Shown: in pieces, positions 1 through 64,000 of the stretch
Numbering within the stretch: position 1 is the first letter of the stretch
How the letters are laid out: each line of letters starts with the position of its first letter
NCBI GenBank assembly: GCA_028282805.1
Contig: JANQHD010000004.1
Span: 62,001-126,000 of the forward strand
Source: Phycisphaeraceae bacterium
Lineage (GTDB): Bacteria > Planctomycetota > Phycisphaerae > Phycisphaerales > Zrk34
Length of the DNA: 64,000 nucleotides
Direction of reading: 5' to 3'
The notes under the pieces: generated by a model
Database searches by the model: none
Seen by the model: the letters and a program-made list of their open reading frames with translations, nothing else
What the model was told of the DNA's origin: nothing
Position numbers and translations under genes: made by a program

Positions 1-1
1 C

Positions 2-550
2 GTGCCCAACGACGTGGCGATCGTCGGCGCTGGCCACGACACCAACCTCACCACCCTGACCATGCCCCCGCTGTCCAGCGTCAAGCTGCCCTACCAGCGC
101 ATGGGCTACGAGGCCGCGGCCGCGCTGAAAAAACTCATGCTCGGCCAACACGTCGAGCCCACGCAATACCTCTACGAGCCGCTCGGCGTCGAGGCCAACC
201 TCTCCAGCGACCTGACCGCCATCAGCGACGAAGAGGTCGCCGCGGCGATCCGATTCATCCGCCGCCACGCCGACCGCCCCATCCAGGTCAGCGACCTGCT
301 GGAAGCCGTGCCGATCTCGCGCCGCTCGCTCGAGCGCCGTTTCCGCGCCGTGCTCGGCCGAACGCCGCAGCGGGAGATCCAACGCGTGCACATCGAACAC
401 GCCCAGCACCTGTTGGCCGAGACCGACCTGTCGGTGCCCGAGGTGGCGCGTCAATCGGGTTTCAAGAGCGCCGACCGGCTCGCGGCGGTGTTCCGCCGGG
501 CCGTCGGCATCACCCCCACCGCCTACCGCCGCAAGTTCCGCCGGGGCTGA
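2..550 (+). CDS. XylR-type transcriptional regulator, C-terminal part (partial)
   Basis: The reading frame is open at the window edge, so this is only the end of a gene. The first ~65 residues look like the tail of a LacI/periplasmic-binding-protein sensor domain (VAIVGAGHD, then SSVKLPYQRMGYEAA). The rest is an AraC-type double helix-turn-helix, with SRRSLERRF and the second helix VARQSGFKSADRLAAVF, ending in TPTAYRRKFRRG. This domain order is that of XylR-like sugar-responsive activators, which bind DNA and sense a sugar ligand. Which sugar cannot be read from this fragment. It ends 5 bp before the stop of the convergent permease gene. Confidence 0.85.
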   Translation: MPNDVAIVGAGHDTNLTTLTMPPLSSVKLPYQRMGYEAAAALKKLMLGQHVEPTQYLYEPLGVEANLSSDLTAISDEEVAAAIRFIRRHADRPIQVSDLLEAVPISRRSLERRFRAVLGRTPQREIQRVHIEHAQHLLAETDLSVPEVARQSGFKSADRLAAVFRRAVGITPTAYRRKFRRG

Positions 551-555
551 CCGGC

Positions 556-1431
556 TCACACCGCCGACCCGCGCAAACGCCCCACGCCCCACGCGATCAC
601 AAACAACCCCACCAGCACCAGCACGATCGACGCCCCCGGGCTCAAATGCCCCACGCCCAGCGAAAGCACCAGCCCCCCCAACGTGCCGACCACCCCGATC
701 GCCCCCGACCAGCACAGCACCGTCGTCAGCCGCCGGCTGAGCATCATCGCCGACGCCCCGGGGATCATCAGCAACGCCGTGACCAACAAAAACCCCACCA
801 ACCGCATCCCCACCACGACCACCAGCGCCAACAACGCCAGCAACAGGTAATACATCGCCCCGCTGCGCACCCCGAACACCCCCGACGCCGGCTCGTCGAA
901 CGCCACGAACAACAGCTCCTTGAACACCGCCGCGCACACCCCCAACACCACCACCGCCAGCCCGATCGACCACCACATCCCGCTCGGCCCCGCCGAGAAC
1001 GGCGAACCGAACAACAATTGGTGCCACTCCACGTTGTACGTCGGCCCGCCCACCCACTCGTAATACGCCCGCCACTCCTGCAACCGCATCCGCAGGTGGT
1101 ACATCGCCACCCCGAACGCCATCGCGAATACCAGCAGGATACCGATCGCCGTGTCCGCCTCGACGCGCCCGCTCCGCACCAACAGCCCGATCCCTAGCGC
1201 CGTGCACAAACAGAAGCCCAGCACCACCAGGTCCGCGCCCGGGCCCGTCAGCCCCAGCACCGTCGCCACCCCCAGCCCGCCGAAGCCCGCGTGGCTGACG
1301 CCCTGGCCGATGAACGCCATGCGTTTGAGCACGACCACCACGCTCAGCAGCGAGCAGACCAGCCCCACCGCCGCCGCGCTGACCAGCGCGTACCTCACGT
1401 AATCGTCTTGAAGCAGTTCCCACAAAGACAT
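556..1431 (-). CDS. Metal ABC transporter permease (ABC-3 / ZnuB-MntB family)
   Basis: A 291-residue, very hydrophobic protein with about eight or nine membrane segments. Features typical of the zinc/manganese ABC-3 permease family are visible: the early GQGVSHAGFGGLG segment and the later GMRLVGFLLVTALLMIPGASA segment. It should form the inner-membrane channel of a Zn or Mn uptake system. No ATPase or substrate-binding gene lies beside it: upstream is a gene-free stretch and then a divergent thioredoxin, and downstream is a convergent regulator. The partners must be encoded elsewhere, or the locus was split. ATG start; no strong Shine-Dalgarno is visible. The metal is not decidable from sequence. 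Confidence 0.85.
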   Translation of the reverse strand: MSLWELLQDDYVRYALVSAAAVGLVCSLLSVVVVLKRMAFIGQGVSHAGFGGLGVATVLGLTGPGADLVVLGFCLCTALGIGLLVRSGRVEADTAIGILLVFAMAFGVAMYHLRMRLQEWRAYYEWVGGPTYNVEWHQLLFGSPFSAGPSGMWWSIGLAVVVLGVCAAVFKELLFVAFDEPASGVFGVRSGAMYYLLLALLALVVVVGMRLVGFLLVTALLMIPGASAMMLSRRLTTVLCWSGAIGVVGTLGGLVLSLGVGHLSPGASIVLVLVGLFVIAWGVGRLRGSAV

Positions 1432-1869
1432 GTCGCGCTCATGTTACGCCAAACCCCCCACCCTGTCCGCCCAACCCTCAAGCCCCGGGGTGAGCCAAGC
1501 GAACCCCGGGGGTGCAAATCGCACCGCGCACCACCCCGTCACACGCCCGCGCGCAACCCACCACCACCTTCGATTGCGCCGCACAAACAAGGTTACACCC
1601 CCCGCCGCGAAACCCCGGCGCGCACAACGACCCAGCAGCGCGCACGCCGCCGCGCACCGCAGTGTCGCCGTGCGCGCGCCGCATCAAAACCACCCCCGCT
1701 CACAACCCAAAACCGCGACCCGCGCGCCCGTGCGCACCGCACCGTGGTGCGCAGATCACGGACGATCCGCTATTACGCGTGACCGCCCGCGGCCGCTGTA
1801 ACTTTTCGCCGGGCGTGACATCTACCTCACTGCCGCTCGACAAACACGAACGCGGAAAGGAGCCACGCC
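1432..1869. other. Divergent intergenic region holding one copy of a 198-nt repeat
   Basis: Gap between the metal permease (left) and thioredoxin (right). Long frames run through it, but they are very rich in proline, arginine and alanine and look like GC-driven artefacts. It contains repeat copy A (1583-1780). The thioredoxin promoter and ribosome site (AAAGGAG at about 1856) must lie in the last ~90 bp. Confidence 0.6.
1583..1780. repeat. 198-nt structured repeat, copy A
   Basis: Aligns without gaps to 52754-52951. Highly conserved blocks include CGACCCAGC, AGTGTCGCCGTGCGCGCGCC, CACCCCCGCTCAC and GATCCGCTATTACGCGT. Two stem-loops are perfect in both copies: CGCGCAC/GTGCGCG, and TGCGCACC/GGTGCGCA around the loop GCACCGT (GCACCGC in the other copy). 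The equal length and conserved stems suggest a structured RNA or protein-binding element. A read-through frame also exists in both copies, but the differences are not concentrated at third positions. Orientation is unknown. Confidence 0.7.
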
Positions 1870-2214
1870 ATGAGCCAGCCCAAACCGTTAACGATCAACA
1901 CGGACAACTTCGAGTCGCAAGTCGTTGGCGCCGATGTGCCCGTCCTCGTGGACTTCTGGGCCGAGTGGTGCCCGCCGTGCAAGCTGCTGGGCCCCGTCGT
2001 CGACGCGCTGGCCGGCGAGTACGCCGGCCGGGCCGCCGTCGCCAAGGTCGACGTCGACGCGAACGGCGCGCTGGCCGAACGCTACGGCATCAGCGCCATC
2101 CCGACCACGCTCCTGTTCGTGAACGGCGAAGTGGTCGAAAAGTTCGTGGGCCTCGTCTCCAAGCAAACCCTCGCCGAGGCGCTCGACCGCTCGCTCGACG
2201 CCGTCGGCACGTGA
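1870..2214 (+). CDS. trxA: Thioredoxin with a CPPC active site
   Basis: A 114-residue thioredoxin-fold protein, close to the usual ~108. The redox motif is W33-C-P-P-C37 within DFWAEWCPPCKLLGP, and the cis-proline loop is AIPTTLLF. It reduces protein disulfides in the cytoplasm; no signal peptide is seen. Classical thioredoxins have CGPC. Substitution of Gly by Pro between the cysteines is known to shift the redox potential of thioredoxin-fold proteins, so activity may differ. Start chosen at ATG with AAAGGAG upstream. The next gene, an AhpD-like thiol protein, follows after 76 bp on the same strand, so the two may act together in peroxide defence. Confidence 0.93.
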   Translation: MSQPKPLTINTDNFESQVVGADVPVLVDFWAEWCPPCKLLGPVVDALAGEYAGRAAVAKVDVDANGALAERYGISAIPTTLLFVNGEVVEKFVGLVSKQTLAEALDRSLDAVGT

Positions 2215-2290
2215 ACCCCCAACCCCGCCGTGCACAGGTGAAAACCCGTGCGCGGCTTTACACGACACACCCCAAGCGAAAGGACACCCC

Positions 2291-2854
2291 ATGCCACGCA
2301 TCCAACCCATCGACCCCCAGCAAGCCGAGGGCAAGGCCAAGGCACTGCTCGACGGCGCCCAAAAATCCCTGGGCACGGTGCCGAACCTGTTCAAAACCAT
2401 GGCCAACTCCCCCGCGGTGCTCGGCGCGTACCTCGGCATGCACCAGGCGCTGAGCGGCGGGTCGCTGTCGGGCGCGCTACGCGAACAGATCGCGCTGGCC
2501 GTGGCCGGCGTCAACGGCTGCGACTACTGCGCCTCGGCGCACAACGCGATCGGCGAAAAGCTCGGCGTCGACGAAACCGAACGCGCCGCGAACCTGCGCG
2601 GCGCCTCGGCCGACCACAAAACGCAAGCCGCGCTCGACTTCGCCCGAGCCATCGTGCAGCGGCAGGGCTGGGTCTCCGACGAGCAGCTCCAGGCCGTGCG
2701 CGACGCCGGCTACAGCGAGGGCGAGGTCGCCGAGATCGTCGCCGCCGTGGTGCAGAACATCTTCTCCAACTACTTCAACCACATCGCGGACACGGAGATC
2801 GACTTCCCGTTCGTCAGCTCGAAGCCCGAAGCGACCGCCGGCGCAAACGCATAG
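2291..2854 (+). CDS. Carboxymuconolactone decarboxylase / AhpD-like peroxidase-related protein
   Basis: 187 residues, all-alpha AhpD fold. The signature is C77-D-Y-C80 followed by H84 (GCDYCASAH), the CxxC-His arrangement of AhpD alkylhydroperoxidases. It matches the uncharacterised peroxidase-related branch in length and in its N-terminal segment LGTVPNLFKTMANSPAVL. It would reduce peroxides or act as a disulfide adaptor using a thiol donor; the thioredoxin just upstream is a plausible partner. The ribosome site AAGGA lies before the ATG. It is convergent with the sulfatase, with only 24 bp between. Confidence 0.85.
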   Translation: MPRIQPIDPQQAEGKAKALLDGAQKSLGTVPNLFKTMANSPAVLGAYLGMHQALSGGSLSGALREQIALAVAGVNGCDYCASAHNAIGEKLGVDETERAANLRGASADHKTQAALDFARAIVQRQGWVSDEQLQAVRDAGYSEGEVAEIVAAVVQNIFSNYFNHIADTEIDFPFVSSKPEATAGANA

Positions 2855-2878
2855 CCGCGACCCCCGGCGGCGGGCGGC

Positions 2879-4300
2879 CTACTTGCCCGTCGCCGGCAGC
2901 GGCAAAAAGTCACCGACGCGCGCCATGCGCTTGGCCATCGCCACCCGCAGCTCGCCCTTGATCTCCTTGTACTTCGGGTCGTCGGCGAGGTTGTCCAGCT
3001 CGTCGGGGTCGGCTTCCAAGTCGTACAACTCCCACACCGGTCGCGGGTGCGTGAAGTACGCCATGACGAACTTCTCGTCCAGATCGCCAGACGCGGCGAG
3101 CTTGGTCATGTGCCGCCAGTACGCCTGGCCGCCCGAGTCGACGGGCTGAACCTTGTGCTGCGGCGAGCAGTTGTAGATGAGCTTGAACCGATCGGACCGC
3201 ACGCAGCGCGCGTGGTCGAGCGCGTTGGCGGCGATGTTTTCGTGGTAAGTACACCAGGGCGCGCCGCCGTGCGTGCCGCGGAAGCCGTGGATGTACTTGC
3301 GGCCTTGGTACGGTTCGCCCTTCAGCAACTTGGCGAAGCTCCGGCCCTGCATGCCGGCGGGCTTCGGCGCGCCGGCGACCTCAAGCAGTGTGGGCATCAG
3401 GTCCTCACCGCTGATCAGCTCGCTCGTCGTGCGGCCGGGCTTGATCCAACCGGGCCAGCGGATGAGCAACGGCACGTGCAGGCCGGGGTCGTGCAGGTAG
3501 CCCTTGCCGTGCGGGAACGCCAGGCCGTTGTCGCCCATGAAGATGACGATGGTGTTCTCGCTCAGGCCGCGCTGCTCGAGGATCTCGACGATCCAGCCGA
3601 ACTCCTCGTCGAGCCGCGAGACCTCGTCGAAGTAACGCGCCAGGTCGGAACGCACCGACGGCAGGTCCGGCAGGTAACCGGGCACGGCGATCGCGTCGGG
3701 CTTGTTGGCGCCCGTCTTGTCCCACACGTGGTGCGGGTCGTTGAAGTTGATCCAGAAGAAGAACGGCCGGCCTTCGGGCACCGCGTCGAGAAACTTGTTG
3801 ACCACGGGCTTCGTGTTGCTGCGCGGCGAGCCGTTGTCGACGAAGTCCAGCTGCTTGCGGAACGCGCCCACCCGGTCGGGCCCGAGCCACTCGGCGTAGT
3901 TGATACGCTTGGACCCGTCGAGGTGGTACGGCCGGCGGCACACGCCGGTGTAGTAACCGGCCTTGCTCAGCTGCCCCGGCAGCGTCGGCACGCCCGGCGG
4001 CAGCGGCGCGCTGAACCGCGCCATGCCCGCCGTGATCGGCGAACGCCCGGTCATCAGCGACGCCCGGCTCTGCACGCACTGCGGCGCCGTCGTGAACGCG
4101 CGGTCGAAACGCAAGCCCTGCTCGGCAAACCGATCGAGGTTCGGCGTCTTCACCGGGTCACCGTAGCAACCCAAGTGCGGGTAGCTGTGGTCGTCGCTCA
4201 GCACGAACACGATGTTCGGCCGCTCCATCGCCGACGCAGCACGCGCCGCGACGAAACACACCACCAACACCACCAACAGTGACAACACGAGCTTGTTCAT
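2879..4300 (-). CDS. Secreted sulfatase (iduronate-2-sulfatase-like)
   Basis: 473 residues: signal peptide (about residues 1-24), then an alkaline-phosphatase-type sulfatase fold beginning RPNIVFVLSDDHS, whose Asp36-Asp37 should bind calcium. The position of formylglycine is C75-V-Q-S-R79, followed by ASLMTGR; most sulfatases have C/S-x-P/A-x-R, so Gln replaces Pro. A later metal motif is FMGDNG. It should hydrolyse sulfate esters of polysaccharides in the periplasm. I chose ATG 4300 rather than TTG 4303 because GGAAAGG sits correctly upstream. The start follows the Gfo/Idh stop by 4 nt, so the two are one operon. Confidence 0.9.
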   Translation of the reverse strand: MNKLVLSLLVVLVVCFVAARAASAMERPNIVFVLSDDHSYPHLGCYGDPVKTPNLDRFAEQGLRFDRAFTTAPQCVQSRASLMTGRSPITAGMARFSAPLPPGVPTLPGQLSKAGYYTGVCRRPYHLDGSKRINYAEWLGPDRVGAFRKQLDFVDNGSPRSNTKPVVNKFLDAVPEGRPFFFWINFNDPHHVWDKTGANKPDAIAVPGYLPDLPSVRSDLARYFDEVSRLDEEFGWIVEILEQRGLSENTIVIFMGDNGLAFPHGKGYLHDPGLHVPLLIRWPGWIKPGRTTSELISGEDLMPTLLEVAGAPKPAGMQGRSFAKLLKGEPYQGRKYIHGFRGTHGGAPWCTYHENIAANALDHARCVRSDRFKLIYNCSPQHKVQPVDSGGQAYWRHMTKLAASGDLDEKFVMAYFTHPRPVWELYDLEADPDELDNLADDPKYKEIKGELRVAMAKRMARVGDFLPLPATGK

Positions 4301-4304
4301 CAAC

Positions 4305-5777
4305 TCAACCTTTCCGCGGCATGGGCAGCTCGCCGGTACGCGAGGGCATCGGCGGGTAGTCGGGGTAGTTCAAACCGGTCACGAGGTCGGCGATCCTCAC
4401 GGGGCGATGGGTCTCGAAGCACGCGTTGGCCGCGACGCCCGTGAGGATCGAGTACGCCCCGCCGCGGTGGTCGGCGGCGCGAAGGTACTTGTCGTCGCGC
4501 TTGCGGGCATGAAACAAGTCGTCGAGCAGCGGCGCATCGCCCCCGCCGTGGCCGCCTGCGCCGTGCCAGACCGCCACCTCGTACGGCGCGATGCGCAGCG
4601 GGTAGACGCGGGTCTTCGTGCCTTCTTTTTTGATCGCGCCGGGCGTGTCGGTGGCGCCGAAGATGTACACCCGCTCCTGCGCCACGTGCTCGATGCGCCC
4701 CTTGGTGCCGTTGAACACGACGGTGTAACCCTCCCACGAGTTGAACGCGTTGAGCGTGTAGCTCATCTGCACGCCGTTGTCGTAGGTGACCACGACGTTC
4801 ATCGTGTCTTCGATATCGATGCCCGGGCGGAACACGCAGCGGTCGCGGAAGTAGCCGTCGTACTTCTCGTTGTCCTTGTACAGCCGCTTGAACCAGCCCT
4901 TGTTCAGGTTCATCTCAAAGCCACACTTGGCTTTTTCGGGGCAGGTGGCGCAGCGTTCGTGGTGGCTGTCGAGGCCGAAGCGCTTGGCCATGGCGGGCGT
5001 GTAGAACTCGCGTTTGCCCGTGGCGTACACCTCGACGGGCACCGCCGACAGCCACCAGTTGACCAGGTCGAAGTGGTGGGTGGCCTTGTGCACCATCAGG
5101 CCGCCGGAGTGTTTCTTCTCGCTGTGCCACCGGCGGAAGTAGTCGGCGCCGTGGCTGGTGTTGAGCATCCAATGAAAATCGACCGACAGCACCTCGCCGA
5201 TCACGCCGGACATGAGCAGGTCCTTGAGCTGCGTGCGCGACGGCGAGTAGCGGTAGTTGAACGTCACGGTGCAGGTCCGCCCGGTCTTGCGCTGCGTGTC
5301 GACGATCTGCTGGCACTTGGCGGCGGTGGTGGTCATGGGCTTCTCGGTCGTCACGTCGCAACCGAGCTCCATGGCGCGCACGATGTACTGGTGGTGGTAG
5401 CCGTCGACGGTGGTCACGATCACGGTGTCGGGCTTCGTCTCTTTGATCATGCGATCGAAGTCGGCCGCGTCGTAGGTCGGCACGGCGACGCCGGTCGATT
5501 GCTCGATCTTGCCCTGCGCCAGGCGGAGCCGGCCGGCGTTCACGTCGCACAGGCCGACGACCTCGGCGTGGTCTTTGTACTTGCCGGTGATCGCCCGGCT
5601 GAAAAAATACGAGCGCGACCCGACGCCGACGATGCAGAAGCGCTTGCGCCGGCGCTCACCGGTCACCGCCGCCACCACGCGCGGCCCGGCGATCACGCCC
5701 GCGCCCGCCGCCGCGCTCGCTTGCAAAAAGTTGCGGCGCGTCAAGCCCGTGCTTTCGTCGTTCACCTGTTCGCTCAT
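4305..5777 (-). CDS. Gfo/Idh/MocA family oxidoreductase with Tat signal
   Basis: 490 residues. It starts with a twin-arginine signal (LTRRNFLQASAAAGAGVIAG), then the Rossmann segment FCIVGVGSRSYFF and the family motif TEKPMTTTAAKC (Glu-Lys-Pro). These NAD(P)-dependent enzymes oxidise or reduce sugars and derivatives, often with tightly bound cofactor when exported by Tat. A cysteine cluster (ERCATCPEKAKCGF, residues ~275-290) is an added feature that could bind metal. Together with the downstream sulfatase it forms a two-gene unit typical of planctomycete polysaccharide degradation. Substrate unknown. Confidence 0.88.
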   Translation of the reverse strand: MSEQVNDESTGLTRRNFLQASAAAGAGVIAGPRVVAAVTGERRRKRFCIVGVGSRSYFFSRAITGKYKDHAEVVGLCDVNAGRLRLAQGKIEQSTGVAVPTYDAADFDRMIKETKPDTVIVTTVDGYHHQYIVRAMELGCDVTTEKPMTTTAAKCQQIVDTQRKTGRTCTVTFNYRYSPSRTQLKDLLMSGVIGEVLSVDFHWMLNTSHGADYFRRWHSEKKHSGGLMVHKATHHFDLVNWWLSAVPVEVYATGKREFYTPAMAKRFGLDSHHERCATCPEKAKCGFEMNLNKGWFKRLYKDNEKYDGYFRDRCVFRPGIDIEDTMNVVVTYDNGVQMSYTLNAFNSWEGYTVVFNGTKGRIEHVAQERVYIFGATDTPGAIKKEGTKTRVYPLRIAPYEVAVWHGAGGHGGGDAPLLDDLFHARKRDDKYLRAADHRGGAYSILTGVAANACFETHRPVRIADLVTGLNYPDYPPMPSRTGELPMPRKG

Positions 5778-5887
5778 TGCCGACCTCCGCGTGTGATAGA
5801 ACCAAGCAGAGACGCTCGGTCACGAAGCGATCTGACAGGTCACACGATTATGCGGGATACACGCGTCGGGCACCACAGCGACCGCCA

Positions 5888-7162
5888 TCACGGCCGACGC
5901 CGAAGCGCCAGCGCCGCCACGACCAGCAACGCCGCCGCGCTCGGCTCGGGCGTCGCGGGCGCGGCCGCCGTGCCGTCGAAACCGAAGTTCGCACCGACCA
6001 GGTTCAGGTCGAGCAGCGTGACTTCGTCGTCGCCGTTGAAGTCGCCGTCCGCCCACCCGCCGGCTTGGCCGAAGTTCGCGCCGAGCGTGTTCAGGTCGAG
6101 CAAGGTCACCCGTTGGTCGAGGTTGGCGTCGCCGAACGCCGTGGCGAACGCGGTTTCGACCAGCGCGGTCGCGTCGGCGGCGTCGACCGTGCCGGCGCCG
6201 TCGAGGTTGAAGCGCTCGTGCGTGACGCCCGCGTCGATCGCGTCGTACATCAGGTCGATGTCGTCGGCCGCCGGCGCGCCGTCGAGGTTGGTGTCGCCGG
6301 GCGTGGGGCTGGTCACCACGTCGAACGCGATGTCGCCGAGCAGCGCGTGGGCGTAGCCGGTCGGGTGCTTGCCGTCCCAGAACAGGTATTCGTCGGGGTT
6401 GGTCACCACCCCGCCACCCGGGCCGGAGTTGATCGCTTGGTCGGTGATGTTAGTGATGCCGAACGCGTTGGGGTCGGCGAGCAATTCGTCGAACAGGCCG
6501 GCCACGTCAAGGCGGTACACGGCGAGCGCCGGGTCGTCGTCGAGCGTTGCCAGCTGCGCTTCGAGCAGCGCGTTGTGCGATGTGGCCAGCGCGTCCTGCG
6601 CCGCCTCGTCGGCCGTGCCCTTGAAGTCCGGCGTCTGCCCCAGCGGCGGCAGGTTCGGCACCAGCAGCTGCGTCGCGCCGTGGGCGATGAGCGTGTCGAT
6701 GTCGGCGGCGAGGTTGCCCACGGGCGCCGCGGTGTTGGTCTGCCCGTCGAAGTAATCGTTCGCCCCGGCCCACACCACGTGCAGGCTGCTCGCGGTGAGC
6801 GTGGGGTTGTCGCCGAGGTAGTCGCTCAGCTGCCGGCCGAGGTTGCGGATCACGCCCAGGCCCGCCGTGCCGTTGCCGGTGGTCGCCCCGCCGTGCGCGT
6901 AGTTGTCGCCGCCGCCCCGGCTGAAACCGTCGAGCGCCAGGCCCAGGTTGCCCGTCAGCACCTCCACCCACGTAAACCCGTTGGTGAAGCGGTCGCCGAA
7001 GTTTTCCGGGGGGATGGCGAACTGCCCCAAAAAAGTCGAGCCGACGTTGCCCACGTCCGACAAGCTGTCGCCGAAGACAAACAGGTCGTCGACCGCCGCG
7101 CGCGAAGGCGCAGCGACCGCCAGCCCCACGGCGACCACCAGGCTTGCGATGTGCGTGCGCAT
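5888..7162 (-). CDS. Secreted GDSL/SGNH esterase with dockerin-like repeats and PEP-CTERM anchor
   Basis: 424 residues. Order: signal peptide (1-23); SGNH hydrolase domain with nucleophile block FGDSLSD (Ser33), GANDYFD (block III) and catalytic WDGKHPTGYAH (block V); then three Asp/Asn-rich EF-hand-like segments (GDTNLDG, GDANLDQRV, GDFNGDDEV) resembling planctomycete dockerin type I repeats; and finally PEP-CTERM (ATPEPSAAALLVVAALALRR). It is probably an exported lipase or carbohydrate esterase anchored or released through an exosortase pathway. The two last repeats both read VTLLDLN, pointing to internal duplication. ATG 7162 chosen because GGGGTGGAG precedes it. Confidence 0.88.
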   Translation of the reverse strand: MRTHIASLVVAVGLAVAAPSRAAVDDLFVFGDSLSDVGNVGSTFLGQFAIPPENFGDRFTNGFTWVEVLTGNLGLALDGFSRGGGDNYAHGGATTGNGTAGLGVIRNLGRQLSDYLGDNPTLTASSLHVVWAGANDYFDGQTNTAAPVGNLAADIDTLIAHGATQLLVPNLPPLGQTPDFKGTADEAAQDALATSHNALLEAQLATLDDDPALAVYRLDVAGLFDELLADPNAFGITNITDQAINSGPGGGVVTNPDEYLFWDGKHPTGYAHALLGDIAFDVVTSPTPGDTNLDGAPAADDIDLMYDAIDAGVTHERFNLDGAGTVDAADATALVETAFATAFGDANLDQRVTLLDLNTLGANFGQAGGWADGDFNGDDEVTLLDLNLVGANFGFDGTAAAPATPEPSAAALLVVAALALRRRP

Positions 7163-7532
7163 CGACTCCACCCCTCGTTAAGCGACGGGTACATTTTACC
7201 CCATGGCGGCGACCGAAACCGGCTCCCGGCAGAAAGTCGCGGCGTCGCCTCAATCCGCCGCAAGGCCCGCGTTATTAATTGCCCCGATCACGGCCGTCGC
7301 GCCCACCCAAAGCCCGCGCCCCAACCGCGGGTCGGGGCACAAAAACCGCCCTCGCGGGCGGCCGTGAACCGTGCGCGGTGCGGGCCCACGCGGCGCAGGC
7401 GGAGCCTGTTATTAATCCGCGCCCGCTCGCCAGGCGAAAGATGCGCCGCGTGGCAAGCGTCCTGTTAGACCAACCCGCCGATGCGGTTACCATACCCCCA
7501 ACCACATATCTCAGCTTGATGGTGAAACACAC
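7163..7532. other. Divergent promoter region, 370 bp
   Basis: Between the GDSL gene (left) and the MFS gene (right). The nonamer GTTATTAAT occurs twice, at 7271 and 7408, each in an otherwise GC-rich setting. These could be paired operator or promoter elements, but no consensus promoter can be assigned confidently. No gene is supported here. Confidence 0.35.
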
Positions 7533-8909
7533 ATGATCGACACACCTCACTCGAAAGCCGTGACGACGCGCCTGTGCGTTATGATGTTCTTGCAGTTCTT
7601 TACCTGGGGGGCGTGGTTTGTCACGCTCAGCCAGTGCCTGGGCGAGAACGGGCTCAAGGATTTTGGCGGTGGCGCCTACGGAAGCGCCCCGATCGCGGCG
7701 ATCATCGCGCCGCTGTTCCTCGGGCTGATCGCCGACCGCTTCTTCTCGAGCGAGCGTGTGATGGGCGTGCTGTTCCTGATCGGCGGCGGACTGATGTGCG
7801 CCGTGCCGTACTTCGCCGGACAGGGCAAGGGCAACATCATGGTGTGGTTGTTCATCGGCCACATGCTCTGCTACATGCCGACGCTGGGCTTGAGTAACAC
7901 GATCGCGTTCACCAACCTGCCCGACCGCAACTCGTTCCCGCGGGTCCGCGTGTGGGGCACGATCGGCTGGATCGTCGCGGGCCTGTTCGTCGGGTTCATG
8001 GGCTGGTCGGCGAGCTTCAACATCTTCTACGTCGCCGGCGTCTGCTCGTTGGCCATGGGGCTGTACAGCTTCGCCCTGCCGCACACCCCCCCGCCGGCCC
8101 GGGGCAAGCCGGTCAACCTGCACACCCTGCTCATGCTCGACGCGTTAAAGCTGTTCGCGCGCCCGGCGTTCGCGGTGTTCATCGTCTGTTCGACGCTGAT
8201 CTGCATCCCGCTGGCGTATTACTACGGCATCACGTCGATGTACCTGCAAAACACCGGCTTCGCCGCGCCGGCGTCGAGCATGACCCTCGGGCAGATGAGC
8301 GAGATCGTATTCATGCTCGCGATCCCGTTCTGCTTCAGCCGACTCGGCGTCAAGAACATGATCCTCATCGGCATGCTCGCCTGGGTGGCGCGCTACGGGC
8401 TGTTCGCGCTGGGCGCACCCGACCAGGTCGTCTGGATGCTCATGCTCGGCATCGCGCTGCACGGCGTGTGCTACGACTTCTTTTTCGTCACCGGCTTCAT
8501 GTACACCGACCAGGTCGCCGCCAAGGACACCCGCGGTCAGGCGCAATCCATGCTCGTGTTCTTCACCCAGGGCGTGGGCATGTACTTCGGCTACATGGTC
8601 GCGTTCGCACAGCACGGCAAGACCGTCGACAAGTACACCGAACTGACCGAGGCGATCAACGCCAGCCAGCCCGAGCAGGCGATGAGCTTCTTCGACACGC
8701 TCAAAAGCATGTTCTCCGTCGACAAGCTCACCGTCGACGCGCAGCTCGTCGCCAACACCATGGCCCAGTGGAAAGAGTTCTGGCTGCTGCCGGCGGCGAT
8801 GGCGGGTGTGATCACGATCGTCTTCTTCGCGCTGTTCTGGGAGAAACGCAATACCGACGAGGTCGTCGACAAAGCCGACACCGAGGCCGAGACCACAGCC
8901 GTGCAGTAA
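7533..8909 (+). CDS. MFS transporter, nucleoside:H+ symporter-like (NupG/XapB type)
   Basis: 458 residues with about twelve membrane helices. The start MMFLQFFTWGAWFVTLSQ is characteristic of the NupG/XapB-like nucleoside permease branch of the major facilitator superfamily. A repeat-like loop FLGLIADRFFSSERV follows helix 2, and VWGTIGWIVAGL marks a middle helix. It should import nucleosides or a related small sugar-like solute by proton symport. A ~70-residue insertion before the last helix (around QHGKTVDKYTELTEAIN to FSVDKL) is predicted to be soluble. Monocistronic; a strong bidirectional terminator follows at 8955-8986. Confidence 0.85.
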   Translation: MIDTPHSKAVTTRLCVMMFLQFFTWGAWFVTLSQCLGENGLKDFGGGAYGSAPIAAIIAPLFLGLIADRFFSSERVMGVLFLIGGGLMCAVPYFAGQGKGNIMVWLFIGHMLCYMPTLGLSNTIAFTNLPDRNSFPRVRVWGTIGWIVAGLFVGFMGWSASFNIFYVAGVCSLAMGLYSFALPHTPPPARGKPVNLHTLLMLDALKLFARPAFAVFIVCSTLICIPLAYYYGITSMYLQNTGFAAPASSMTLGQMSEIVFMLAIPFCFSRLGVKNMILIGMLAWVARYGLFALGAPDQVVWMLMLGIALHGVCYDFFFVTGFMYTDQVAAKDTRGQAQSMLVFFTQGVGMYFGYMVAFAQHGKTVDKYTELTEAINASQPEQAMSFFDTLKSMFSVDKLTVDAQLVANTMAQWKEFWLLPAAMAGVITIVFFALFWEKRNTDEVVDKADTEAETTAVQ

Positions 8910-8954
8910 ACGAAAACCCCCGCCCGCGCGGGGTGAGGTGGGTAGGTGCGCATG

Positions 8955-8986
8955 AAAAAACCCCGGCCGGGCGGCCGGGGTTTTTG
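8955..8986. terminator. Bidirectional rho-independent terminator
   Basis: A-run, stem CCCCGGCCG / CGGCCGGGG, then a T-run. It lies between the convergent MFS gene and the secretin-N-like gene and has U-runs for both directions. Confidence 0.9.
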
Positions 8987-8995
8987 GTTTTGTGC

Positions 8996-9817
8996 TCAGT
9001 ACGAAGGGGCGATGCCGCTGACGCCGTTGGACTTGCCGTAGGTGCGGCGTTGGGGGTAGTGGCCGTAGCCGCCGGCGGTGCGCTGCGGGTAGCTGTGGTA
9101 GGCCGAGCGCTGCGGCGCGGCGGGGGCGGGCTGGGGTTGGGCGGCCTGGCCGCCGCCGATCTGCCGGTGCACGTACTCGGGGGCGCGGATGACGAGCATG
9201 CCGCGGATGTAGGTGATGCGCCCGTCGATCCCGCCGTTGGCCTGCCAGATGTCCGGCTCGACGGTCTGGCGGATCAGGTCGATGATCTCCTCGACCCGCT
9301 CGCCCTGCGTGACCAGTTCCTCTTCGTTGTTGTCGTTCTCCTCGAAGATGCTGCTGCTGCTGCCCTGCGAGGTGTCGGCGGTGACCTGCGAGAGGTCGAA
9401 GTCGGGCGCGTCCCTGAAGTTCGGCACCTTCAACAAAAGGTCGCCGATCGGGTAGACCCGGATGACCGATTCGCGCCCGGCCTGCTCCTTGGTGATGATG
9501 CGCACGTACTCCGGGCGGACCTCGGCGATGACGCCGTCGTCGAAGGCCTCGATCAGCAGCAGCCGCAGCGCCGTCAGCGACGAGACGCCGCCGAGCTCCA
9601 TGGTGACCGGCGTCGAGCGGTCGTAGCCCGCCTCTTCCATGCGGTCCCAGTTGATGACCAGGTTGTGGCCGGTGGCCCTGGCCCACCAGACGAAGGCCTG
9701 CTCGGCGGGCGTGTTCTGGAACGACATCCGCTCGAGCTGCGCCTGGGCGGAGGCGGGCGCGGCGGCGAGCATGAGAAGCATCGCGGCGAAACCGAGGGCG
9801 AGCTTGGTGGTGTTCAT
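8996..9817 (-). CDS. Exported protein with a secretin N-domain-like region
   Basis: 273 residues with a signal peptide ending near ASAQAQ. Residues ~25-130 (LERMSFQNTPAEQAFVWWAR, LVINWD, LTALRLLLIEAF, YVRIITKE) follow the pattern of STN/secretin short N domains found in TonB receptors, FecR-regulated receptors and secretins. Then comes a segment with VIRVYPIGDLLLKVPNF and an acidic low-complexity stretch, and a second similar unit (VEEIIDLIRQTVEPDIW ... MLVIRAPEYVHRQI). The tail is rich in Pro, Gln, Tyr and Arg. No outer-membrane barrel is present, so it may be a periplasmic assembly or scaffold protein. Function is inference. ATG 9817 chosen for its GGGAG. Confidence 0.65.
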   Translation of the reverse strand: MNTTKLALGFAAMLLMLAAAPASAQAQLERMSFQNTPAEQAFVWWARATGHNLVINWDRMEEAGYDRSTPVTMELGGVSSLTALRLLLIEAFDDGVIAEVRPEYVRIITKEQAGRESVIRVYPIGDLLLKVPNFRDAPDFDLSQVTADTSQGSSSSIFEENDNNEEELVTQGERVEEIIDLIRQTVEPDIWQANGGIDGRITYIRGMLVIRAPEYVHRQIGGGQAAQPQPAPAAPQRSAYHSYPQRTAGGYGHYPQRRTYGKSNGVSGIAPSY

Positions 9818-10123
9818 CACGTCGTACTCCCGGCGGGGGCTGCGTGGCGGGTTGCGAACCATTGTAGGGCCTTGCGCCCGGCGAACCTAAAAGAAACGAC
9901 GCACGAAGCGGCGGTTGATTTCAGGTTTTTCACCGGTATCGGCAAGATTCGGGGTCGGTTGTGCCCGTTGGGCGTGGGTGGTGGGTGTTTTTAAAACGCG
10001 GCGGAGCCGCGGCGCTAAACAAAAACCCCGCCACATCGGGCGGGGTGTGTGATTGCGTGTGACCCGCGTCGTTGACCCGCGTCGCTGAAGCGACGCTCGC
10101 CGGGTGACGCGGGCCGCTCGCCG
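9818..10123. other. Intergenic region between tsf end and the STN-like gene
   Basis: Both flanking genes lie on the minus strand. It carries the tsf terminator (10017-10046) and a short GC hairpin, GGCGGAGCCGCGGCGC. No gene is seen. The promoter of the STN-like gene should be at about 9850-9930, where the sequence is less GC-rich. Confidence 0.4.
10017..10046 (-). terminator. Terminator after tsf
   Basis: Read on the minus strand: stem CCCCGCC/GGCGGGG with a six-base loop, followed by a U-run (AAAAA on the plus strand at 10021-10025). Confidence 0.8.
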
Positions 10124-10954
10124 TCAGGCGGTGCCGACGGCGTAGCGGGTGTAGCTGGCGACGGCGACGCCGGCGGGCAGTACGTCGCGCACGGCGGACT
10201 TGCCGGTCATGTCCTTGATGTAGGCCTGGCCGACGAGGGTGTTGTCGTCGAGCCACTTGTTGAGCTTGCCGGTGGCGATCTTCTCGGCGATCTCGGCGGG
10301 CTTGCCGGTGGCGGTGGCCTCTTCGACGAACTCGGCCTTCTTGGCCTCGACGTCGGCGGCGGGCAGCGCGTCGGGGTCGATCGCGGCGGGCACGGGCAGC
10401 ATCATGCCGTCGAGGGCGCTGATGTGCTGGGCGAGGCCGGTGCGGGTCTCGCCGTCGACGTCACCGGTGAGCACGAGCTGGCCGGCGATCTTGTTGTTGT
10501 GGTGCAGGTAGATGCCGACCGACCCGCCGTCGGGCGCGGTGACCTTCAGGCCGCGGGCGAACGAGGCGTTTTCCTTGGTGGTGATGCGGATGTTGTCGAT
10601 CACCTCGGTGATCGCGTCGTTGACCTGCACGTCGCCGTCGGGGCCTTGCAGGGCGATGTCGGCGATCTTCTGGCAGGCGGCGATGAAGTCGGCGTTCTTG
10701 GCGGTGAAGTCGGTCTCGGTGTTGACCTCGATCATGGCCACCGACTTGTCGTCACCGGAGACGGCGACGGCGATGACGCCCTCGGCCGCGGCGCGGTCGG
10801 TGCGGTCGTCCATCTTGCCCTTGAGCCGTTCGCGCAGGATCTCGACGGCCTTGTCGGCGTCGCCGCCGGCTTCGGTGAGGGCCTTCTTGCATTCCATCAT
10901 GCCCACGCCCGTGCGGTCACGGAGGGCTTTGACATCAGCGGCACTGATGGCCAT
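10124..10954 (-). CDS. tsf: Translation elongation factor Ts
   Basis: 276 residues, a normal length. The N-terminal UBA-like part reads DVKALRDRTGVGMMECKKAL, the classic EF-Ts signature. The core motif around TDF (NTETDFTAKNADF) contacts EF-Tu. It exchanges GDP for GTP on EF-Tu in the cytoplasm. It lies just downstream of rpsB in the conserved rpsB-tsf order, with 104 bp between. A terminator follows. Confidence 0.98.
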   Translation of the reverse strand: MAISAADVKALRDRTGVGMMECKKALTEAGGDADKAVEILRERLKGKMDDRTDRAAAEGVIAVAVSGDDKSVAMIEVNTETDFTAKNADFIAACQKIADIALQGPDGDVQVNDAITEVIDNIRITTKENASFARGLKVTAPDGGSVGIYLHHNNKIAGQLVLTGDVDGETRTGLAQHISALDGMMLPVPAAIDPDALPAADVEAKKAEFVEEATATGKPAEIAEKIATGKLNKWLDDNTLVGQAYIKDMTGKSAVRDVLPAGVAVASYTRYAVGTA

Positions 10955-11058
10955 GGCTGATTCTCCTGGTAGCGGTTTTATTGGTTGCGGACCGGGCTGA
11001 CGCGTTGGCCGATCTTACCGACCGCGTCGACACTGCGCCGTTCCGTGTTTCTAACCGG

Positions 11059-11928
11059 TTAGTTGGTGGCTTCGGTCGCCGGCGCGGTGGCTTCGGCGGC
11101 CGGGCTCGGCTCCGCGGGGGCCTCGGCGTCGGCGGCGGGCTTCTCTTCGCCCTCGTCGGCGCGGAACTGGCTGCGGCTCGAACGGCGGCGCGGGCGCGAT
11201 TCTTCGCCCTCGGCGTCGGGTGCGCCGGCCGCCTTGCCCTGCTGGGCGCGGGCGCTCTTGCCCTCGTTGGCCGCGTTGGCCAGCTCGCCCAGCACGAGGC
11301 TGATCGCACGCATCGCGTCGTCGTTGCACGGGATCGGGATGTCGACCATGTCCGGGTCGCCGTCGGTGTCGAGCAGGCAGACCGTGGGGATGCCGAGCGT
11401 GCGCGCCTCACGCAGCGCGTTGGTCTCGCGGCGGACGTCGACCACCACCAGCGCGCCCGGCAGGCGATCCATGTTGCGGATGCCCGAGAGGTTGCGGTGG
11501 ATCTTGCGGCGCTCGCGCGTCAGCTGCGAGGCCATCTTCTTCGAGTAGCTCTCCCACTCCTCGCCGGCCATCAGCGTCTCGAGCTCTTCGAGGCGCTTCA
11601 GCCGCGAGCGGATGGTGCGGAAGTTGGTGAGCGTGCCGCCGAGCCAGCGCTCGGTGACGTAGTGCATGCCGGACTCTTCGCACGCCTTGAGGATCGCCGG
11701 GCGGGCCTGGCGCTTGGTGCCGACGAACAGCACGTCCTTGCCCTCGGCGACGGTGCGGGTGATGAACTTCTTGGCCAGCAGCAGGCCCTTGATCGTCTCG
11801 CGCACGTCGATGATGTGGATCCCGTTCTTCTTGCCGTAGATGTACGGCGCCATCTTGGGGTTCCAGCCGGACGTGCGGTGGCCGAAGTGGATGCCGGCCT
11901 CGATCAGGGACTTGACTAGTGATGCCAT
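11059..11928 (-). CDS. rpsB: 30S ribosomal protein S2 with extended acidic/Ala-rich tail
   Basis: 289 residues. The S2 core is intact: GIHFGHRTSGWNPKMAPYIY near the start, and PGALVVVDVRRETNALREA later. After residue ~225 there is a low-complexity tail of Ala, Glu, Arg and Pro that most S2 proteins lack or have shorter. The true start is ATG 11928: GGAGG is 8 nt upstream, and residues before it do not match S2. First gene of the rpsB-tsf unit, divergent from argD. Confidence 0.97.
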   Translation of the reverse strand: MASLVKSLIEAGIHFGHRTSGWNPKMAPYIYGKKNGIHIIDVRETIKGLLLAKKFITRTVAEGKDVLFVGTKRQARPAILKACEESGMHYVTERWLGGTLTNFRTIRSRLKRLEELETLMAGEEWESYSKKMASQLTRERRKIHRNLSGIRNMDRLPGALVVVDVRRETNALREARTLGIPTVCLLDTDGDPDMVDIPIPCNDDAMRAISLVLGELANAANEGKSARAQQGKAAGAPDAEGEESRPRRRSSRSQFRADEGEEKPAADAEAPAEPSPAAEATAPATEATN

Positions 11929-12239
11929 GTCATGGCCTCCGTTTGTGCAGCGACACCAGCGGGCAAGACGACCGGGGCGATGCGCTGGGGCCGCTTCGTC
12001 CATCGGCGGCAACCACACGTCTCGCCCGCTCCAGGGCGCTTTTTTTCAATACGAATGAGGTTTTCGGGGGCACGCCGACCTTGGCTTACCCACCGCCCGA
12101 TCCCGGTCCGAATCGGAAACTGCTAATATAACCCATCCCGCCTCGGCGTGTAAAGCCTCGCCGCGCGCCAAACGCCCGAAGTTTCGGCCGCCCCGCCCGC
12201 CATGGTAGAATCCCCGCCTTTGCTTTGAGGATATGCGCC
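11929..12239. promoter_or_regulatory. rpsB leader and rpsB/argD divergent promoter region
   Basis: 311 bp without a gene. On the minus strand the rpsB leader contains a small hairpin (GCGCCC...GGGCG, 12018-12034) preceded by an A-run. Around 12120-12130 an AT-rich spot reads TTATATTAG on the minus strand and could be a -10 region. Many bacteria autoregulate rpsB through its leader; whether this one does so is inference. Confidence 0.4.
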
Positions 12240-13472
12240 GTGAGTGACACCCAGACATCCGACCCGGTCATCGCCCGCCACGACCAGTACATGACGCTGA
12301 ACTACCCGCGCTTCGCCATCACCATGGTCGAGGGCAGCGGTTGTCGGCTGACCGACGCCGAGGGCAACGGTTATCTGGACCTGTTCAGCGGGTTCGGGGC
12401 GGGCATCCTGGGCCATTGCCACGCCGACCTGGTCGCCGCGGGCACCAAGCAGATGAACAAGCTGTGGCACGTGGGCAACCTGCTGCACACCAAGCCGCAG
12501 ACCCGCCTGGCCGAGCACATCGCCGAAAAAGGCTTCGGCGGCCGCTCGTTCTTCAGCCACAGCGGCGCCGACGCCAACGAGGCAGCGGTCAAGCTCGCCC
12601 GGCTGTACGGCAAACAGAACCCCGGCAACGCCACCCACGCGTTCGGCCGGTTCAAGGTGATCTCCACCACCCGCAGCTTCCACGGCCGGTCGTTCGCCAC
12701 CATGGGCGCCACGGGCAACGAGGCCGTGCGCCGGGGCTTCGAGCCGCTGCTGCCGGGCTTCGTGAACGTGCCCTACAACGACCTCGCCGCGGTGGAAGCC
12801 GAGCTCGACGAAACCGCGATCGCGATCATCGTCGAGCCGATCCAGGGCGAAGGCGGCGTGCACGTGCCCGATGAAACCTACCTGCCGAAGCTGCGTAAGC
12901 TCTGCGACGAGCGCGACCTGCTGTTGGTGTGCGACGAGGTGTGGACCGGCTGCGGGCGGACGGGCAAGTATTTCGCTTACCAGCACTTCGGCGTCGAACC
13001 GGACGTGATGACGTTGGGCAAGGCGGTCGGCTGCGGCCTGCCGGTGGGCGTGATGTGCGCCGGGCCCAAGGCCGCGGACTGCTTCGACACCGCCAAGATG
13101 GGCCGGGTCACCCACGCCACCACGCTCGGCGGCAACTGCGTGTCGATGGCCGTCGCCGCCCGGCTGTTCGAGGTGCTCGACAGCGACAACCTCATCGAGC
13201 GGGCTGCGCTGGCCGGCGAGCAGGTCAAGTCGCGCCTGCTGGCGTTTGCCGAGAAGGCCGACGCCGTCGCCGAGGTGCGGGGCAAGGGGCTGTTCATCGG
13301 CGTCGAGCTGGCCGAACCGATCGCCGCCGACGTGGTGCAAACCTGCCTGGAGCGGGGCGTCTTGTTGAATGCGACGCAGGGCAACGTGGTCCGACTGGCC
13401 CCGCCGTTGATCGTGACCGATGAAGAACTGGACGAGGGCCTGAGCGTACTCGAGGGTGTGTTGACCGGGTGA
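12240..13472 (+). CDS. argD: Class III aminotransferase, probably acetylornithine aminotransferase
   Basis: 410 residues, fold type I PLP enzyme. Visible landmarks: HSGADANEAAVKLAR (PLP phosphate cup), the STTRSFHGR motif, IIVEPIQGEGGVHVP, DEVWTGCGRTG with the Asp that contacts the pyridine N, and the lysine in MTLGKAVGCGLPVG that forms the Schiff base. The C-terminus LLNATQGNVVRLAPPLIVT is ArgD-like. It would convert N-acetylglutamate semialdehyde to acetylornithine; other omega-aminotransferases are possible because no other arg gene is near. GTG 12240 is preferred over TTG 12225, with GAGG 9 nt before it. Confidence 0.8.
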   Translation: MSDTQTSDPVIARHDQYMTLNYPRFAITMVEGSGCRLTDAEGNGYLDLFSGFGAGILGHCHADLVAAGTKQMNKLWHVGNLLHTKPQTRLAEHIAEKGFGGRSFFSHSGADANEAAVKLARLYGKQNPGNATHAFGRFKVISTTRSFHGRSFATMGATGNEAVRRGFEPLLPGFVNVPYNDLAAVEAELDETAIAIIVEPIQGEGGVHVPDETYLPKLRKLCDERDLLLVCDEVWTGCGRTGKYFAYQHFGVEPDVMTLGKAVGCGLPVGVMCAGPKAADCFDTAKMGRVTHATTLGGNCVSMAVAARLFEVLDSDNLIERAALAGEQVKSRLLAFAEKADAVAEVRGKGLFIGVELAEPIAADVVQTCLERGVLLNATQGNVVRLAPPLIVTDEELDEGLSVLEGVLTG

Positions 13473-14344
13473 AACGAACGACCCGACAGCGAGGTACGGG
13501 CTGGCGACGCGTGGTGTGTGTCGCGGCTTTGCTGTGCGCCGCGGCGCTGTCATCGCCGGGCTGCGACGACGCCAAGGCCAAGCCCCGGCCGCTGCCGAAG
13601 CTGGCCGACCTCGAGCCAGGCGTGATCACGCAATCGACCGGGGCCGTCGCGCCGCTGGCCGAGGTCAAGCGCCGCCGGATCATCAGCCAGAAGCTGGTGT
13701 ACCCGCGCGCAGACGGGCGGGTGGACGTGGCGCTGTCGGCGTTGGACGAACCGCAAGGCCTGTCGCAGCCCTTGCTCGCGCGCTGGCGCGCCAACGGCCT
13801 GCACATCGCCGAGCTGCGGCGCGAAGATTTGGGCATGTTCAAGGCGAACCTGCCGCGCACGGTCAGCCTCGAAACCCTCGAGCTGATGCCCGGCAAACAC
13901 TACGGGCCCATCGACCTGATCAGCCGCACCTCCCGCCGCCAGCCCACGCGCTACATCGACCGCCAGGGCAACGCGCAGGTCCACCGCTTCATCGGCGGCC
14001 GCTACCGATTCCTCGCCAAGATGGTCGGCTCGATCGACGACGACCAACTCCGCCTCGACCTGCTGCCCCACCACTACGGGCCGCGCGACTCGCTGCTGGC
14101 CCGGCCGGCCGGCGAAAAACTGCTCGACGGCACCACCTTCGACGAGCTCCGCCTGCTCCACCCGATGCCCGAAAACCGCGCCTGGCTGATCTGGAGCGAC
14201 CCGCTGCCGATCGCCAAACCCGACCCGAACCGGCCCATCGACACCACGAAAACCATCGAGGCCCCGCTGCTGGGCCAGTCCATGATGTGCGGCGAGCTCC
14301 ACGGCAAACCCGTGCGTATGGTGTTGGTGATCACCTCACGCTGA
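13469..14344 (+). CDS. Putative lipoprotein of unknown function
   Basis: 291 residues, overlapping the aminotransferase by 4 nt (GTGA), so translationally coupled. The N-terminus is basic, then hydrophobic, then LSSPGC, which fits a lipobox. The rest is soluble with no family I recognise; ITQSTGAVAPLAEVKRRRII and a Gly-Arg segment DLISRTSRRQPTRYIDRQGN are visible. It probably sits in the periplasm attached to a membrane. pssA follows after 13 bp on the same strand, so it may belong to a three-gene unit. Confidence 0.6.
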   Translation: MKRTTRQRGTGWRRVVCVAALLCAAALSSPGCDDAKAKPRPLPKLADLEPGVITQSTGAVAPLAEVKRRRIISQKLVYPRADGRVDVALSALDEPQGLSQPLLARWRANGLHIAELRREDLGMFKANLPRTVSLETLELMPGKHYGPIDLISRTSRRQPTRYIDRQGNAQVHRFIGGRYRFLAKMVGSIDDDQLRLDLLPHHYGPRDSLLARPAGEKLLDGTTFDELRLLHPMPENRAWLIWSDPLPIAKPDPNRPIDTTKTIEAPLLGQSMMCGELHGKPVRMVLVITSR

Positions 14345-14357
14345 GCAAACGCAAGCC

Positions 14358-15272
14358 ATGACCGAAACCAAGCGCCCCAAAACCCGCCGCCTGCAGACCG
14401 TGGCGATCCTGCCGTCGATGATGACGCTGGGCAACCTGCTGTGCGGTTTCGCCGCGGTGTTCTACGCCTCGCGCCCCGAGATGCTGCCCGACGGCGGCGC
14501 GAACCTCGTGCTCGGCAACTGGAAGCCGCTCAGCGTCGCCGCGTCGCTCATCTTCATCGGCATGCTCTTCGACGCCATCGACGGCCGCATCGCGCGCATG
14601 ACCGGCCAGACCTCACGCTTCGGCGGGCAGCTCGACTCCATGGCCGACATGGTCAGCTTCGGCGTCGCCCCGGCGTTCATCATCATCCAGCTGGTCGGCA
14701 TCGGCACGCCCTTCTTCGGCGTCGACCGCGTCGACAACTACTTCGACCGCGCCGTATTGGTCGTCGCCGGCATCTACGTCGCCTGCACCGGCCTGCGCCT
14801 GGCGCGCTACAACGTCGAGACCGACGAGTCCGCCCACGACGCGTACATGCACTTCAAGGGCCTACCCAGCCCCGGCGCCGCCGGCACCGTCGCCTCGATC
14901 GCGCTGGTCTACCAGTGGCTGGCCATCCGCGAGGCCGGCGCCCTCTGGCAGGAAGCCGTCGGCGTGGCCATGGTGCTGCTCACCCTGCTCGTCGCCATCG
15001 CCATGGTCACCAACCTGCCCTACGTGCACGTGATGAACCGCTACATGCGCGGCCGGGGCCGCTTCCACTACATCGCGCTCGGCGTCGTCCTCGTCCTCCT
15101 GCTGGCGACCATCCCCCAGCTGTCCATCGCCGGCGGGTTCGTCGTCTACGCCCTCAGCGCCCCCGTCGCCCGACTGCTCCACCGCGGCGAGAAACCCGAC
15201 GCCGAGGAAGAAGACATCGACGACCTCGACGAAGAAGACGCCGACCCACCCCTCAAGTTCGGCGGCGACTAA
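14358..15272 (+). CDS. pssA: CDP-diacylglycerol-serine O-phosphatidyltransferase
   Basis: 304 residues, integral membrane CDP-alcohol phosphatidyltransferase. The catalytic signature DG-x2-AR-x8-G-x3-D-x3-D is complete: D75-G76, A79-R80, G89, D93 and D97. The start LPSMMTLGNLLCGF is typical of PssA. It makes phosphatidylserine, the precursor of phosphatidylethanolamine, at the inner membrane. The C-terminus ends in a strongly acidic tail (AEEEDIDDLDEEDADPPL) that most homologues lack. No psd gene is adjacent. Confidence 0.93.
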   Translation: MTETKRPKTRRLQTVAILPSMMTLGNLLCGFAAVFYASRPEMLPDGGANLVLGNWKPLSVAASLIFIGMLFDAIDGRIARMTGQTSRFGGQLDSMADMVSFGVAPAFIIIQLVGIGTPFFGVDRVDNYFDRAVLVVAGIYVACTGLRLARYNVETDESAHDAYMHFKGLPSPGAAGTVASIALVYQWLAIREAGALWQEAVGVAMVLLTLLVAIAMVTNLPYVHVMNRYMRGRGRFHYIALGVVLVLLLATIPQLSIAGGFVVYALSAPVARLLHRGEKPDAEEEDIDDLDEEDADPPLKFGGD

Positions 15273-15274
15273 CC

Positions 15275-15327
15275 CAAGCCGGACCGCAGCGCCAAGCCGG
15301 ACCGCAGCGCAGCGCAGGTCCGGATCC
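15275..15327 (+). repeat. AAGCCGG-type GC hairpin, with a tandem half copy
   Basis: An 18-nt half copy (15275-15292) is followed directly by a full copy (15293-15327). The full copy forms CCGGACC...GGTCCGG around a GCAGC-rich loop. It lies in the pssA-ruvC gap. Other members: 17398-17434, 35874-35912, 37391-37430, 52641-52676 and 56764-56831. Confidence 0.75.
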
Positions 15328-15366
15328 CCCGGAACCGGACCCCCACTTTGTGTTACCCTTAATCCC

Positions 15367-15858
15367 ATGCGCATCCTCGGCATCGACCCCGGCACCCGCG
15401 TCACCGGCTACGGCTGCGTCGACGTGACCCCCGGCCAGCTCGAGCCGCGCCTCGTCGAGGCCGGCGTGCTCAAGCTCGACGCCAAGGCCCCCATGCCAAA
15501 ACGCCTCGCCCAACTCCACGCCGACCTCAGTGCGTTAATCGAGGAACTGAAACCCGCCGGCCTCGCCGTCGAAAAGCTCTACGCCCACTACAAGCACCCG
15601 CGCACCGCGATCCTCATGGCCCACGCCCGCGGCGTCATCCTCCTCGCCGCCGCCACCGCCGGCCTCGAACTCGAACACCTGCCGTCCACCGAAGTCAAAA
15701 AATCCATCACCGGCCACGGCCACGCCAGCAAGCAGCAAGTCCAACTCGCGGTGCAAACCCAATACGGCCTGGACGAACCGCCAACCCCCGTGGACGTGTC
15801 CGACGCCATCGCCATCGCCACCTGCCACGCCCGACGCTTGGCCGTGGAGATGATGTAA
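15367..15858 (+). CDS. ruvC: Holliday junction resolvase RuvC
   Basis: 163 residues. It starts MRILGIDPGTRVTGYG, with catalytic Asp7; the acidic residue in VEKLYAHYKHPRTA and the carboxylate pair in TPVDVSDAIAIATCH complete the active site. It cuts Holliday junctions after RuvAB branch migration. ruvA follows on the same strand but is separated by an intruding lower-GC gene (15913-16686). ruvB is not in the window. Confidence 0.95.
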   Translation: MRILGIDPGTRVTGYGCVDVTPGQLEPRLVEAGVLKLDAKAPMPKRLAQLHADLSALIEELKPAGLAVEKLYAHYKHPRTAILMAHARGVILLAAATAGLELEHLPSTEVKKSITGHGHASKQQVQLAVQTQYGLDEPPTPVDVSDAIAIATCHARRLAVEMM

Positions 15859-15875
15859 ACCGCGAAGACGCGAAG
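15858..15875 (+). repeat. Left inverted repeat of the ruvC-ruvA cargo segment
   Basis: The 18-nt arm AACCGCGAAGACGCGAAG overlaps the last base of ruvC and its reverse complement is at 16696-16713 with no mismatch. Extending both sides gives 20 of 21 matches. The two arms enclose gene 15913-16686. Confidence 0.85.
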
Positions 15876-15912
15876 AACCTATCATGATTCAAGCAATTTC
15901 GGAGGAATAATT

Positions 15913-16686
15913 GTGAACGAAGAGACTCTGGCCGATTGGGAACGGCCGTATTACGAGCCGGACGGTGGTGAACCATTTTTGTATTACGTCGTATTTGGCG
16001 AAATCCCGAATCCATCAACAATCTCGGGAGCACATTACCGTTTTAGTGGTATTCCGGATGGTATCGAAATCATGGGTGTAGACCGAAAACAACGGCCGGA
16101 TGTTTTCGCTGGATTTCGGGAAGAATTTGTCTGGGAAAAACTGACTCGCGAAGACCCGCTATTGACTTCATCGATCGAAGATGCGGATCAGTGCTGCATC
16201 ATTCGGGGCACACCCGCTGACGAAACAACACTGAATTACCATCGGGATGTCGTCGGCTTCATGACCTACCTGCTCGACGAAGGCGCGGCAGCGATCTATG
16301 ACCCACTGATGATCAAGTTCTGGTCGCCGGAAGATTGGCGAAACCAAATCTTCGATCGTGATATCCCCGCCCCGAAACATCATGTCATGATCCTCTACTC
16401 TGAGGACGAACACAACGACCAAGCCTGTTGGTACCACACACGCGGGATGATCAAATACGGTCGGCCGGACCTGAGCATCCATGGCGTGCGGCCAGAGATG
16501 GGAGGACCTGTGATAGAACTCTTGAGCCGTTTCATTGAAATGCAGGCGTTTGGGGCGATCGTTCCCGAAGGCCAAGAGATACGCATGCAGTCCCTACCCG
16601 ACGGTATGACCTGCCACCACCGTGGCGATCACGACGACCCCGAGTTCAACAACGTGCACATCGAAATCCTATGGCCTTGGGCATAA
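15913..16686 (+). CDS. Hypothetical protein of lower GC, inserted between ruvC and ruvA
   Basis: 257 residues, soluble, GTG start with a perfect GGAGGA 7 nt upstream. Base composition is visibly more AT-rich than all neighbours, which suggests acquisition. I do not recognise a family with confidence. The segment WYHTRGMIKYGRPDLSI resembles a signature of DUF4261/DUF4026-like proteins, and the C-terminal half contains MGGPVIELLSRFIEMQAFGA. Cys pairs (QCCII) and a His-rich end (CHHRGDHDD) are noted. It is enclosed by perfect 18-bp inverted repeats and splits the normally adjacent ruvC-ruvA genes. Proteins of this type are sometimes immunity- or SUKH-like, but that is only a guess. Confidence 0.6.
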   Translation: MNEETLADWERPYYEPDGGEPFLYYVVFGEIPNPSTISGAHYRFSGIPDGIEIMGVDRKQRPDVFAGFREEFVWEKLTREDPLLTSSIEDADQCCIIRGTPADETTLNYHRDVVGFMTYLLDEGAAAIYDPLMIKFWSPEDWRNQIFDRDIPAPKHHVMILYSEDEHNDQACWYHTRGMIKYGRPDLSIHGVRPEMGGPVIELLSRFIEMQAFGAIVPEGQEIRMQSLPDGMTCHHRGDHDDPEFNNVHIEILWPWA

Positions 16687-16695
16687 CCCAGTGGC

Positions 16696-16713
16696 CTTCG
16701 CGTCTTCGCGGTT
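16696..16713 (-). repeat. Right inverted repeat of the ruvC-ruvA cargo segment
   Basis: Exact reverse complement of 15858-15875, lying 33 bp before the ruvA start codon. Confidence 0.85.
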
Positions 16714-16746
16714 AACCCATCACCCCTGTGCGGGTAAACTACCCCC

Positions 16747-17391
16747 ATGATCAGCCGCATTTATGGCGTGTTGGAGACAGTTGAAAACGGCGCGGCGCAG
16801 GTCGTCGTCGATGGCGGGCTCACCTACGAGGTGCTCGTGCCATCGTACGCACAAGCCCGGCTCGGCGGGTCGCTCGGCCAGCCGGTCACGCTGCACACGG
16901 TCTACCTGCTCGAAGGCACGGCCCAGGGCGCATCGATGTCGCCCCGGTTGATGGGTTTTCTCACGGTCGAGGATAAACGCTTCTTCGAGCTGTTCACGAC
17001 GGTCAAGGGCATCGGGCCGCGCAAGGCGATGCGGGCGATGACGCTGGACACCGGCCAGATCGCCGGGGCCATCGCCGACCGCGACGTGAAGCTGCTCCAG
17101 TCGCTGCCGGAGATCGGCAAGCGCACCGCCGAGACGATCGTCGCCGCCCTGCATGGCAAGGTCGACCCGTTCGTCAGCGGCGCCGTCTACGGCTCACGCG
17201 ACACCGCCGATGATGCACAAGCCGCCCCCGGCCGCGCCGCGGCGCGCGAGGCATTAGAAGTGCTCGTCCAACTCGGCGAGAACCGCACGCAGGCGATCCA
17301 ATGGATCGACCAGGTGCTGACCAAGGAACCGGAACTCGACGATGCGCAAATGGTGATCACCGAGGTGTTCAAGGTGAAGAGCGGGGTTTAA
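16747..17391 (+). CDS. ruvA: Holliday junction DNA helicase subunit RuvA
   Basis: 214 residues, standard length. OB-fold N-terminus (MISRIYGVLETVENGAAQVVV), then the tandem helix-hairpin-helix core with KGIGPRKAMRAM and LPEIGKRTAETIV, and a C-terminal domain that binds RuvB. It grips four-way junctions as a tetramer and loads RuvB. The ribosome site is weak. It is separated from ruvC by the inserted gene. Confidence 0.95.
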   Translation: MISRIYGVLETVENGAAQVVVDGGLTYEVLVPSYAQARLGGSLGQPVTLHTVYLLEGTAQGASMSPRLMGFLTVEDKRFFELFTTVKGIGPRKAMRAMTLDTGQIAGAIADRDVKLLQSLPEIGKRTAETIVAALHGKVDPFVSGAVYGSRDTADDAQAAPGRAAAREALEVLVQLGENRTQAIQWIDQVLTKEPELDDAQMVITEVFKVKSGV

Positions 17392-17397
17392 TAAACG

Positions 17398-17434
17398 GGA
17401 ATCCGGACCTGCGCTGCGCTACGGTCCGGCTTGG
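17398..17434 (-). repeat. AAGCCGG-type GC hairpin (inverted orientation)
   Basis: On the minus strand it reads CCAAGCCGGACC, then a GTAGCGCAGC-type loop, then GGTCCGGATTCCC. This is the same element as at 15293, but placed after ruvA in the opposite orientation. Confidence 0.75.
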
Positions 17435-17439
17435 GGTGG

Positions 17440-17474
17440 TCAACCTGGAACCTGGAACTTGAAACCTGGAACGA
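17440..17474 (+). repeat. Heptamer array (AACCTGG)
   Basis: Four 7-nt units in register (AACCTGG, AACCTGG, AACTTGA, AACCTGG) just upstream of the manC start. A relative appears at 51058-51145. Confidence 0.7.
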
Positions 17475-17481
17475 AAGAATC

Positions 17482-18579
17482 ATGCGTTACGCGATGATCA
17501 TGGCGGGCGGCAGTGGGACGCGGCTTTGGCCGATGAGCACGAAGGACCAGCCCAAGCAGCTGATCCCGTTCATCAATGGGCGATCGCTGATCCAGATCGC
17601 GATGGATCGGCTCGAAGGGCTGGTGCCCACCGACCAACAGTTGATCTGCGCGGGCATCACGCACCGCGACGCGATCGTGAAAAACATCGAGGGCATGACC
17701 GGCGAGCGGTTCTTCGCCGAGCCGACCGGGCGCGACACGCTCAACGCCGTGGGCTTTGTCGCGGCGGTGTTGGCTGAGAGCGACCCCGACGCGACGATCG
17801 CGGTGTTCACCGCCGACCACATCATCGAGCCGGTCGACGAGTTTAGGCAGGTCGTCGCCAGCGGTTTCGACCTGGCGGACAAGGTTGAAAACGCGCTGGT
17901 CACGTTCGGCATCGCGCCGACGGACCCGGCGACGGGTTACGGGTATTTGCAATTGGGCGAAGCGCTCGCCGGCACGGCCGGCCGCATCGTCAGCGAGTTC
18001 AAGGAGAAGCCCGACGCCGACACGGCCAAGCGGTACCACGAAGCCGGGCCGGAGCACTACCTGTGGAACAGCGGCATGTTCATCTGGAAGGCGTCGACGC
18101 TGCTGCGCTGCATCGCCAAGCACGCCCCGGAGAACCACGCGGGACTGATGAAGATCGCCGCCGCGTGGCGTACCGACGAGCGGTTTGCGGTGTTGGATGC
18201 GGTGTACCCGAAACTGCCGAAGATCAGCGTGGACTACGCGGTCATGGAGCCGGCCAGCCGGGACGGGGAGTTCACGGTGGCGGCGGTGGCGATGCCGCTG
18301 ACGTGGTTGGACGTGGGCTCTTGGCCGAGCTACGCGGAGGTGTGCGTGAAGGACGAGACGCTCAACGCCACCGGCGGCGGGCAGCACATCCACCTCGACA
18401 GCCAGAACAACCTCGTGGCCTCCAGCGAAGACGAGCACCTGATCGCGACCATCGGCGTCAAAGATTTGGTCATCATTCATACGCCCACCTCGACGCTCGT
18501 CTGCCACAAGGACCACGCCCAACGCATCAAGGACCTGCACGGGTTGGTCGGCGAACAGCTGGGTGAAGCGTTTCTCTAA
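17482..18579 (+). CDS. manC: Mannose-1-phosphate guanylyltransferase
   Basis: 365 residues, nucleotidyltransferase GT-A fold only; the isomerase domain found in bifunctional ManC/AlgA is absent. Motifs: MAGGSGTRLWPMSTKDQPKQ at the nucleotide-binding loop, FTADHIIEP, FKEKPDADTAKRY and WNSGMFIWKA, with VDYAVME. It makes GDP-mannose for polysaccharide or glycoprotein synthesis, which fits the glycosyltransferases further along the window. ATG 17482 is chosen because upstream codons lie in a repeat array. Confidence 0.93.
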   Translation: MRYAMIMAGGSGTRLWPMSTKDQPKQLIPFINGRSLIQIAMDRLEGLVPTDQQLICAGITHRDAIVKNIEGMTGERFFAEPTGRDTLNAVGFVAAVLAESDPDATIAVFTADHIIEPVDEFRQVVASGFDLADKVENALVTFGIAPTDPATGYGYLQLGEALAGTAGRIVSEFKEKPDADTAKRYHEAGPEHYLWNSGMFIWKASTLLRCIAKHAPENHAGLMKIAAAWRTDERFAVLDAVYPKLPKISVDYAVMEPASRDGEFTVAAVAMPLTWLDVGSWPSYAEVCVKDETLNATGGGQHIHLDSQNNLVASSEDEHLIATIGVKDLVIIHTPTSTLVCHKDHAQRIKDLHGLVGEQLGEAFL

Positions 18580-18581
18580 AA

Positions 18582-18613
18582 ATCCGGAATCCGGAGTCCG
18601 GAGTCCGGAGTCA
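18582..18613 (+). repeat. Heptamer array (ATCCGGA/GTCCGGA)
   Basis: About four and a half 7-nt units immediately after the manC stop. No inverted partner is seen nearby. Confidence 0.75.
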
Positions 18614-18626
18614 CCCGATCAAGCCC

Positions 18627-18772
18627 GTTTAGCCGCGACCCGCAGGGGAGCGTGTGTGTTAGCCATAAGCCAATAGCCATCAGCCAACAGACCTGCGGTA
18701 CGTTCTGGGTGGCTCGGTGGCTGGATGGCTTGGTGGCTATCTACCGCGCTCCCCTGCGGGTCGCGGCTAAAC
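18627..18772. repeat. 146-bp compound inverted repeat
   Basis: The outer arms, 18627-18652 and 18747-18772, are a perfect 26-bp inverted match (GTTTAGCCGCGACCC... and its complement). Inside them AGCC recurs every 7 nt on the left (18662, 18669, 18676, 18683) and GGCT recurs every 8 nt on the right (from about 18711). It lies between manC and ruvX. The plus strand is followed by A-runs, not T-runs, so this is not a normal terminator for manC. Confidence 0.85.
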
Positions 18773-18779
18773 AAAAAAA

Positions 18780-18806
18780 CCTCTGCGCCTCTGCGCCTCT
18801 GTGGTT
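18780..18806 (+). repeat. Octamer array (CCTCTGCG)
   Basis: Three 8-nt units followed by TGGTTAAAC, just upstream of ruvX. It resembles the CTCTGCG/CGCAGAG type of intergenic sequence and is similar to the arms at 60651 and 61261. Confidence 0.7.
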
Positions 18807-18817
18807 AAACTCCGTAC

Positions 18818-19228
18818 ATGCAATACCTGGCGATCGATCTGGGCGACAGGCGGACGGGCCTGGCCACGGGCGACGACGAGACCAAGCTCGTCAGCCCGCT
18901 GCGCGTGGTCGAGGCGAGCGAGCCGGCGGCGTTGTTGAAGGCCATCGCCGAGGCGATCGACGAGTTCGCGCCCGATGCGCTGGTCGTGGGCCTGCCCTAC
19001 AACATGGACGGCACCCTCGGGCCCCGCGCGAAAAAAGCCCAGGCGCTGGCCGCGCTGCTCGAAGCCCACACCGGCCTGCCCGTGCACGGCTTCGACGAGC
19101 GTTTAACGAGCTACGAGGCCGAACAACAACTCGGTCAAACCGGTTTAACGCACGGTCAAAAAAAACAACGCCGCGACGCGCTGGCGGCGGCGGCGATCCT
19201 GCGGGATTTTCTAGCGCAAAGCGGATAA
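18818..19228 (+). CDS. ruvX: RuvX/YqgF family RNase H-fold nuclease
   Basis: 136 residues. The opening YLAIDLGDRRTGLATGDDE has the catalytic Asp, ALVVGLPYNMDGTLGPRAKK carries the family loop, and the end reads GFDERLTSYEAEQQL with the conserved Asp-Glu. YqgF is the putative Holliday junction resolvase also required for 16S rRNA 5' maturation in E. coli. The 47-bp gap to galK makes cotranscription possible. Confidence 0.9.
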   Translation: MQYLAIDLGDRRTGLATGDDETKLVSPLRVVEASEPAALLKAIAEAIDEFAPDALVVGLPYNMDGTLGPRAKKAQALAALLEAHTGLPVHGFDERLTSYEAEQQLGQTGLTHGQKKQRRDALAAAAILRDFLAQSG

Positions 19229-19274
19229 TTTGGTTCGCTTGCCGCGCCCGCCGCGCCCCGGTACCGTTTGGGCT

Positions 19275-20453
19275 ATGACACTCATCAACGACACATCGCT
19301 GCAAGCCATGGTCGACACCGCCACGGCGGTCTTCCGTGAGCACTTCGAACACGACCCGGCCGTGCTGGCCATCGCCCCCGGGCGCGTGAACCTGATCGGT
19401 GAGCACACCGACTACAACGACGGGTTCGTGTTCCCCATGGCCATCGAGCGCCAGGCCGTGCTCGTCGCCTCGGTCAACAACTCCGGCCGGTGCCGGCTGG
19501 TGGCCGCCGACCTCGACAACGAGATGGCCAGCTTCACCATCGAAGGCATCGCCCCGAGCAAGGGCCACTGGTCGACCTACATCAAGGGCGTGGTCGCCCA
19601 GTTCCTCGACAACGGCCACCCCGTGCCGGGCTTCGACGCGGTGCTGACCAGCAACGTGCCGCTGGGCGGGGGGCTGAGCAGCTCGGCGGCGATCGAGGTG
19701 TGCACCGCCACCATGATCGAGCAGTTCCTCGGCATCCAGATCGACCCCAAGCGCAAGGCCCTATGGTGCCAGAAAGCCGAGCACGACTACGCCGGCGTGC
19801 CCTGCGGGATCATGGACCAGTTCATCTCCGCCCTCGGCGAGAAGGACCACGCCCTGCTGATCGACTGCCGCAGCCAGGACACCGAGCAGTTCCCCCTCGA
19901 CGACCCCAATATCGAGGTGCTGATCACCAACTCGAACTTCAAGCACTCGCTCGACGGCGGCGAGTACGCCGAGCGGCGCAGCCAGTGCGAGGCCGCGGCC
20001 AAGGTGCTGGGCGTGAAGTTCCTGCGCGACGCGACGATGGACCAATTGGTCGCCGCGCGTGACCAGATGGACGACGTGACCTTCCGCCGCGCCCGCCACG
20101 TCATCAGCGAGAACGACCGCACCCAGCGCGCCGCCGACGCCCTGCGCCGCGCCAACTACGCCGAGTTCGGCCGGCTGATGGTCGAGAGCCACCACTCGTT
20201 GCGCGACGACTTCGAGGTCTCCGTGCCCGAGATCGACACGCTGGTCGAACTGGCCTGCGAAGTCGACGGCGTGTACGGCAGCCGGATCACCGGCGGCGGC
20301 TTCGGCGGCTGCACCGTGACCCTCGTGAAGACCGAGGCGGCCCAGACGGTGATCGACCACGTCATGGCCGGCTACCGCGATAAGCACGGCGTCGAGGCCA
20401 CCTGCTTCACCACCCACGCCGGCCCCGGCGCCCGCGGCACACACCTGGGCTAA
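19275..20453 (+). CDS. galK: Galactokinase
   Basis: 392 residues, GHMP kinase family. The substrate motif GRVNLIGEHTDYNDGFVFPM lies near the start, the ATP loop is PLGGGLSSSAAIEV, and the C-terminal motif is GSRITGGGFGGCTV. It phosphorylates galactose at C1 in the Leloir pathway. The PCGIMDQFISALGEKDHALL segment is typical of GalK. ATG 19275 chosen; upstream codons are not GalK-like. No other gal gene is adjacent. Confidence 0.95.
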   Translation: MTLINDTSLQAMVDTATAVFREHFEHDPAVLAIAPGRVNLIGEHTDYNDGFVFPMAIERQAVLVASVNNSGRCRLVAADLDNEMASFTIEGIAPSKGHWSTYIKGVVAQFLDNGHPVPGFDAVLTSNVPLGGGLSSSAAIEVCTATMIEQFLGIQIDPKRKALWCQKAEHDYAGVPCGIMDQFISALGEKDHALLIDCRSQDTEQFPLDDPNIEVLITNSNFKHSLDGGEYAERRSQCEAAAKVLGVKFLRDATMDQLVAARDQMDDVTFRRARHVISENDRTQRAADALRRANYAEFGRLMVESHHSLRDDFEVSVPEIDTLVELACEVDGVYGSRITGGGFGGCTVTLVKTEAAQTVIDHVMAGYRDKHGVEATCFTTHAGPGARGTHLG

Positions 20454-20530
20454 TGCGGAGTGCGGAGTTCGGAATGCGGAGTCTCGTTCGAAGACGGGCA
20501 CTCCGCATTCCGCAATCCGAAATCCGCATT
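20452..20530. repeat. Heptamer-built inverted repeat after galK
   Basis: The left arm (20452-20482) is made of 7-nt units AATGCGG, AGTGCGG, AGTTCGG, AATGCGG. The right arm (20500-20530) pairs with it at 27 of 31 positions. The arm begins inside the galK stop codon. Confidence 0.85.
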
Positions 20531-20638
20531 TGACCTCTCCGGGCGGGTAGCTAAACTACCCCGCTCGCAGTACGTACATCACCCGTCGCCCCCGACCCGG
20601 TTCGGGGGCTGCCAAGCCAGGACGGAGGACCCCAAGCC

Positions 20639-20881
20639 ATGGCCAAGTTTGAACGATTCGGCGCCCGCGGCGCCACGAAGGTGGTCGTCAAGAGCTCGAC
20701 CAACATCAACTACGTCGACTACCGCGACAGCGAACCGCTGCGGCGGATGATGAGCCCCAACGGCAAGATCCAGGGCCGCAAACGCACCGGGCTCAACTCC
20801 TACGACCAGCGTCTCGTCGCCCAGGCGATCAAGCGGGCCCGCTACATGGCCCTGCTGCCCTACACCTCGGCCACGCTGTAA
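20639..20881 (+). CDS. rpsR: 30S ribosomal protein bS18
   Basis: 80 residues. The S18 signature is clear: INYVDYRDSEPLRRMM, then IQGRKRTGLNSYDQRLV and QAIKRARYMALLPYT. It is a small-subunit protein that pairs with S6. Here rpsR stands alone, without rpsF, ssb or rplI beside it. A rho-independent terminator follows. Confidence 0.97.
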   Translation: MAKFERFGARGATKVVVKSSTNINYVDYRDSEPLRRMMSPNGKIQGRKRTGLNSYDQRLVAQAIKRARYMALLPYTSATL

Positions 20882-20908
20882 GCCAGCGCCGAAACCCAAC
20901 CGATCGAA

Positions 20909-20937
20909 GCCGGCTCGCCGCGAGTCGGCTTTTTTCA
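20909..20937 (+). terminator. Terminator after rpsR
   Basis: Stem AAGCCGGCTC / GAGTCGGCTT with loop GCCGC (one mismatch), followed by a run of T. Confidence 0.9.
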
Positions 20938-21002
20938 TTTTGCCGCCAACCGCCGTATGCTGGTGCCGCCTCGAGCGCGCAACCCAATTCAAGGTGGAGC
21001 CC

Positions 21003-21425
21003 ATGACCCAGTTCGACCCCATGCCGTACGACAACCCGTTATACCCCGAGCAGCGACCCGCCGGCCTGGCGATCGCGTCGATGGTGCTGGGCATCCTCGC
21101 GCTGGTCACCTTCTGCCTATGGATCGTCTGCGGCCCGCTGGCGATCGCGGGCTTGATCCTGGGCATCATCGCCAAGGTCAACGTCAAGGCCGGCACCGGC
21201 GGCGGCAGCGGCATGGCCACGGCCGGCATCACGCTCAGCTGCTTGGCGCTGGTGCTGACGGCGGTGACGACGGTCTTGCTGATCGTGTACGCCGACGACC
21301 TCCAGCGCTGGGGCGAAGAACAGCAACGCAAGGCGGAGCAGCGGCGCAGCGGGCAGTCCTCCGCCTTTCCGCTGCACCAGTACGCCGAGCTGTGCGGCAC
21401 GTACGCCCGACACGTCCTGGCGTAG
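21003..21425 (+). CDS. DUF4190-like small membrane protein
   Basis: 140 residues with two membrane helices: AIASMVLGILALVTFCLWIV and ATAGITLSCLALVLTAVTTV, joined by a GPLAIAGLILGIIAKVN loop. The pattern (A-MVLGIL..., then GLILG and MA-AGI) is that of DUF4190 domains, which are common in planctomycetes. The C-terminus is a charged, Glu/Arg-rich tail. Function unknown. ATG 21003 has GGTGGAG upstream. Confidence 0.75.
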   Translation: MTQFDPMPYDNPLYPEQRPAGLAIASMVLGILALVTFCLWIVCGPLAIAGLILGIIAKVNVKAGTGGGSGMATAGITLSCLALVLTAVTTVLLIVYADDLQRWGEEQQRKAEQRRSGQSSAFPLHQYAELCGTYARHVLA

Positions 21426-21455
21426 AACCACCACCGGCCCGCCGCGCGACGCCGA

Positions 21456-22194
<739 letters not shown>

Positions 22195-22206
22195 AAATCC
22201 CCCAAA

Positions 22207-24555
<2,349 letters not shown>

Positions 24556-24610
24556 TTAGTGTACCGCCGGGCGTTCATGCCATCGACGCGCGACGGCCGA
24601 TAAAACCCCC

Positions 24611-26779
24611 ATGGGCCCGACCACGACCCCCAAGCAATCGCTGCGCGCCGCGACCGGCGACGCCGACCTGCGACAACAGGCCGACGCGGCGCTACAGGCC
24701 GGGCAGTTCGCCGAAGCGGCGCGGCTGCTGGGGCGCATCGTCGAGCGCGACCCGGCGACGTTCGTGTTGGCCAACCTCGCCCGCAACCTCGCGGCGCTGG
24801 CCGAGCACCGGGCCGACCTGGTCGACGCCATCGCCACCGCGCCCGACAGCGACCGCTACGAGCTCGGCCCCGCGCCGGCCGGCGGCTTGACGGTCTACCG
24901 CACGGACGGCCCGACGCCGCAACCGATCGCCACGCCGATTTACGAACCGACCGTGGCCGAGGCGACGGGCAAGGACCTGCCGCTGACGCTGGCGGGCCTG
25001 GGCAACGGGCAACTGCTGGCGCACCTCGCGGCCAACCCGCCGACGCTGCTGCTGACGCAGCAACAGCTGGTGTACGTCATCGAACCCGACGTGTCGCTGG
25101 CGCGGCTGGTGATGATGGCGTGCGACCTGACGGAGCCGATCGGTCAGCCGCGCTTCAGGTGGTGCGTCGGGCCGGGCGCGGGCGAGGCGTTGGCGGAGTT
25201 ATTGGAAAACGAGCCACACCTGCAAACGCCCGAGCACGTGGTGTTCGGCGAACCGGCGAAGCAGGTGTTGATGGACGAACTGATCGTGCCGGCTGTACAG
25301 GCCCGCCACGAGCGCGACGGCGAATACCTGCGGCGGGTCACCGAGTGGGACGCGGCGCACGAGGCCGGCGGGCTGATCGAACTGCTGGGCGATGATGCGC
25401 CACGTCAACCGCGGGTGCTGCTGCTGACCAGCCGGTTCACGACGGTGTTGCAGCACGCGTGCCGTGACGCCGCGGCGGCGTTCGGCGAGCTCGGTTGGCG
25501 GGCGCAGCTGTTTATCGAGCCGAGCGACCACCACCGCCCCACGCCGAGCGCGCTGGTGAGGTGTTTCGCGGAGTTTCGGCCGGACCTGATTTTTCAGATC
25601 GACCACCAGCGCCACGAGTTCGGCAACTTCATGCCCAAGCGTGTGCCGTTCGTGTGCTGGGTGCAAGATTTGATGCCGGGCATATTCAACGACGCGGCGG
25701 CGGCGAAGGTCGGGCCGCTCGACTTTTTGCTGACCGACCTGACCGCGCGCCTGCACCGCGAGCACGGCTACCCGGCGGCGCAACTGGTGTACCTCAACAA
25801 GGCCACGCGCCCCGTCGCCGCGCGCGAAAACGTCGAGCAAGACATCGACCTGCTGTTCGTGTCGCACGGCGGCGCGCCGGTGGCGGACATGATCGACGAG
25901 CAGTTCGGTGACCAGCCACAGGTCGTCGCGGTGCTCAAGCAGGCGGCGGCGCAGTTCGAGCAACTGGTCGAACGTGATGGGTTCGACTTGAACCAACTCG
26001 ACATCGAAGCGGAGTTGGACCGCGCGGCGAATGCGGCGGGCAGCGACCCGGCGTTCATCGAAAACAACCGCGAGATGTTGGCCGGCAAGCTGTTTCACCC
26101 GGTGTTCGACCGTGTGTACCGCCACCAGGCGGTGGGTTGGGCAGCAGACCTGGCCGAGCGCGACGGGCTGACGCTGGCGCTGTACGGCCAAGGCTGGCAA
26201 TCGCACCCGCGGTTCGCGGCGTACGCGCGTGGCGTGGCGCAGTATGGCGATGAACTCGAGCAACTCACGCGGCGCAGCCGGATCGGCTTGCAGGTCGTGC
26301 CGTTCGGGTGTTTGCACCAACGCTTGCTGGACGGGCTGAGCGCGGGCGGGTTTTTCGTGGTGCGCCGGCACCCGTTCGACACGAACTTCGCGCGGCTGCA
26401 ACGGTTGCTCGATGCGTACTGCGACGGCGTGCCGACTTCGGCTGAGGAAGCGCTGCAACTGATCGACACGGAACAGCGAGATGAGCTGCAAGCGCTGTTT
26501 GACGAGGGGTTCGGGCACGGGTACCCGGCCGACGAGATGGTGTGGAACGTGTGTGTGGGCGGGCACCCGGGGTACGAGTTGCCGGGCTTCGACCAGATTA
26601 CGTTCGGTGATGCCGACGAGTTTGGGCGGCGTGTGCGGCATTACCTTGCCAATGAGGATGAGCGGCGGCGGATCGCTAAGCGGCAAGCCGCTTACGTGCG
26701 TGAGCACTTCGGGTACGTCAGTCAGATGAAGCGGGTCGTCGACACGGTCGCGCAGAAGCTGGCGGGAGGAGCGGCATGA
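24611..26779 (+). CDS. Large glycosyltransferase-like protein (Maf-like N-terminus, CgeB-like C-terminus)
   Basis: 722 residues. The segment TLLLTQQQLVYVIEPDVSLA followed by MMACDLTEPIGQPRFRWCVG resembles the N-terminal part of Maf-type flagellin glycosyltransferases. The C-terminal half (FRPDLIFQIDHQRHEFGNFM, then SRIGLQVVPFGCLHQRLLDG and GGFFVVRRHPFD) follows the CgeB/group-1 glycosyltransferase pattern. A short TPR-like start (ADAALQAGQFAEAARLLGRI) precedes it. It probably transfers sugars to a protein or glycan in the cytoplasm. The GT2 gene overlaps it by 4 nt. With flgM 4 kb away, flagellin is a possible target, but that is inference. Confidence 0.65.
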   Translation: MGPTTTPKQSLRAATGDADLRQQADAALQAGQFAEAARLLGRIVERDPATFVLANLARNLAALAEHRADLVDAIATAPDSDRYELGPAPAGGLTVYRTDGPTPQPIATPIYEPTVAEATGKDLPLTLAGLGNGQLLAHLAANPPTLLLTQQQLVYVIEPDVSLARLVMMACDLTEPIGQPRFRWCVGPGAGEALAELLENEPHLQTPEHVVFGEPAKQVLMDELIVPAVQARHERDGEYLRRVTEWDAAHEAGGLIELLGDDAPRQPRVLLLTSRFTTVLQHACRDAAAAFGELGWRAQLFIEPSDHHRPTPSALVRCFAEFRPDLIFQIDHQRHEFGNFMPKRVPFVCWVQDLMPGIFNDAAAAKVGPLDFLLTDLTARLHREHGYPAAQLVYLNKATRPVAARENVEQDIDLLFVSHGGAPVADMIDEQFGDQPQVVAVLKQAAAQFEQLVERDGFDLNQLDIEAELDRAANAAGSDPAFIENNREMLAGKLFHPVFDRVYRHQAVGWAADLAERDGLTLALYGQGWQSHPRFAAYARGVAQYGDELEQLTRRSRIGLQVVPFGCLHQRLLDGLSAGGFFVVRRHPFDTNFARLQRLLDAYCDGVPTSAEEALQLIDTEQRDELQALFDEGFGHGYPADEMVWNVCVGGHPGYELPGFDQITFGDADEFGRRVRHYLANEDERRRIAKRQAAYVREHFGYVSQMKRVVDTVAQKLAGGAA

Positions 26780-27936
26780 GTACGCCCCGGTTTTCGATCG
26801 TCATACCCACGCGCAACCGTGCGCGATACCTGCAACACGCGATACGCTGCGCGGCGAGTCAAGTGCACGAATCGCTCGAAATTATTGTGTCGGACAACGA
26901 CTCGGCGGACGAGACGCGCGCGGTGGTCGAGCCGTATTTGAACGGGCGGACGCGTTACGTGAACACGGGGCGGACGCTGTGCATGCCGGACAGCTGGGAG
27001 TTTGCGCTGGCGCAGGCGCGCGGCGAGTTCGTGACGGTGCTGTCGGACGACGACGCGATCTCGCCGGAGCTGTGCGATCGGATCGAGCGGGCGATCGGCG
27101 GTAGCCGCGACGATTTGTACCAGTGGCCGCGCCACCGCTACGTGCTCGGGTGGGAGGGCACGGACGACACGGACACGCTGTACCTGCCGGATTTGAGCGG
27201 CGAGTTTTACGCGAAGTCGGCGGCGGCGATGCTGGATAAATGGTACGGCGTGTGCCGGTACATCAAGGACTCGCCGATGATGTTCAACTGCTTTGCGCAC
27301 CGTGACCTGCTGGCGCGGGTGCGGCGGCGATGCGGGCGGGTGTTCATCGGCATGAGCCCGGACGTGGCGGCGGGCGTGGCGCTGCTGGCGCACACGCGCG
27401 CGTACGTGTACTTCGACGCCGCGCTGGCGCTGGCGGGCATCGGCGTGCAGAGCATCGGTTGCAACTGCGTGGCGGGCGGTCAGAGCGCGAGCAACGTCGA
27501 CACGTTTTTCGCGGAGTTCGGCAAGCGCATCGACGAGCTGTACGCCGGCTCGCCGCACATCGACGCCGACCTGCTGACCCCGGCGGTGGCGAGCGTGCTG
27601 ACGCAGGCGAAGCCGGCGCACGGCGGGGCGCTGGCGGATCACGCGCTCGACCTCGACGGGTTTTTCACGGCGTGTCTGGCGCAGGTCGTCGAGTTCGAGC
27701 GCGGCGGGCGCGACGTGGGCGACAAACGCGCGGCGCTGGCGCGGTCGGCTGAGGCGCACGGGGTGACGCTCGACGAGCGCGCGGCCGAGGCGCAGGTCGA
27801 ACACTACGCCCAGCGGCGCACGGTCGAGCGCCGGCACGCTTTCGGGGGGTTTGCCGACATTTTCGAGTGTGCGACGCAACTGCCGGGGCTCGAGCAACAG
27901 GTGATCGAGCGCGGCCGGCAACACGACGCGGCGTGA
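26776..27936 (+). CDS. Family 2 glycosyltransferase
   Basis: 386 residues; ATGA overlap with the preceding gene shows translational coupling. The GT-A fold begins FSIVIPTRNRARYLQHAIRC, the LEIIVSDNDSADET loop binds the nucleotide sugar, and TVLSDDDAISPE is the metal-binding Asp motif. It is predicted to be cytoplasmic or membrane-associated. The C-terminal ~120 residues are alpha-helical, with no domain I recognise. Partner of the upstream glycosyltransferase in a two-gene unit. Confidence 0.85.
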   Translation: MSTPRFSIVIPTRNRARYLQHAIRCAASQVHESLEIIVSDNDSADETRAVVEPYLNGRTRYVNTGRTLCMPDSWEFALAQARGEFVTVLSDDDAISPELCDRIERAIGGSRDDLYQWPRHRYVLGWEGTDDTDTLYLPDLSGEFYAKSAAAMLDKWYGVCRYIKDSPMMFNCFAHRDLLARVRRRCGRVFIGMSPDVAAGVALLAHTRAYVYFDAALALAGIGVQSIGCNCVAGGQSASNVDTFFAEFGKRIDELYAGSPHIDADLLTPAVASVLTQAKPAHGGALADHALDLDGFFTACLAQVVEFERGGRDVGDKRAALARSAEAHGVTLDERAAEAQVEHYAQRRTVERRHAFGGFADIFECATQLPGLEQQVIERGRQHDAA

Positions 27937-28089
27937 GCGCACGGGCGCGCCACGCATCAACCGTTAGCTGATTTGATGCGCGTTTCGTGGTTTGCGTGTA
28001 ACGGCCCCGGCCCGTTCAACGACTTGAGGTCAGAACGGTTGAGACCGGGCGGGGCCGAGCCTTGCCCAAACCAACGAAAGGGCCGCACC

Positions 28090-28179
28090 ATGAACAGAAC
28101 TTTTCTGATCGCGTTTGTGTCGGCGTTGGTTTCCGCCGTGATCGCCAGCGTCGTGACCGTGATGATCATGTCGAACTGA
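28090..28179 (+). CDS. 29-residue single-helix membrane protein
   Basis: The peptide is three polar/basic residues (MNR), a 24-residue hydrophobic segment starting TFLIAFVSALVSAVIAS, and a polar end. AAAGG-like purines (CGAAAGGG) lie about 9 nt before the ATG. The composition is too consistent for chance, and the size and topology match small membrane proteins that modulate transporters or kinases. The function is unknown. It ends 13 bp before the convergent DUF3553 gene. Confidence 0.55.
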   Translation: MNRTFLIAFVSALVSAVIASVVTVMIMSN

Positions 28180-28192
28180 GCGGGCCAGCGGT

Positions 28193-28798
28193 TCAGCGCA
28201 GCGACCGGATCACGCGCTGGGCGGCGGCGACGGCGTCGGGTTGGCGGTGGTGCTTGATCGCGGCGAGCGCATCGTCGTCGCCCTTGCGCCAGGCGTCGAA
28301 CAGCAACTGCTTGAGGTGCGACTCGCGATCGAGTTCGAAGCGGCCGAAGGCCTGTTCGAGTTGCTCGCGGGTGAACCGGCTCATGGGGTCGGACAGGCCG
28401 GTGGCGGCGACGGCCCAGTCGAGCATGCCGCGCGGCGTGTGGGCGAAGCGGTAGAGGTCCATCGTGGCGCTGAGGCGCTGGGCGAGGGTGGCCAGCGGGT
28501 CGGCGCACGCCTCGGGCAACGCGGCCAGCTGTGCGACGGGGCAGGCGTCGCCGAGCGAACCGAGCCAACCGCCGGCGGCGGCGGGCGTGGTGGGCGCGGC
28601 GCCGTTGGCTGGGGCGATGGCGACGATGGCGGTGTTGAGGGTGACGCGGCCGTGGTTGGCGAAGGTGACGACGAGGCGTTGGCCGGGCTTGCCATGGGCC
28701 GTGGCGTGGTGGGCGGATTCGACGCGGCCTTCGCCCCATTCGGGGCGGGCGGGGTGGCGGACGCGGTCGCCGGGTTGGAAGGTGGTGGTGTTGGGCAT
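28193..28798 (-). CDS. DUF3553-like protein
   Basis: 201 residues. The N-terminal ~60 residues (FQPGDRVRHPARPEWGEGRV, then LVVTFANHGRVTLN) match the small DUF3553/CarD-like beta-barrel that also caps some helicases. The rest is helical, of unknown function, with ERVIRSL-type ends (AAAQRVIRSLR). It could bind DNA or an RNA polymerase part, by analogy only. ATG 28798 is preferred; a longer frame would start inside a perfect 24-bp palindrome. No clear ribosome site is visible. Confidence 0.65.
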   Translation of the reverse strand: MPNTTTFQPGDRVRHPARPEWGEGRVESAHHATAHGKPGQRLVVTFANHGRVTLNTAIVAIAPANGAAPTTPAAAGGWLGSLGDACPVAQLAALPEACADPLATLAQRLSATMDLYRFAHTPRGMLDWAVAATGLSDPMSRFTREQLEQAFGRFELDRESHLKQLLFDAWRKGDDDALAAIKHHRQPDAVAAAQRVIRSLR

Positions 28799-28821
28799 GC
28801 GGGTCGTGTGTGTGGTGTATT

Positions 28822-28845
28822 TAGCCCCCGGCATGCCGGGGGCTA
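28822..28845. repeat. Perfect 24-bp palindrome
   Basis: TAGCCCCCGGCA and its exact complement, with no mismatch. It is upstream of the DUF3553 gene and 3' of the tRNA-Leu terminator. It could be a hairpin terminator without a U-run, or a protein site. Confidence 0.7.
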
Positions 28846-28864
28846 TGTGATGTATGTATATGAA

Positions 28865-28890
28865 AACCGCGGCCTGATTTCAGGCCGCGG
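28865..28890 (-). terminator. Terminator of tRNA-Leu
   Basis: On the minus strand an 11-bp perfect stem (CCGCGGCCTGA / TCAGGCCGCGG) with a tiny loop is followed by TTTT. It lies 10 nt after the tRNA 3' end. Confidence 0.85.
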
Positions 28891-28899
28891 CGCACAAGT

Positions 28900-28984
28900 G
28901 CGGGTGAGAGGATTCGAACCTCCACGGGATTTTAATCCCACTAGAACCTGAATCTAGCGCGTCTGCCAATTCCGCCACACCCGC
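28900..28984 (-). tRNA. tRNA-Leu (anticodon CAG)
   Basis: 85 nt on the minus strand. Acceptor stem GCGGGTG/CACCCGC, long variable arm, T-loop GGTTCGAATCC. The anticodon loop TTCAGGT lies in stem CTAGA/TCTAG, giving CAG, which reads CUG leucine codons. The 3' CCA is not encoded (the discriminator A is followed by CTTG). A rho-independent terminator follows. Confidence 0.95.
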
Positions 28985-29057
28985 GTGGCGCCCGGCGGCG
29001 GGTGACCGCCGGCGAAGACCGGTGAGTGTAGGGTCAGGCGGGTCGGGGTTCAAGTGG

Positions 29058-29831
29058 TCACTTGCCGGGGATGCGGATGATGGTCGAGCGGACTTTCTCG
29101 GTTTGCCCGGCGGCGTTGGTCGACTCGAGCACCGCGCCGTTCTGCTTGATGTGCATCAGCTGCGGCTTGTTGAGCAGGTCCTGGAGGTAGGGGTGCAGCT
29201 GGAGTTCGTAGCTGCCGTCGGGCAGGTCGATCTTGCGGTAGGCGCCGTGGTAGTACGTGCCCACGAGCACGAGGGAGTTGTCGGCCTGGTGGAGGAAGTA
29301 GCCCTCGTAGTTCTGGTCGCGCAAGCGCTGGGCGTCGGCCTCGGCGGCGGCGCGCCGGTCGCCCTTGAACTGATCGTCGTACACGCCGACCAGCATGGTG
29401 TAGATCGAATCGGGGTGCGCGTTGCGCAGGTTCAACGGGTTGCGGTCGTCGGCGGGGCCGGCGGCGTCGATGGCGACCAGCGTCATGAAGCGCGGGCGGA
29501 AGCGCCCGGCCTGGGCCAATCGCTTGAGGCGTTTGATGTCTTTGTCGGCGGCGGGCGACTCGGCGGAGGCGTAGCGGCCGTAGTAGACGTACGACCGCGC
29601 CGCGGCGCTGTGCGCCCAGAAAGCGTTTAGGCCGGTTTGCAGGTTGTAGGCCTGGGCTTTTTGCTGGGCGACCTGAGGGTGGGCGGGTCCTTCGGCGCCG
29701 TCGACGACGATGGTGAAGCGCGCTGCGCCGGCGTCGTCGGTCAGGCGGTCGTGGTTCGTCTGGCCGCAGGCGGTGAGCAGGCCGACGATCAGCAGACAAA
29801 ACCCCGCGCGAGGGGATCGGCAGACCGGCAT
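29058..29831 (-). CDS. Putative lipoprotein of unknown function
   Basis: 257 residues. The N-terminus FCLLIVGLLTAC is a good lipobox. The mature part is soluble; a central region (YNLQTGLNAFWAHSAAARSY, VYYGRYASAESPAADKDIKR) suggests a repeat-like alpha/beta domain resembling SPOR-type or other peptidoglycan-proximal domains seen in planctomycete lipoproteins, but I cannot name it. ATG 29831 chosen, with GGAG upstream. Upstream of the tRNA on the same strand. Confidence 0.6.
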   Translation of the reverse strand: MPVCRSPRAGFCLLIVGLLTACGQTNHDRLTDDAGAARFTIVVDGAEGPAHPQVAQQKAQAYNLQTGLNAFWAHSAAARSYVYYGRYASAESPAADKDIKRLKRLAQAGRFRPRFMTLVAIDAAGPADDRNPLNLRNAHPDSIYTMLVGVYDDQFKGDRRAAAEADAQRLRDQNYEGYFLHQADNSLVLVGTYYHGAYRKIDLPDGSYELQLHPYLQDLLNKPQLMHIKQNGAVLESTNAAGQTEKVRSTIIRIPGK

Positions 29832-29935
29832 GATCGTGCTCCGGTGTGGGTCGTGGGATGCGGTCGTGCCGTGGCCCGGACGCCGCGGCACGGCTTTATC
29901 GTATCAACGCGGATCGTTGGCGGGAAGGTTTGGTT

Positions 29936-30379
29936 TCAGGCGGCGACGCCGGTGGGCAGGCGGTCGGCCACGCGGCCGAGGATCGCGCGCACACCCGGCG
30001 ACAGGCGGTGGGCGACACGGTCGACCTGCTCGAGCGTCAGCCAATATACGTCGCGCCCCTCGGGCGACGGCTCGCAGGCCAACGGCTCGGCGAGCACGAC
30101 CTCGGTCAGGCGACACTGGCCGTTGGGCTTGGTGTGGTGGTAGAGGCCGAGGCGCTGCCGCGACGCGGCGCGGACGCCGGCCTCTTCGTAGACCTCGCGC
30201 ACGGCGGCGGTGGCGGGTGTTTCGCCCTTCTCGATCCCCCCGGCCGGCAGCACCAGGCGCTGGCGGTCACCGCTCGATGAGACCAACAGGAACGACACCT
30301 CGCCCTCACACACGCGGTAGACCACCGCTGCGGCGCGATCGATGCGCTCGGTGAAATCGCTCGAAACAGATAAAAGCAT
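29936..30379 (-). CDS. NUDIX hydrolase
   Basis: 147 residues. The NUDIX box G-x5-E-x7-REVYEEAG is complete (G47, E53, R61-E62, E65-E66, G68). Such enzymes hydrolyse nucleoside diphosphates linked to another group. The specificity is unknown. ATG 30379 is chosen over TTG 30451 because GGGAG sits 7 nt before it. It is 104 bp upstream of the lipoprotein gene. Confidence 0.85.
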   Translation of the reverse strand: MLLSVSSDFTERIDRAAAVVYRVCEGEVSFLLVSSSGDRQRLVLPAGGIEKGETPATAAVREVYEEAGVRAASRQRLGLYHHTKPNGQCRLTEVVLAEPLACEPSPEGRDVYWLTLEQVDRVAHRLSPGVRAILGRVADRLPTGVAA

Positions 30380-30874
30380 GTAGCGGCTCCCGAATCCCTT
30401 ATCGGAACCTATCGGACAGATGCCCGCGCCACTTTGATTAACTTTCGCCAACGCACACGCTTATCAAAAGCGATGCCACACCACAAAGGCCCGTGATGCC
30501 AACCCGCGATCGGGCGCGAACAAGCCCGATTTGTGGGCAAAAAATGCACCTAACTCCGATAACGACAGCAACTTATGTATCGGACACCGTGATGTTAATT
30601 TAGTCAATTTAGGTAGATTGGTACTTTTACGTTTTGTAAAAACGTCTAAGCGCCGGATCAAATCTTGCGGCCTATCGCCCGCGGGCGCCCGTAAGTGCTT
30701 GCCCGGCAGTTTATTGCGACAATCAGCGCCGATTGGGCTTAGCTCAAGCCTCGATGCCGGACGGTTCGATAGTGAGTGTGGAGTGACGCTGGCAGCCGCA
30801 ACGGAACCAGCGGGGGGCGCCGATAACCGATCACGTGATCGATCCCGCCCCGGGACCCGACGAGGAGCAGAGCC
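30380..30874. other. Gene-poor 495-bp region upstream of flgM
   Basis: An AT-rich stretch (about 30520-30660) stands out from the surrounding high-GC sequence and probably holds promoters for the divergent NUDIX and flgM genes. A frame on the minus strand covers it but lacks any protein-like features. GCCGATAA occurs at 30818, like a sigma-28 -10, but no matching -35 is present. Confidence 0.4.
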
Positions 30875-31153
30875 ATGACCGACATCCCCCCGATTGGACG
30901 CAGCGCCGCCGCGTTCGGGCGGATCCAACCCGCGGGCAACAACGGCGCGTCGACGCCGAACCCTGCGCCGCGCGTCGCCGGACCCGACCGCGTGGAGGTT
31001 TCCGACACCGCCCGGCTGCTCAGCCGCATCCGCACGCTGCCCGAGGTGCGGATCGAGCTGATCGACCAGGCCAAGGCCAACATCGACTCCGGCGCTTACG
31101 ACACGGACGCCGTGATCGACGCGACCCTCGACAAACTCGTAGATGACCTCTGA
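30875..31153 (+). CDS. flgM: Anti-sigma-28 factor FlgM
   Basis: 92 residues. The N-terminal half is disordered and Pro/Asn-rich, and the C-terminal half carries VSDTARLLSRIRTLPEVRIE followed by DQAKANIDSGAYDTDAVIDA, matching the FlgM sigma-binding helices. It holds FliA inactive until it is exported through the flagellar hook. Good GGAG ribosome site. It is the only flagellar gene in the window and is cleanly terminated. Confidence 0.85.
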   Translation: MTDIPPIGRSAAAFGRIQPAGNNGASTPNPAPRVAGPDRVEVSDTARLLSRIRTLPEVRIELIDQAKANIDSGAYDTDAVIDATLDKLVDDL

Positions 31154-31184
31154 CCCCGCCTGATCAGGGACCGAGGACACTGGG

Positions 31185-31219
31185 AAAAAGGCCGGCGACG
31201 AGAATCGCCGGCCTTTTAT
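31185..31219. terminator. Bidirectional terminator after flgM
   Basis: A perfect 11-bp stem (AAGGCCGGCGA / TCGCCGGCCTT) with CGAGAA loop and T-run. It serves both flgM and the convergent gene at 31227. Confidence 0.9.
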
Positions 31220-31226
31220 CTTGCGC

Positions 31227-32537
31227 TCAATCGCCCTGCTGCGCGAGGATCGCGCGGATCTGTTCGCGGTTGGCTTCGATCACCCGCCGGGCGCTGAACG
31301 AGCGCGGGTTGATGTGGCCGGCGGGGGTCATCAGTTGCCAGTCGCTGATGTGTTTGAGGTCGTGCGTGTCGCGTTGGCCCTCTTGGAAGCGTGCGATGCC
31401 GAACGGCTGGTTGATGAGCGTGCCGTCGATGTGGTCGTCGTGCAGTTCGTGGGCGATGAACCAGAGGTGTTCGCGGTCGTGTTCGCCGCCGCCGTCGACC
31501 ACGTAGCCGAGCTTCACCAGGGCGGGGAACTCGAACTCGCGGAACTGGTCGAACGCGCTGCGCAGCACGGCGTAGGTGTTGCGGGCGCGGTCGGCCATCA
31601 GCTGCGTCGCGGCGTTGGAGAAGTTGAGGATCAGCTCATCGGGGACGGGCTTGCTCAGCCACTTGGCGGGCCGGACCTTGCCCTTGCGGAACAGCCCGCC
31701 CGATTTCACGTCGCACACCACGGCGCGATTGTCGCGGTGTTCGCCGTCGGGGTCGTCGCGCATCTGGGTGTAGCGCGGCGGGGCCTGCTTCATAAACTGC
31801 TCGGCGGGCACCATGCGGACCGGCGGCATGTTGCCCGCGAGCTTGAGCGAAGCCGAATCGGCCTTCGCCGCGCCCTCGATGACCATGAACGCCAGCGCCC
31901 GCGTCAGGTCGCCGCAGTGCTTCACGTCGGGGTGCGGGTCGACGATGTCGTAGTCGAACGCGCCCAGCTCCGCCAGGCCGTGCGTGTGCAGCCAATAGGT
32001 GTTGGGCTGGTCGTCTTCGTCGCGCGGCGGATCGTCGTCGTACACCGCGTGGATCATGAACAGGTGTTGCACGTCGAGGTCGGCGTCGTGGGCCAGCTCG
32101 TCGTCGAGCGCCTGCCGCGTCCAGAAACCGCCGGCGGTGTGATCGACCGCGGCCACGCCGTCGTCGCCCATCAGCAGCCGCATGAAACGCAGCAGGTGCT
32201 TGCGGTCGCGCAGCACGTACTTGTGCTTGCCCTCGAGCGACAGGCTCACCGACGCGCCGCACGCCGCGATCGCCTCGACGTCGTCGGCGTCCAGCCGGGG
32301 GTCCAGCTCCAACATGTGTCGCGGCGGGGGCGGCATGTCGCGCATGCACAGCACCGTCGCCTTGCCCCACGTCGGGTGCGTCACTTCGATGCACCAGTGG
32401 TGGCCGCGGGCGTCGACCGGTTCGACGTCGACGCCGTGGTCGGCCAGGAAATTGAAGTCCGCCAGGCTCGGCTGCATCGTGCCCCGAAACAGCACGGCGC
32501 CCATGCACCTTGAACGCTTGCGCAAAAGATCGAACAC
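31227..32537 (-). CDS. DUF4026/DUF2314-like protein
   Basis: 436 residues, soluble. The C-terminal part (YVVDGGGEHDREHLWFIAHE, then DGTLINQPFGIARF and ISDWQLMTPAGHINP) follows the DUF2314 pattern. An internal segment TYWLHTHGLAELGAFDYDI resembles DUF4026-like proteins and recalls the WYHTRGMIKYGRPDL stretch of the gene at 15913. GTG start with AAAGGGGG upstream. Function unknown; it may be one of two distant relatives in this window. Confidence 0.6.
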   Translation of the reverse strand: MFDLLRKRSRCMGAVLFRGTMQPSLADFNFLADHGVDVEPVDARGHHWCIEVTHPTWGKATVLCMRDMPPPPRHMLELDPRLDADDVEAIAACGASVSLSLEGKHKYVLRDRKHLLRFMRLLMGDDGVAAVDHTAGGFWTRQALDDELAHDADLDVQHLFMIHAVYDDDPPRDEDDQPNTYWLHTHGLAELGAFDYDIVDPHPDVKHCGDLTRALAFMVIEGAAKADSASLKLAGNMPPVRMVPAEQFMKQAPPRYTQMRDDPDGEHRDNRAVVCDVKSGGLFRKGKVRPAKWLSKPVPDELILNFSNAATQLMADRARNTYAVLRSAFDQFREFEFPALVKLGYVVDGGGEHDREHLWFIAHELHDDHIDGTLINQPFGIARFQEGQRDTHDLKHISDWQLMTPAGHINPRSFSARRVIEANREQIRAILAQQGD

Positions 32538-32690
32538 GCCGCTCGCCCCCTTTCACAAATAAGCTACGCCGACCGGCGGAGCGTGACCGTCGAGTTGAAA
32601 TGACATTATGGTCCAATTTGTTTGCGCTGGGTAGCGCCCGGGCCGGCGGGGGATTCAACGGATGGCCCCGCTTGGACCGATAAGCAGGGT

Positions 32691-34286
32691 ATGAAGCTCG
32701 ACGTTTACCGGAAAATCGTCGATACCGGGTCGCTGCGCGGCGTCGCCGACGAGCACCGCGCCGCCGGCCGCGTCGTCGTGCACTGCCACGGCTGCTTCGA
32801 CATCGTGCACCCCGGTCACGTACGGTACCTGCAATTCGCACGCCGACAGGGCGACGTGCTGGTCGTGTCGCTGACCGGCGACGACGCGATCGAAAAAGAA
32901 GACGGCACCCGCCCGTACATCCCCCAGGAGCTGCGGGCTGAGAACCTCGCGGCGCTCGAGTTCGTCGACCACGTCGTCATCGCCGACCAGCCCACCGCCG
33001 AGCCGATCCTCACCGAGCTGCGCCCCGACATCTACATCAAGGGCAAGGAATACGAGCACGCGACCCACCCCGGCTTCCTCGCCGAGAAGCAACTGGTCGA
33101 AGCGCACGGCGGGCGTGTGATCTTCTCGTCGGGCGACGTCGTGTTCTCGTCGACCAAGCTCATCACGCAACACGCGCCGGCGCTCGGCGGCCACGACCTG
33201 CCCGAAGCCGCCCGGCTCGGCGCGTGCTGCGACCGCTGGGGCATCGACCTCAACCGCCTCCGCCAACTCGTCGGCGAACGGTTCGGCGGCAAACGCATCG
33301 CGGTCGTCGGCGACGCGCTGGCCGACCGCTACGTCGAGTGCGAGCACGCCGACGTGGCCGGCGAAGCGCCGATCCTTTCGGTCAAGCCGATCCGTGAGAC
33401 GACGTACCTCGGCGGCGCGGCGATCATCGCGGCGCACCTCAAGGCGCTCGGCGCAGAGCCGCACCTGGTCACCACCGTCGCCGAAGACGGGCCCAGCGCC
33501 GAGCTGATCGACAGCGTCGACGCCATGGGCGTCGCGCAGAGCGTGTTCCCCGTGCACCAGGCGCTGCCGACCAAGCAACGCTTCCTCGTCGACGGCCAGA
33601 AGCTGCTGAAGGTCGACCGCGGCCAGACCAGCCCGATCGACACCGAAACCGAACGCCGGATGCTCGCCGTGCTGCACGACCTGCGCCACGGGCTCGACGG
33701 CGCGATCTTCACCGACTTCGGCTACGGCACACTCAGCATCCCCCTGCTCGCCCAGGCCATGCCGCTGCTGCGCCCGCACGTGCAAACCATCGCCGGCGAC
33801 GTCAGCGGCCACCGCCGCACGCTGCTGGCGATGAACGAGGCCGACCTGCTCACGCCGACCGAGCGCGAGCTGCGCGGCGTGGTGGGCGACTTCGACGAAT
33901 CGCTGCCCGCGGTGACCATGCGCGTCATGCAGCAACTGGGCGTGCCCAACGTCATCGTCACCATGGACCGGCGCGGCTGCGTGCTGTTCCGCCCGCGCGA
34001 AAACGATCGCGACCAGTGGTTCAACTCACGCCTGCGCAGCGAGTACTTACCGGCGCTGTCGCGCGTGCCCGTCGACCTGGTCGGCGCCGGCGACGCCCTG
34101 CTCGCGACCGCGACGCTGAGCATGTGCTGCGGTGAGCCGCTGCCCGTCGCCGGCTACCTCGGCTCGCTCGCCGCGTCGATCGCGATCGGCCGGCTGGGCA
34201 ACCTGCCGATCGACACCGACGATTTGTTGCACGCCGCCGCCGCCCGCCCCGAGCTGCAACACAGCGCCGCCACGCGCGCCGTGTAG
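32691..34286 (+). CDS. Adenylyltransferase-PfkB kinase fusion, HldE-like with reversed domain order
   Basis: 531 residues. Residues ~25-170 are a cytidylyltransferase-like domain with HCHGCFDIVHPGHVRYLQFA (HxGH at 40-43) and FSSGDVVFSSTKLI. Residues ~195-510 are a PfkB/ribokinase-family kinase with GGAAIIAAHLKALGAEP and the GAGD anion hole at ~466 (DLVGAGDALLA). E. coli HldE, which phosphorylates and then adenylates heptose for LPS core, has the kinase first and the adenylyltransferase second. Here they are swapped. The sugar is probably a heptose but other sugar 1-phosphates are possible. ATG 32691 chosen. Confidence 0.85.
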   Translation: MKLDVYRKIVDTGSLRGVADEHRAAGRVVVHCHGCFDIVHPGHVRYLQFARRQGDVLVVSLTGDDAIEKEDGTRPYIPQELRAENLAALEFVDHVVIADQPTAEPILTELRPDIYIKGKEYEHATHPGFLAEKQLVEAHGGRVIFSSGDVVFSSTKLITQHAPALGGHDLPEAARLGACCDRWGIDLNRLRQLVGERFGGKRIAVVGDALADRYVECEHADVAGEAPILSVKPIRETTYLGGAAIIAAHLKALGAEPHLVTTVAEDGPSAELIDSVDAMGVAQSVFPVHQALPTKQRFLVDGQKLLKVDRGQTSPIDTETERRMLAVLHDLRHGLDGAIFTDFGYGTLSIPLLAQAMPLLRPHVQTIAGDVSGHRRTLLAMNEADLLTPTERELRGVVGDFDESLPAVTMRVMQQLGVPNVIVTMDRRGCVLFRPRENDRDQWFNSRLRSEYLPALSRVPVDLVGAGDALLATATLSMCCGEPLPVAGYLGSLAASIAIGRLGNLPIDTDDLLHAAAARPELQHSAATRAV

Positions 34287-34340
34287 CCGCTCGCGGCTTA
34301 GCGCTTCCGTATCACCACCGCGGCGCGGTATCATGCACAC

Positions 34341-35864
34341 ATGACGACCGGCGGGGAAAAACCCAAACGCAGGTTCTGGCGTCGCCTCCGTGTGCTGCTG
34401 CCGTTCGGCTTCGTGTTGTTGTACGCGGTGTTTTACACCTCGCCGCTGTGGTTGAGTTTCGTGCTCGGCCCGCCGCCCATCGAGGTCTCGCGCGAAACCA
34501 CGTACTTCACCGAGCCGCTGCTGCCCGACGGCACGGTCGACTACGACACCGCCGTCAACCGCACGCTCAGCGAAGGCATCACGCCCGAACAGAACATCGC
34601 CGTGGCGTGGTTCGCGCTGCTCGGGTTGGAACGGGACTACGAACGCATCGGCCCCGAGAAGATGGCCCGCTGGTTGAAGTTCGACGTGACTCGGGGTGAT
34701 GGGCCGAAGTTTGTCGGGCTACATCAGTACACCGAGCAACAAGGGCTTGAACCCGTCGACGACAAGGTTGAAGATCACGTGTGTGACTGGCCGTGGCGAT
34801 CGGAGGCGTACCCGGTCATCGCCGCATGGCTGGCGGCGAATGAATCGGCGCTCGACGCCGCCCTCGCGGCTTGCGACCGCGAGCGATACTTCATGCCCCG
34901 TGAAACATGGATGATCACAACCGCGCTAAGGTGGAGTGCCGGCATGCTGGCCACCCGTGCGATGGGCTTGGTCGGTTCCGGCGATTACGACGCGGCGCGT
35001 CGGCACGCGCGCGGCCTGATGCGGCTTGGCCGACTCATGTCGAACCAACGCGAACTCGGCGCGTACTTGGTTGGGTTGGCCATCGATTCGCGCGGCCGAC
35101 GGGTGTTGAAGCGGATGCTCGTGCGAGACGACCTGCCGACAAACGTGGTCGATGCGATCGAGCGCGACCTGGACGCCCTGCCGCCGCGCCGGCCGTTGGC
35201 GGACGCGATCGACCTGGGCGATCGCCTGATGACGCTGGAATTGATGCTGCACGACAGCGAAAACTTCAAGTTGCGCGAACTGCACGACAAGCGGCTGATC
35301 GACCTGAACTACGTGTTGCGTGAGCACAACAAAGCGACCGACCAGCTCGTGGGGGCGCTGCGTTTGCCCACTTACGCGCAGCGGCGTGCCGCGTTGGGCG
35401 CGATCGAGGCGGAGTGGGAGAAGCGATCGGAAAAATCCAGCGATTGGAAGTACTTCATCCTCCGGTACTTCTTCAACCAGCGGAAGACCGTGAGCGATGT
35501 GATGGTCGGGCTGTTGAACGCGCTCGGCGGCGCCGGCAGGCGGTGTGACATGGAAGAAGCCCACCGGCTTGAGGTTCAGCTGTTGCGCGTCGCGATCGCG
35601 CTGCAACGGTACCGCGGGCAACACGGCCGTTGGCCGGCCGCGCTCGACGAGTTGACGCCGGTGCACATCAAGGAAGTGCCGATCGACACTTTCAGCGGCC
35701 AACCGCTGCGTTACGAGCGGCGCGGCGGGCATTACGTGTTGTGGAGCGTGGGCCGCGACGGCGTCGACGACCACGCCGAACGCAACAAATACGGTCGCTA
35801 TACCGACCTGGTCATCCGCACCGACGATAAGCCGGTCGAAGGTTCGCCGCCGCGCGGCGAATAA
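34341..35864 (+). CDS. Membrane-anchored protein of unknown function
   Basis: 507 residues. A single N-terminal membrane segment (LRVLLPFGFVLLYAVFYTSP) is followed by a long soluble alpha-helical region. The C-terminus, HGRWPAALDELTPVHIKEVP followed by DTFSGQPLRY and VLWSVGRDGVDD, resembles the pseudopilin-like endings common in planctomycete proteins. I do not recognise the middle. It probably sits in the periplasm. A DNA hairpin of the AAGCCGG family follows the stop codon at once. Confidence 0.6.
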   Translation: MTTGGEKPKRRFWRRLRVLLPFGFVLLYAVFYTSPLWLSFVLGPPPIEVSRETTYFTEPLLPDGTVDYDTAVNRTLSEGITPEQNIAVAWFALLGLERDYERIGPEKMARWLKFDVTRGDGPKFVGLHQYTEQQGLEPVDDKVEDHVCDWPWRSEAYPVIAAWLAANESALDAALAACDRERYFMPRETWMITTALRWSAGMLATRAMGLVGSGDYDAARRHARGLMRLGRLMSNQRELGAYLVGLAIDSRGRRVLKRMLVRDDLPTNVVDAIERDLDALPPRRPLADAIDLGDRLMTLELMLHDSENFKLRELHDKRLIDLNYVLREHNKATDQLVGALRLPTYAQRRAALGAIEAEWEKRSEKSSDWKYFILRYFFNQRKTVSDVMVGLLNALGGAGRRCDMEEAHRLEVQLLRVAIALQRYRGQHGRWPAALDELTPVHIKEVPIDTFSGQPLRYERRGGHYVLWSVGRDGVDDHAERNKYGRYTDLVIRTDDKPVEGSPPRGE

Positions 35865-35873
35865 CCTTCACGT

Positions 35874-35912
35874 GATCCCGGTCTTCGGCTGCGCCTCAGA
35901 ACCGGGCTTGGG
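35874..35912 (-). repeat. AAGCCGG-type GC hairpin, second sequence type
   Basis: On the minus strand it reads AAGCCCGGTTCTGAGGCGCA and then CCGAAGACCGGGATC. It lies in the gap between two convergent genes, where it could stop transcription. Confidence 0.75.
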
Positions 35913-35924
35913 GGATCGGGGGTT

Positions 35925-37187
35925 TCATGCGAACCACGCGTCGAGCTTGTCGGCGACGAGGGCGGCGCGCCAGCCGTGGCTGAGGGGGTGGGCGTCGAGG
36001 TCGGCGTGGCGCAAGCGGTCGCGGGCGTACGAACCGAACGCCTTGCGGCTGACGAGCAGTTGCAGGGGCAGGTCCTGCTCGGCGCACCAGCCCTTGAGCT
36101 TGCCCCATATCTTGTCGACGCGGTGGCGCTGGGCAGGGGTCATCGGCCGGTGGCGCGGCGGCAGCTGGTCGCGCGGCACGGCGCAGCCGGCCTTGATCGC
36201 TTTGAGCAGCGCGTCGCCGAACTTGTCGACCTGGTTCTTGCCGAGGCTGAGCTTGCGCAGGCCGGCGGCGGTGTGCGGGCGGTGGCGGGCGAGCTCGATG
36301 AGCGTGCTGTTGCGCATGACGGCGCGCGGCGGCAGGCAGCGCTTGCGCGCGATCTGTTCGCGCACGGTCACCAATTCGGCGAGCACCGCGAACGCGCGCG
36401 GCGGCATCGAGCCTTGGCGCAACACCCGGCGCGTCTGCGCCACGGGGTCGAAGCGGTACAGGTCGGCGTGGCGCATCTCGGCGAACAGCTGCTCGGCCCA
36501 ATCGGCGCGGTCGGCGTCGGCGAGTTTTTCGGTCAATACCGCGTGCAGCGCCGGCAGGTAGCGCACGTCGTCTGCGGCGTAACGCTGGTGCAGCGGTGAC
36601 ATCGGCCGTTCGTCCCAGTGGGTGAAGGTGACGGACTTGGGCAGGGCAACGCCGAGCGTCTGCTCGACGACGTTGGCCAGCGAGGTCGGGTAGTCGAGGC
36701 CGACGAGCCCGGCGGCGAGCTGGGTGTCGAACAGGCGGTCGGGCGTGCGGTCGGTTTCGCGCACGACCGGCTCGAGGTCGGGTTGGCCGGCGTGGGTGAT
36801 GGGGCAGGCATCGGGGTCGACGAGCAGCCGCCACATCGGCTCGAGGTCGAGGTCTTCTGCCAACGGGTCGACCAGCGCGATGCGGTCGGCGGTGGCCAGT
36901 TGCACGAGGCAGAGCTTGGCGGGGTAGTGGGTTTCGCCGATGAACTCGGTGTCGTAACCGAACACGCGCGCGGCGCGGAGCTGGTCGATCAGCTCGGCGA
37001 GTTGGTCGTTGTCGTCGACCCAGTCGGGCTCACCGGCGCAGACCAGCGGGTGGTCGATGACTTGGGCGGAGGTGTGCTTGTCGGCGTCGACCTGGGCCTC
37101 GGCGTGGGCCCGCCGGCGTCGCTCGGACAGGTAATCGCGGTAACTGGATCGACCGTTGCGGGGCTGATTCGGAGGGGGACAACTCAC
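35925..37187 (-). CDS. rnd: Ribonuclease D
   Basis: 420 residues. DEDD exonuclease domain: GYDTEFIGETHYPAKLCLVQ (motif I, Asp and Glu), ITHAGQPDLEPVV (motif II), and the YAADDVRYLPALHAVL motif III. An HRDC domain follows (PRAFAVLAELVTVREQIARK, RHRPHTAAGLRKL). It trims tRNA and other RNA 3' ends. Longer than the E. coli enzyme (~375) because of an ~40-residue N-terminal extension. The start seems right but has only a weak ribosome site. Confidence 0.92.
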   Translation of the reverse strand: MSCPPPNQPRNGRSSYRDYLSERRRRAHAEAQVDADKHTSAQVIDHPLVCAGEPDWVDDNDQLAELIDQLRAARVFGYDTEFIGETHYPAKLCLVQLATADRIALVDPLAEDLDLEPMWRLLVDPDACPITHAGQPDLEPVVRETDRTPDRLFDTQLAAGLVGLDYPTSLANVVEQTLGVALPKSVTFTHWDERPMSPLHQRYAADDVRYLPALHAVLTEKLADADRADWAEQLFAEMRHADLYRFDPVAQTRRVLRQGSMPPRAFAVLAELVTVREQIARKRCLPPRAVMRNSTLIELARHRPHTAAGLRKLSLGKNQVDKFGDALLKAIKAGCAVPRDQLPPRHRPMTPAQRHRVDKIWGKLKGWCAEQDLPLQLLVSRKAFGSYARDRLRHADLDAHPLSHGWRAALVADKLDAWFA

Positions 37188-37320
37188 GGTGGGATATTAG
37201 CAGATATGGAGGGGGTCAGGGGTTGGTTGGGGTTAAGGTTGAGTTGGCGTTCACGCGTTCGCCGCTGCGCGGCGGGAACGGGCCGAAGGCCCGTCGCTAA
37301 ATGTCGCGCCGGGGTTTGGG

Positions 37321-37390
37321 GACTCGGGACTCAAGACTCAAGACTCAAGACTCAAGACTCAAGACTCAAGACTCAAGACTCAAGACTCAA
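37321..37390 (+). repeat. Heptamer tandem array (GACTCAA)x9
   Basis: One variant unit (GACTCGG) followed by nine exact GACTCAA units. Seven-nt period, identical unit, 70 bp. The same heptamer reappears as about three units at 52566-52582. Confidence 0.95.
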
Positions 37391-37430
37391 ACCCCCCGGC
37401 CTTCGGCTGCGCCTCAGGCCGGGGCTTGGG
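37391..37430 (-). repeat. AAGCCGG-type GC hairpin
   Basis: On the minus strand it reads CCCAAGCCCCGGCCTGAGG and then CGCAGCCGAAGGCCGGGG. It follows the heptamer array directly. Confidence 0.7.
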
Positions 37431-37568
37431 CTTTGACGTTCGTGATTCGACGTTCGTCATTGCACAAAATACCCCGTTCTCGGTGGAGGGAGTGTCCAAG
37501 AACGGGGCGGAGGAGGAGAATGAGCAATCCACTTTAAAGGTGGGCACGTGCCACGTCCGTGTGGCACG

Positions 37569-37787
37569 TTACCCCGAGTTCGAACGCAATCCGTGCAGGC
37601 GGTCCTTCGCCTGCGTAGAAAGCTCAAGATCGGCAAAGGCGCCGCCCAGACGCCGGACCTTCACCAGCCGATCGTTTAACTCCAGGAGCTGACGATCGCT
37701 GATCGCGGCTGGATGCCAGTCGGGGTCGCCCGCGTCCATGCGAACGTCCGCCGTTTGAACTTGGTCCACCTGCGTACGGGGCGACAT
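37569..37787 (-). CDS. Small hypothetical protein downstream of mraZ
   Basis: 72 residues (start ATG 37787 with GAAGGGATT upstream). Features: a central basic region LLELNDRLVKVRRLGGAFAD and a possible helical end LSTQAKDRLHGL. No known family. It is 38 bp downstream of mraZ on the same strand, so probably cotranscribed. The usual downstream gene, rsmH, is not present. Confidence 0.55.
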   Translation of the reverse strand: MSPRTQVDQVQTADVRMDAGDPDWHPAAISDRQLLELNDRLVKVRRLGGAFADLELSTQAKDRLHGLRSNSG

Positions 37788-37825
37788 GCGAATCCCTTCA
37801 ACCCTTGCCGACACGGAACACCTGG

Positions 37826-38326
37826 TCAATCCGACTGACCCTGATCGCCCGAGCGCATCACGCGCCGGGGGTTTGTCAACAGTTCGGGACGCTCGGCCAG
37901 CGTGCGTTGCTTGTGCTCGGCCCACTGTTGTCGGTCTCGGACCTGCATGTGGTCCTTCACGCCGATCAACACCACGTCGCGCCCCAGTTCTACGTCACGG
38001 AGCAACTGCTCCGGCAACCTGATTCGGCCCTGCTTGTCTAGCTCGACGTGCCGGGCGCTGGAAAACATGATCTCTTCGTAGGCGAGCACCTGGTCGGGCG
38101 GCAGCTCGCTGTCGTCGAGCTGCGCGGCGCGGCGTTCGAAGTCACGCTCGGTGTACAGCACGAGCGTCGGCCCGCCGCTGTCGATGATCGTGACGTAGAA
38201 GCCTTCGCCGTCCCGCTCGGCGTCGAGCCGCTTGCGGACCTCGGCCGGCAACGCGATGCGCTGCTTGGCGTCGATCGAATGCTCGTATGTGCCGGTGAAG
38301 AGCAAGGCATTGTTTCCCCCACGCAT
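37826..38326 (-). CDS. mraZ: Transcriptional regulator MraZ
   Basis: 166 residues. Two AbrB-like repeats: TYEHSIDAKQRIALPAEVRK near the start and ARHVELDKQGRIRLPEQLLR in the middle (the DxxxR sequence appears in each). MraZ binds its own promoter and is a repressor of the division and cell-wall cluster in several bacteria. Upstream are three repeats matching an MraZ box (38386-38415), supporting autoregulation. Downstream lie a small protein and, further on, rnd, not the usual rsmH-ftsL-pbp genes. Confidence 0.93.
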   Translation of the reverse strand: MRGGNNALLFTGTYEHSIDAKQRIALPAEVRKRLDAERDGEGFYVTIIDSGGPTLVLYTERDFERRAAQLDDSELPPDQVLAYEEIMFSSARHVELDKQGRIRLPEQLLRDVELGRDVVLIGVKDHMQVRDRQQWAEHKQRTLAERPELLTNPRRVMRSGDQGQSD

Positions 38327-38644
38327 CCGTGCGTGACGTGCTTAACGCGGCGCACCCACGCCCGCGTGTCCATGAATGGGAATCTATACCACTTTTCACC
38401 ACTCTGCAACACTTTTCTTTCCGATTAATTCAAGTTTCTAAGCCTGTCGATTCGCACCTTTTTCATCATCGGCCGCGTCGACCGATAAAGATCGAATTAT
38501 TGAGCCGTGATCGGGGCAACGCGCAAAAATGGCCGAATCGGGTGACGGCGTTGCTCGCGGTAAAGCGCTATCGCTGATGATTGCGTGCGTCGCGCCCGAT
38601 GATCAAACGCTCGACGCACGCGACGAGGGCAACCGAGCATTCGG
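38327..38644. other. Divergent-side region: mraZ promoter and spacer
   Basis: 318 bp. The first 90 bp are the mraZ promoter with three MraZ repeats. The rest, up to the end of the cytochrome gene, holds no recognisable gene; it is AT-richer around 38440-38500. Confidence 0.4.
38386..38415 (-). promoter_or_regulatory. MraZ box: three direct 10-nt repeats
   Basis: On the minus strand the order is AAAGTGTTGC, AGAGTGGTGA, AAAGTGGTAT, with exact 10-nt period. This matches the AAAGTG[G/T] MraZ box described in Mollicutes and the general 10-nt spacing of MraZ operators. A likely promoter overlaps it: -35 TTGCAG and -10 TAGATT, with a 17-nt spacer. Binding would block RNA polymerase. Confidence 0.85.
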
Positions 38645-40078
38645 CTAATCGGACCCGCCGAACTCGTCTTCAAGCCTGGGCGACCGCGTCAACGGCAACC
38701 GGCGCTCGACCAACACAAGCCCTTCCGCCTCGCCGAGCAAGCGGTTGCGCACGTAGACCAATCGGACCGTCGCGTGCTTGGCCGACTCGGGGATGGGCAG
38801 GCGGATCACGCGCCGCTCGCCGGGCGACAGGGCCGCCGACCGCCCTTCGACGTGGTCGAGTTCGGGCAGCCGGCCCGGCACCAGTTCGGCGGCCATGGTG
38901 CCCTTGGCGGCGTCAAAGCCGGCGTACACCCGTAGCGCTCGCCGACGCGTGCCCGTGGGGTAGTCGTGCCCCGCGAGGTTGGTCAGCGTCACGAGCAGTT
39001 GGCGAGTGGTTCGGTCACGTTCGGTGCTCAGCGACAGGCTCACGCCCCCCGCCAGCAGCGCCGGGTCGCGCCGCGCGGTCAGGTGGTGGGCGCGCCCGGC
39101 GGGGGTGTCGGGCATGTGGCAGTCGGTACACGTCTGCCGATCGCCGCGACGCTCGAGGTCGATCGCGCCCGGCGGCCAACTCGCCCGGCGGGGCTGTCGG
39201 CCGGTCAGCCACCGCCGCCACTGCGCCTCGGCCGCCGCGTGGCAGGTGGCGCACGCCACTTTTTGAGCTTCAAACTCGTACCGACACGCCCCGGGTTGTG
39301 GCGGCGCGGCCACCGACTTCGCTTCGTGGCACACGCCGCACGCGATGCCCCGCCGCTCGCCCCACGACCAGGCCACGGGCTGTCGGCTCGCCGGGTCGAC
39401 CGTGTTCAGCCGCAGGTGCGACAGCGACTGGGCGTGCGACGAGTCGGCCCACTGTTGCGCGATCGCGCCGTGACACGAAGCGCAATCGGCGCCGTCGGTC
39501 AGCGTATGGGTTGCGCTGCGCGCGTGGCAGGCGGCGCAGCGTTCGGCCAGCGTTTGCCCGAACTGCAGGTGTCGGTCGGCCGCGTAAACCTCGCAAAGCT
39601 CACCGGGCGCAACCGGCGCTTGGCGCTGCAGCCACGCCAGCACCGCGCGCTCGCGTTGCGCGAGCGGCGTGTCGCGCATGGGCAACGGTTCGACCGCGCC
39701 GCCGAGCTGTTTCAGCGCCCGGTAGGCCGCCGACCGCACGCGCCAGTCGCGGTCACTCGCACGCGCCAGCAGAAGCGCTTGCAAAGCCGCCGTCGGGCGC
39801 TCGGCCAACAGCTCGCAACACAACGCCCGCACCCGCGGGTCGGAATGCTCCGCCAAACGGGGCAGGTGTTCGACCATGCGCGGCCAATCCGCCGCCGCCC
39901 AGCGGCGCGCTTCGACAAACGCGCGTGTTTCAACGCGGTCGATCGCGATCAGCCACTCATCAAATCGCTCGTAAGCCGGCGCCGGCGGCGTGCGGACCGC
40001 CCACCACGCTGCGCCCAACAGGCCCAGCACCACGACCGCCAGCGCGATGTGACGTCGTTTCAGCAACGCAAGCCCCAC
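38645..40078 (-). CDS. Pentaheme cytochrome c with HEAT-like N-terminus
   Basis: 477 residues. A membrane anchor (HIALAVVVLGLLGAAWWAV), then HEAT-like helices (LPRLAEHSDPRVRALCCELL), then five CxxCH heme sites (CAACH, CASCH, CGVCH, CATCH, CTDCH), then a beta-rich domain with LTNLAGHDYPTGTRRRALRV. That last motif is the His-Tyr-Pro-Thr-Gly region of the cytochrome c554-like family. It should carry electrons in the periplasm. It faces, head to head, the gene unit that starts at 40255. GTG start; ribosome site weak. Confidence 0.85.
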   Translation of the reverse strand: MGLALLKRRHIALAVVVLGLLGAAWWAVRTPPAPAYERFDEWLIAIDRVETRAFVEARRWAAADWPRMVEHLPRLAEHSDPRVRALCCELLAERPTAALQALLLARASDRDWRVRSAAYRALKQLGGAVEPLPMRDTPLAQRERAVLAWLQRQAPVAPGELCEVYAADRHLQFGQTLAERCAACHARSATHTLTDGADCASCHGAIAQQWADSSHAQSLSHLRLNTVDPASRQPVAWSWGERRGIACGVCHEAKSVAAPPQPGACRYEFEAQKVACATCHAAAEAQWRRWLTGRQPRRASWPPGAIDLERRGDRQTCTDCHMPDTPAGRAHHLTARRDPALLAGGVSLSLSTERDRTTRQLLVTLTNLAGHDYPTGTRRRALRVYAGFDAAKGTMAAELVPGRLPELDHVEGRSAALSPGERRVIRLPIPESAKHATVRLVYVRNRLLGEAEGLVLVERRLPLTRSPRLEDEFGGSD

Positions 40079-40124
40079 GTCACGATAACCACGGCGAACA
40101 ACCGCTCACGCCACACCCGAAGAC

Positions 40125-40172
40125 GAAAGTTTCAGGCGATTGGTTCGTGAAAGTTTCAGGCCATCGGTTCGT
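40125..40172. promoter_or_regulatory. Two tandem 24-bp repeats upstream of the ExbBD/VWA/iron ABC unit
   Basis: 40125-40148 and 40149-40172 match at 22 of 24 positions. Each contains the inverted core GAAAGTTTC and ends in GGTTCGT. TATCAT at 40177-40182 is a plausible -10; if so, the second repeat covers the -35. This looks like a regulator binding site shared by the divergent cytochrome and the HEAT-to-ABC unit. Confidence 0.6.
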
Positions 40173-40254
40173 CTTGTATCATAGCGGCACTTGCTGTCAA
40201 TCCTTCCTGCCTCTCGGCGCCCAACCGGCGCCAACTCCAGACAGGGGTCAAGCG

Positions 40255-42195
40255 ATGCGGGCGGCTTTCGCGAAGCAAACCCTGCGCAAGATGGCCGGCG
40301 CGTGCCTGGTCGTCGTGTGCATCACGGCGACGCTGCACGCCCACAGCGAGCCGGAAGACCGCCCGCCGCGCGTCTTCGTCGTCAAGCCGCCCGCCGCACG
40401 TAACCTGCCGCCCGCCGCGCGTAACCTGCCGCCGCGCTGGTCGTGGGTGCACTGGTGGGAAGCCAACCGCGACCGCTTCCTGCTCGCCGCCAGCCAATCC
40501 GCCCGCCAGCCCGCCAGCGACAAGGTGCTCAACCAACTCCGCGCCGAGGCCGGCGCCGCGATCGCGCCGTACCTCGACGACAAAGACGAAAACATCCGCG
40601 CCGCCGCCGCGCTGACGCTCGGCCGCATCGGCCACGCCGGCTCGCGCCAGGCCCTGCAAAAACTCAGCGAGACCGATGAAGACGCGCTGGTCAAGCAATC
40701 CGCGCTCGCCGCGATCGGTCTGCTCGACGGCAAAGAAAGCGAAACCTACCTCACCACACGCCAGATGACCGACGCCGACGTCGAAGGCCCCGCCACGCTC
40801 GCGGCCATGTCGCTGCTCAAGCAGCCGAGCAAAGAAACGCTCGGCCAACTCGTCAAGATGCTCGACCACCGCACGCGCAGCACAAAAACCAATCGCAAGC
40901 CCCCCGAATACGAGGCCTTCGCCGCGCTCACGCTGCAGGGCCGCCTCGATAAGGCGAACGTGACCGCCCTGCGTCGCGCTTTGGCCAACAGCGACAACGA
41001 CATGGTCGCCGGCGAAGCGATGCTCGTGCTCGCGCGCGTGCAGGACGGCCCATCGCTGAAAACCATCGCCACGCTCGCCACCGCCGACCACAACACCCGC
41101 TCGGTCGCGGCCTGGCGCGCGCTCGTCGCCGAGCTCAAGCGTGAAAACCAGTTCCAGTCGGGCCAGACCACCATGCTCCCGCCGCGCGACCCGACGCAGC
41201 CGCGCAAGCCCCAATCCCGGAAGGTCACGTTCGGCCTGTCGGAGATCCGCATGGCGCGCCTGCGCGCCACCGCCGCGCTGGCGCTGGGCTACTACGACGA
41301 CCGCCGCGCCACCCAGGTGCTGGTGAACGTGTTGCGCGAGAAGCCCACGCAACACAACGCCCTGCCGCGCGGCTTCGCCATCATGGCCCTCGCCCAACAG
41401 CGCAAGCCCGAAGCGCTGCCCGCCCTGATCAAGGTCTTTGAAGACAACGCCAACCCCGACAGCCCGATCCGCGGTTACGCGGCGCTGGCGCTGGGTCTTT
41501 ACGCCCGGCCGATCAAAACCCCGCAGGGCACACAGAACCAACCCGGCTACGACAAGCTGCTCAAGCGGTTGGCCCAGACGCTGGCCGACCCGCGCCAAAC
41601 GCCCGAGGTCCGCAGCGCGTGCGCGGTGGGCCTGGGCCTCGCCGGCCACACCGCGTCGCTCGAACACCTCGTGGCGGCCGGCAAACAGCTCAAGAGCGGC
41701 GACCACGTGATCGGCGGCTACGTGCTGCTCGCCCGCGGGTTGCTCGGCGACCGCAACCTCGTCGAGCCCGTGAAGAACTTTCTCGCCGCCACGTCGCGCG
41801 TGCGGGATTCGACCGGCGTGCTCGCCCGCCGCGCCGCCGTGCTGAGCCTGGGCCTGATCGAGTCCGACGAGGCCGTGCCGGCGCTGATGGCGACCTGGGA
41901 AGACGACTACCACGTCAACCGCGAGGCGCTGTTCGCCCTGTCGCTGTGCGATGCGCAGGGCGTCGGCCGGCCGGTCATCGACGCGCTGGTCGGGAAGAAG
42001 GACCCCGGCGCCGAGGAGTTTCTGATCCGCCTGCTCGGCGAACTGCTGGTCACCGAACGCCCGCAACGGCTCAGCGCGTTCCTCGCGTTCAGCAACTACA
42101 CGGTGCGCAACGAGGCGCGGCTGCCGTTCAACACCATGGCCAACGAGTTTCTGTTCAAGTTCCTCGTCCCGCTGTTCGAGAGGCAGTGGCTTTGA
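40255..42195 (+). CDS. Exported HEAT-repeat protein
   Basis: 646 residues: signal peptide (residues 1-~28), a Pro-rich stretch where PPAARNL occurs twice, then a long series of HEAT repeats of 30-35 residues (AAAALTLGRIGHAGSRQAL; ARLRATAALALGYYDDRRA; ARRAAVLSLGLIESDEAV). It is predicted to be a periplasmic scaffold. First gene of a nine-gene unit: the next gene starts 4 nt before its stop. A longer frame upstream is not real, as it lies in reverse over the cytochrome gene. Function unknown; it may present or bind another protein. Confidence 0.75.
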   Translation: MRAAFAKQTLRKMAGACLVVVCITATLHAHSEPEDRPPRVFVVKPPAARNLPPAARNLPPRWSWVHWWEANRDRFLLAASQSARQPASDKVLNQLRAEAGAAIAPYLDDKDENIRAAAALTLGRIGHAGSRQALQKLSETDEDALVKQSALAAIGLLDGKESETYLTTRQMTDADVEGPATLAAMSLLKQPSKETLGQLVKMLDHRTRSTKTNRKPPEYEAFAALTLQGRLDKANVTALRRALANSDNDMVAGEAMLVLARVQDGPSLKTIATLATADHNTRSVAAWRALVAELKRENQFQSGQTTMLPPRDPTQPRKPQSRKVTFGLSEIRMARLRATAALALGYYDDRRATQVLVNVLREKPTQHNALPRGFAIMALAQQRKPEALPALIKVFEDNANPDSPIRGYAALALGLYARPIKTPQGTQNQPGYDKLLKRLAQTLADPRQTPEVRSACAVGLGLAGHTASLEHLVAAGKQLKSGDHVIGGYVLLARGLLGDRNLVEPVKNFLAATSRVRDSTGVLARRAAVLSLGLIESDEAVPALMATWEDDYHVNREALFALSLCDAQGVGRPVIDALVGKKDPGAEEFLIRLLGELLVTERPQRLSAFLAFSNYTVRNEARLPFNTMANEFLFKFLVPLFERQWL

Positions 42196-44615
42196 GCACG
42201 CGACACGCACAGGGCTGGAAGCTGGTTTGTGTGGCGGTCGCGTTGCTGTGCGCACCGGCGCTGGCCGACGAGGCGCTCGACGAGCGTGTGGCCGAGGCCG
42301 ACCACGTGCTCGATCGGTGCGCCGCGGAGCTGACGCTGCTAAAGGTGCGCGGCTACGAGAAGGTTGAGGAGCTGGCCGAGCCGTACCGGGAGGGCGAAGC
42401 GGCGATCGAGGCGGGCCTGAAGTGGATGGACCGGCAGCTGTTGAACCTGCCCAAGCCGCGGGGCAACGCGCTGCGCGAGCTGCACGAGTCGAAGAAGCTC
42501 GAGCTACGCAGCGCGATGGCGCGGCTGATGTATCGGCGGGCCGAGCTGATCCGCCTAACGATCGCGGCCATGGACCGGGGCGACGAGAACTTCGAGAAGC
42601 TGTTGCAGCGCGGCCAGGACGCGGCGTCGGAGCTGCGGGTGGCGTACCGCGACCTGGTGCTGGGGCAGATGGGCCACATCGCGTCGGCGCGCTTGTGGCG
42701 CACGGTCGGCGAACCGGAAAAAGCGATCGCGGCGATCGAGCCGTTGATCGAATCGACCAGGGACGCCGACTCGCCCAAGTCGCGGGCGATGTACCGCTTG
42801 GCCGTGATCGACAAGCTGGAGAGCGCGCTGGCGCTGCACGACGCGGAGGTGGCGAGCACGTGCCGGGCGCTGGCGGGCGCGGAGCCGTTTGTGAAGGACG
42901 CCGGGGCGTTGGCGCAGCTGGCTTGGGTCGAGGCGCGCGGCCTGCTCGACGCCGAGGCGCACGGCGACGCGGTGGCCCAATCGCTCGACGCGGCGTTGGC
43001 GCTGCTGCGGCGCGAGGACGTGGTCGCCGCCGCCCCGCGCTTCGACCGGTTGCAGGTGATCGTCGACGCCGATTCGACGTACGGCGGCGGCCTGGCCAGC
43101 GCCGACGAGCTGTTCGGGTTTGCCGATTTGCTGATCGCCGCCGAGCGCTATGCGCAAGCGTTGAAGTTGTACGATCGCGGCGTGGCGATGACCGACAAGC
43201 CCGCCCCGCAACGGCTGCAGGCGCACGCCGCGCTGCTCACGCGCGCCGGGCGCTACGCCGACGCGGCCGAGGCGTACGACCGGTTGCTCGAACTGACCGA
43301 CGACGAGGCGCAGCGGGCGAACGTCATGCGGTGGCGCAACGCGGCGTTGGCCTCGGCGGCGCAGTCGGACGACGCGGGTTCGCGGGCGCTGGTCGCCAAA
43401 CAGCTCGAAGCGTTGCTGGAAACCGCCGACAGCGACATCGACCCCGAAACACGACGCGCGGCGCTGCGGCGTTGGGCGGCGCTGCGCAGCGAGCGGACGG
43501 GTCCGGCCGAGTACTACCCGCAGCTGCAACAGCGTGAGGCGTTGATCGGCGACGACGCGTACCTGTTGTTCGCGCTGCTCAGCGGGCGGTACGCGGAGCT
43601 GACCGCCGAACCGGACGCGCCGACGCGCGAGGCGCTGCTGGCGGTCGCCGAGCGGCTCAGCGCCGTGGCCGAATCGGCGCGCCGGCAAGGGCTGGCGGAC
43701 CTGGCCGCACGCGCGGTGTTGCTGCGCAGCCGGGCGCTGGTCACGCCGCCGTTGGATAAACGGCTGGTGGCGTTCGAGGCGTTGCAGAAGCACTGGTCGG
43801 ACCTGATCGGCAACACGGCGACGCGCGAGCGGGCCGTGGTGCAGCGGCTGAACCTGTTGCTCGACCTGGGCATGGTCGACAGCGCCAACGACGCGGTCGA
43901 CAACCTGCCCGAGGGCGTGACGGTCAGCCCGGGCGTGTGCCTGCGGCTGGCCGAGGCGCTGGCCGAGCGTTACGACGCGACCGACCCGCGTGCGGGCCTG
44001 ATCCAGCAGATGGTCGTGCGCCAGGCCAACCGCGCCATCGCGTCGGCCGCGGCCGAGCCGCGGGGTTATGCGGGGGTGGCGCTACGCGGGGCCGAGGCGA
44101 TGATCAAGGCCCGCGCTTACACCGATGCGCGCGGCATCGTGGCCAACCTGATCGAAGCCGGTGAGCTATCGATGACCGGGGCGCAACGGCTCGAAGCCAA
44201 GCTGCTCTACGCGCGTGTGCTCGCCGGTCAGGGTGACCACGCGGGCGCGCTGCAGTGGCTCGAGCAGCAAACCGAGGCCGACCACGCGCACCCCGCCGTC
44301 ACGCTGCAACGCGGCGACATACTCGTTGCGCTGGGCCGCACGGGCGAAGCGCTCGATGCGTACCGCGCCGCGCGGGCCGCGGCCGACAAGGGCGGCACGC
44401 TGTGGTGGCGGGCGACCGTGGCGCTCGTCGACACGCTGATCGCTAACGACAACCGGGCGCAGGCGCAGCGCGTGCTGCGCGTGGCGCGGGCGCTGTACCC
44501 CCTGCCGGCTGGCTCGCCACTGGGCGCCGACGTCCGGCGGTTGCAGGAAACACTCAAAGCCACCGACAAACAACCCAACCACGCCCAACCGCGTGAGGGA
44601 GGTGCTACACCATGA
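42192..44615 (+). CDS. Exported TPR-repeat protein
   Basis: 807 residues: short hydrophobic signal (WKLVCVAVALLCAPALADEA), then alpha-helical tetratricopeptide repeats (RYAQALKLYDRGVAMTDKPA; RYADAAEAYDRLLELTDDEA; HAGALQWLEQQTEADHAHPA; RTGEALDAYRAARAAADKGG). Likely periplasmic. TTG 42192 is preferred since GAGAGG sits 8 nt upstream. It overlaps both neighbours by 4 nt, so translation is coupled. TPR proteins alongside ExbB/ExbD are common in this phylum, but their job is unknown. Confidence 0.75.
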   Translation: MSTRHAQGWKLVCVAVALLCAPALADEALDERVAEADHVLDRCAAELTLLKVRGYEKVEELAEPYREGEAAIEAGLKWMDRQLLNLPKPRGNALRELHESKKLELRSAMARLMYRRAELIRLTIAAMDRGDENFEKLLQRGQDAASELRVAYRDLVLGQMGHIASARLWRTVGEPEKAIAAIEPLIESTRDADSPKSRAMYRLAVIDKLESALALHDAEVASTCRALAGAEPFVKDAGALAQLAWVEARGLLDAEAHGDAVAQSLDAALALLRREDVVAAAPRFDRLQVIVDADSTYGGGLASADELFGFADLLIAAERYAQALKLYDRGVAMTDKPAPQRLQAHAALLTRAGRYADAAEAYDRLLELTDDEAQRANVMRWRNAALASAAQSDDAGSRALVAKQLEALLETADSDIDPETRRAALRRWAALRSERTGPAEYYPQLQQREALIGDDAYLLFALLSGRYAELTAEPDAPTREALLAVAERLSAVAESARRQGLADLAARAVLLRSRALVTPPLDKRLVAFEALQKHWSDLIGNTATRERAVVQRLNLLLDLGMVDSANDAVDNLPEGVTVSPGVCLRLAEALAERYDATDPRAGLIQQMVVRQANRAIASAAAEPRGYAGVALRGAEAMIKARAYTDARGIVANLIEAGELSMTGAQRLEAKLLYARVLAGQGDHAGALQWLEQQTEADHAHPAVTLQRGDILVALGRTGEALDAYRAARAAADKGGTLWWRATVALVDTLIANDNRAQAQRVLRVARALYPLPAGSPLGADVRRLQETLKATDKQPNHAQPREGGATP

Positions 44616-45409
44616 GCAAGCCCGTTCGCAAACACCCCGCCGCGCGGGTCGCGGCCGTCGCCTTTGTGGCGTGGTGCGTTCTCGTCGGCGCCGAGGCGCT
44701 GGCCGCGGGCGCCGCCGCCCCGTCGTTGCCCGAGGCGCCCGGCGGCAAGTCGCTGCTGACCTTCATCAACGCCGGCGGCGTGATCGGTTACGTGATCATC
44801 GCGTTCAGCTTCGCCGGGCTGGCGCTGGCGATCGACGGCTTCCTCCGCCTGCGCAACGACCGGCTGATGCCCGAGGCGATGATCGAGCAGTCGATGGCGC
44901 TGACCCAGCGCGGCAAGTTTGGCGAGCTGCGCACGCTGTGCAAAACGAACGACTCGCTGCTGGCGCGCATCGTCGGCTCGGCGCTCGACGACGGCAACTG
45001 GGGCGTCGACGCCGTCCGCGAAGCTATGCAGCAGCACGGCACACGCGAGATCACCCGGCTGCACCAGCGCATCGGGTGGATCGGCCTGATCGGCATGATC
45101 GCGCCCATGCTCGGCCTGCTCGGCACCGTCACCGGCATGATCAACAGCTTCCAGGTGCTCGGCGACGCCAAGGGCACGGCACGGCCCGACGAACTGGCCG
45201 TGGGCATCAGCGAGGCGTTGGTCACGACGACGATGGGCCTGATCGTCGCGGTGCCGATGATGTTTCTGTTCAGCTTCTTGCGCGATCGCGTGACGCGCGT
45301 CGGGCAAGATGCCGGCGGGGTGTGCGAGCGGATCGTGCGCGTGATGGGCGTGGTCATCGATCAGCGCAACGCCGAGCCCAAACACCACCCGCAGGCGGGC
45401 GGGGTATGA
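44612..45409 (+). CDS. MotA/TolQ/ExbB proton channel protein
   Basis: 265 residues: a signal-like hydrophobic start, a first membrane helix (GGVIGYVIIAFSFAGLALAI), a cytoplasmic part (MIEQSMALTQRGKFGELRTL), then two helices WIGLIGMIAPMLGLLGTVTG and LVTTTMGLIVAVPMMFLFSF, which are the canonical TolQ/ExbB pattern. It should form the proton-conducting ring with ExbD. GGAGG-type site before the ATG; overlap of 4 nt with the TPR gene, and 4 nt with exbD. Confidence 0.93.
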   Translation: MSKPVRKHPAARVAAVAFVAWCVLVGAEALAAGAAAPSLPEAPGGKSLLTFINAGGVIGYVIIAFSFAGLALAIDGFLRLRNDRLMPEAMIEQSMALTQRGKFGELRTLCKTNDSLLARIVGSALDDGNWGVDAVREAMQQHGTREITRLHQRIGWIGLIGMIAPMLGLLGTVTGMINSFQVLGDAKGTARPDELAVGISEALVTTTMGLIVAVPMMFLFSFLRDRVTRVGQDAGGVCERIVRVMGVVIDQRNAEPKHHPQAGGV

Positions 45410-45858
45410 ACCTCACCACCAGCCAACCCGACGCGATGAGCTTCGCGCCCGCCCGCAACGGCAAGCCGCCCAAGCTGGCCATGGCGCCAATGGTCGACAT
45501 CGTGCTGCTGCTGATCTGTTTTTACCTGCTGGTGGCCAAGACCACGCAGGACCAGGAAGACCCCGAGGTGCGGGTCCCTCGGATCGTCAGCGACCAGACG
45601 CTCGAAGAGCACCCCGCCGAGCTGATCGTCAACTTGCACGCCGACCGGCGCATCGTGGTCAACGGCGAGACGCTCACCCCCGACGCGCTAGGGGCGTGGC
45701 TCACCGAGCAACAGGCCAAGGCGTTGCGGCAAGACCGCCAGGCGTTCGTGGTCGTGCGTGCCGACAAACGCCAGCGCTACGGCGTGCTCGACGAGGTGCT
45801 CAAAACGTGCCGCGAGGCGGGGCTGAGCACGGTCTGGTTCCGCGCCACCAAGCAATAG
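45406..45858 (+). CDS. ExbD/TolR-like protein 1
   Basis: 150 residues. A single membrane helix follows a cytoplasmic N-terminus: KLAMAPMVDIVLLLICFYLL, where the Asp in PMVDIVLLL is the proton-carrying residue of ExbD/TolR. The periplasmic domain is normal in length (~100 residues). Partner of the ExbB-like protein. A second, different ExbD follows at once. Confidence 0.9.
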   Translation: MNLTTSQPDAMSFAPARNGKPPKLAMAPMVDIVLLLICFYLLVAKTTQDQEDPEVRVPRIVSDQTLEEHPAELIVNLHADRRIVVNGETLTPDALGAWLTEQQAKALRQDRQAFVVVRADKRQRYGVLDEVLKTCREAGLSTVWFRATKQ

Positions 45859-45867
45859 GTGAACGCC

Positions 45868-46323
45868 ATGAGGTTCAACGCCTACACCGACGAAGCCGAC
45901 GACGAGCCGATCAACATCACCACGATGGTGGACGTGGTGTTTATTCTGCTGGCGTTCTTCGTGCTCACGTCGCAGTTCCTTTCGCCCGAGCGCGACGTGG
46001 CGTTGGGCCACGAGCGGCGGGCGAAGGCCGCCGGCGCAGCCGACGACGACCTGCCCGACTCGGTGCTGGTGACGCTCGCGCCGTCGGGGGCGGGCGGCGC
46101 GCTGATCCGCATCGGCCAACAACAACTCGAAGAGAACGGCTACGCGCAGCTGACCGGTGTGCTGAAGGAGATCGACCTGCCGCGGGCCACGGTCGTGATC
46201 GCGGCCCACCCGAACGTGTCGGTCGAACAGGTCGCCGCGGCGATCGACGCGGTGCTCGCCAGCCCGATGAACAAGCTGTCGCTGAGCAAGCTCGCCGACG
46301 CACCACCCGGGGGGGGCGGTTGA
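45868..46323 (+). CDS. ExbD/TolR-like protein 2
   Basis: 151 residues. Membrane helix and acidic residue in INITTMVDVVFILLAFFVLT. The periplasmic domain has the usual ATVVIAAHPNVSVEQVAAAI stretch. Two ExbD paralogues with one ExbB allow hetero-oligomers. ATG 45868 is chosen with AGGTGA upstream; GTG 45859 just after the preceding stop is an alternative. The end (PPGGGG) is 1 nt from the next start. Confidence 0.9.
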   Translation: MRFNAYTDEADDEPINITTMVDVVFILLAFFVLTSQFLSPERDVALGHERRAKAAGAADDDLPDSVLVTLAPSGAGGALIRIGQQQLEENGYAQLTGVLKEIDLPRATVVIAAHPNVSVEQVAAAIDAVLASPMNKLSLSKLADAPPGGGG

Positions 46324-46324
46324 C

Positions 46325-47458
46325 ATGACCGACGACCAAGCCAAACGCAAAGACACGCTGACGCGCGGCTTCGGGTCGGTGGCAACATCGCTTTTTGTGC
46401 ACGCGCTATTGCTCGTCGTGCTCGCGATGATCACGATCGCGGTGACCGACCGCGAGGAGACCGAGGCGCTGGTGGCGCTGGGCCCGACCGAGGTGCACGG
46501 CGAGGCGGCGATCGCGGCGGGCAAGATGGGCGAGCGGGAAGACCTCGCCGCCGACCGCCACGCGCTCGACGCGGGCTCGATCGCCGAGGCGCCGCTGCCC
46601 AACCCGGCCGAGACCCCACGGGAGGTCGCGCCGCTGCCGGAGCTGCCGCGGCTGTCGGCCGAGGGGTTCGCGGCGCCCGACGCGGCGATGTCGATCTTTG
46701 CGCCCATCACCGGCGGCGCCGACGACCAGGGCGCCAAAGCGCCGCGCGGCGCGGGCGTGCTCGACGGCACCAGCGACGAGTTCCAACGCATGGTCAACCG
46801 CCTGCGCCAGCGCGGGCTCGACGTCGTGTTTGTCATCGACGCGACCAGCAGCATGGACCCCTACATCACCCAGTCGCAGCAACGCATGAAGGACATCGTC
46901 GGCGTGATCACCGGCGTGATCGACGTCGACAAGACCGGCCGCAACACCCGCAAGACGCGCTTCGGCGTCGTCGCGTTCAAGGACCTCGGCGACGACTACG
47001 GCCTGGGCGCGACCAAGCACCTGGCGCTGACCAACGACTTCGAGAAGGTGCAGGTGTTCATCGATGGTATTCAAGCTTCGGGCGGCGGCGACACGCCCGA
47101 GCCGATCCACAAGGCGTTGGCCGTGGCCACCGGCAGCAAGATGGGGTGGAGGGCGGGCAAGGCGTCGATCATCATTCTGATCGGCGATGCGCCCAACCAC
47201 CCCGTGGCGCGCGACCGGGCGTTCAAGCTCGCCGGCACGTTCTCGCGCGTGCGCAAGGGGCAGGTCAACGCCATCGACGTCGGCGGCGACGCGGGCGTGT
47301 TGCCCGACTTTGTCGCGATCGCCAAGTCGGGCAAGGGCTCGGCGTTCAAGCTCACCGACCAACGAGAGTTCTGGCGGCACCTGATCGTCACGGTGTTCGG
47401 CCGGCAGTACGAGAACGACGTGGAGAAGATCGTTGAACGCTTTACGGAAGACGATTAA
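46325..47458 (+). CDS. Membrane-anchored von Willebrand factor A protein
   Basis: 377 residues. A single N-terminal membrane helix (SLFVHALLLVVLAMITIAV), a Pro/Ala-rich linker, then a vWA domain from about residue 160: LDVVFVIDATSSMDPYITQS has the MIDAS motif D-x-T-x-S (Thr in place of Ser), then RFGVVAFKDLGDDYG and IQASGGGDTPEPIHKALAVA. vWA domains bind metal and protein partners. Following ExbB/ExbD/ExbD it could be the energised effector or the ligand-holding partner in the periplasm. The next gene begins within its last codons. Confidence 0.85.
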   Translation: MTDDQAKRKDTLTRGFGSVATSLFVHALLLVVLAMITIAVTDREETEALVALGPTEVHGEAAIAAGKMGEREDLAADRHALDAGSIAEAPLPNPAETPREVAPLPELPRLSAEGFAAPDAAMSIFAPITGGADDQGAKAPRGAGVLDGTSDEFQRMVNRLRQRGLDVVFVIDATSSMDPYITQSQQRMKDIVGVITGVIDVDKTGRNTRKTRFGVVAFKDLGDDYGLGATKHLALTNDFEKVQVFIDGIQASGGGDTPEPIHKALAVATGSKMGWRAGKASIIILIGDAPNHPVARDRAFKLAGTFSRVRKGQVNAIDVGGDAGVLPDFVAIAKSGKGSAFKLTDQREFWRHLIVTVFGRQYENDVEKIVERFTEDD

Positions 47459-48476
47459 CGCGCTGCTGGTGTGCGCCGCGGCGCTGCTGGCCGGCGGCTG
47501 CGGCGACGCCGACAACCAAACGCCCGCCGGCGAGCAGCGGGTCGTGGTGGTGTTCACCGCGCTCGACCGGGTGTACTCGGAACCGATACTCGAGCGGTTC
47601 ACCGAGCAGACAGGCATCGAGGTGCGGCCGGTGTACGACGCGGAGGCCGCGAAGACGACGGGGCTGATCAACCGGCTGATCGCGCGCAAGGGCAACCCCG
47701 AGTGCGACGTGTTGTGGAACAACGAGCTGTTGCAGACGGTGGCGTTGATGCAGATGGGCGTGCTGGAGCCTTACGAGAGCCCGCAGGCGGCGCGTTACCC
47801 GGCGCACACCCGCGACCCGCAACACCGTTGGCACGGGTTTGCGGCGCGGCTGCGTGTGATCATTTACAACACCGACCTGATCGACGCCGACGCGACGCCG
47901 GGCGGGCTGGCGGATTTTGTGAAACCCGAAAACAAGGGCCGGGCGGCGATCGCGCTGCCGTTTTTCGGCACGACGTTCACGCACGCGTCGGTGCTCGAAC
48001 AGGTTTGGGGCGGCGATCGGTTGACAGGGTGGTTGAATGCGTTGAAGGCGAACGGTGTGGCGATCGCGCCGGGCAACGGCGCGGTACGCGACCTGGTCGC
48101 CGCGGGCGAATACGCGTTCGGGCTGACCGACACCGACGACGCGTACAACGCGATGCTCGACGGCAAACCGGTCGACGTGGTGCTGCCGGACGGCGAGGCG
48201 CTGCTGATACCGAACACGGTGGCGCTGATCAAGGGGGCGCCGCACCCCGATGCGGGCAGGGCGCTGATCGATTACCTGTTGTCGGCGGAGGTGGAGCGGG
48301 CGTTGGCCGCGGCGCGCGGGGCGCAGCTGCCGTTGGCGGAAGATTTGAAAGACACGCCGACGCCGTGGGCGGAGTTGATGGCGGGCGCGCGGGTGATGAA
48401 GTACGACGTCGAGGCGGCCGCGGCGGCGCGGCAGCGCGTAATCGTATTGCTCGAGCGCGCCGGGTTGGGCCGATGA
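47433..48476 (+). CDS. Iron(III)-type ABC transporter substrate-binding lipoprotein
   Basis: 347 residues. N-terminal lipobox ALLAGGC, then the FbpA/FutA-like pattern VVVVFTALDRVYSEPILERF, TGLINRLIARKGNPECDVLW, and LTDTDDAYNAMLDGKPVDV. It should bind Fe3+ or another small ligand in the periplasm. TTG start, with GGAGAAG before it, overlaps the vWA gene by 26 nt. The permease and ATPase follow, making a full importer. Confidence 0.85.
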   Translation: MNALRKTINALLVCAAALLAGGCGDADNQTPAGEQRVVVVFTALDRVYSEPILERFTEQTGIEVRPVYDAEAAKTTGLINRLIARKGNPECDVLWNNELLQTVALMQMGVLEPYESPQAARYPAHTRDPQHRWHGFAARLRVIIYNTDLIDADATPGGLADFVKPENKGRAAIALPFFGTTFTHASVLEQVWGGDRLTGWLNALKANGVAIAPGNGAVRDLVAAGEYAFGLTDTDDAYNAMLDGKPVDVVLPDGEALLIPNTVALIKGAPHPDAGRALIDYLLSAEVERALAAARGAQLPLAEDLKDTPTPWAELMAGARVMKYDVEAAAAARQRVIVLLERAGLGR

Positions 48477-48477
48477 C

Positions 48478-50070
48478 ATGACCGCCCCGCTGCGCACGGT
48501 ATCGCTGGCGGCGCGCCGCCGGTTCAACGTGTTGGGCCCGGCGCTGGTGTTGGTGCTGATGTTGCCGGTCGCGGTGGGCGTCGGTTCGACGCTGAACGCC
48601 GAGGGGTTCGAACGGTACCGCTCGACGTGGCTGGACGCGAGCGGCTGGTCGGTGTTCGGCCGGTCGCTGGGCTTCGGCGCGACGGCCGCGTGCTGGGCGT
48701 TGGCGTTCGCGTGGCCCGTGGCGGCGTGGTCGAGCCGGTTGGGCGCCGGGGCGCGGTACACGGTGCTGGCGTTGGCGGCGTTGCCGATCGTGCTGCCGGG
48801 CTCGCTGCTGGCGGTGGGCTGGGTGATGGCGCTGGGGCGTGACGGCGTGGTGGCCAACGGGTTGGGCATCGACAAGCCGTGGTTGACGATTTACGACAAG
48901 CCCGTGGCGGCGGCGGCGATCGGGTTGCGCTACTTCGGGTTGGCGGCGCTGCCCATGGCGATCGAGCTGCGCCGGCTTCGTTTGCGCAGCGGTTTCGACC
49001 ACGCGTACGGGTTGCCGGGCTGGTCGCGCTGGTGGTGGTTGACGGCGAGGCCCGTGTTGCCGGCGGCGGTGGCGGGTTTCGTGCTGGTGCTCGTGTTCGC
49101 GATAAACGACCACATCATGGCGTCGATGTTTTTGGTGCAGACGTACGGCACGCAGGTGCTGGTTGCGCTCAACGCGATGCTCGACGCGCGCCTGGCGATG
49201 GTGAGGTGCATGCCGATGGTGTTGGGCGGCTTGGTGGTGAGCTACGCCGTGGCACGCCGGCTGCGCGGCGCGAGCGTGGGCGAAACACACGTGGTGATCG
49301 ATGGCGAATCGCGCGGCGGGTTCGCGTCGGCGTGGGGCGCGTTGTCGGTGATGACGCTGGCGCTGGGCGCCCCCCTGGTGGCGTTGGCCGTGCGGGCGGG
49401 CTCGGCGCGGGCGGTGCTGGCGGCGTTCGGCGAGGTGAGCGACGAGTTTCAAACCACGGCGGTGACGTTGGCGATCGCCGTGCCGATCACGCTGGCGGCG
49501 GGTTTAGCGCTGGCGCGGGCGTGGCGCAGCGACGAACGCGCCGGCCGGTTCGCGCTCGCGGCGCTGCTTGTGGTGAACCTGGTGCTGCCGGGCTCGGTGC
49601 TGGCGCTGGGCACGCTGCGCCTGTTCGAGGCGGGCCTGCTGGCAACGTGGCGCGACACGGCGGTGCCGCTGGCGTTTGCGCTGGTGGCGCGGTTCACGCC
49701 GTTGGCGGCGTTGCTGTTGTTCGCGGTCGGCCGACGTGAATCGGCGACGCGGCGCGACGCGGCGAAGGCGTTCGGGTTGCGCGCGTGGGCGATCGCGCGC
49801 CACATCGATTGGCCGGCGCAGCGGTTTCGGCTGGCCGCGGTGGCGCTGGTGGTGGTGCTCGCGGGGGCGACGGAGTTGGAGATGGCGGTGCTGCTGACGC
49901 CGGCGGGCGACACGACGCTGGGCGTGCGGCTGTACACGATGATTCACACCGCGCCCGATGCGCTGGTCAGCGCCGTGGCGCTGGCGTACGCGCTGGCGCT
50001 GGCGGGGGTGTTGATCGCGGCGGGCGCAGCGGTGACGATGCACCGACACAACGGAGCGCCGCGTGGCTGA
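48478..50070 (+). CDS. ABC transporter permease, iron(III) type (FbpB-like)
   Basis: 530 residues, about twelve helices in two repeated permease halves as in FbpB/SfuB-like iron permeases. The EAA-type loops LRSGFDHAYGLPGWSRWWWL and DAAKAFGLRAWAIARHI contact the ATPase. It starts 1 nt after the binding protein and overlaps the ATPase by 8 nt. Confidence 0.88.
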   Translation: MTAPLRTVSLAARRRFNVLGPALVLVLMLPVAVGVGSTLNAEGFERYRSTWLDASGWSVFGRSLGFGATAACWALAFAWPVAAWSSRLGAGARYTVLALAALPIVLPGSLLAVGWVMALGRDGVVANGLGIDKPWLTIYDKPVAAAAIGLRYFGLAALPMAIELRRLRLRSGFDHAYGLPGWSRWWWLTARPVLPAAVAGFVLVLVFAINDHIMASMFLVQTYGTQVLVALNAMLDARLAMVRCMPMVLGGLVVSYAVARRLRGASVGETHVVIDGESRGGFASAWGALSVMTLALGAPLVALAVRAGSARAVLAAFGEVSDEFQTTAVTLAIAVPITLAAGLALARAWRSDERAGRFALAALLVVNLVLPGSVLALGTLRLFEAGLLATWRDTAVPLAFALVARFTPLAALLLFAVGRRESATRRDAAKAFGLRAWAIARHIDWPAQRFRLAAVALVVVLAGATELEMAVLLTPAGDTTLGVRLYTMIHTAPDALVSAVALAYALALAGVLIAAGAAVTMHRHNGAPRG

Positions 50071-51049
50071 GCTGATCGTGCGAAACCTGAACCACCGGTA
50101 CGGCGAGCGGGCGACCGTGCGCGACGTCGACCTGTCGCTGCGCAGCGGGCGCGTGCACGCACTGATCGGGCCGACGGGCGCGGGCAAAAGCACGCTGATG
50201 GCGTTGGTGGCGGGTGTGGTCGCGCCGGCGTCGGGCACGGTCGAAGAACGGTTGCAAGCGGGCGACGAATCGAACGGCGCGGCGCGGCTGGGCGTGGTGT
50301 TTCAGCCGGCCGGGCTGTGGGAACACATGACCGCCGCCCAGCACCTGAGGTTGGTGCTCAAGCCGACCGGGCTGGGGCGCAGCGCGCGCGAGGCGCGGGT
50401 TGCGCATTACCTCGAGCGGTTGGGTTTGGTTGCGTTGCGTGATCGCGTGCCGGCTAAGCTGTCGAGCGGGCAGCGGCAACGGTTGGCGATCGCGCGGGCG
50501 ATGGTGGTCGAGCCGCGCTGGCTGCTGCTCGACGAGCCGTTGGCGCACCTCGACGGGTCGGCGCGCAACGAGCTGTTGGGTTTGTTGCGTGAGCTGTTGG
50601 CCGGGTGTGGCGCGGGGGTGCTGTTGATCACACACCTGCCGGGCGAGGCGATGGCGATCGCCGACGAGCTATCGGTGATGATCGACGGCCGGGTCGTGCA
50701 GACCGGCGAACCGGAGCACGTGTACCGGCAACCGACGGACCTCGAAGTCGCACGCCTGCTGGGCGGGGCGAGCGAACTGACCGGCGAGGTGCGGGGGGGC
50801 GTGTTGATGATCGCCGGCGTCGAGGCGCTGAGCGGCGTATCGGGCCCCGACGGCCGGCGCACGCTGATCGTGCGCGCCGAAGACCTGGCGTTCACCCCCG
50901 ACGCCCAAGGCCCGGCCGAGGTGCGGGCCTGCCGATTCACGGGCGGGGCGTACGTGCTGCGGGTCGACGTAGCGGGCGCATCGGTGTCGGTGCGAAGCGA
51001 TCGCCCCATCGAACCCGGCACCCAGGGCCGCGTGAATTGGGTGAATTGA
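50063..51049 (+). CDS. ABC transporter ATP-binding protein, iron(III)/polyamine type
   Basis: 328 residues. Walker A GPTGAGKST (36-44), Q-loop VVFQPAG, signature LSSGQRQRLAIARAM, Walker B WLLLDEPLAHLD and switch His in LLITHLPGEA. A C-terminal regulatory/TOBE-like part (GPAEVRACRFTGGAYVLRVD) follows. GTG start. Last gene of the nine-gene unit. Confidence 0.92.
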   Translation: MAELIVRNLNHRYGERATVRDVDLSLRSGRVHALIGPTGAGKSTLMALVAGVVAPASGTVEERLQAGDESNGAARLGVVFQPAGLWEHMTAAQHLRLVLKPTGLGRSAREARVAHYLERLGLVALRDRVPAKLSSGQRQRLAIARAMVVEPRWLLLDEPLAHLDGSARNELLGLLRELLAGCGAGVLLITHLPGEAMAIADELSVMIDGRVVQTGEPEHVYRQPTDLEVARLLGGASELTGEVRGGVLMIAGVEALSGVSGPDGRRTLIVRAEDLAFTPDAQGPAEVRACRFTGGAYVLRVDVAGASVSVRSDRPIEPGTQGRVNWVN

Positions 51050-51057
51050 TCTGCGGG

Positions 51058-51145
51058 TCCCAACCTCCAACTTCCAAGCCAAACCACAGTGGGGCACAGC
51101 TCCGGGGCTCGGGTTCCAGGTTTCGGAACTCAAAACTCAACCCCT
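51058..51145 (+). repeat. Heptamer array, degenerate
   Basis: Left part AACCTCC-AACTTCC-AAG, right part with GTTCCAG-GTTTCGG-AACTCAA-AACTCAA. It is related to the AACCTGG array at 17440. Confidence 0.55.
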
Positions 51146-51490
51146 TCTTGGAATAATCCCTCCGTTTCGCCCCACCCACCTATGTGGCACAAGTGCGCAG
51201 AATACCCCAATGAACGATTTGAATGTTTTTTCCTTTACATCGCAAAGCCGTCACGGTACACTGCAAATGTGGCAAAAGTAATGCTCCGGGGCGTGTAATC
51301 TGTAACGTCGGTAACTGGCTCGCATCCAAGTAGTTCGAAGAAACGAAGAATGCGATGAAGCCAACGGACGACAATGGGCACTAAATCGGTGCCAAATCGC
51401 CTGCGAACACGCATAAGCCGCATGGCGTACCAATGGCATCGAGGTTGCAAGGGTAAAGTCACCTAGTTTCGAGGACGCAGCACGCAGGGG

Positions 51491-51515
51491 CCTTCCGCCG
51501 TGGAACGGCGAAAGG
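51491..51515 (+). promoter_or_regulatory. Leader hairpin overlapping the sigma factor ribosome site
   Basis: CCTTCCGCCG and CGGCGAAAGG pair at 9 of 10 positions with loop TGGAA. The 3' arm includes AAAGG, the first part of the AAAGGAGG Shine-Dalgarno sequence (51511-51518). This could reduce translation or act as a thermometer or ligand switch. Confidence 0.55.
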
Positions 51516-51524
51516 AGGCAAAAA

Positions 51525-52550
51525 ATGAGGACGCACACCATCATCCAGTCCCACTCGCCGCTCGACCAGATCCGTCAGCGGCGGCTCACCGCCGAGCAGC
51601 CCGCGCTGCATCGGCTGTCGCCCGACCAGCAGGCCGACCTGTCGGCGATCCTCAGCTGCGAGCCCGACTTTGTCGACGACCCGTCGTTCACCAAGCGTAA
51701 CGCCGAGTCGCTGCTGTTCGACCAAGCCCCCGACATCCCCGACCCCAACACCAGTTGGTACCACCCGGTGATGGAGAACCTCTCCGACGCCCGCAGCGCC
51801 CGCGGCGTGGTCAACGTCGTGCTCACCAAGGAACAAGAGCAAGCCCTGTTCCTCCAGTACAACTACGCCCGCTTCCGCCTGGCCAAGCTCCGCAACGCCA
51901 TCGGCGATCGGCCCGCCACCGACGACGAGGCCGACGACCTGCTCGCCTGGTACTACAAGGCCCGCCACCTCCGCGACCGCATCGCGCAGTTCAACCTCGC
52001 GCTCGTGCTCGCCATGGCCAAGCGCATCCGTGGCACCGACCTCGACTTCGCCGACCTGATCAGCGAGGGCAACATGGCCCTGCTCCGCGCCGTCGACAAG
52101 TTCAACGCCTCCAAGGGCTTCAAGTTCTCGACCTACGCCTGCCGCGCCATCCTCAAGGCCTTCAGCCGCACCGGCATGAAGCACTCGCAGTACAAGTCGA
52201 TGTTCCCCACCGACTTCGACCCGGCCCTCGAGAAGTCCGACCACCAGGAACGCAAGAACTCCGGCCACGAAAACGACTGCGCCGACGAGGTCAAACGCAT
52301 CGTCCTCGACAACGACGCCGACCTCACCGACGTCGAACAGCAGGTCATCGAGCACCGCTTCGCCATCCGCCGCGCCGGCGCCGCCATGACCGGCCCGCTC
52401 ACCCTCGAACAGGTCGGCAAGCTCGTCGGCCTGACCAAGGAACGCGTCCGCCAGATCCAAAACAAAGCCCTGGCCAAGATCCGTCGCACCCTCGAAGACC
52501 AATACCTCGACGGCCCCCATGCCGACGACGATGAAGAAGACACAGCGTAA
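51525..52550 (+). CDS. Sigma-70-family RNA polymerase sigma factor, short type
   Basis: 341 residues. Region 2 is clear (FNLALVLAMAKRIRGTDLDF, DLISEGNMALLRAVDKFNAS, GFKFSTYACRAILKAF) and region 4 is clear (TLEQVGKLVGLTKERVRQIQ, NKALAKIRR). The spacer between them is only ~80 residues and has no clear region 3, unlike RpoD or sigma-28. The N-terminus lacks region 1.1. Such sigma factors seem typical of planctomycetes, but this is from memory. Strong AAAGGAGG site. Confidence 0.85.
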   Translation: MRTHTIIQSHSPLDQIRQRRLTAEQPALHRLSPDQQADLSAILSCEPDFVDDPSFTKRNAESLLFDQAPDIPDPNTSWYHPVMENLSDARSARGVVNVVLTKEQEQALFLQYNYARFRLAKLRNAIGDRPATDDEADDLLAWYYKARHLRDRIAQFNLALVLAMAKRIRGTDLDFADLISEGNMALLRAVDKFNASKGFKFSTYACRAILKAFSRTGMKHSQYKSMFPTDFDPALEKSDHQERKNSGHENDCADEVKRIVLDNDADLTDVEQQVIEHRFAIRRAGAAMTGPLTLEQVGKLVGLTKERVRQIQNKALAKIRRTLEDQYLDGPHADDDEEDTA

Positions 52551-52602
52551 CTCAAGCCTTACCCCTCAAGACTCAAGACTCGTATTCAACGTCCTCTTCC
52601 TA

Positions 52603-52633
52603 CCGCCCCGCCCTCCTTCCCCGGGGCGGTTTT
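52603..52633 (+). terminator. Terminator after the sigma factor
   Basis: CCGCCCC / GGGGCGG stem followed by TTTT. Confidence 0.85.
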
Positions 52634-52640
52634 CGTATCG

Positions 52641-52676
52641 CCAAGCCGGGCTCTGAGCGCAGCGAAGACCCGGATC
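52641..52676 (+). repeat. AAGCCGG-type GC hairpin
   Basis: CCAAGCCGGGCTCTGAGCGC, then AGCGAAGACCCGGATC; it joins features of the two sequence types. Confidence 0.7.
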
Positions 52677-52753
52677 ACCACAAGCCCGTCGCCCCCGCGC
52701 ACCAACCCGGCGTTCGCTGCGAAACCATCGCACCCCACCCCCACTCACGCACG

Positions 52754-52951
52754 ACAAACGCGGTTCACCCACTTACCGCGGCGGCGTGGTGCGCAACACG
52801 ACCCAGCGTTGCGCACCCGGTCGCGCACCGAAGTGTCGCCGTGCGCGCGCCGTGACAGAAACACCCCCGCTCACGGGCTCATAACGCCCCCCGCGTTCCG
52901 GTGCGCACCGCACCGCGGTGCGCAGAAAACGTGCGATCCGCTATTACGCGT
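52754..52951. repeat. 198-nt structured repeat, copy B
   Basis: Gapless match to 1583-1780. The stem TGCGCACC/GGTGCGCA and the stem CGCGCAC/GTGCGCG are both perfect. It lies between the sigma factor gene and a low-GC PEP-CTERM gene, a setting unlike that of copy A, which argues against carry-over with a neighbour gene. Confidence 0.7.
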
Positions 52952-53114
52952 CGTTCAAGCGCAGAATGCGGGGTTCGGGCCACATCCTATTTAGCGACGG
53001 CACTCCGTGCCGTTCATCGCCGTCCGCGGCGATACAACCCCACAAATCCGTGACAACCCACCGCCCCCGGAAGTGAAAAAGTAGAATGTTCCCTTTTGTG
53101 CCCCCCTTTATGAC

Positions 53115-53885
53115 TCAAGCAATATTGCGCCGAACTAACGCCACACTACCGATTACCAACAAGACCAACGAAGCCGGTTCAGGAATCTCTGATATCTCAT
53201 ACAGCTTAAACACCGTATGGGCCGCCCCTTGATCCACATCCGTATAGGCATTGAAGGCGATGTAGGGCTCGCCTACAAAGTGAGTGTAACTCGCAGCGCC
53301 AAGCAGTGAATCATCACTGTTATCATATAAGCGCGCTTCCTGAGTTAGCGGATCAATCAAGAAGTAGTATGTGCCTGATAATGCGAAACTCGTTGCGATC
53401 TGGTCGTGTTTGATTTCATATACGACCTCTTTCGGAGGCCATACCCCTGTGACATAATCCGACGTATTGCGACTCGATACCTCAAAGCTGATGCGGGGAA
53501 TGTATGATGGATCGGCAAATGAAGTGTCTTCTATCGATAAGTCAAAAGAAAACAAGACCTTCACGCCGAGATACGCATTTTTCAACACGGCAGACGCTAC
53601 CCCCGCACCATGCCTTTCGCCGTCGTAAGAATCAAGAATAAGTTGGCCATTGCTTTCGGAAACCGTACCCACGCCCACGCCGCCTGCGTAGTTCCCCTCC
53701 CCGATTGCCCATACATTGGTATCAATAACGCCATCTTCGAAGTCGTCGATGGTCCCCGCCATAGAAGCATCTACACTAAGCGCCAGGATGCTGGCAAGCG
53801 TCAGCATCACTGCCAGCCGATAGCGATTGATGGCTAGAATGGGTATATGAGTTTGAAGGCCGAAGCCCGTCTTCGAGTTCTGCAT
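53115..53885 (-). CDS. PEP-CTERM surface protein
   Basis: 256 residues, low GC. A signal peptide (LTLASILALSVDASMAG) is followed by a beta-rich domain (FEDGVIDTNVWAIGEGNY), which is LamG/concanavalin-like. The end ISEIPEPASLVLLVIGSVAL followed by VRRN is a textbook PEP-CTERM anchor. GGAGAAACACG precedes the ATG. It is probably exported and sorted by an exosortase encoded elsewhere. It follows a broken or short exported protein in a two-gene group. Confidence 0.8.
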   Translation of the reverse strand: MQNSKTGFGLQTHIPILAINRYRLAVMLTLASILALSVDASMAGTIDDFEDGVIDTNVWAIGEGNYAGGVGVGTVSESNGQLILDSYDGERHGAGVASAVLKNAYLGVKVLFSFDLSIEDTSFADPSYIPRISFEVSSRNTSDYVTGVWPPKEVVYEIKHDQIATSFALSGTYYFLIDPLTQEARLYDNSDDSLLGAASYTHFVGEPYIAFNAYTDVDQGAAHTVFKLYEISEIPEPASLVLLVIGSVALVRRNIA

Positions 53886-53956
53886 CGTGTTTCTCCTGGA
53901 AAAGAGGTTCTGTCAAATGCCATAATTGAATTGAAGGCCAATCGTGTGCCCGAAAT

Positions 53957-54208
53957 CTATGCGGACCATGTCGATCCGTCCCCGTACATGTCAATCGCGT
54001 ACATGTAGTCCCCGGCAATCACGGTGGGCGAAGTAAAGTTGTATCCACCGATTTCTGTTGGCAGTTGGCCGACCTCTTGCCAGAGAATCGTATCTTGCAC
54101 ACTGCTTTGGGCCGCTGCCGTGCAGCTTGTCAATAAAACAACCCGAAGCAACCAGTGAAATGATTTACCCCTCAACCCAACAAGAAAATGCTTTAACGAC
54201 TGGTACAT
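53957..54208 (-). CDS. Short exported protein, possibly truncated
   Basis: 83 residues with a signal-like start (WLLRVVLLTSCTAAAQSS) and a very good ribosome site (AGGAGG). Its 55-residue mature part (ILWQEVGQLPTEIGGYNFTS, TVIAGDYMYAIDMYGDGSTW) ends abruptly, as if a longer domain had been cut. It sits in low-GC DNA directly upstream of the PEP-CTERM gene. Either a small protein or a truncated relic. Confidence 0.5.
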   Translation of the reverse strand: MYQSLKHFLVGLRGKSFHWLLRVVLLTSCTAAAQSSVQDTILWQEVGQLPTEIGGYNFTSPTVIAGDYMYAIDMYGDGSTWSA

Positions 54209-54428
54209 TGATCCGCACCTCCTAGAAATAGAGCATGAGATAACCGGGCTGATTGAAGTTCAGACAACAACAATCAAGCCAAACCTTGCTAGCCACAACA
54301 AGCCAGCAACTCTCATCTCTGCGAATATTTTTCCCTGTCCCCCTTTCCCCGAATACAACGATGGCGTGAGTTTAGCACAATCCCTTGGTGTGGCAAAGAC
54401 ATCAATGATAATTACATCGATGGTGATG
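54209..54428. other. Low-GC spacer
   Basis: No coding signal above background. It lies in the low-GC patch and may hold the promoter for the two-gene group below it. Confidence 0.3.
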
Positions 54429-54698
54429 TCATTGCTTGCCATGACACTTGTGACGGAACTCGGAGAAGACGTGAAGGATCAACTCCACCCTGTCCTGGAC
54501 ATGCAGCTTTGCGTAGAGACGGGCGAGGTGTGTTCTCACGGTTGGAAGAGCCAGATTGAGTTGACTTGCGATCTGCTTGTCGGTCATGCCCAGAAATAAC
54601 AATTCGGTGATTTCCGATTGGCGAGGAGAGAGCGCCAACTCTTTGACAAGCAATGCCCACTCTTGTTCTGTGAAAATGTTTCGTGGGTGTGAGGGCAT
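54429..54698 (-). CDS. Stand-alone LuxR-type (GerE) DNA-binding regulator
   Basis: 89 residues. The whole protein is a GerE domain: LALSPRQSEITELLFLGMTD, then KQIASQLNLALPTVRTHLAR and LYAKLHVQDRVELILHVF, the four helices of LuxR-type DNA binding. No receiver or autoinducer domain is fused, and none is beside it. It could regulate the neighbouring PEP-CTERM genes. No clear ribosome site; its 5' leader is highly structured (54719-54850). Confidence 0.8.
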   Translation of the reverse strand: MPSHPRNIFTEQEWALLVKELALSPRQSEITELLFLGMTDKQIASQLNLALPTVRTHLARLYAKLHVQDRVELILHVFSEFRHKCHGKQ

Positions 54699-54718
54699 GA
54701 AAAAACGGGGCCAAGGGT

Positions 54719-54812
54719 CCGGCGGACTCCCCTTGCTGTCAGGCCGCTACAGCCCTCACACTCGGTTCATCCGCCGGGCACATAACCCCGCTGTGAACCA
54801 CAGGGGGTGCCC
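54719..54812 (-). promoter_or_regulatory. Candidate structured leader RNA of the LuxR-type gene
   Basis: Stems: GGGCAC...GTGCCC enclosing CCCC...GGGG and CTGTG/CACAG (54776-54812), and CCGGCGGA/TCCGCCGG (about 54720 with 54770). It does not match a riboswitch I can name. Confidence 0.4.
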
Positions 54813-55037
54813 GACGAAATCATCCTGAGTGCGAATCCAGCCGAAGCTGGGTAGCGTTTGACAGCAAAGGACGATTCGTTACGCACGAATCAGTATTCAG
54901 TTGTTCAGGGGATGCTACCGCTCAGGTCGTCGGATTTCAATTTCTGGCTTGTGATGTCGCGGTGTGCGTTGAGGTTGGTCGATCGTGTGCCGGGGGACCA
55001 CCGGGGCTCGCAACTCGCCCCGGTGCTTGAGGCAATA

Positions 55038-55134
55038 CAGTCAATCAGTCAACTGGGCAATCAGTCAATCGGTTAATTGCTGCCCGGCCCGCTGAAGCGG
55101 GCCTCGCCATTTGACTGATTGACCGACTAACCGA
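55038..55134. repeat. Octamer-built inverted repeat
   Basis: Left arm units of 8 nt: CAGTCAAT, CAGTCAAC, TGGGCAAT, CAGTCAAT, CGGTTAAT. Right arm units: TTGACTGA, TTGACCGA, CTAACCGA. A perfect GGCCCGCT/AGCGGGCC hairpin lies in the middle. The element is just after the sulfatase gene's stop. Confidence 0.85.
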
Positions 55135-55161
55135 TCGGCCGCCCCGCTTCGGCTCCCGGTC

Positions 55162-56673
55162 TCACTTGCCCTCGGCCGCCCACTTCTTCATCAGCGCGAT
55201 GTTGCGGTGCAGCACCTGCGCCCGGGCGTTGGTCGGCGCCACGTCCGGCCGGTAGCTGGCCGCCTTCATGTCCGACAGGTACATCGCGTCGGGCTCGGGG
55301 GTTCGGCCGCGGTCGTTGGTCTCGACCATCCACTTTTCGAGCGCGGCGCGCATGTGCGCCAACGTCTCGGCGTACGCCGGGTCGCCGGCGAGGTTGTGCA
55401 GCTCGTCGGGGTCGGCCACCGTGTCGTACAGTTCCTCGGCGGGCCGGGTCTCGGCCATGATCTTCGCTTGCGCCGCGTTGAGCTTGCCTTCCTTGTGCAG
55501 CCGGCGCATCGTTTGCACGATCGGCTTGCCGTCCTTGTAGCGGTTCGGTTGGAGGTACGGCCGCTCCGGCAAAAAGTTGCGGATGTACTTGAACCGCTCG
55601 CTGCGCACCGAGCGGATGTGGTCGACGGTCTCGTCCGCCCGGTCGCGCGCCGAGAACACGTACAGCTTCGGCGCATAGTCGTCGGCCAGCACGTCGTCGC
55701 CCTGCATCCACTCGGGTTTTTCGATGCCCGCCAGCGCCAGCGACGTGGCGGTGATGTCGATGTGCCCGATCACGTCCGGCCGCACCGACCCCGGTTCGAT
55801 GCCGGGCCCGATCACCACGAGCGGCACGTGCACGCCGCCGTCGTACAAGAACTGCTTGTGGCGCACGTGCGACACGCCGTGGTCGGTGAAGAAGAACACG
55901 TAGGTGTTATCCAATACGCCGGCGGCTTCGAGGCGTTGCAATATCTTGCCGACCTCCCAGTCGGTGTAGCGGCAGGTGTCGAGGTACTGGGCCCAGTCTT
56001 CGCGGATGACCGGGTCGTCGGGCAGGTAGGCCGGCAGCTTCACGTCGGCGGCTTCGGTGCGCGAGCCGAGCACCTTGGCGACGCGCTTGGGCCAGTTGTT
56101 GCCGGTGCCGTGGCCGCGCATCTTGCCGCCGCGCAGCTGCACCTGGCAGAAGAAGGGTTGGCCGTCTTTGCGCGCCGCCCAGTGGGTGGTGTCGTACATC
56201 GCCTTGTCCCACTCGAAGTTGTAGTCGGTCTTGGCGGTGCGGGTCTTGGTGTTCTTTTCGAGCTGTTCGTCGCTGCGCACGAAGTCGCTGAACGAGATGT
56301 TGGTGGTGTGATAGCCGGCCCGCTTGAACAGCGCCGGCGCCGGCCGCACGGGCTCTGGCAGGTGGATCTTCAGCTCGCCCCGGCCGGAGCGGTGGTGGTG
56401 GGCGCCGGTGGCGGTCTGGTACATGCCGGTGATGATCGACGAGCGGAAGATCGAGCAGATGGGCGCGGTGGCGATGGCGCGTTCGAACTTCACGCCCTGC
56501 CGGGCCATGGCGTCGACGTGGGGCGTTTGGATGGTGGTCTCGCCGTAGCACGCGAAGTTGGCGGACATGTCTTCGACGAACACCCACACGACGTTGGGGC
56601 GGGTTTGCTCGGCGGCGGCCGGGGGCGTAAAGCACAGGCCGACGCACAGCGCGATCAAGATGCGGTGGGTCAT
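55162..56673 (-). CDS. Secreted sulfatase
   Basis: 503 residues: signal peptide (1-22, ending AAAEQ), sulfatase fold from RPNVVWVFVEDMSANFACYG (Glu34-Asp35 metal site). The formylglycine position is C73-S-I-F-R77, with SSIITGMYQ after it; again Pro is missing. FFFTDHGVSHVRHKQF is the second metal site. Probably hydrolyses sulfated glycans in the periplasm. ATG 56673 chosen with GGAGAGG upstream. No partner gene in the same unit. Confidence 0.9.
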   Translation of the reverse strand: MTHRILIALCVGLCFTPPAAAEQTRPNVVWVFVEDMSANFACYGETTIQTPHVDAMARQGVKFERAIATAPICSIFRSSIITGMYQTATGAHHHRSGRGELKIHLPEPVRPAPALFKRAGYHTTNISFSDFVRSDEQLEKNTKTRTAKTDYNFEWDKAMYDTTHWAARKDGQPFFCQVQLRGGKMRGHGTGNNWPKRVAKVLGSRTEAADVKLPAYLPDDPVIREDWAQYLDTCRYTDWEVGKILQRLEAAGVLDNTYVFFFTDHGVSHVRHKQFLYDGGVHVPLVVIGPGIEPGSVRPDVIGHIDITATSLALAGIEKPEWMQGDDVLADDYAPKLYVFSARDRADETVDHIRSVRSERFKYIRNFLPERPYLQPNRYKDGKPIVQTMRRLHKEGKLNAAQAKIMAETRPAEELYDTVADPDELHNLAGDPAYAETLAHMRAALEKWMVETNDRGRTPEPDAMYLSDMKAASYRPDVAPTNARAQVLHRNIALMKKWAAEGK

Positions 56674-56763
56674 GGGGTATGCCTCTCCGTTGCTCGGCGT
56701 TGCGCCGGTGCGTGATAGACGCATGGTAACGCGCGCGGCGCTCAAGGGGTTAAGTCCCGGGTT

Positions 56764-56831
56764 CCAAGCCGGACCGGAGCGCAGCGCAGGTCCGGATCCC
56801 GGTCTTCGGCTGCGCCTCAGAGCCGGGCTTG
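56764..56831. repeat. Two AAGCCGG hairpins back to back
   Basis: 56764-56800 is type 1 on the plus strand and 56795-56831 is type 2 on the minus strand, sharing GATCCC at the centre. The two share the ends of the methyltransferase-like gene and sulfatase. Confidence 0.8.
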
Positions 56832-56832
56832 T

Positions 56833-57447
56833 TTAATCGATCTTGCGGTGGACGATGACGTCTTCGATGCCGTTGTAGGTCACCAGCAGGGCGCCGGTGG
56901 CGGCGACGGCGTCGAAGAGTTTTTCGAGCATGTGGTGTTCGCCGGGCCAGGGGAAGGCGTAGATCACGTCGAAGTCGTCGGGGTCGAGGCCGAGCGGTTC
57001 GTAGCCGTCGGCGCCGCCGTGGTCGAGGATGTGGGCGTCGTCGTGGCGGTCGACGATGTGTTCGTGGTCGGCGGGCACGAACGAGCCGCACGCGAAGTCG
57101 ACGGCGATCTCGTAGTCGTCGGCCAGCTGCTCGGCTTCCTCGACGAGCGCGGGCTCGATCTCGATGCCGACCGCGTCGAAGCCGACGAGGTTGGCGAGCA
57201 GCGCGACGACGCCGACGCCGCTGCCCCACTCGCAGAAGCGGTCGCCCGTGGCCAGACCGCGCTCCCGCAGTTCGAGCAGCGCGGTGTACACCCGGCTAAA
57301 GTCGCTGGGCACGAACGAGCTGTACCCCTCGCCCCGGTGGACGCGCATAAACTCCGCCACGCGCTCGTCGGCGTCCCTGATCAGCGCCAGCACGTCCGTG
57401 GGCGGCGTTAAGTCACATAGGTTCAGGGGGATGGGAGATAAAGACAT
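56833..57447 (-). CDS. Methyltransferase-like protein
   Basis: 204 residues. A class I SAM-binding segment is visible: FCEWGSGVGVVALLANLVGF and AVGIEIEPALVEEAEQLADD. The rest fits the Rossmann-type fold (FDVIYAFPWPGEHHMLEKLF with TGALLVTYNG). Substrate unknown. The start ATG 57447 lies next to a perfect inverted repeat (57452-57539), so its leader RNA would form a stable hairpin in front of the start codon. Confidence 0.75.
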   Translation of the reverse strand: MSLSPIPLNLCDLTPPTDVLALIRDADERVAEFMRVHRGEGYSSFVPSDFSRVYTALLELRERGLATGDRFCEWGSGVGVVALLANLVGFDAVGIEIEPALVEEAEQLADDYEIAVDFACGSFVPADHEHIVDRHDDAHILDHGGADGYEPLGLDPDDFDVIYAFPWPGEHHMLEKLFDAVAATGALLVTYNGIEDVIVHRKID

Positions 57448-57451
57448 GGGC

Positions 57452-57539
57452 GATCTTCGATCTTCGATGTGCGATCTGGTTAGCGTCAAGACCGATGGTA
57501 CCGGATCGATCGCAGATCGCACATCGAAGATCGAAGATC
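57452..57539. repeat. Perfect 27-bp inverted repeat of heptamer units
   Basis: Left arm (57452-57478): GATCTTC, GATCTTC, GATGTGC, GATCTG. Right arm (57513-57539) is its exact reverse complement. The loop is 34 bp. It fills the gap between the divergent methyltransferase-like and DUF1800 genes, on the methyltransferase side. Confidence 0.9.
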
Positions 57540-57731
57540 AAGTGCGGACCTCGCAATCCGATTTATACATTACGCATATTCTCCACACTTCCCGTTCAAT
57601 CCGTCATAAACCCCCGCTCCACCGCGTCTTTTTCGCATACGCGGTCGCGCTGCGGGAGCCCCCGGCCGCAATAGGGCTACAATTTCAAGCGTTCTGCTTG
57701 TGTCGGTCCGCGTGACCACGGGAGTTCGAAC

Positions 57732-59219
57732 ATGGCCAGCACATCGCTCAAGCCGATCGCCGCCAAGCGGTTCGGCTACCTCGAAGCGCAGCACCTGCTC
57801 AACCGCGCCGCCTTCGGCGGCACGCCCACACAGGTGCAGGCGCTGGTGTCGATGGGCCCGGCCAAGGCGGTCGACTACCTCGTCGACTACGAGAAGGTCG
57901 ACGACGCGTACCTGCCTTCGCCCGACGCCGACGCGGACATCTGGGCGCCGCCGAGCAAGGAAGAGCAGGAGCTCCGCCGCAAGGCCTACCGCGAGAACAA
58001 AGAAGAAGCGCGCGCCAAGGTGCAGGCCATCCGCCAGCAGAAGCAGGGCCAGGACCGCCGGCAGCTGGCGAAGTTGCAGCAGTGGTGGGTCGACCGCATG
58101 ATCGCCACGCCTCGGCCGTTGCAGGAGAAGCTGACGCTGCTGTGGCACAACCACTTCGCGGTGAACTACCGGGGGTGTGAGGACTCGTACCTGCTGCTGC
58201 AACAGAACGAGATGTTCCGCGACCACGCCCACGGCAGCTTCGCCGACCTGGCGCGCGGCATCGTGCGCGACCCGGCGATGCTGGTCTTTTTGAACAACGA
58301 CCAGAACAACAAGCGCAAGCCCAACGAGAACCTCGCCCGCGAGCTGATGGAGCTGTTCACGCTGGGCGTGGGCAACTACACCGAGCAGGACATCAAGCAG
58401 GGCGCCCGCGCGCTGACCGGCTACACCCGCAGGGACAACGACTTCCACTTCAACAAGGGACAGCACGACCCCGGCACCAAGACCATTTTGGGCAAGACCG
58501 GCAAGTTCAACGGCGACGACTTCGCCGAGCTGTGTTTAGCGCACAAGGCGTGCCCGCGTTTCGTGGCGTACAAGCTGTACAAGGAGTTCGTCGCCGACGT
58601 GCCCAAGCTGCAGCACGTCGCCGGCGAGCAGAAGCGGATGATCGGCCGGCTCGGGTACATGGTGCGGCACCACAAGTACCGGCTCAAACCGGTGCTCAAG
58701 ACGGTGTTCCGCAGCGAGCACTTCTACGACGACGCGGTGCGCGGTTCGAAGATCAAGAGCCCCGTCGAGCTGACCGTGGGCCTGGTGCGCACGCTGAACA
58801 CCCCCCAGCGCAGCGGCCGGCTGCTGACCGACGCGATGCGCATGATGGGCCAGGAGGTGTTCAACCCGCCCAACGTCGCCGGCTGGCCCGGGGGCAAGTC
58901 GTGGGTGAACACGTCGACGATGTTTATCCGCCAGAACCTGGCGACGTACCTGATCACGGGCAAGCCGCCGTTCAATTCCGGCTGGTCGCGCAAGCAGATG
59001 AACTACGACGCGACGGCGCTGATCGGCGACCTGGACAAGCCCACGGCGGACGCGGTCGTCGGCCGGCTTTCCGACGTGCTGCTCGGGTCGGCCGCCACGA
59101 GCCAGCGGCGCACCCAGCTGCGTCAATTCCTCAAGGACCACAACGATCGCGTGACCAACGACACGCTGATCGCGCTGCTGTGTCTGATCACGGCGATGCC
59201 GGAGTATCAACTGTGTTGA
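57732..59219 (+). CDS. DUF1800 domain protein
   Basis: 495 residues. Typical features: FGYLEAQHLLNRAAFGGTPT near the start, LQEKLTLLWHNHFAVN in the middle, and NENLARELMELFTLGVGNYT. DUF1800 genes are almost always beside DUF1501 genes in planctomycetes and others, and the products are thought to work together in an exported complex. No signal peptide seen, in contrast to its partner. The gene ends at the edge of a large inverted repeat. Confidence 0.9.
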   Translation: MASTSLKPIAAKRFGYLEAQHLLNRAAFGGTPTQVQALVSMGPAKAVDYLVDYEKVDDAYLPSPDADADIWAPPSKEEQELRRKAYRENKEEARAKVQAIRQQKQGQDRRQLAKLQQWWVDRMIATPRPLQEKLTLLWHNHFAVNYRGCEDSYLLLQQNEMFRDHAHGSFADLARGIVRDPAMLVFLNNDQNNKRKPNENLARELMELFTLGVGNYTEQDIKQGARALTGYTRRDNDFHFNKGQHDPGTKTILGKTGKFNGDDFAELCLAHKACPRFVAYKLYKEFVADVPKLQHVAGEQKRMIGRLGYMVRHHKYRLKPVLKTVFRSEHFYDDAVRGSKIKSPVELTVGLVRTLNTPQRSGRLLTDAMRMMGQEVFNPPNVAGWPGGKSWVNTSTMFIRQNLATYLITGKPPFNSGWSRKQMNYDATALIGDLDKPTADAVVGRLSDVLLGSAATSQRRTQLRQFLKDHNDRVTNDTLIALLCLITAMPEYQLC

Positions 59220-59220
59220 A

Positions 59221-59314
59221 TAGCCACCGAGCCAACAAGCCATCGAGCCACCCAGATCCGCGGCGCATGCGCATCCGGTCTAGGTGGCTTGGTGGCTAGA
59301 TGGCTGGGTGGCTA
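59221..59314. repeat. Octamer-built inverted repeat between DUF1800 and DUF1501
   Basis: AGCC recurs every 8 nt in the left arm (59222, 59230, 59238, 59246) and GGCT every 8 nt in the right arm (59286, 59294, 59302, 59310). Arms 59221-59254 and 59281-59314 pair at 28 of 34 positions. The loop contains GCGCATGCGC. The same AGCC units appear at 18662. Confidence 0.85.
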
Positions 59315-59341
59315 TTGAAGCGACTTTAGGAGCGCACCACC

Positions 59342-60637
59342 ATGAACAACGCCTACACCCGCCGCGTGTTTCTCCAGCGATCGCTGGCGATGGTCTCCGC
59401 CTCGAGCACGCTGCCGCTGTTCCTCCAGCGGTCGGCCTTCGCGGTCGACAACCCGTTCGAGTACCGCGCCACGGCGAGCCGGGCGGGCGTGCCCGAGGAC
59501 CGCATCCTGGTGGTCGTGCAGCTGGCCGGCGGCAACGACGGGCTCAACACCGTCATCCCCTTCGGCGACGCGGAATACTACAAGGCCCGCCCGCAGATCG
59601 GCGTCAAGAAAGACCAGGCGCTGAAGTTCAAGGGCAAGGCCGGCGACGGGTTGGCGCTGCACCCATCGCTCGCGCCGCTCATGGAACTCTACGACGAGGG
59701 GTTGCTGTCGATCATCCAGGGCGTGGGCTACCCCAACCCCAACCGCTCGCACTTCAAGTCGACCGACATCTGGCACACCGCCAGCCCCGAGTCCGGCGGG
59801 CAGGGCAACGGCTGGATCGGGCGGTACTTCGACAACACCTGCGACGGCGAGCCCGAGCCGAACCTGTGCATCTCCATCGGTGACAAGGCCCCCCTCGCAA
59901 CCTACGGCGAGAAGGTGCAGCCGGTCGCGTTCGAGGACGCGGACCTGTTCCGCTGGGTCGGCGACGAGCTGCACCCGGACCTGGCCCAGGCGTACCAGAC
60001 GATCAACCGGGCGGGGGTGAGCGGCGAGGTGGATGAGGGCTCGACCGCCGCGTTCCTCATGCGCACCGCGCTTGATGCGCAGGTGTCCAGCGACAAGATC
60101 CGCGCGGCGATGGAACAGCCCACCTCCGTCAACTACCCCGGCACGAAGCTCGCCAGCTCGCTGAAGATGGTCGCGTCGATGATCAAGGCGGGCCTCGGCA
60201 CGCGGGTGTACTACACGACCATGGGCGGCTTCGACACCCACGCCGGGCAGGCCGGCCGACACGACCGGCTGATGCGCGACTTCGCGCAGGCCGTCGGGCG
60301 GTTCTACCAGGACCTGAAGAACCAGGGCAACGACAAGCGCGTGTGCATCATGACCTTCAGCGAGTTCGGCCGGCGCGTGAAGCAGAACGCCTCGGCCGGC
60401 ACCGACCACGGCACCGCCGCGCCGATGTTCGTCATCGGCGACATGGTCAAGCCCGGCATCCACGGGGCGCACCCGTCGCTCACGAAGCTCGACCGCAACG
60501 GCGACCTGGTCTTCCACACCGACTTCCGCAGCGTCTACGCGTCGATCATCGACCAGTGGATGGGCGCCAGCTCGAAGGACGTGCTCGGCAGGAAGTTCGA
60601 GCACGTGCCGATCTTCGAAGCGAAGAAGGTGGGTTGA
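59342..60637 (+). CDS. DUF1501 domain protein with Tat signal
   Basis: 431 residues. Twin-arginine signal YTRRVFLQRSLAMVSAS, then the alkaline-phosphatase-like DUF1501 fold: ILVVVQLAGGNDGLNTVIPF, NPNRSHFKSTDIWHTASPES, MGGFDTHAGQAGRHDRLM and TFSEFGRRVKQNASAGTDHG. Its His/Asp/Ser-Thr residues are in the places of sulfatase-like hydrolases. It should be exported folded. Its end (EHVPIFEAKK) is duplicated as a relic at 60804. Confidence 0.9.
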   Translation: MNNAYTRRVFLQRSLAMVSASSTLPLFLQRSAFAVDNPFEYRATASRAGVPEDRILVVVQLAGGNDGLNTVIPFGDAEYYKARPQIGVKKDQALKFKGKAGDGLALHPSLAPLMELYDEGLLSIIQGVGYPNPNRSHFKSTDIWHTASPESGGQGNGWIGRYFDNTCDGEPEPNLCISIGDKAPLATYGEKVQPVAFEDADLFRWVGDELHPDLAQAYQTINRAGVSGEVDEGSTAAFLMRTALDAQVSSDKIRAAMEQPTSVNYPGTKLASSLKMVASMIKAGLGTRVYYTTMGGFDTHAGQAGRHDRLMRDFAQAVGRFYQDLKNQGNDKRVCIMTFSEFGRRVKQNASAGTDHGTAAPMFVIGDMVKPGIHGAHPSLTKLDRNGDLVFHTDFRSVYASIIDQWMGASSKDVLGRKFEHVPIFEAKKVG

Positions 60638-60650
60638 GCGCGGTTCAACT

Positions 60651-60688
60651 TACCGCGGAGGCGCAGAGGAGCGCGGAGGGCCGCGGAG
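60651..60688 (+). repeat. Inverted repeat arm, left copy 1
   Basis: TACCGCGGAGGCGCAGAGGA and on to CCGCGGAG. Reverse complement at 61261-61298 with 37 of 38 matches. A second, less exact left arm lies at 60866-60903. Confidence 0.9.
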
Positions 60689-60803
60689 ATTATTTTGGTA
60701 TGAATAGCCGGCACCATACCTGGTGCCGGTTCAAGACCGGCGGCAAGTATGCCGCCGGCTAAGGCGTTTGCACAACCCTCCGCGGTAGATTCCGATAGGG
60801 TGC

Positions 60804-60856
60804 GTCGGCAAGATCGAACACGTGTCGGTCTTCGAGGCGAAGAAGCGGGCTGAGCG
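60804..60856 (+). pseudogene. Relic tail of a second DUF1501 gene
   Basis: Reads GKIEHVSVFEAKKRAE, matching the end of the intact DUF1501 protein (GRKFEHVPIFEAKKVG). A 1-nt deletion puts the old stop out of frame. It is followed, as in the intact gene, by a repeat arm. This is the trace of a duplicated and lost DUF1501 gene. Confidence 0.75.
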
Positions 60857-60865
60857 GCTTTGTTT

Positions 60866-60903
60866 ACCGCAGAGGCGCAAAGGAGCGCAGAGAGACACGG
60901 AGA
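60866..60903 (+). repeat. Inverted repeat arm, left copy 2
   Basis: TACCGCAGAGGCGCAAAGGA and on to ACACGGAG, a diverged copy of 60651-60688, beginning 10 nt after the DUF1501 relic. Confidence 0.8.
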
Positions 60904-60949
60904 TTATTTAGATGTAGCCCCGGCCGGCGGTCGGGGTTATTTTGATGAC

Positions 60950-61255
60950 ATGAGAAACCATCTTCTGATTCTGTTCGCGGCGACGCTGTTGATCGGTCTG
61001 CCCGGTTGTGCGCGGGTGGTGCATGTGGTCGACCCGGCCGGGGCACCGATCGAAGGGGCCGAGGTGGTGGGTGTGTCGCTGTCGACGAACACCGCCCCGG
61101 TGCTGACGGACGCCAAGGGCCGGGGCCGCCTGCCGGACAACGCCCAGGGCGTTAAATGGATCGCCGTCACCAAGCCGGGTTACGTGGGGGTACAGTCCGA
61201 CGCGCCCAAGCGCTGGCCCGCGACCATCACGCTCACCCCCGCACCAACCCCCTAA
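60950..61255 (+). CDS. Small lipoprotein with carboxypeptidase-regulatory-like domain
   Basis: 101 residues. LLIGLPGC is a lipobox. The rest resembles a carboxypeptidase-regulatory-like (Ig-fold) domain: VHVVDPAGAPIEGAEVVGVS and TDAKGRGRLPDN, with WIAVTKPGYVG at the end. Probably an outer or inner membrane-bound carbohydrate- or protein-binding module. It is enclosed by inverted repeats (60866 and 61261), the same arrangement as the gene at 15913. Confidence 0.65.
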   Translation: MRNHLLILFAATLLIGLPGCARVVHVVDPAGAPIEGAEVVGVSLSTNTAPVLTDAKGRGRLPDNAQGVKWIAVTKPGYVGVQSDAPKRWPATITLTPAPTP

Positions 61256-61260
61256 AAAAC

Positions 61261-61298
61261 CTCCGCGGCCCTCCGCGCTCCTTTGCGCCTCCGCGGTA
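61261..61298 (-). repeat. Inverted repeat arm, right copy
   Basis: Reverse complement of 60651-60688 with a single mismatch. It sits between the small lipoprotein and the isomerase gene. Confidence 0.9.
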
Positions 61299-61377
61299 GA
61301 TTCCGAGCATGGAAGATTGCACCCCCGAGCGGCGTCCTACCGGCTGGTGGTACAATGCCGCCCGGAGGTTTTCAGTT

Positions 61378-62295
61378 ATGAGCAACCCGATCGATCGTCG
61401 TCGTTTCCTGCAATCCACCGCGGCCATCGCCGCGGCGGCCGCGCTGGGGCCGGGCGCCATGAGCATCGCCCAAAGCACCCAGCCGGGGCACAAGATCACG
61501 CGGTTCAAGGTCTCGCTGGCGCAGTGGTCGCTGAACACCGAGTTCTTCAAGAAACGTCTCGACCCGCTCGACTTCCCCAAGGTCGCCAAGACCAAGTGCG
61601 GCATCGACGCCGTCGAGTACGTCAACTCGTTCTACAAGGCGCACAAGGGCGACCTGAAATACATAAAGCAACTGAAAAAACGCTGCGACGACCTCGGCGT
61701 CAAGTCGCTATTGATCATGTGCGACGGCGAGGGCAAGCTCGGCGACCCCAACGAGAAGAAGCGCAAGACGGCGGTCGAGAACCACCGCTTCTGGGTCGAG
61801 GCGGCGAAGCTGCTGGGCTGCCACTCGATCCGCGTGAACGCCGGCAGCGGCGGCAGCCGTGAGGAACAGCGCGACCGCGCCGCCGACGGGCTGCGGCGGT
61901 TGTGCGAGCTGGCCGACCCGTTCGGCATCAACGTCATCGTCGAGAACCACGGCGGCTGGTCGAGCAACGGCGCATGGCTCGCCGAGGTGATGAAGTTGGT
62001 GAACCACAAGCGCGTGGGCACCCTGCCGGACTTCGGCAACTTCGGCAAGTACGACCGCTACCAGGGCGTCGAGGAGCTGATGCCGTGGGCCAAGGGCGTG
62101 TCGGCCAAGAGCCACGAGTTCGACAAACACGGCAACGAGGTCCGCACCGATTACCGCCGCATGATGAAGATCGTGCTCGATGCGGGCTACGACGGCTACG
62201 TCGGGGTCGAGTTCGAGGGCAGCAAGCACTCGAAGTACGAGGGCATCCAGCTCACGCGCGACCTGCTGCTGCGCATCCGCGACGAGATGTCGTAA
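61378..62295 (+). CDS. Tat-exported sugar phosphate isomerase/epimerase-like TIM-barrel protein
   Basis: 305 residues. Twin-arginine signal (DRRRFLQSTAAIAAAAALGP), then an AP endonuclease 2/xylose isomerase-like barrel with metal-binding residues in VIVENHGGWSSNG, GTLPDFGNFG, SAKSHEFDKHG and YVGVEFEGSK. It may isomerise or epimerise sugars, as do many in planctomycete sugar clusters. The ribosome site is GGAGGT. TACAAT at 61351 could be the -10 box. Confidence 0.85.
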   Translation: MSNPIDRRRFLQSTAAIAAAAALGPGAMSIAQSTQPGHKITRFKVSLAQWSLNTEFFKKRLDPLDFPKVAKTKCGIDAVEYVNSFYKAHKGDLKYIKQLKKRCDDLGVKSLLIMCDGEGKLGDPNEKKRKTAVENHRFWVEAAKLLGCHSIRVNAGSGGSREEQRDRAADGLRRLCELADPFGINVIVENHGGWSSNGAWLAEVMKLVNHKRVGTLPDFGNFGKYDRYQGVEELMPWAKGVSAKSHEFDKHGNEVRTDYRRMMKIVLDAGYDGYVGVEFEGSKHSKYEGIQLTRDLLLRIRDEMS

Positions 62296-62321
62296 GGTTT
62301 GTCACGCAGCAAAGCCCACCC

Positions 62322-62351
62322 AAAGCCCACCCATAGCCATGGGTGGGCTTT
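62322..62351. terminator. Near-perfect 30-bp palindrome after the isomerase
   Basis: AAAGCCCACCCATAGCCATG and the mirrored end with one mismatch; preceded by an extra half copy at 62311-62321. The same hairpin recurs at 62731-62760. Confidence 0.75.
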
Positions 62352-62369
62352 AGAGATACGGGGAACGAC

Positions 62370-62720
62370 ATGCCCGACCAACCACCCTCATCGCCCCCGC
62401 TGCCGGACCCGCCGCCGCTCGAGCCGCCGCCGTTGCCGCCCAAACAGGCGTCGCTGAGCGAGTACCAGGTCGTCGCGGACAAGGTCGGCTTCGTACCGAA
62501 CCTGCGGAAGAAGGACAACCTTTACCAGTTGCTCGTGGCGGTGGCCTGCGCTGTCGGGGGCGCGATCTGGGCGCCGCACTTCGCGGCCAAGTACCTCGCC
62601 GACACGCCCATGACCCAATCGCCCGCGGCCTACGTGATCGGCGGGCTCGCGGGCTTCGTCATCGGCGGGGTGGTCGCCGGCGTCGTGTTGGCGGTCGTCG
62701 GGCTCGTCCGAAAATCGTAA
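62370..62720 (+). CDS. Small membrane protein with Pro-rich N-terminus
   Basis: 116 residues. The first 30 are a Pro/Ser/Leu run (PPSSPPLPDPPPLEPPPLPP), followed by two membrane helices (LLVAVACAVGGAIWAPHFA; YVIGGLAGFVIGGVVAGVVL). No known family. It sits exactly between two copies of the same 30-bp palindrome, which looks like a duplicated terminator. Confidence 0.6.
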   Translation: MPDQPPSSPPLPDPPPLEPPPLPPKQASLSEYQVVADKVGFVPNLRKKDNLYQLLVAVACAVGGAIWAPHFAAKYLADTPMTQSPAAYVIGGLAGFVIGGVVAGVVLAVVGLVRKS

Positions 62721-62730
62721 TCGCAAACAC

Positions 62731-62760
62731 AAAGCCCACCCATGGCCATGGGTGGGCTTT
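62731..62760. terminator. Perfect 30-bp palindrome
   Basis: AAAGCCCACCCATGG followed by its exact mirror CCATGGGTGGGCTTT, then TT. A strong terminator, serving both the small membrane gene and the DUF4159 gene. Confidence 0.85.
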
Positions 62761-62784
62761 TTCATTTCACACAATGTTGACGGT

Positions 62785-64000
62785 TCACTTCTTCGCCGCG
62801 TGCAGCGCGATGTTGGTCATCAGCTTGCGCGACGAGTCGACGGAATAACCGAACACGCCCCACACGCGTGCGCCGAGCAGGCCCGTGGTCAGGTCCTCGG
62901 CGGAGATGAGGATGCGCGGCTCGCCGTCGACCTCGACGGCCATGAGCGACGGGCGGTCGGTGTCGCCGAGCCGCTGGGTGTAGTACTCGCGGTAGGCCAC
63001 GTCCGTGCAGTCGTAGCCGCCGAAGCCGGCGCCGGTGTAGATCGGCGAGTTCATGGGCAGGCGGCGCACGCGCGCCCCGGGCACGGCCGTGCGCAGCTGG
63101 CGGGCGACCGAGTCGGTGAACGCCGTGCGACCGCCGGCCGCCTCGACCAGCACCGTGCCGCCGGCGCGGGCGAACTCGACGATCGCGTCGACCTGGTCGC
63201 CGGTCAGCTGCGCCTGCGCGGTGCCGACGACGTGCAGCAGGGCCACGCCCGACCCGGCGGCGTCGGCGGCGTCGAGCGTCTGGGTTTTCACGTCGGCCTT
63301 GCGCGCGTTGGCCGCGGCGACCGCGAAGCGTTCCCACGCCAGCGGCTCGGGGTCCCAGTTGCCCGCGTGGCGCACGCGGCCGACGGTCACCCTCGGCCCG
63401 GCCTTGCCGGCTTTGCGCTGTTCGACGTGCCGGTCGAGCTTGGCGCGCGGCCGCTGCATCTCAATCGCGTAGTGGAACACGTTGCCCATCAGGTGCCACG
63501 CCTCGGCGTCGCGCTCGCTGGACACCTGGTACAGGCCCGCCGGGTCCGACGGGAAGTGCACCACCAGGTGGCGCACGCCGTTGTGCAGCGACATCGCGCG
63601 CTGACGCTCGACGGGGCGGACGATGTTCATCAGCTCGTCGCCCTGGTCGACGCGCAGCATCTTGTAGGGGTAGACCGATTCGAGGTGTTTGCGCAGCGAC
63701 GCGGTGAACGCGCCCGAGCCGCCGTCGGCGTTGGTCACGAGCACGCCGCCGAGGTCGATGAAACGCTTGATCTTTTGCAGGCCCGGGTCGTCGGGCCCGG
63801 CAAAGGGCAGGGCCTTGTGCCCGGCGAGGTAGAGCATCGGCGCGTCGGCCCACTGCTCGGGTCGGGTGTCGAGGTCGACGACCTGCCAGTTCATCGGCGT
63901 CTCGAACTCGCGCGAGGCCCAGGTGGTGACGTTGGCCACGTCGCGCGGGCGGTTGTTCCACTGGTAGCCGTCGATCGCGAGCTTGTTGACCATCACCGGC
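62785..64000 (-). CDS. DUF4159 domain protein (partial, 5' end beyond window)
   Basis: At least 403 residues; the frame is open at the window edge. DUF4159 marks: TTWASREFETPMNWQVVDLD, DAPMLYLAGHKALPFAGPDD and RFIDLGGVLVTNADGGSGAF. A second similar domain follows (ALLHVVGTAQAQLTGDQVDA, FARAGGTVLVEAAGGRTAFT), so the domain may be duplicated. DUF4159 proteins occur with AAA ATPase, DUF58 and vWA genes in many bacteria; none of these is visible here. Confidence 0.75.
   Translation of the reverse strand, partial: PVMVNKLAIDGYQWNNRPRDVANVTTWASREFETPMNWQVVDLDTRPEQWADAPMLYLAGHKALPFAGPDDPGLQKIKRFIDLGGVLVTNADGGSGAFTASLRKHLESVYPYKMLRVDQGDELMNIVRPVERQRAMSLHNGVRHLVVHFPSDPAGLYQVSSERDAEAWHLMGNVFHYAIEMQRPRAKLDRHVEQRKAGKAGPRVTVGRVRHAGNWDPEPLAWERFAVAAANARKADVKTQTLDAADAAGSGVALLHVVGTAQAQLTGDQVDAIVEFARAGGTVLVEAAGGRTAFTDSVARQLRTAVPGARVRRLPMNSPIYTGAGFGGYDCTDVAYREYYTQRLGDTDRPSLMAVEVDGEPRILISAEDLTTGLLGARVWGVFGYSVDSSRKLMTNIALHAAKK

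Follow-up and report, generated by a model that had tools for sequence, protein, structure and literature searches.

Most described bacterial intergenic repeats are short palindromes or families of fairly similar copies. REP/REPIN and BIME sequences are extragenic repeats that form lineage-specific families (PMC3116915, PMC3733652). REPs in particular are tagged hairpins of 20-40 bp. MITEs such as Correia elements are discrete, non-autonomous units that lack coding capacity. Pneumococcal BOX and RUP are small intergenic elements with slow turnover and no transposase of their own, BOX being modular; BOX, RUP, and IS elements are enriched in convergent gaps, which has been interpreted as evidence of parasitic mobility (PMC3049150). 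Tandem boxB modules make the length of BOX variable.

The 64,000-nt stretch of Phycisphaeraceae DNA analysed here (the window) carries two copies of an intergenic element of about 257 bp that shares features with each of these groups. Its similarity to REP/REPIN and BIME sequences lies in being an extragenic, lineage-specific repeat, but it is far longer than a REP, directional, and devoid of a tagged hairpin. Its similarity to MITEs lies in being a discrete non-autonomous unit without coding capacity; unlike Correia-type elements, its full-length form has no terminal inverted repeats, no target duplication was seen, and there are no recent, near-identical full-length copies. The layout and placement are BOX-like (modular, intergenic, and enriched in convergent gaps), but both length and internal spacing are fixed here, with spacers that are near random. 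With confidence somewhat above even, the element is read as a resident non-autonomous intergenic repeat that acts as DNA, a multi-site platform for a putative protein, with past spread in trans and slow turnover.

Copies and extent of the repeat

The preliminary description of this DNA reported a 198-nt element present twice, at 1583-1780 and 52754-52951, with no indels between the copies. These two stretches do align end to end without gaps at equal length. No direct repeat pair in the window is longer than the one they form (217 nt, 74% identity, ungapped), and a genome search with copy 1 recovers the second stretch at 80% identity over 164 nt (E 1e-37). The element is real, but its true unit reaches about 58 bp beyond the described left boundary and opens with a box CCGCGCAC (1524 and 52695), and the two window copies, both on the plus strand, span 1524-1781 and 52695-52953. 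The 17-nt end block GATCCGCTATTACGCGT is present in both copies as described (1764-1780 and 52935-52951).

The count of two was too low. Copy 1 gave about 29 matches in the whole genome (3.9 Mb in 56 contigs), and a sequence-only profile made from 26 aligned copies (R1) finds 26 full-length copies, together with one truncated copy, one divergent copy, and three short variants. With a further mini-form, the family comprises about 30 units. R1 matches the window copies at 1525-1781 (161 bits; the left box was read from the sequence) and 52696-52953 (164 bits). The right-end motif CCGCTATTACGCG has 28 exact occurrences in the genome; the reversed control pattern has none. Pairwise identity among copies is 51-75%, the closest full-length pair reaching 75% and none being near-identical. 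Both internal-deletion and short variants occur within the family; the latter carry right ends in inverted orientation, separated by about 118 bp (C47:238164-238282 and on contigs C30, C42, and C31), and the example on C47 is a mini-form with two inverted right ends. Contigs C30 and C42 (G000:C30:1-140 and C42:1-140; L169 and L170) open with an identical 99 bp, a short variant with an inverted right end inside; this common start is likely a collapsed repeat, perhaps from a larger mobile element absent from the assembly.

The most similar copies (L001, L002, and L004) have 58-68% of spacer letters in common, well above background, while the sequences on either side of them resemble one another no more than unrelated DNA does; the unit therefore moved by itself, in agreement with the earlier statement that it travels alone. 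The earlier view of it, as a separate non-coding unit that is dispersed and could be the target of a regulator or a non-autonomous element, is judged to be right.

Internal architecture and genomic placement

On the top strand, the order of motifs is the left box CCGCGCAC, a dyad-symmetric motif CCnCCYYGnTTnC...AAnCnnGG, four GYGCGCRC boxes, a second dyad-like motif CCnCCCCCGCTCAC...AAACGCC, two more boxes, and a terminal TCCGCTATTACGCGTTG site. In copy 1 the left box lies at 1524-1531; it is kept in 24 of the 26 copies, and conservation drops to background within about 5 bp outside it. The first dyad (1565-1592) and the second motif, CCnCCCnCG...AAnCGCC (1690-1718), were recognized in the alignment, the former with weak covariation. 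The directional boxes occupy 1620-1753 and correspond to invariant GCGC columns; GCGC starts at 1620, 1640, 1652, 1672, 1732, and 1749, giving start-to-start distances of 20, 12, 20, 60, and 17 bp. The right end, GATCCGCTATTACGCGT, is at 1764-1780.

Conservation is confined to blocks. About 113 conserved columns of the 26-copy alignment average 84% identity, whereas 53 spacer columns show 37% against 34% expected from composition, which is near saturation (in these statistics related copies are handled as independent). Copy length is nonetheless nearly constant: 20 of the 26 copies measure 259-261 bp (260 in 13 and 259 or 261 in seven), one measures 258 bp, and two that lack the left end measure 254 bp. 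Single-base indels are present among the copies, and three indels are large, at about one helical turn: +10 bp in L019, +10 bp in L020 (perhaps the same event), and an 11-bp gap plus one base in L018. Spacers that are near random in sequence yet constant in length, except for changes of about one helical turn, suggest a fixed-geometry protein-DNA complex. Such a complex, to which the retention of both box sequence and box spacing also points, would be situated at dozens of gene ends.

Each copy is read as a directional site array: GYGCGCRC boxes (about seven), a pair of CCCCGATT/AATCGGGG-type dyads, and the terminal TCCGCTATTACGCGTTG site. These sites are held at fixed distances, so a function at the DNA level, with the element serving as a landing platform for a putative sequence-specific protein, is most likely. 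Between the sister copies L001, L002, and L004, the blocks differ less than the spacers (p 0.001-0.008, with columns classified from other copies only), and most other close pairs behave in this way too, though not L025/L059. This pattern supports constraint on the blocks after dispersal, but it could also arise if selection acted on the active source copies and not on every resident copy.

Gene contexts were assigned with a simple home-made codon-based gene caller, for which right-hand gene calls are incomplete. Among 19 copies, ten lie in convergent, eight in co-directional, and one in divergent gaps; the convergent fraction exceeds that of the gaps in the window, 22% by number (p 0.003) and 32% by length (p 0.05). 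The distance from a left end to the stop codon of the gene reading towards it has a median of 36 bp and stays within 12 bp in nine cases; from a right end to the next stop the median is 245 bp (Mann-Whitney p 0.004). One further copy begins 6 bp past a tRNA-Ala gene. Inspection of the genes upstream of the copies reveals no evident common theme. In 22 of 26 copies the left neighbor reads towards the element, an excess for which the convergent gaps largely account, the co-directional copies being divided only 5:3 by orientation.

The right end and readings as RNA or protein

Apart from the elements themselves and the short variants, the 23S rRNA gene is the sole site in the genome with an exact CCGCTATTACGCG. 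Read on the bottom strand, the right end (CAACGCGTAATAGCGGAC) matches host 23S rRNA without mismatch over as many as 18 nt (15 nt for copy 1), within what we take to be helix 44 in the L11/GTPase-centre region. When the 26 copies were scored without gaps against 1.9 kb of the host 23S rRNA, they reached 14-18, and 260 dinucleotide shuffles reached at most 14. As the copies are not independent, the match counts as one observation, with a chance probability near 1e-4 as judged from match length. Of the L11-binding domain of bacterial 23S rRNA, the element matches the 3' portion alone, and the rest of the element has no long match to rRNA. This 23S-like terminus was probably derived from the rRNA gene or mimics it, less probably resembles it by coincidence, and may be a clue to the origin of the element.

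The top-strand end is antisense to 23S helix 44, and this brings up the alternative that the element is a structured RNA in 3' untranslated regions, or a small RNA that could, for example, pair with 23S rRNA through its right end. The position of left ends near stop codons of genes reading towards the element is consistent with such an RNA, as is a top strand that is C-rich and G-poor in the manner of rho-utilization sites, but the split of only 5:3 in co-directional gaps speaks against it. Folding also argues against it. The folding energies are no better than those of shuffles (z -0.9 and -0.5), and consensus folding of both strands with RNAalifold shows almost no covariation; by pair counting, the best dyad has weak covariation with one third of cells unpaired. 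An Rfam search gave no match, and no promoter-like site was found at either window copy. Altogether an RNA function is improbable.

These results bear directly on the earlier proposals of selection on base pairing and of a small RNA, neither of which is upheld. The proposal of pairing drew on two stems described as perfect; both are present in both window copies, but the second is broken in about one third of the family, where another arrangement (GTGCGCACGGCGCACCGGCGTG) takes its place. A strand preference for wobble pairs, at first read as support for a bottom-strand RNA, is due to box orientation, because all GCGCAC boxes point the same way. A protein-coding reading was likewise rejected: none of the frames stays open throughout the 26 copies, which also contain single-base indels.

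Mobility and related families

The platform reading assumes that the element was spread in trans by a putative recombinase or transposase; it is weakened by a search that found neither a mobilizing enzyme nor an autonomous copy, by the lack of a visible target-site duplication, and by the absence of terminal inverted repeats from the full-length form. It may have been kept because the bound protein serves the chromosome, as in BIMEs, or it may persist as a slow parasite in the manner of BOX. The main rival reading goes further in the second direction and holds that the element is a purely parasitic MITE-type repeat without host function, moved in trans by a transposon, with blocks that reflect only what the transposase needed in active source copies. 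The enrichment in convergent gaps, interpreted in pneumococcal BOX and RUP as a mark of parasitic mobility (PMC3049150), fits this reading, and so do the short variants, in which inverted right ends are spaced by about 118 bp, and the common start of contigs C30 and C42, which could be explained by an upstream multi-copy element that was collapsed and left out of the assembly. The full-length copies fit it less well: their left and right ends differ, inverted ends being found only in short variants; and no target-site duplication was seen by eye in the flanks, nor was any empty site resolved to the base. Moreover, the best full-length pair is only 75% identical, the spacers are near saturation, and the blocks have been conserved since the sister copies split. 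A purely parasitic repeat is regarded as rather unlikely, although it is the chief competitor of the platform reading.

RAYT (Y1) transposases, which would move the element as a REPIN-like unit, were also considered as mobilizers and judged weak candidates. The genome has five RAYT-domain matches, four of them over the cut-off, and RAYTs occur in six of eight family relatives; one RAYT gene of this genome is a neighbor of L005, its end being about 71 bp away from that copy's right end, and a similar arrangement is found once in a relative (G005). However, this is the only RAYT gene of the genome that adjoins an element, its locus also contains a TTTAGCG-tagged hairpin, and two other inspected RAYT genes are flanked by TTTAGCG-tagged REP hairpins instead. 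RAYTs are present as well in relatives without a detected family. The element is at least six times the length of a REP, and the 26-copy alignment contains no 20-40-bp palindrome with a GTAG or CGTC tag. Mobilization by a RAYT is accordingly very improbable.

True REP-like hairpins are present separately in this genome. Those with the TTTAGCG tag (e.g., GTTTAGCGACGGCCCGCAGGGCCGG) flank RAYT (Y1_Tnp) genes at L201 (G000:C37) and L214 (G000:C48), and similar hairpins occur in the window at 18627-18772 and 52988-53032 and next to several of the element copies. Directly to the right of three copies (L009, L016, and L026) there is a recurring palindrome, about 32 bp long, that resembles TTATTCTAAAGTTCTCAAGAACATTAGAATAA.

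No copy of the family was detected in 40-60 relatives, and one genome of the same genus (85% complete) has none by BLAST, exact patterns, or R1. Weak R1 matches within the same bacterial family led to two separate repeat families of similar layout and different sequence; weak matches exist outside these two genomes as well. In G007 (one contig, 5.7 Mb) there are about 30-40 copies of a unit of about 390 bp, mostly 68-81% alike, and in G005 there are 29 matches to a unit of about 300 bp. Both units contain GCGCAC boxes, that of G007 also has a CCCCGATT-type dyad, and the units inspected are mostly situated behind stop codons or terminator-like hairpins. At the G007 loci L137-L166, a terminator-like hairpin ACGCCGACGCTGAGG...CGAAGCGTCTGGT stands directly upstream of most elements and also occurs alone; a similar hairpin is found in G005.

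Related genera therefore carry differing versions of such box arrays. A tentative extension, considered unlikely at present, is that these are host-maintained chromosomal nucleoprotein sites of a new class in one bacterial family (probably planctomycete, as PEP-CTERM anchors and sulfatases among the genes suggest), in which genera would rewrite tens of 250-400-bp box arrays after stop codons in co-evolution with one DNA-binding protein, and in which the terminal site of the present element would have been recruited from, or would imitate, the L11/GTPase-centre segment of 23S rRNA. The identity of the putative protein would directly test whether the repeats serve chromosome organization or are slow parasites.

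Downstream of lspA, and likewise after a cyclase-like gene, this genome and G007 each have their own element. This suggested ancient shared positions, but G005 has no element at a position that seems syntenic with G007, and in another relative (G001) a different gene directly follows lspA, so the elements may have been inserted independently. Searches of plasmids and phages gave no match. A virus origin was also set aside, the one IMG/VR pattern match having no profile match and the IMG/VR end-pattern scans being empty, and a single GTDB match (Phyllobacteriaceae, L117) has no profile match either.

The window holds other repeats in addition to the two element copies. A near-perfect palindrome AAAGCCCACCCATGGCCATGGGTGGGCTTT occurs twice, 379 bp apart (62322-62351 and 62731-62760), a 48-bp repeat TACCGCGGAGGCGCAGAGGAGCGCGGAGG... 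has three direct or inverted copies within 650 bp (60651-61298), and GACTCAA units form a short tandem array at 37307-37397.

Follow-up and report, generated by a model that had tools for sequence, protein, structure and literature searches.

The mraZ gene analysed here carries a true MraZ box and encodes a MraZ-family protein, yet it is an orphan, and what makes it of interest is less the box than the uncoupling from division genes. MraZ ranks with the most highly conserved regulators of bacteria, and its purpose is hard to separate from that of the division and cell wall (dcw) cluster that it heads. In the order Phycisphaerales (Planctomycetota), to which the host, correctly taken for a planctomycete in the initial annotation, belongs, mraZ is present in 58 of 61 genomes, never lies beside rsmH and has one canonical site per genome, amounting to a natural decoupling experiment. 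Coordinates refer to the window, that is, the whole stretch of 64,000 nucleotides that was analysed (Table 1).

Table 1 Features of the mraZ region, in window coordinates
Feature	Position	Strand	Remarks
MraZ box, three repeats (AAAGTGTTGC / AGAGTGGTGA / AAAGTGGTAT) at a 10-nt period	38386..38415	(-)	5' of mraZ; position kept in relatives
Predicted -35 element, TTGCAG	38404..38409	(-)	Inside repeats 1-2
Predicted -10 element, TAGATT	38381..38386	(-)	End of repeat 3
mraZ	37826..38305	(-)	159 aa with the conserved TTG as start (166 aa with the ATG at 38326); Pfam PF02381
Conserved 72-aa protein	37569..37787	(-)	38 nt after the mraZ stop

Three GTG-core repeats with a 10-nt period lie 5' of mraZ, the arrangement of a MraZ box, and the core of the second repeat is AGAGTG, with one mismatch to AAAGTG. 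The array described in the initial annotation was recovered on the minus strand, with one site in the window for AAAGTG x3 at a 10-nt period and ≤3 mismatches compared with none in each of 100 dinucleotide shuffles. When the same pattern was run over the whole 3.9-Mb genome, a search that the annotation had proposed, two sites were returned: the mraZ box (1 mismatch) and a site on contig C29 (3 mismatches), whose box-matrix score is at background level and which was rejected as a second box. A relaxed search for GTGK x3 at 10 nt gave five sites in the same genome compared with four in a reversed control. The other four resemble chance matches within reading frames and were likewise rejected, one lying where a sulfatase-like reading frame begins (C10), one inside a long reading frame (C50:133549) and two in GC-rich frames (C45 and C50:45514). 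Judged by these pattern matches, the box over mraZ is the sole credible MraZ site in the host genome.

The repeats also hold promoter-like hexamers in a conserved register, as seen in the order consensus box, AAAGTGTTGC ATTGTGGGGC AAAGTGGGTTAnnnTCCCA. An alignment (A1) of 33 order boxes was made from 40 scored loci by leaving out the six weakest (L010, L012, L017, L026, L032 and L040) and a duplicate (L025) and keeping L043; the duplicate loci L023 and L045, and L007, where the start motif was not matched, had been excluded before scoring. In A1, TTG comes after the GTG of repeat 1 in 32/33 boxes, GG being usual at this point in repeats 2 and 3, and TAnnnT follows 17 bp beyond this TTG in 25/33, counts that are favourable because A1 dropped the weakest loci and its seed contained a -10. 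In a repeats-only control of 38 loci, TATAAT similarity peaks at the same spacing, with at least 4 of 6 matches in 16/38 loci compared with 8/38 at a one-repeat slip and at most 6/38 at all remaining shifts between -12 and +12; the -10 peak is weaker than in A1, yet kept. The host's TTGCAG and TAGATT, 17 bp apart, are weak hexamers, and a simple sigma-70 consensus scan called no promoter at the mraZ box. The shared TTG and TAnnnT register, with its peak kept in the repeats-only control, suggests that the repeats are most likely the core promoter of mraZ.

Pfam identifies the gene below the box as mraZ, in agreement with the initial placement of the repeats over the likely mraZ promoter. Its product scores 76.5 bits (cut-off 23), with two domain copies and both halves found. 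The score for the NCBIfam equivalog TIGR00242 ('division/cell wall cluster transcriptional repressor MraZ') is below the cut-off (81 compared with 98.35 bits), and on these profile scores the protein is classed as a MraZ-family member, not as a proven dcw repressor. A DXXXR motif in each half is a mark of the family, and both are found in the translation (DAKQR and DKQGR). Family members are also marked by DNA-binding, ring-shaped oligomers; solved structures among the sequence relatives of the host protein are 1n0e, 9qlg, 9sx6 and 9qlr. The gene evolves under purifying selection (dN ~0.18 and dS ~1.36 against the congener G001). Translation probably starts at the TTG at 38305 rather than at the upstream ATG, because a start codon occupies the very same position in most relatives, two codons before the F of 'FTGTYEH'; GGGGGA lies just 5' of this TTG.

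As initially annotated, a 72-residue protein is encoded after mraZ. Its gene directly follows mraZ in 8/9 genomes of the host's family, no match better than E = 0.007 was found elsewhere in the 61 genomes, and 12 residues are invariant among eight of the proteins; by this conservation the ORF is real. Constraint on the gene is modest (dN 0.23, dS 0.40 and dN/dS ~0.57 against a congener), searches of Pfam, NCBIfam and PDB gave no relative (best E 0.6 in the PDB profile search), and the predicted fold consists of two helices at moderate confidence (mean pLDDT 72.6). The gene probably shares a transcript with mraZ. In other Phycisphaerales families no 72-residue gene was seen, and csrA and nifU often lie downstream of mraZ in convergent orientation. 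The placement after mraZ, the lack of a clear copy elsewhere and the invariant residues would fit a functional pair in which the small protein, as partner, cofactor or antagonist of MraZ, is the real output; we hold this reading only tentatively, as the gene is confined to one family, with mraZ standing alone elsewhere in the order, and shows the modest constraint and the lack of database relatives given above.

Several neighbouring genes and repeats were recorded. Directly upstream of mraZ (38645-40078 (-)) lies the gene for a protein of 477 aa that combines HEAT repeats with a multihaem, cytochrome c7-like part, and just 5' of this gene the 24-mer GAAAGTTTCAGGCCATCGGTTCGT occurs in two tandem copies (40125-40172). 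Nine perfect GACTCAA 7-mers (37328-37390) lie between the 72-residue gene and a ribonuclease D-like gene. In two relatives' loci, a flavin reductase gene is divergent from mraZ (L039 5179-5703 (-) and L041 114-851 (-)); the reductase frame is present in 14 among the other compared loci, and so mraZ and the reductase may have a common control region at those loci. Two bifunctional kinase/cytidylyltransferase proteins have opposite domain order, with cytidylyltransferase first in the window copy (32622-34286 (+)) and PfkB first in the copy beside lpxK at the rsmH locus (L115 14308-15894 (-)).

Loss of linkage to the dcw genes extends across the order. Of the 61 Phycisphaerales genomes 60 have rsmH, and mraZ and rsmH are neighbours in 0/57 genomes with both genes; in 45 of the 57 the two are on separate contigs, and in the remaining 12 a single contig carries both, with a distance of 465 kb or more between them. 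In a phylum-wide sample, MraZ was found in 175/199 genomes. Outside the order, rsmH was searched in 80 MraZ genomes taken from the upper part of the match list, skipping G201 and G170, and found in 78; mraZ lies within 2.5 kb of rsmH in 75 of these 78, the exceptions being G144, G161 and G245, the last possibly a contig-end effect. The 75 include 5/5 genomes from the same class outside the order. Because adjacency holds in 75/78 genomes elsewhere in the phylum compared with 0/57 in the order, the separation is a trait of Phycisphaerales, not of planctomycetes in general. A literature search that covered few subscription papers returned no report of solitary mraZ in Phycisphaerales, and the accessible sections of PMC12283558 do not treat solitary mraZ in Phycisphaera.

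In the host, rsmH is on a contig other than that of mraZ (C20), where mreB and an unassigned frame precede it and a LysM protein and an FtsI-kind transpeptidase follow, which bears out the earlier observation that division and cell-wall genes do not lie downstream of the box. The LysM-domain protein (L115 8130-9152 (+)), between rsmH and the ftsI-like gene, occupies the place of ftsL in E. coli, and related frames are found at the same place in four other order genomes compared. A Tubulin/FtsZ profile had no match in the host genome compared with a match in 13/14 control genomes, so FtsZ was rejected as a hidden MraZ target; FtsZ absence is reported for the phylum in the available portions of PMC12283558 and PMC5147048.

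The box is conserved in register across genera of Phycisphaerales and was searched in 61 genomes (the host and 60 relatives, all from the order). With R1, a sequence-only model of A1, all 50 matches at E ≤ 0.01 are upstream of mraZ; at E ≤ 5 an upstream match is present in 54/58 mraZ genomes, and the weaker matches, with E up to 5, are divided into 10 at mraZ and 43 elsewhere. None of the three mraZ-less genomes (G025, G036 and G045) has any R1 match. Upstream of mraZ, R1 matches are lacking in G013, G019, G024 and G030, among which G019 carries a perfect array together with a different promoter and G024 seemingly has no array. R2, a repeats-only model from 32 order boxes and the E. coli box, placed all 33 matches at E ≤ 0.01 and all 38 at E ≤ 0.082 at mraZ in the same 61 genomes (hand count). 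Elsewhere in the phylum, 17/40 mraZ-upstream regions with rough start positions matched at p ≤ 0.01, and because of those rough positions we make no claim on box strength outside Phycisphaerales. We note that L044, labelled Rhodospirillaceae, has a box and MraZ start equal to those of the planctomycete L045 and is probably a mislabelled metagenome bin.

Canonical boxes were found at mraZ and at no other division or cell-wall gene. In none of the 61 genomes did an R1 match at E ≤ 5 fall within 15 kb of rsmH, under the stricter filters used for more than 40 genomes, which lose weak sites. The initial annotation had suggested looking for boxes at rsmH, ftsI or mur genes; none is present within the 19 kb read around the host's rsmH and ftsI-like gene, where the best box-matrix score is 0.8 (own box, 34.7; training boxes, 21.7 to 47.2), and the best score over six rsmH loci is 2.4. 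The mur genes were covered through the genome-wide box searches rather than located one by one. As far as sites go, the question of what MraZ controls, left open in that annotation, has largely been settled, its own promoter alone being detectable. MraZ might still control scattered dcw genes at sites whose degeneracy, shorter length or different spacing let them escape these searches, as M. gallisepticum MraZ binds an HsdC motif with a 1-nt difference in its spacer (PMC5282649, in the part available), which points to tolerance of altered spacing, and as several genomes have weak box matches of the kind that the filters lose. We consider such control unlikely in view of the lack of R1 matches near rsmH, the gap between 2.4 and the training minimum of 21.7, and the relaxed GTGK search with its similar reversed control. 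That the repeats are a chance occurrence or a purely historical relic is highly improbable, for while their present function in the host is predicted from sequence, they have no match in the shuffles, are conserved in register across genera and are missing from the three mraZ-less genomes.

We regard direct negative autoregulation by promoter occlusion as the likely mechanism, with MraZ detached from division genes and a canonical-site regulon consisting of mraZ (and, in the host's family, the 72-residue protein). A MraZ oligomer is predicted to contact the GTG cores of the three in-phase repeats, which would fill the -35 to -10 space of the mraZ promoter and exclude RNA polymerase. Occlusion is expected because the site lies between -35 and -10, and would give negative feedback; a box inside the predicted core promoter makes this a simple, testable model. 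In Phycisphaerales, mraZ has split from the dcw cluster with the operator staying at mraZ, and as the operator was kept there and was not found at rsmH and ftsI, the detectable canonical-site regulon has shrunk to mraZ itself. In the host's family, a small co-transcribed protein of 72 residues would have been added to the output of the regulon. We infer MraZ binding and repression, the co-transcription of the two genes and any further role of the small protein from sequence. Canonical boxes on division genes do not explain why Phycisphaerales retain MraZ; one possible but speculative answer is a role apart from dcw transcription, in which a closed autoregulatory loop, with the core promoter as operator, sustains a MraZ that acts via protein partners (the 72-residue protein in the host's family) or as a general DNA-associated protein.

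Autoregulation of this kind is consistent with characterized systems, in which MraZ proteins bind repeats of this sort and act as repressors, according to the accessible parts of PMC8475190, PMC5282649 and PMC7761207. The host resembles E. coli in having three GTG repeats with a 10-nt period over mraZ. The E. coli K-12 box and that of the relative L028 share ATTGTGGGGCAAAGTGGG, 18 identical nucleotides, and the E. coli box has 7 contiguous nucleotides in common with the host's own. E. coli MraZ is described as a transcriptional repressor of itself and dcw (PMC8475190, available text). However, the E. coli box begins 5 nt past the -10 (TTGACA-17-GTAAAC, hexamers read by eye), a downstream position that the available portion of PMC7761207 also gives for E. 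coli and B. cenocepacia, whereas that of the host lies between -35 and -10, and rsmH-ftsL-ftsI directly follow mraZ in E. coli, whereas no dcw gene follows it in the host. In B. cenocepacia, a fragment with 7-nt repeats and 3-nt spacers was bound by MraZ in EMSA (PMC7761207, same portion); its box differs in having four repeats that overlap the dcw start site, with the dcw operon downstream. The Mollicutes box, (AAAGTGK N3)x3 in Mycoplasma gallisepticum and M. genitalium, has the same repeat core and period as the host. The initial label 'Mollicutes type' proved too narrow, as AAAGTGK occurs in other bacteria (two perfect copies at 10 nt in 8/66 non-planctomycete mraZ-upstream loci) and the L028 box shares its 18 nt with E. 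coli; a horizontal, Mollicutes-like origin of the box was rejected, since E. coli and genomes across the order have the same repeats. In M. genitalium, as in the host, the only MraZ site is over mraZ (PMC8475190 and PMC5282649, as far as their available text states). There, however, mraZ heads mraW-MG_223-ftsZ, so that the single site still controls division genes, whereas the mraZ of the host stands without them.
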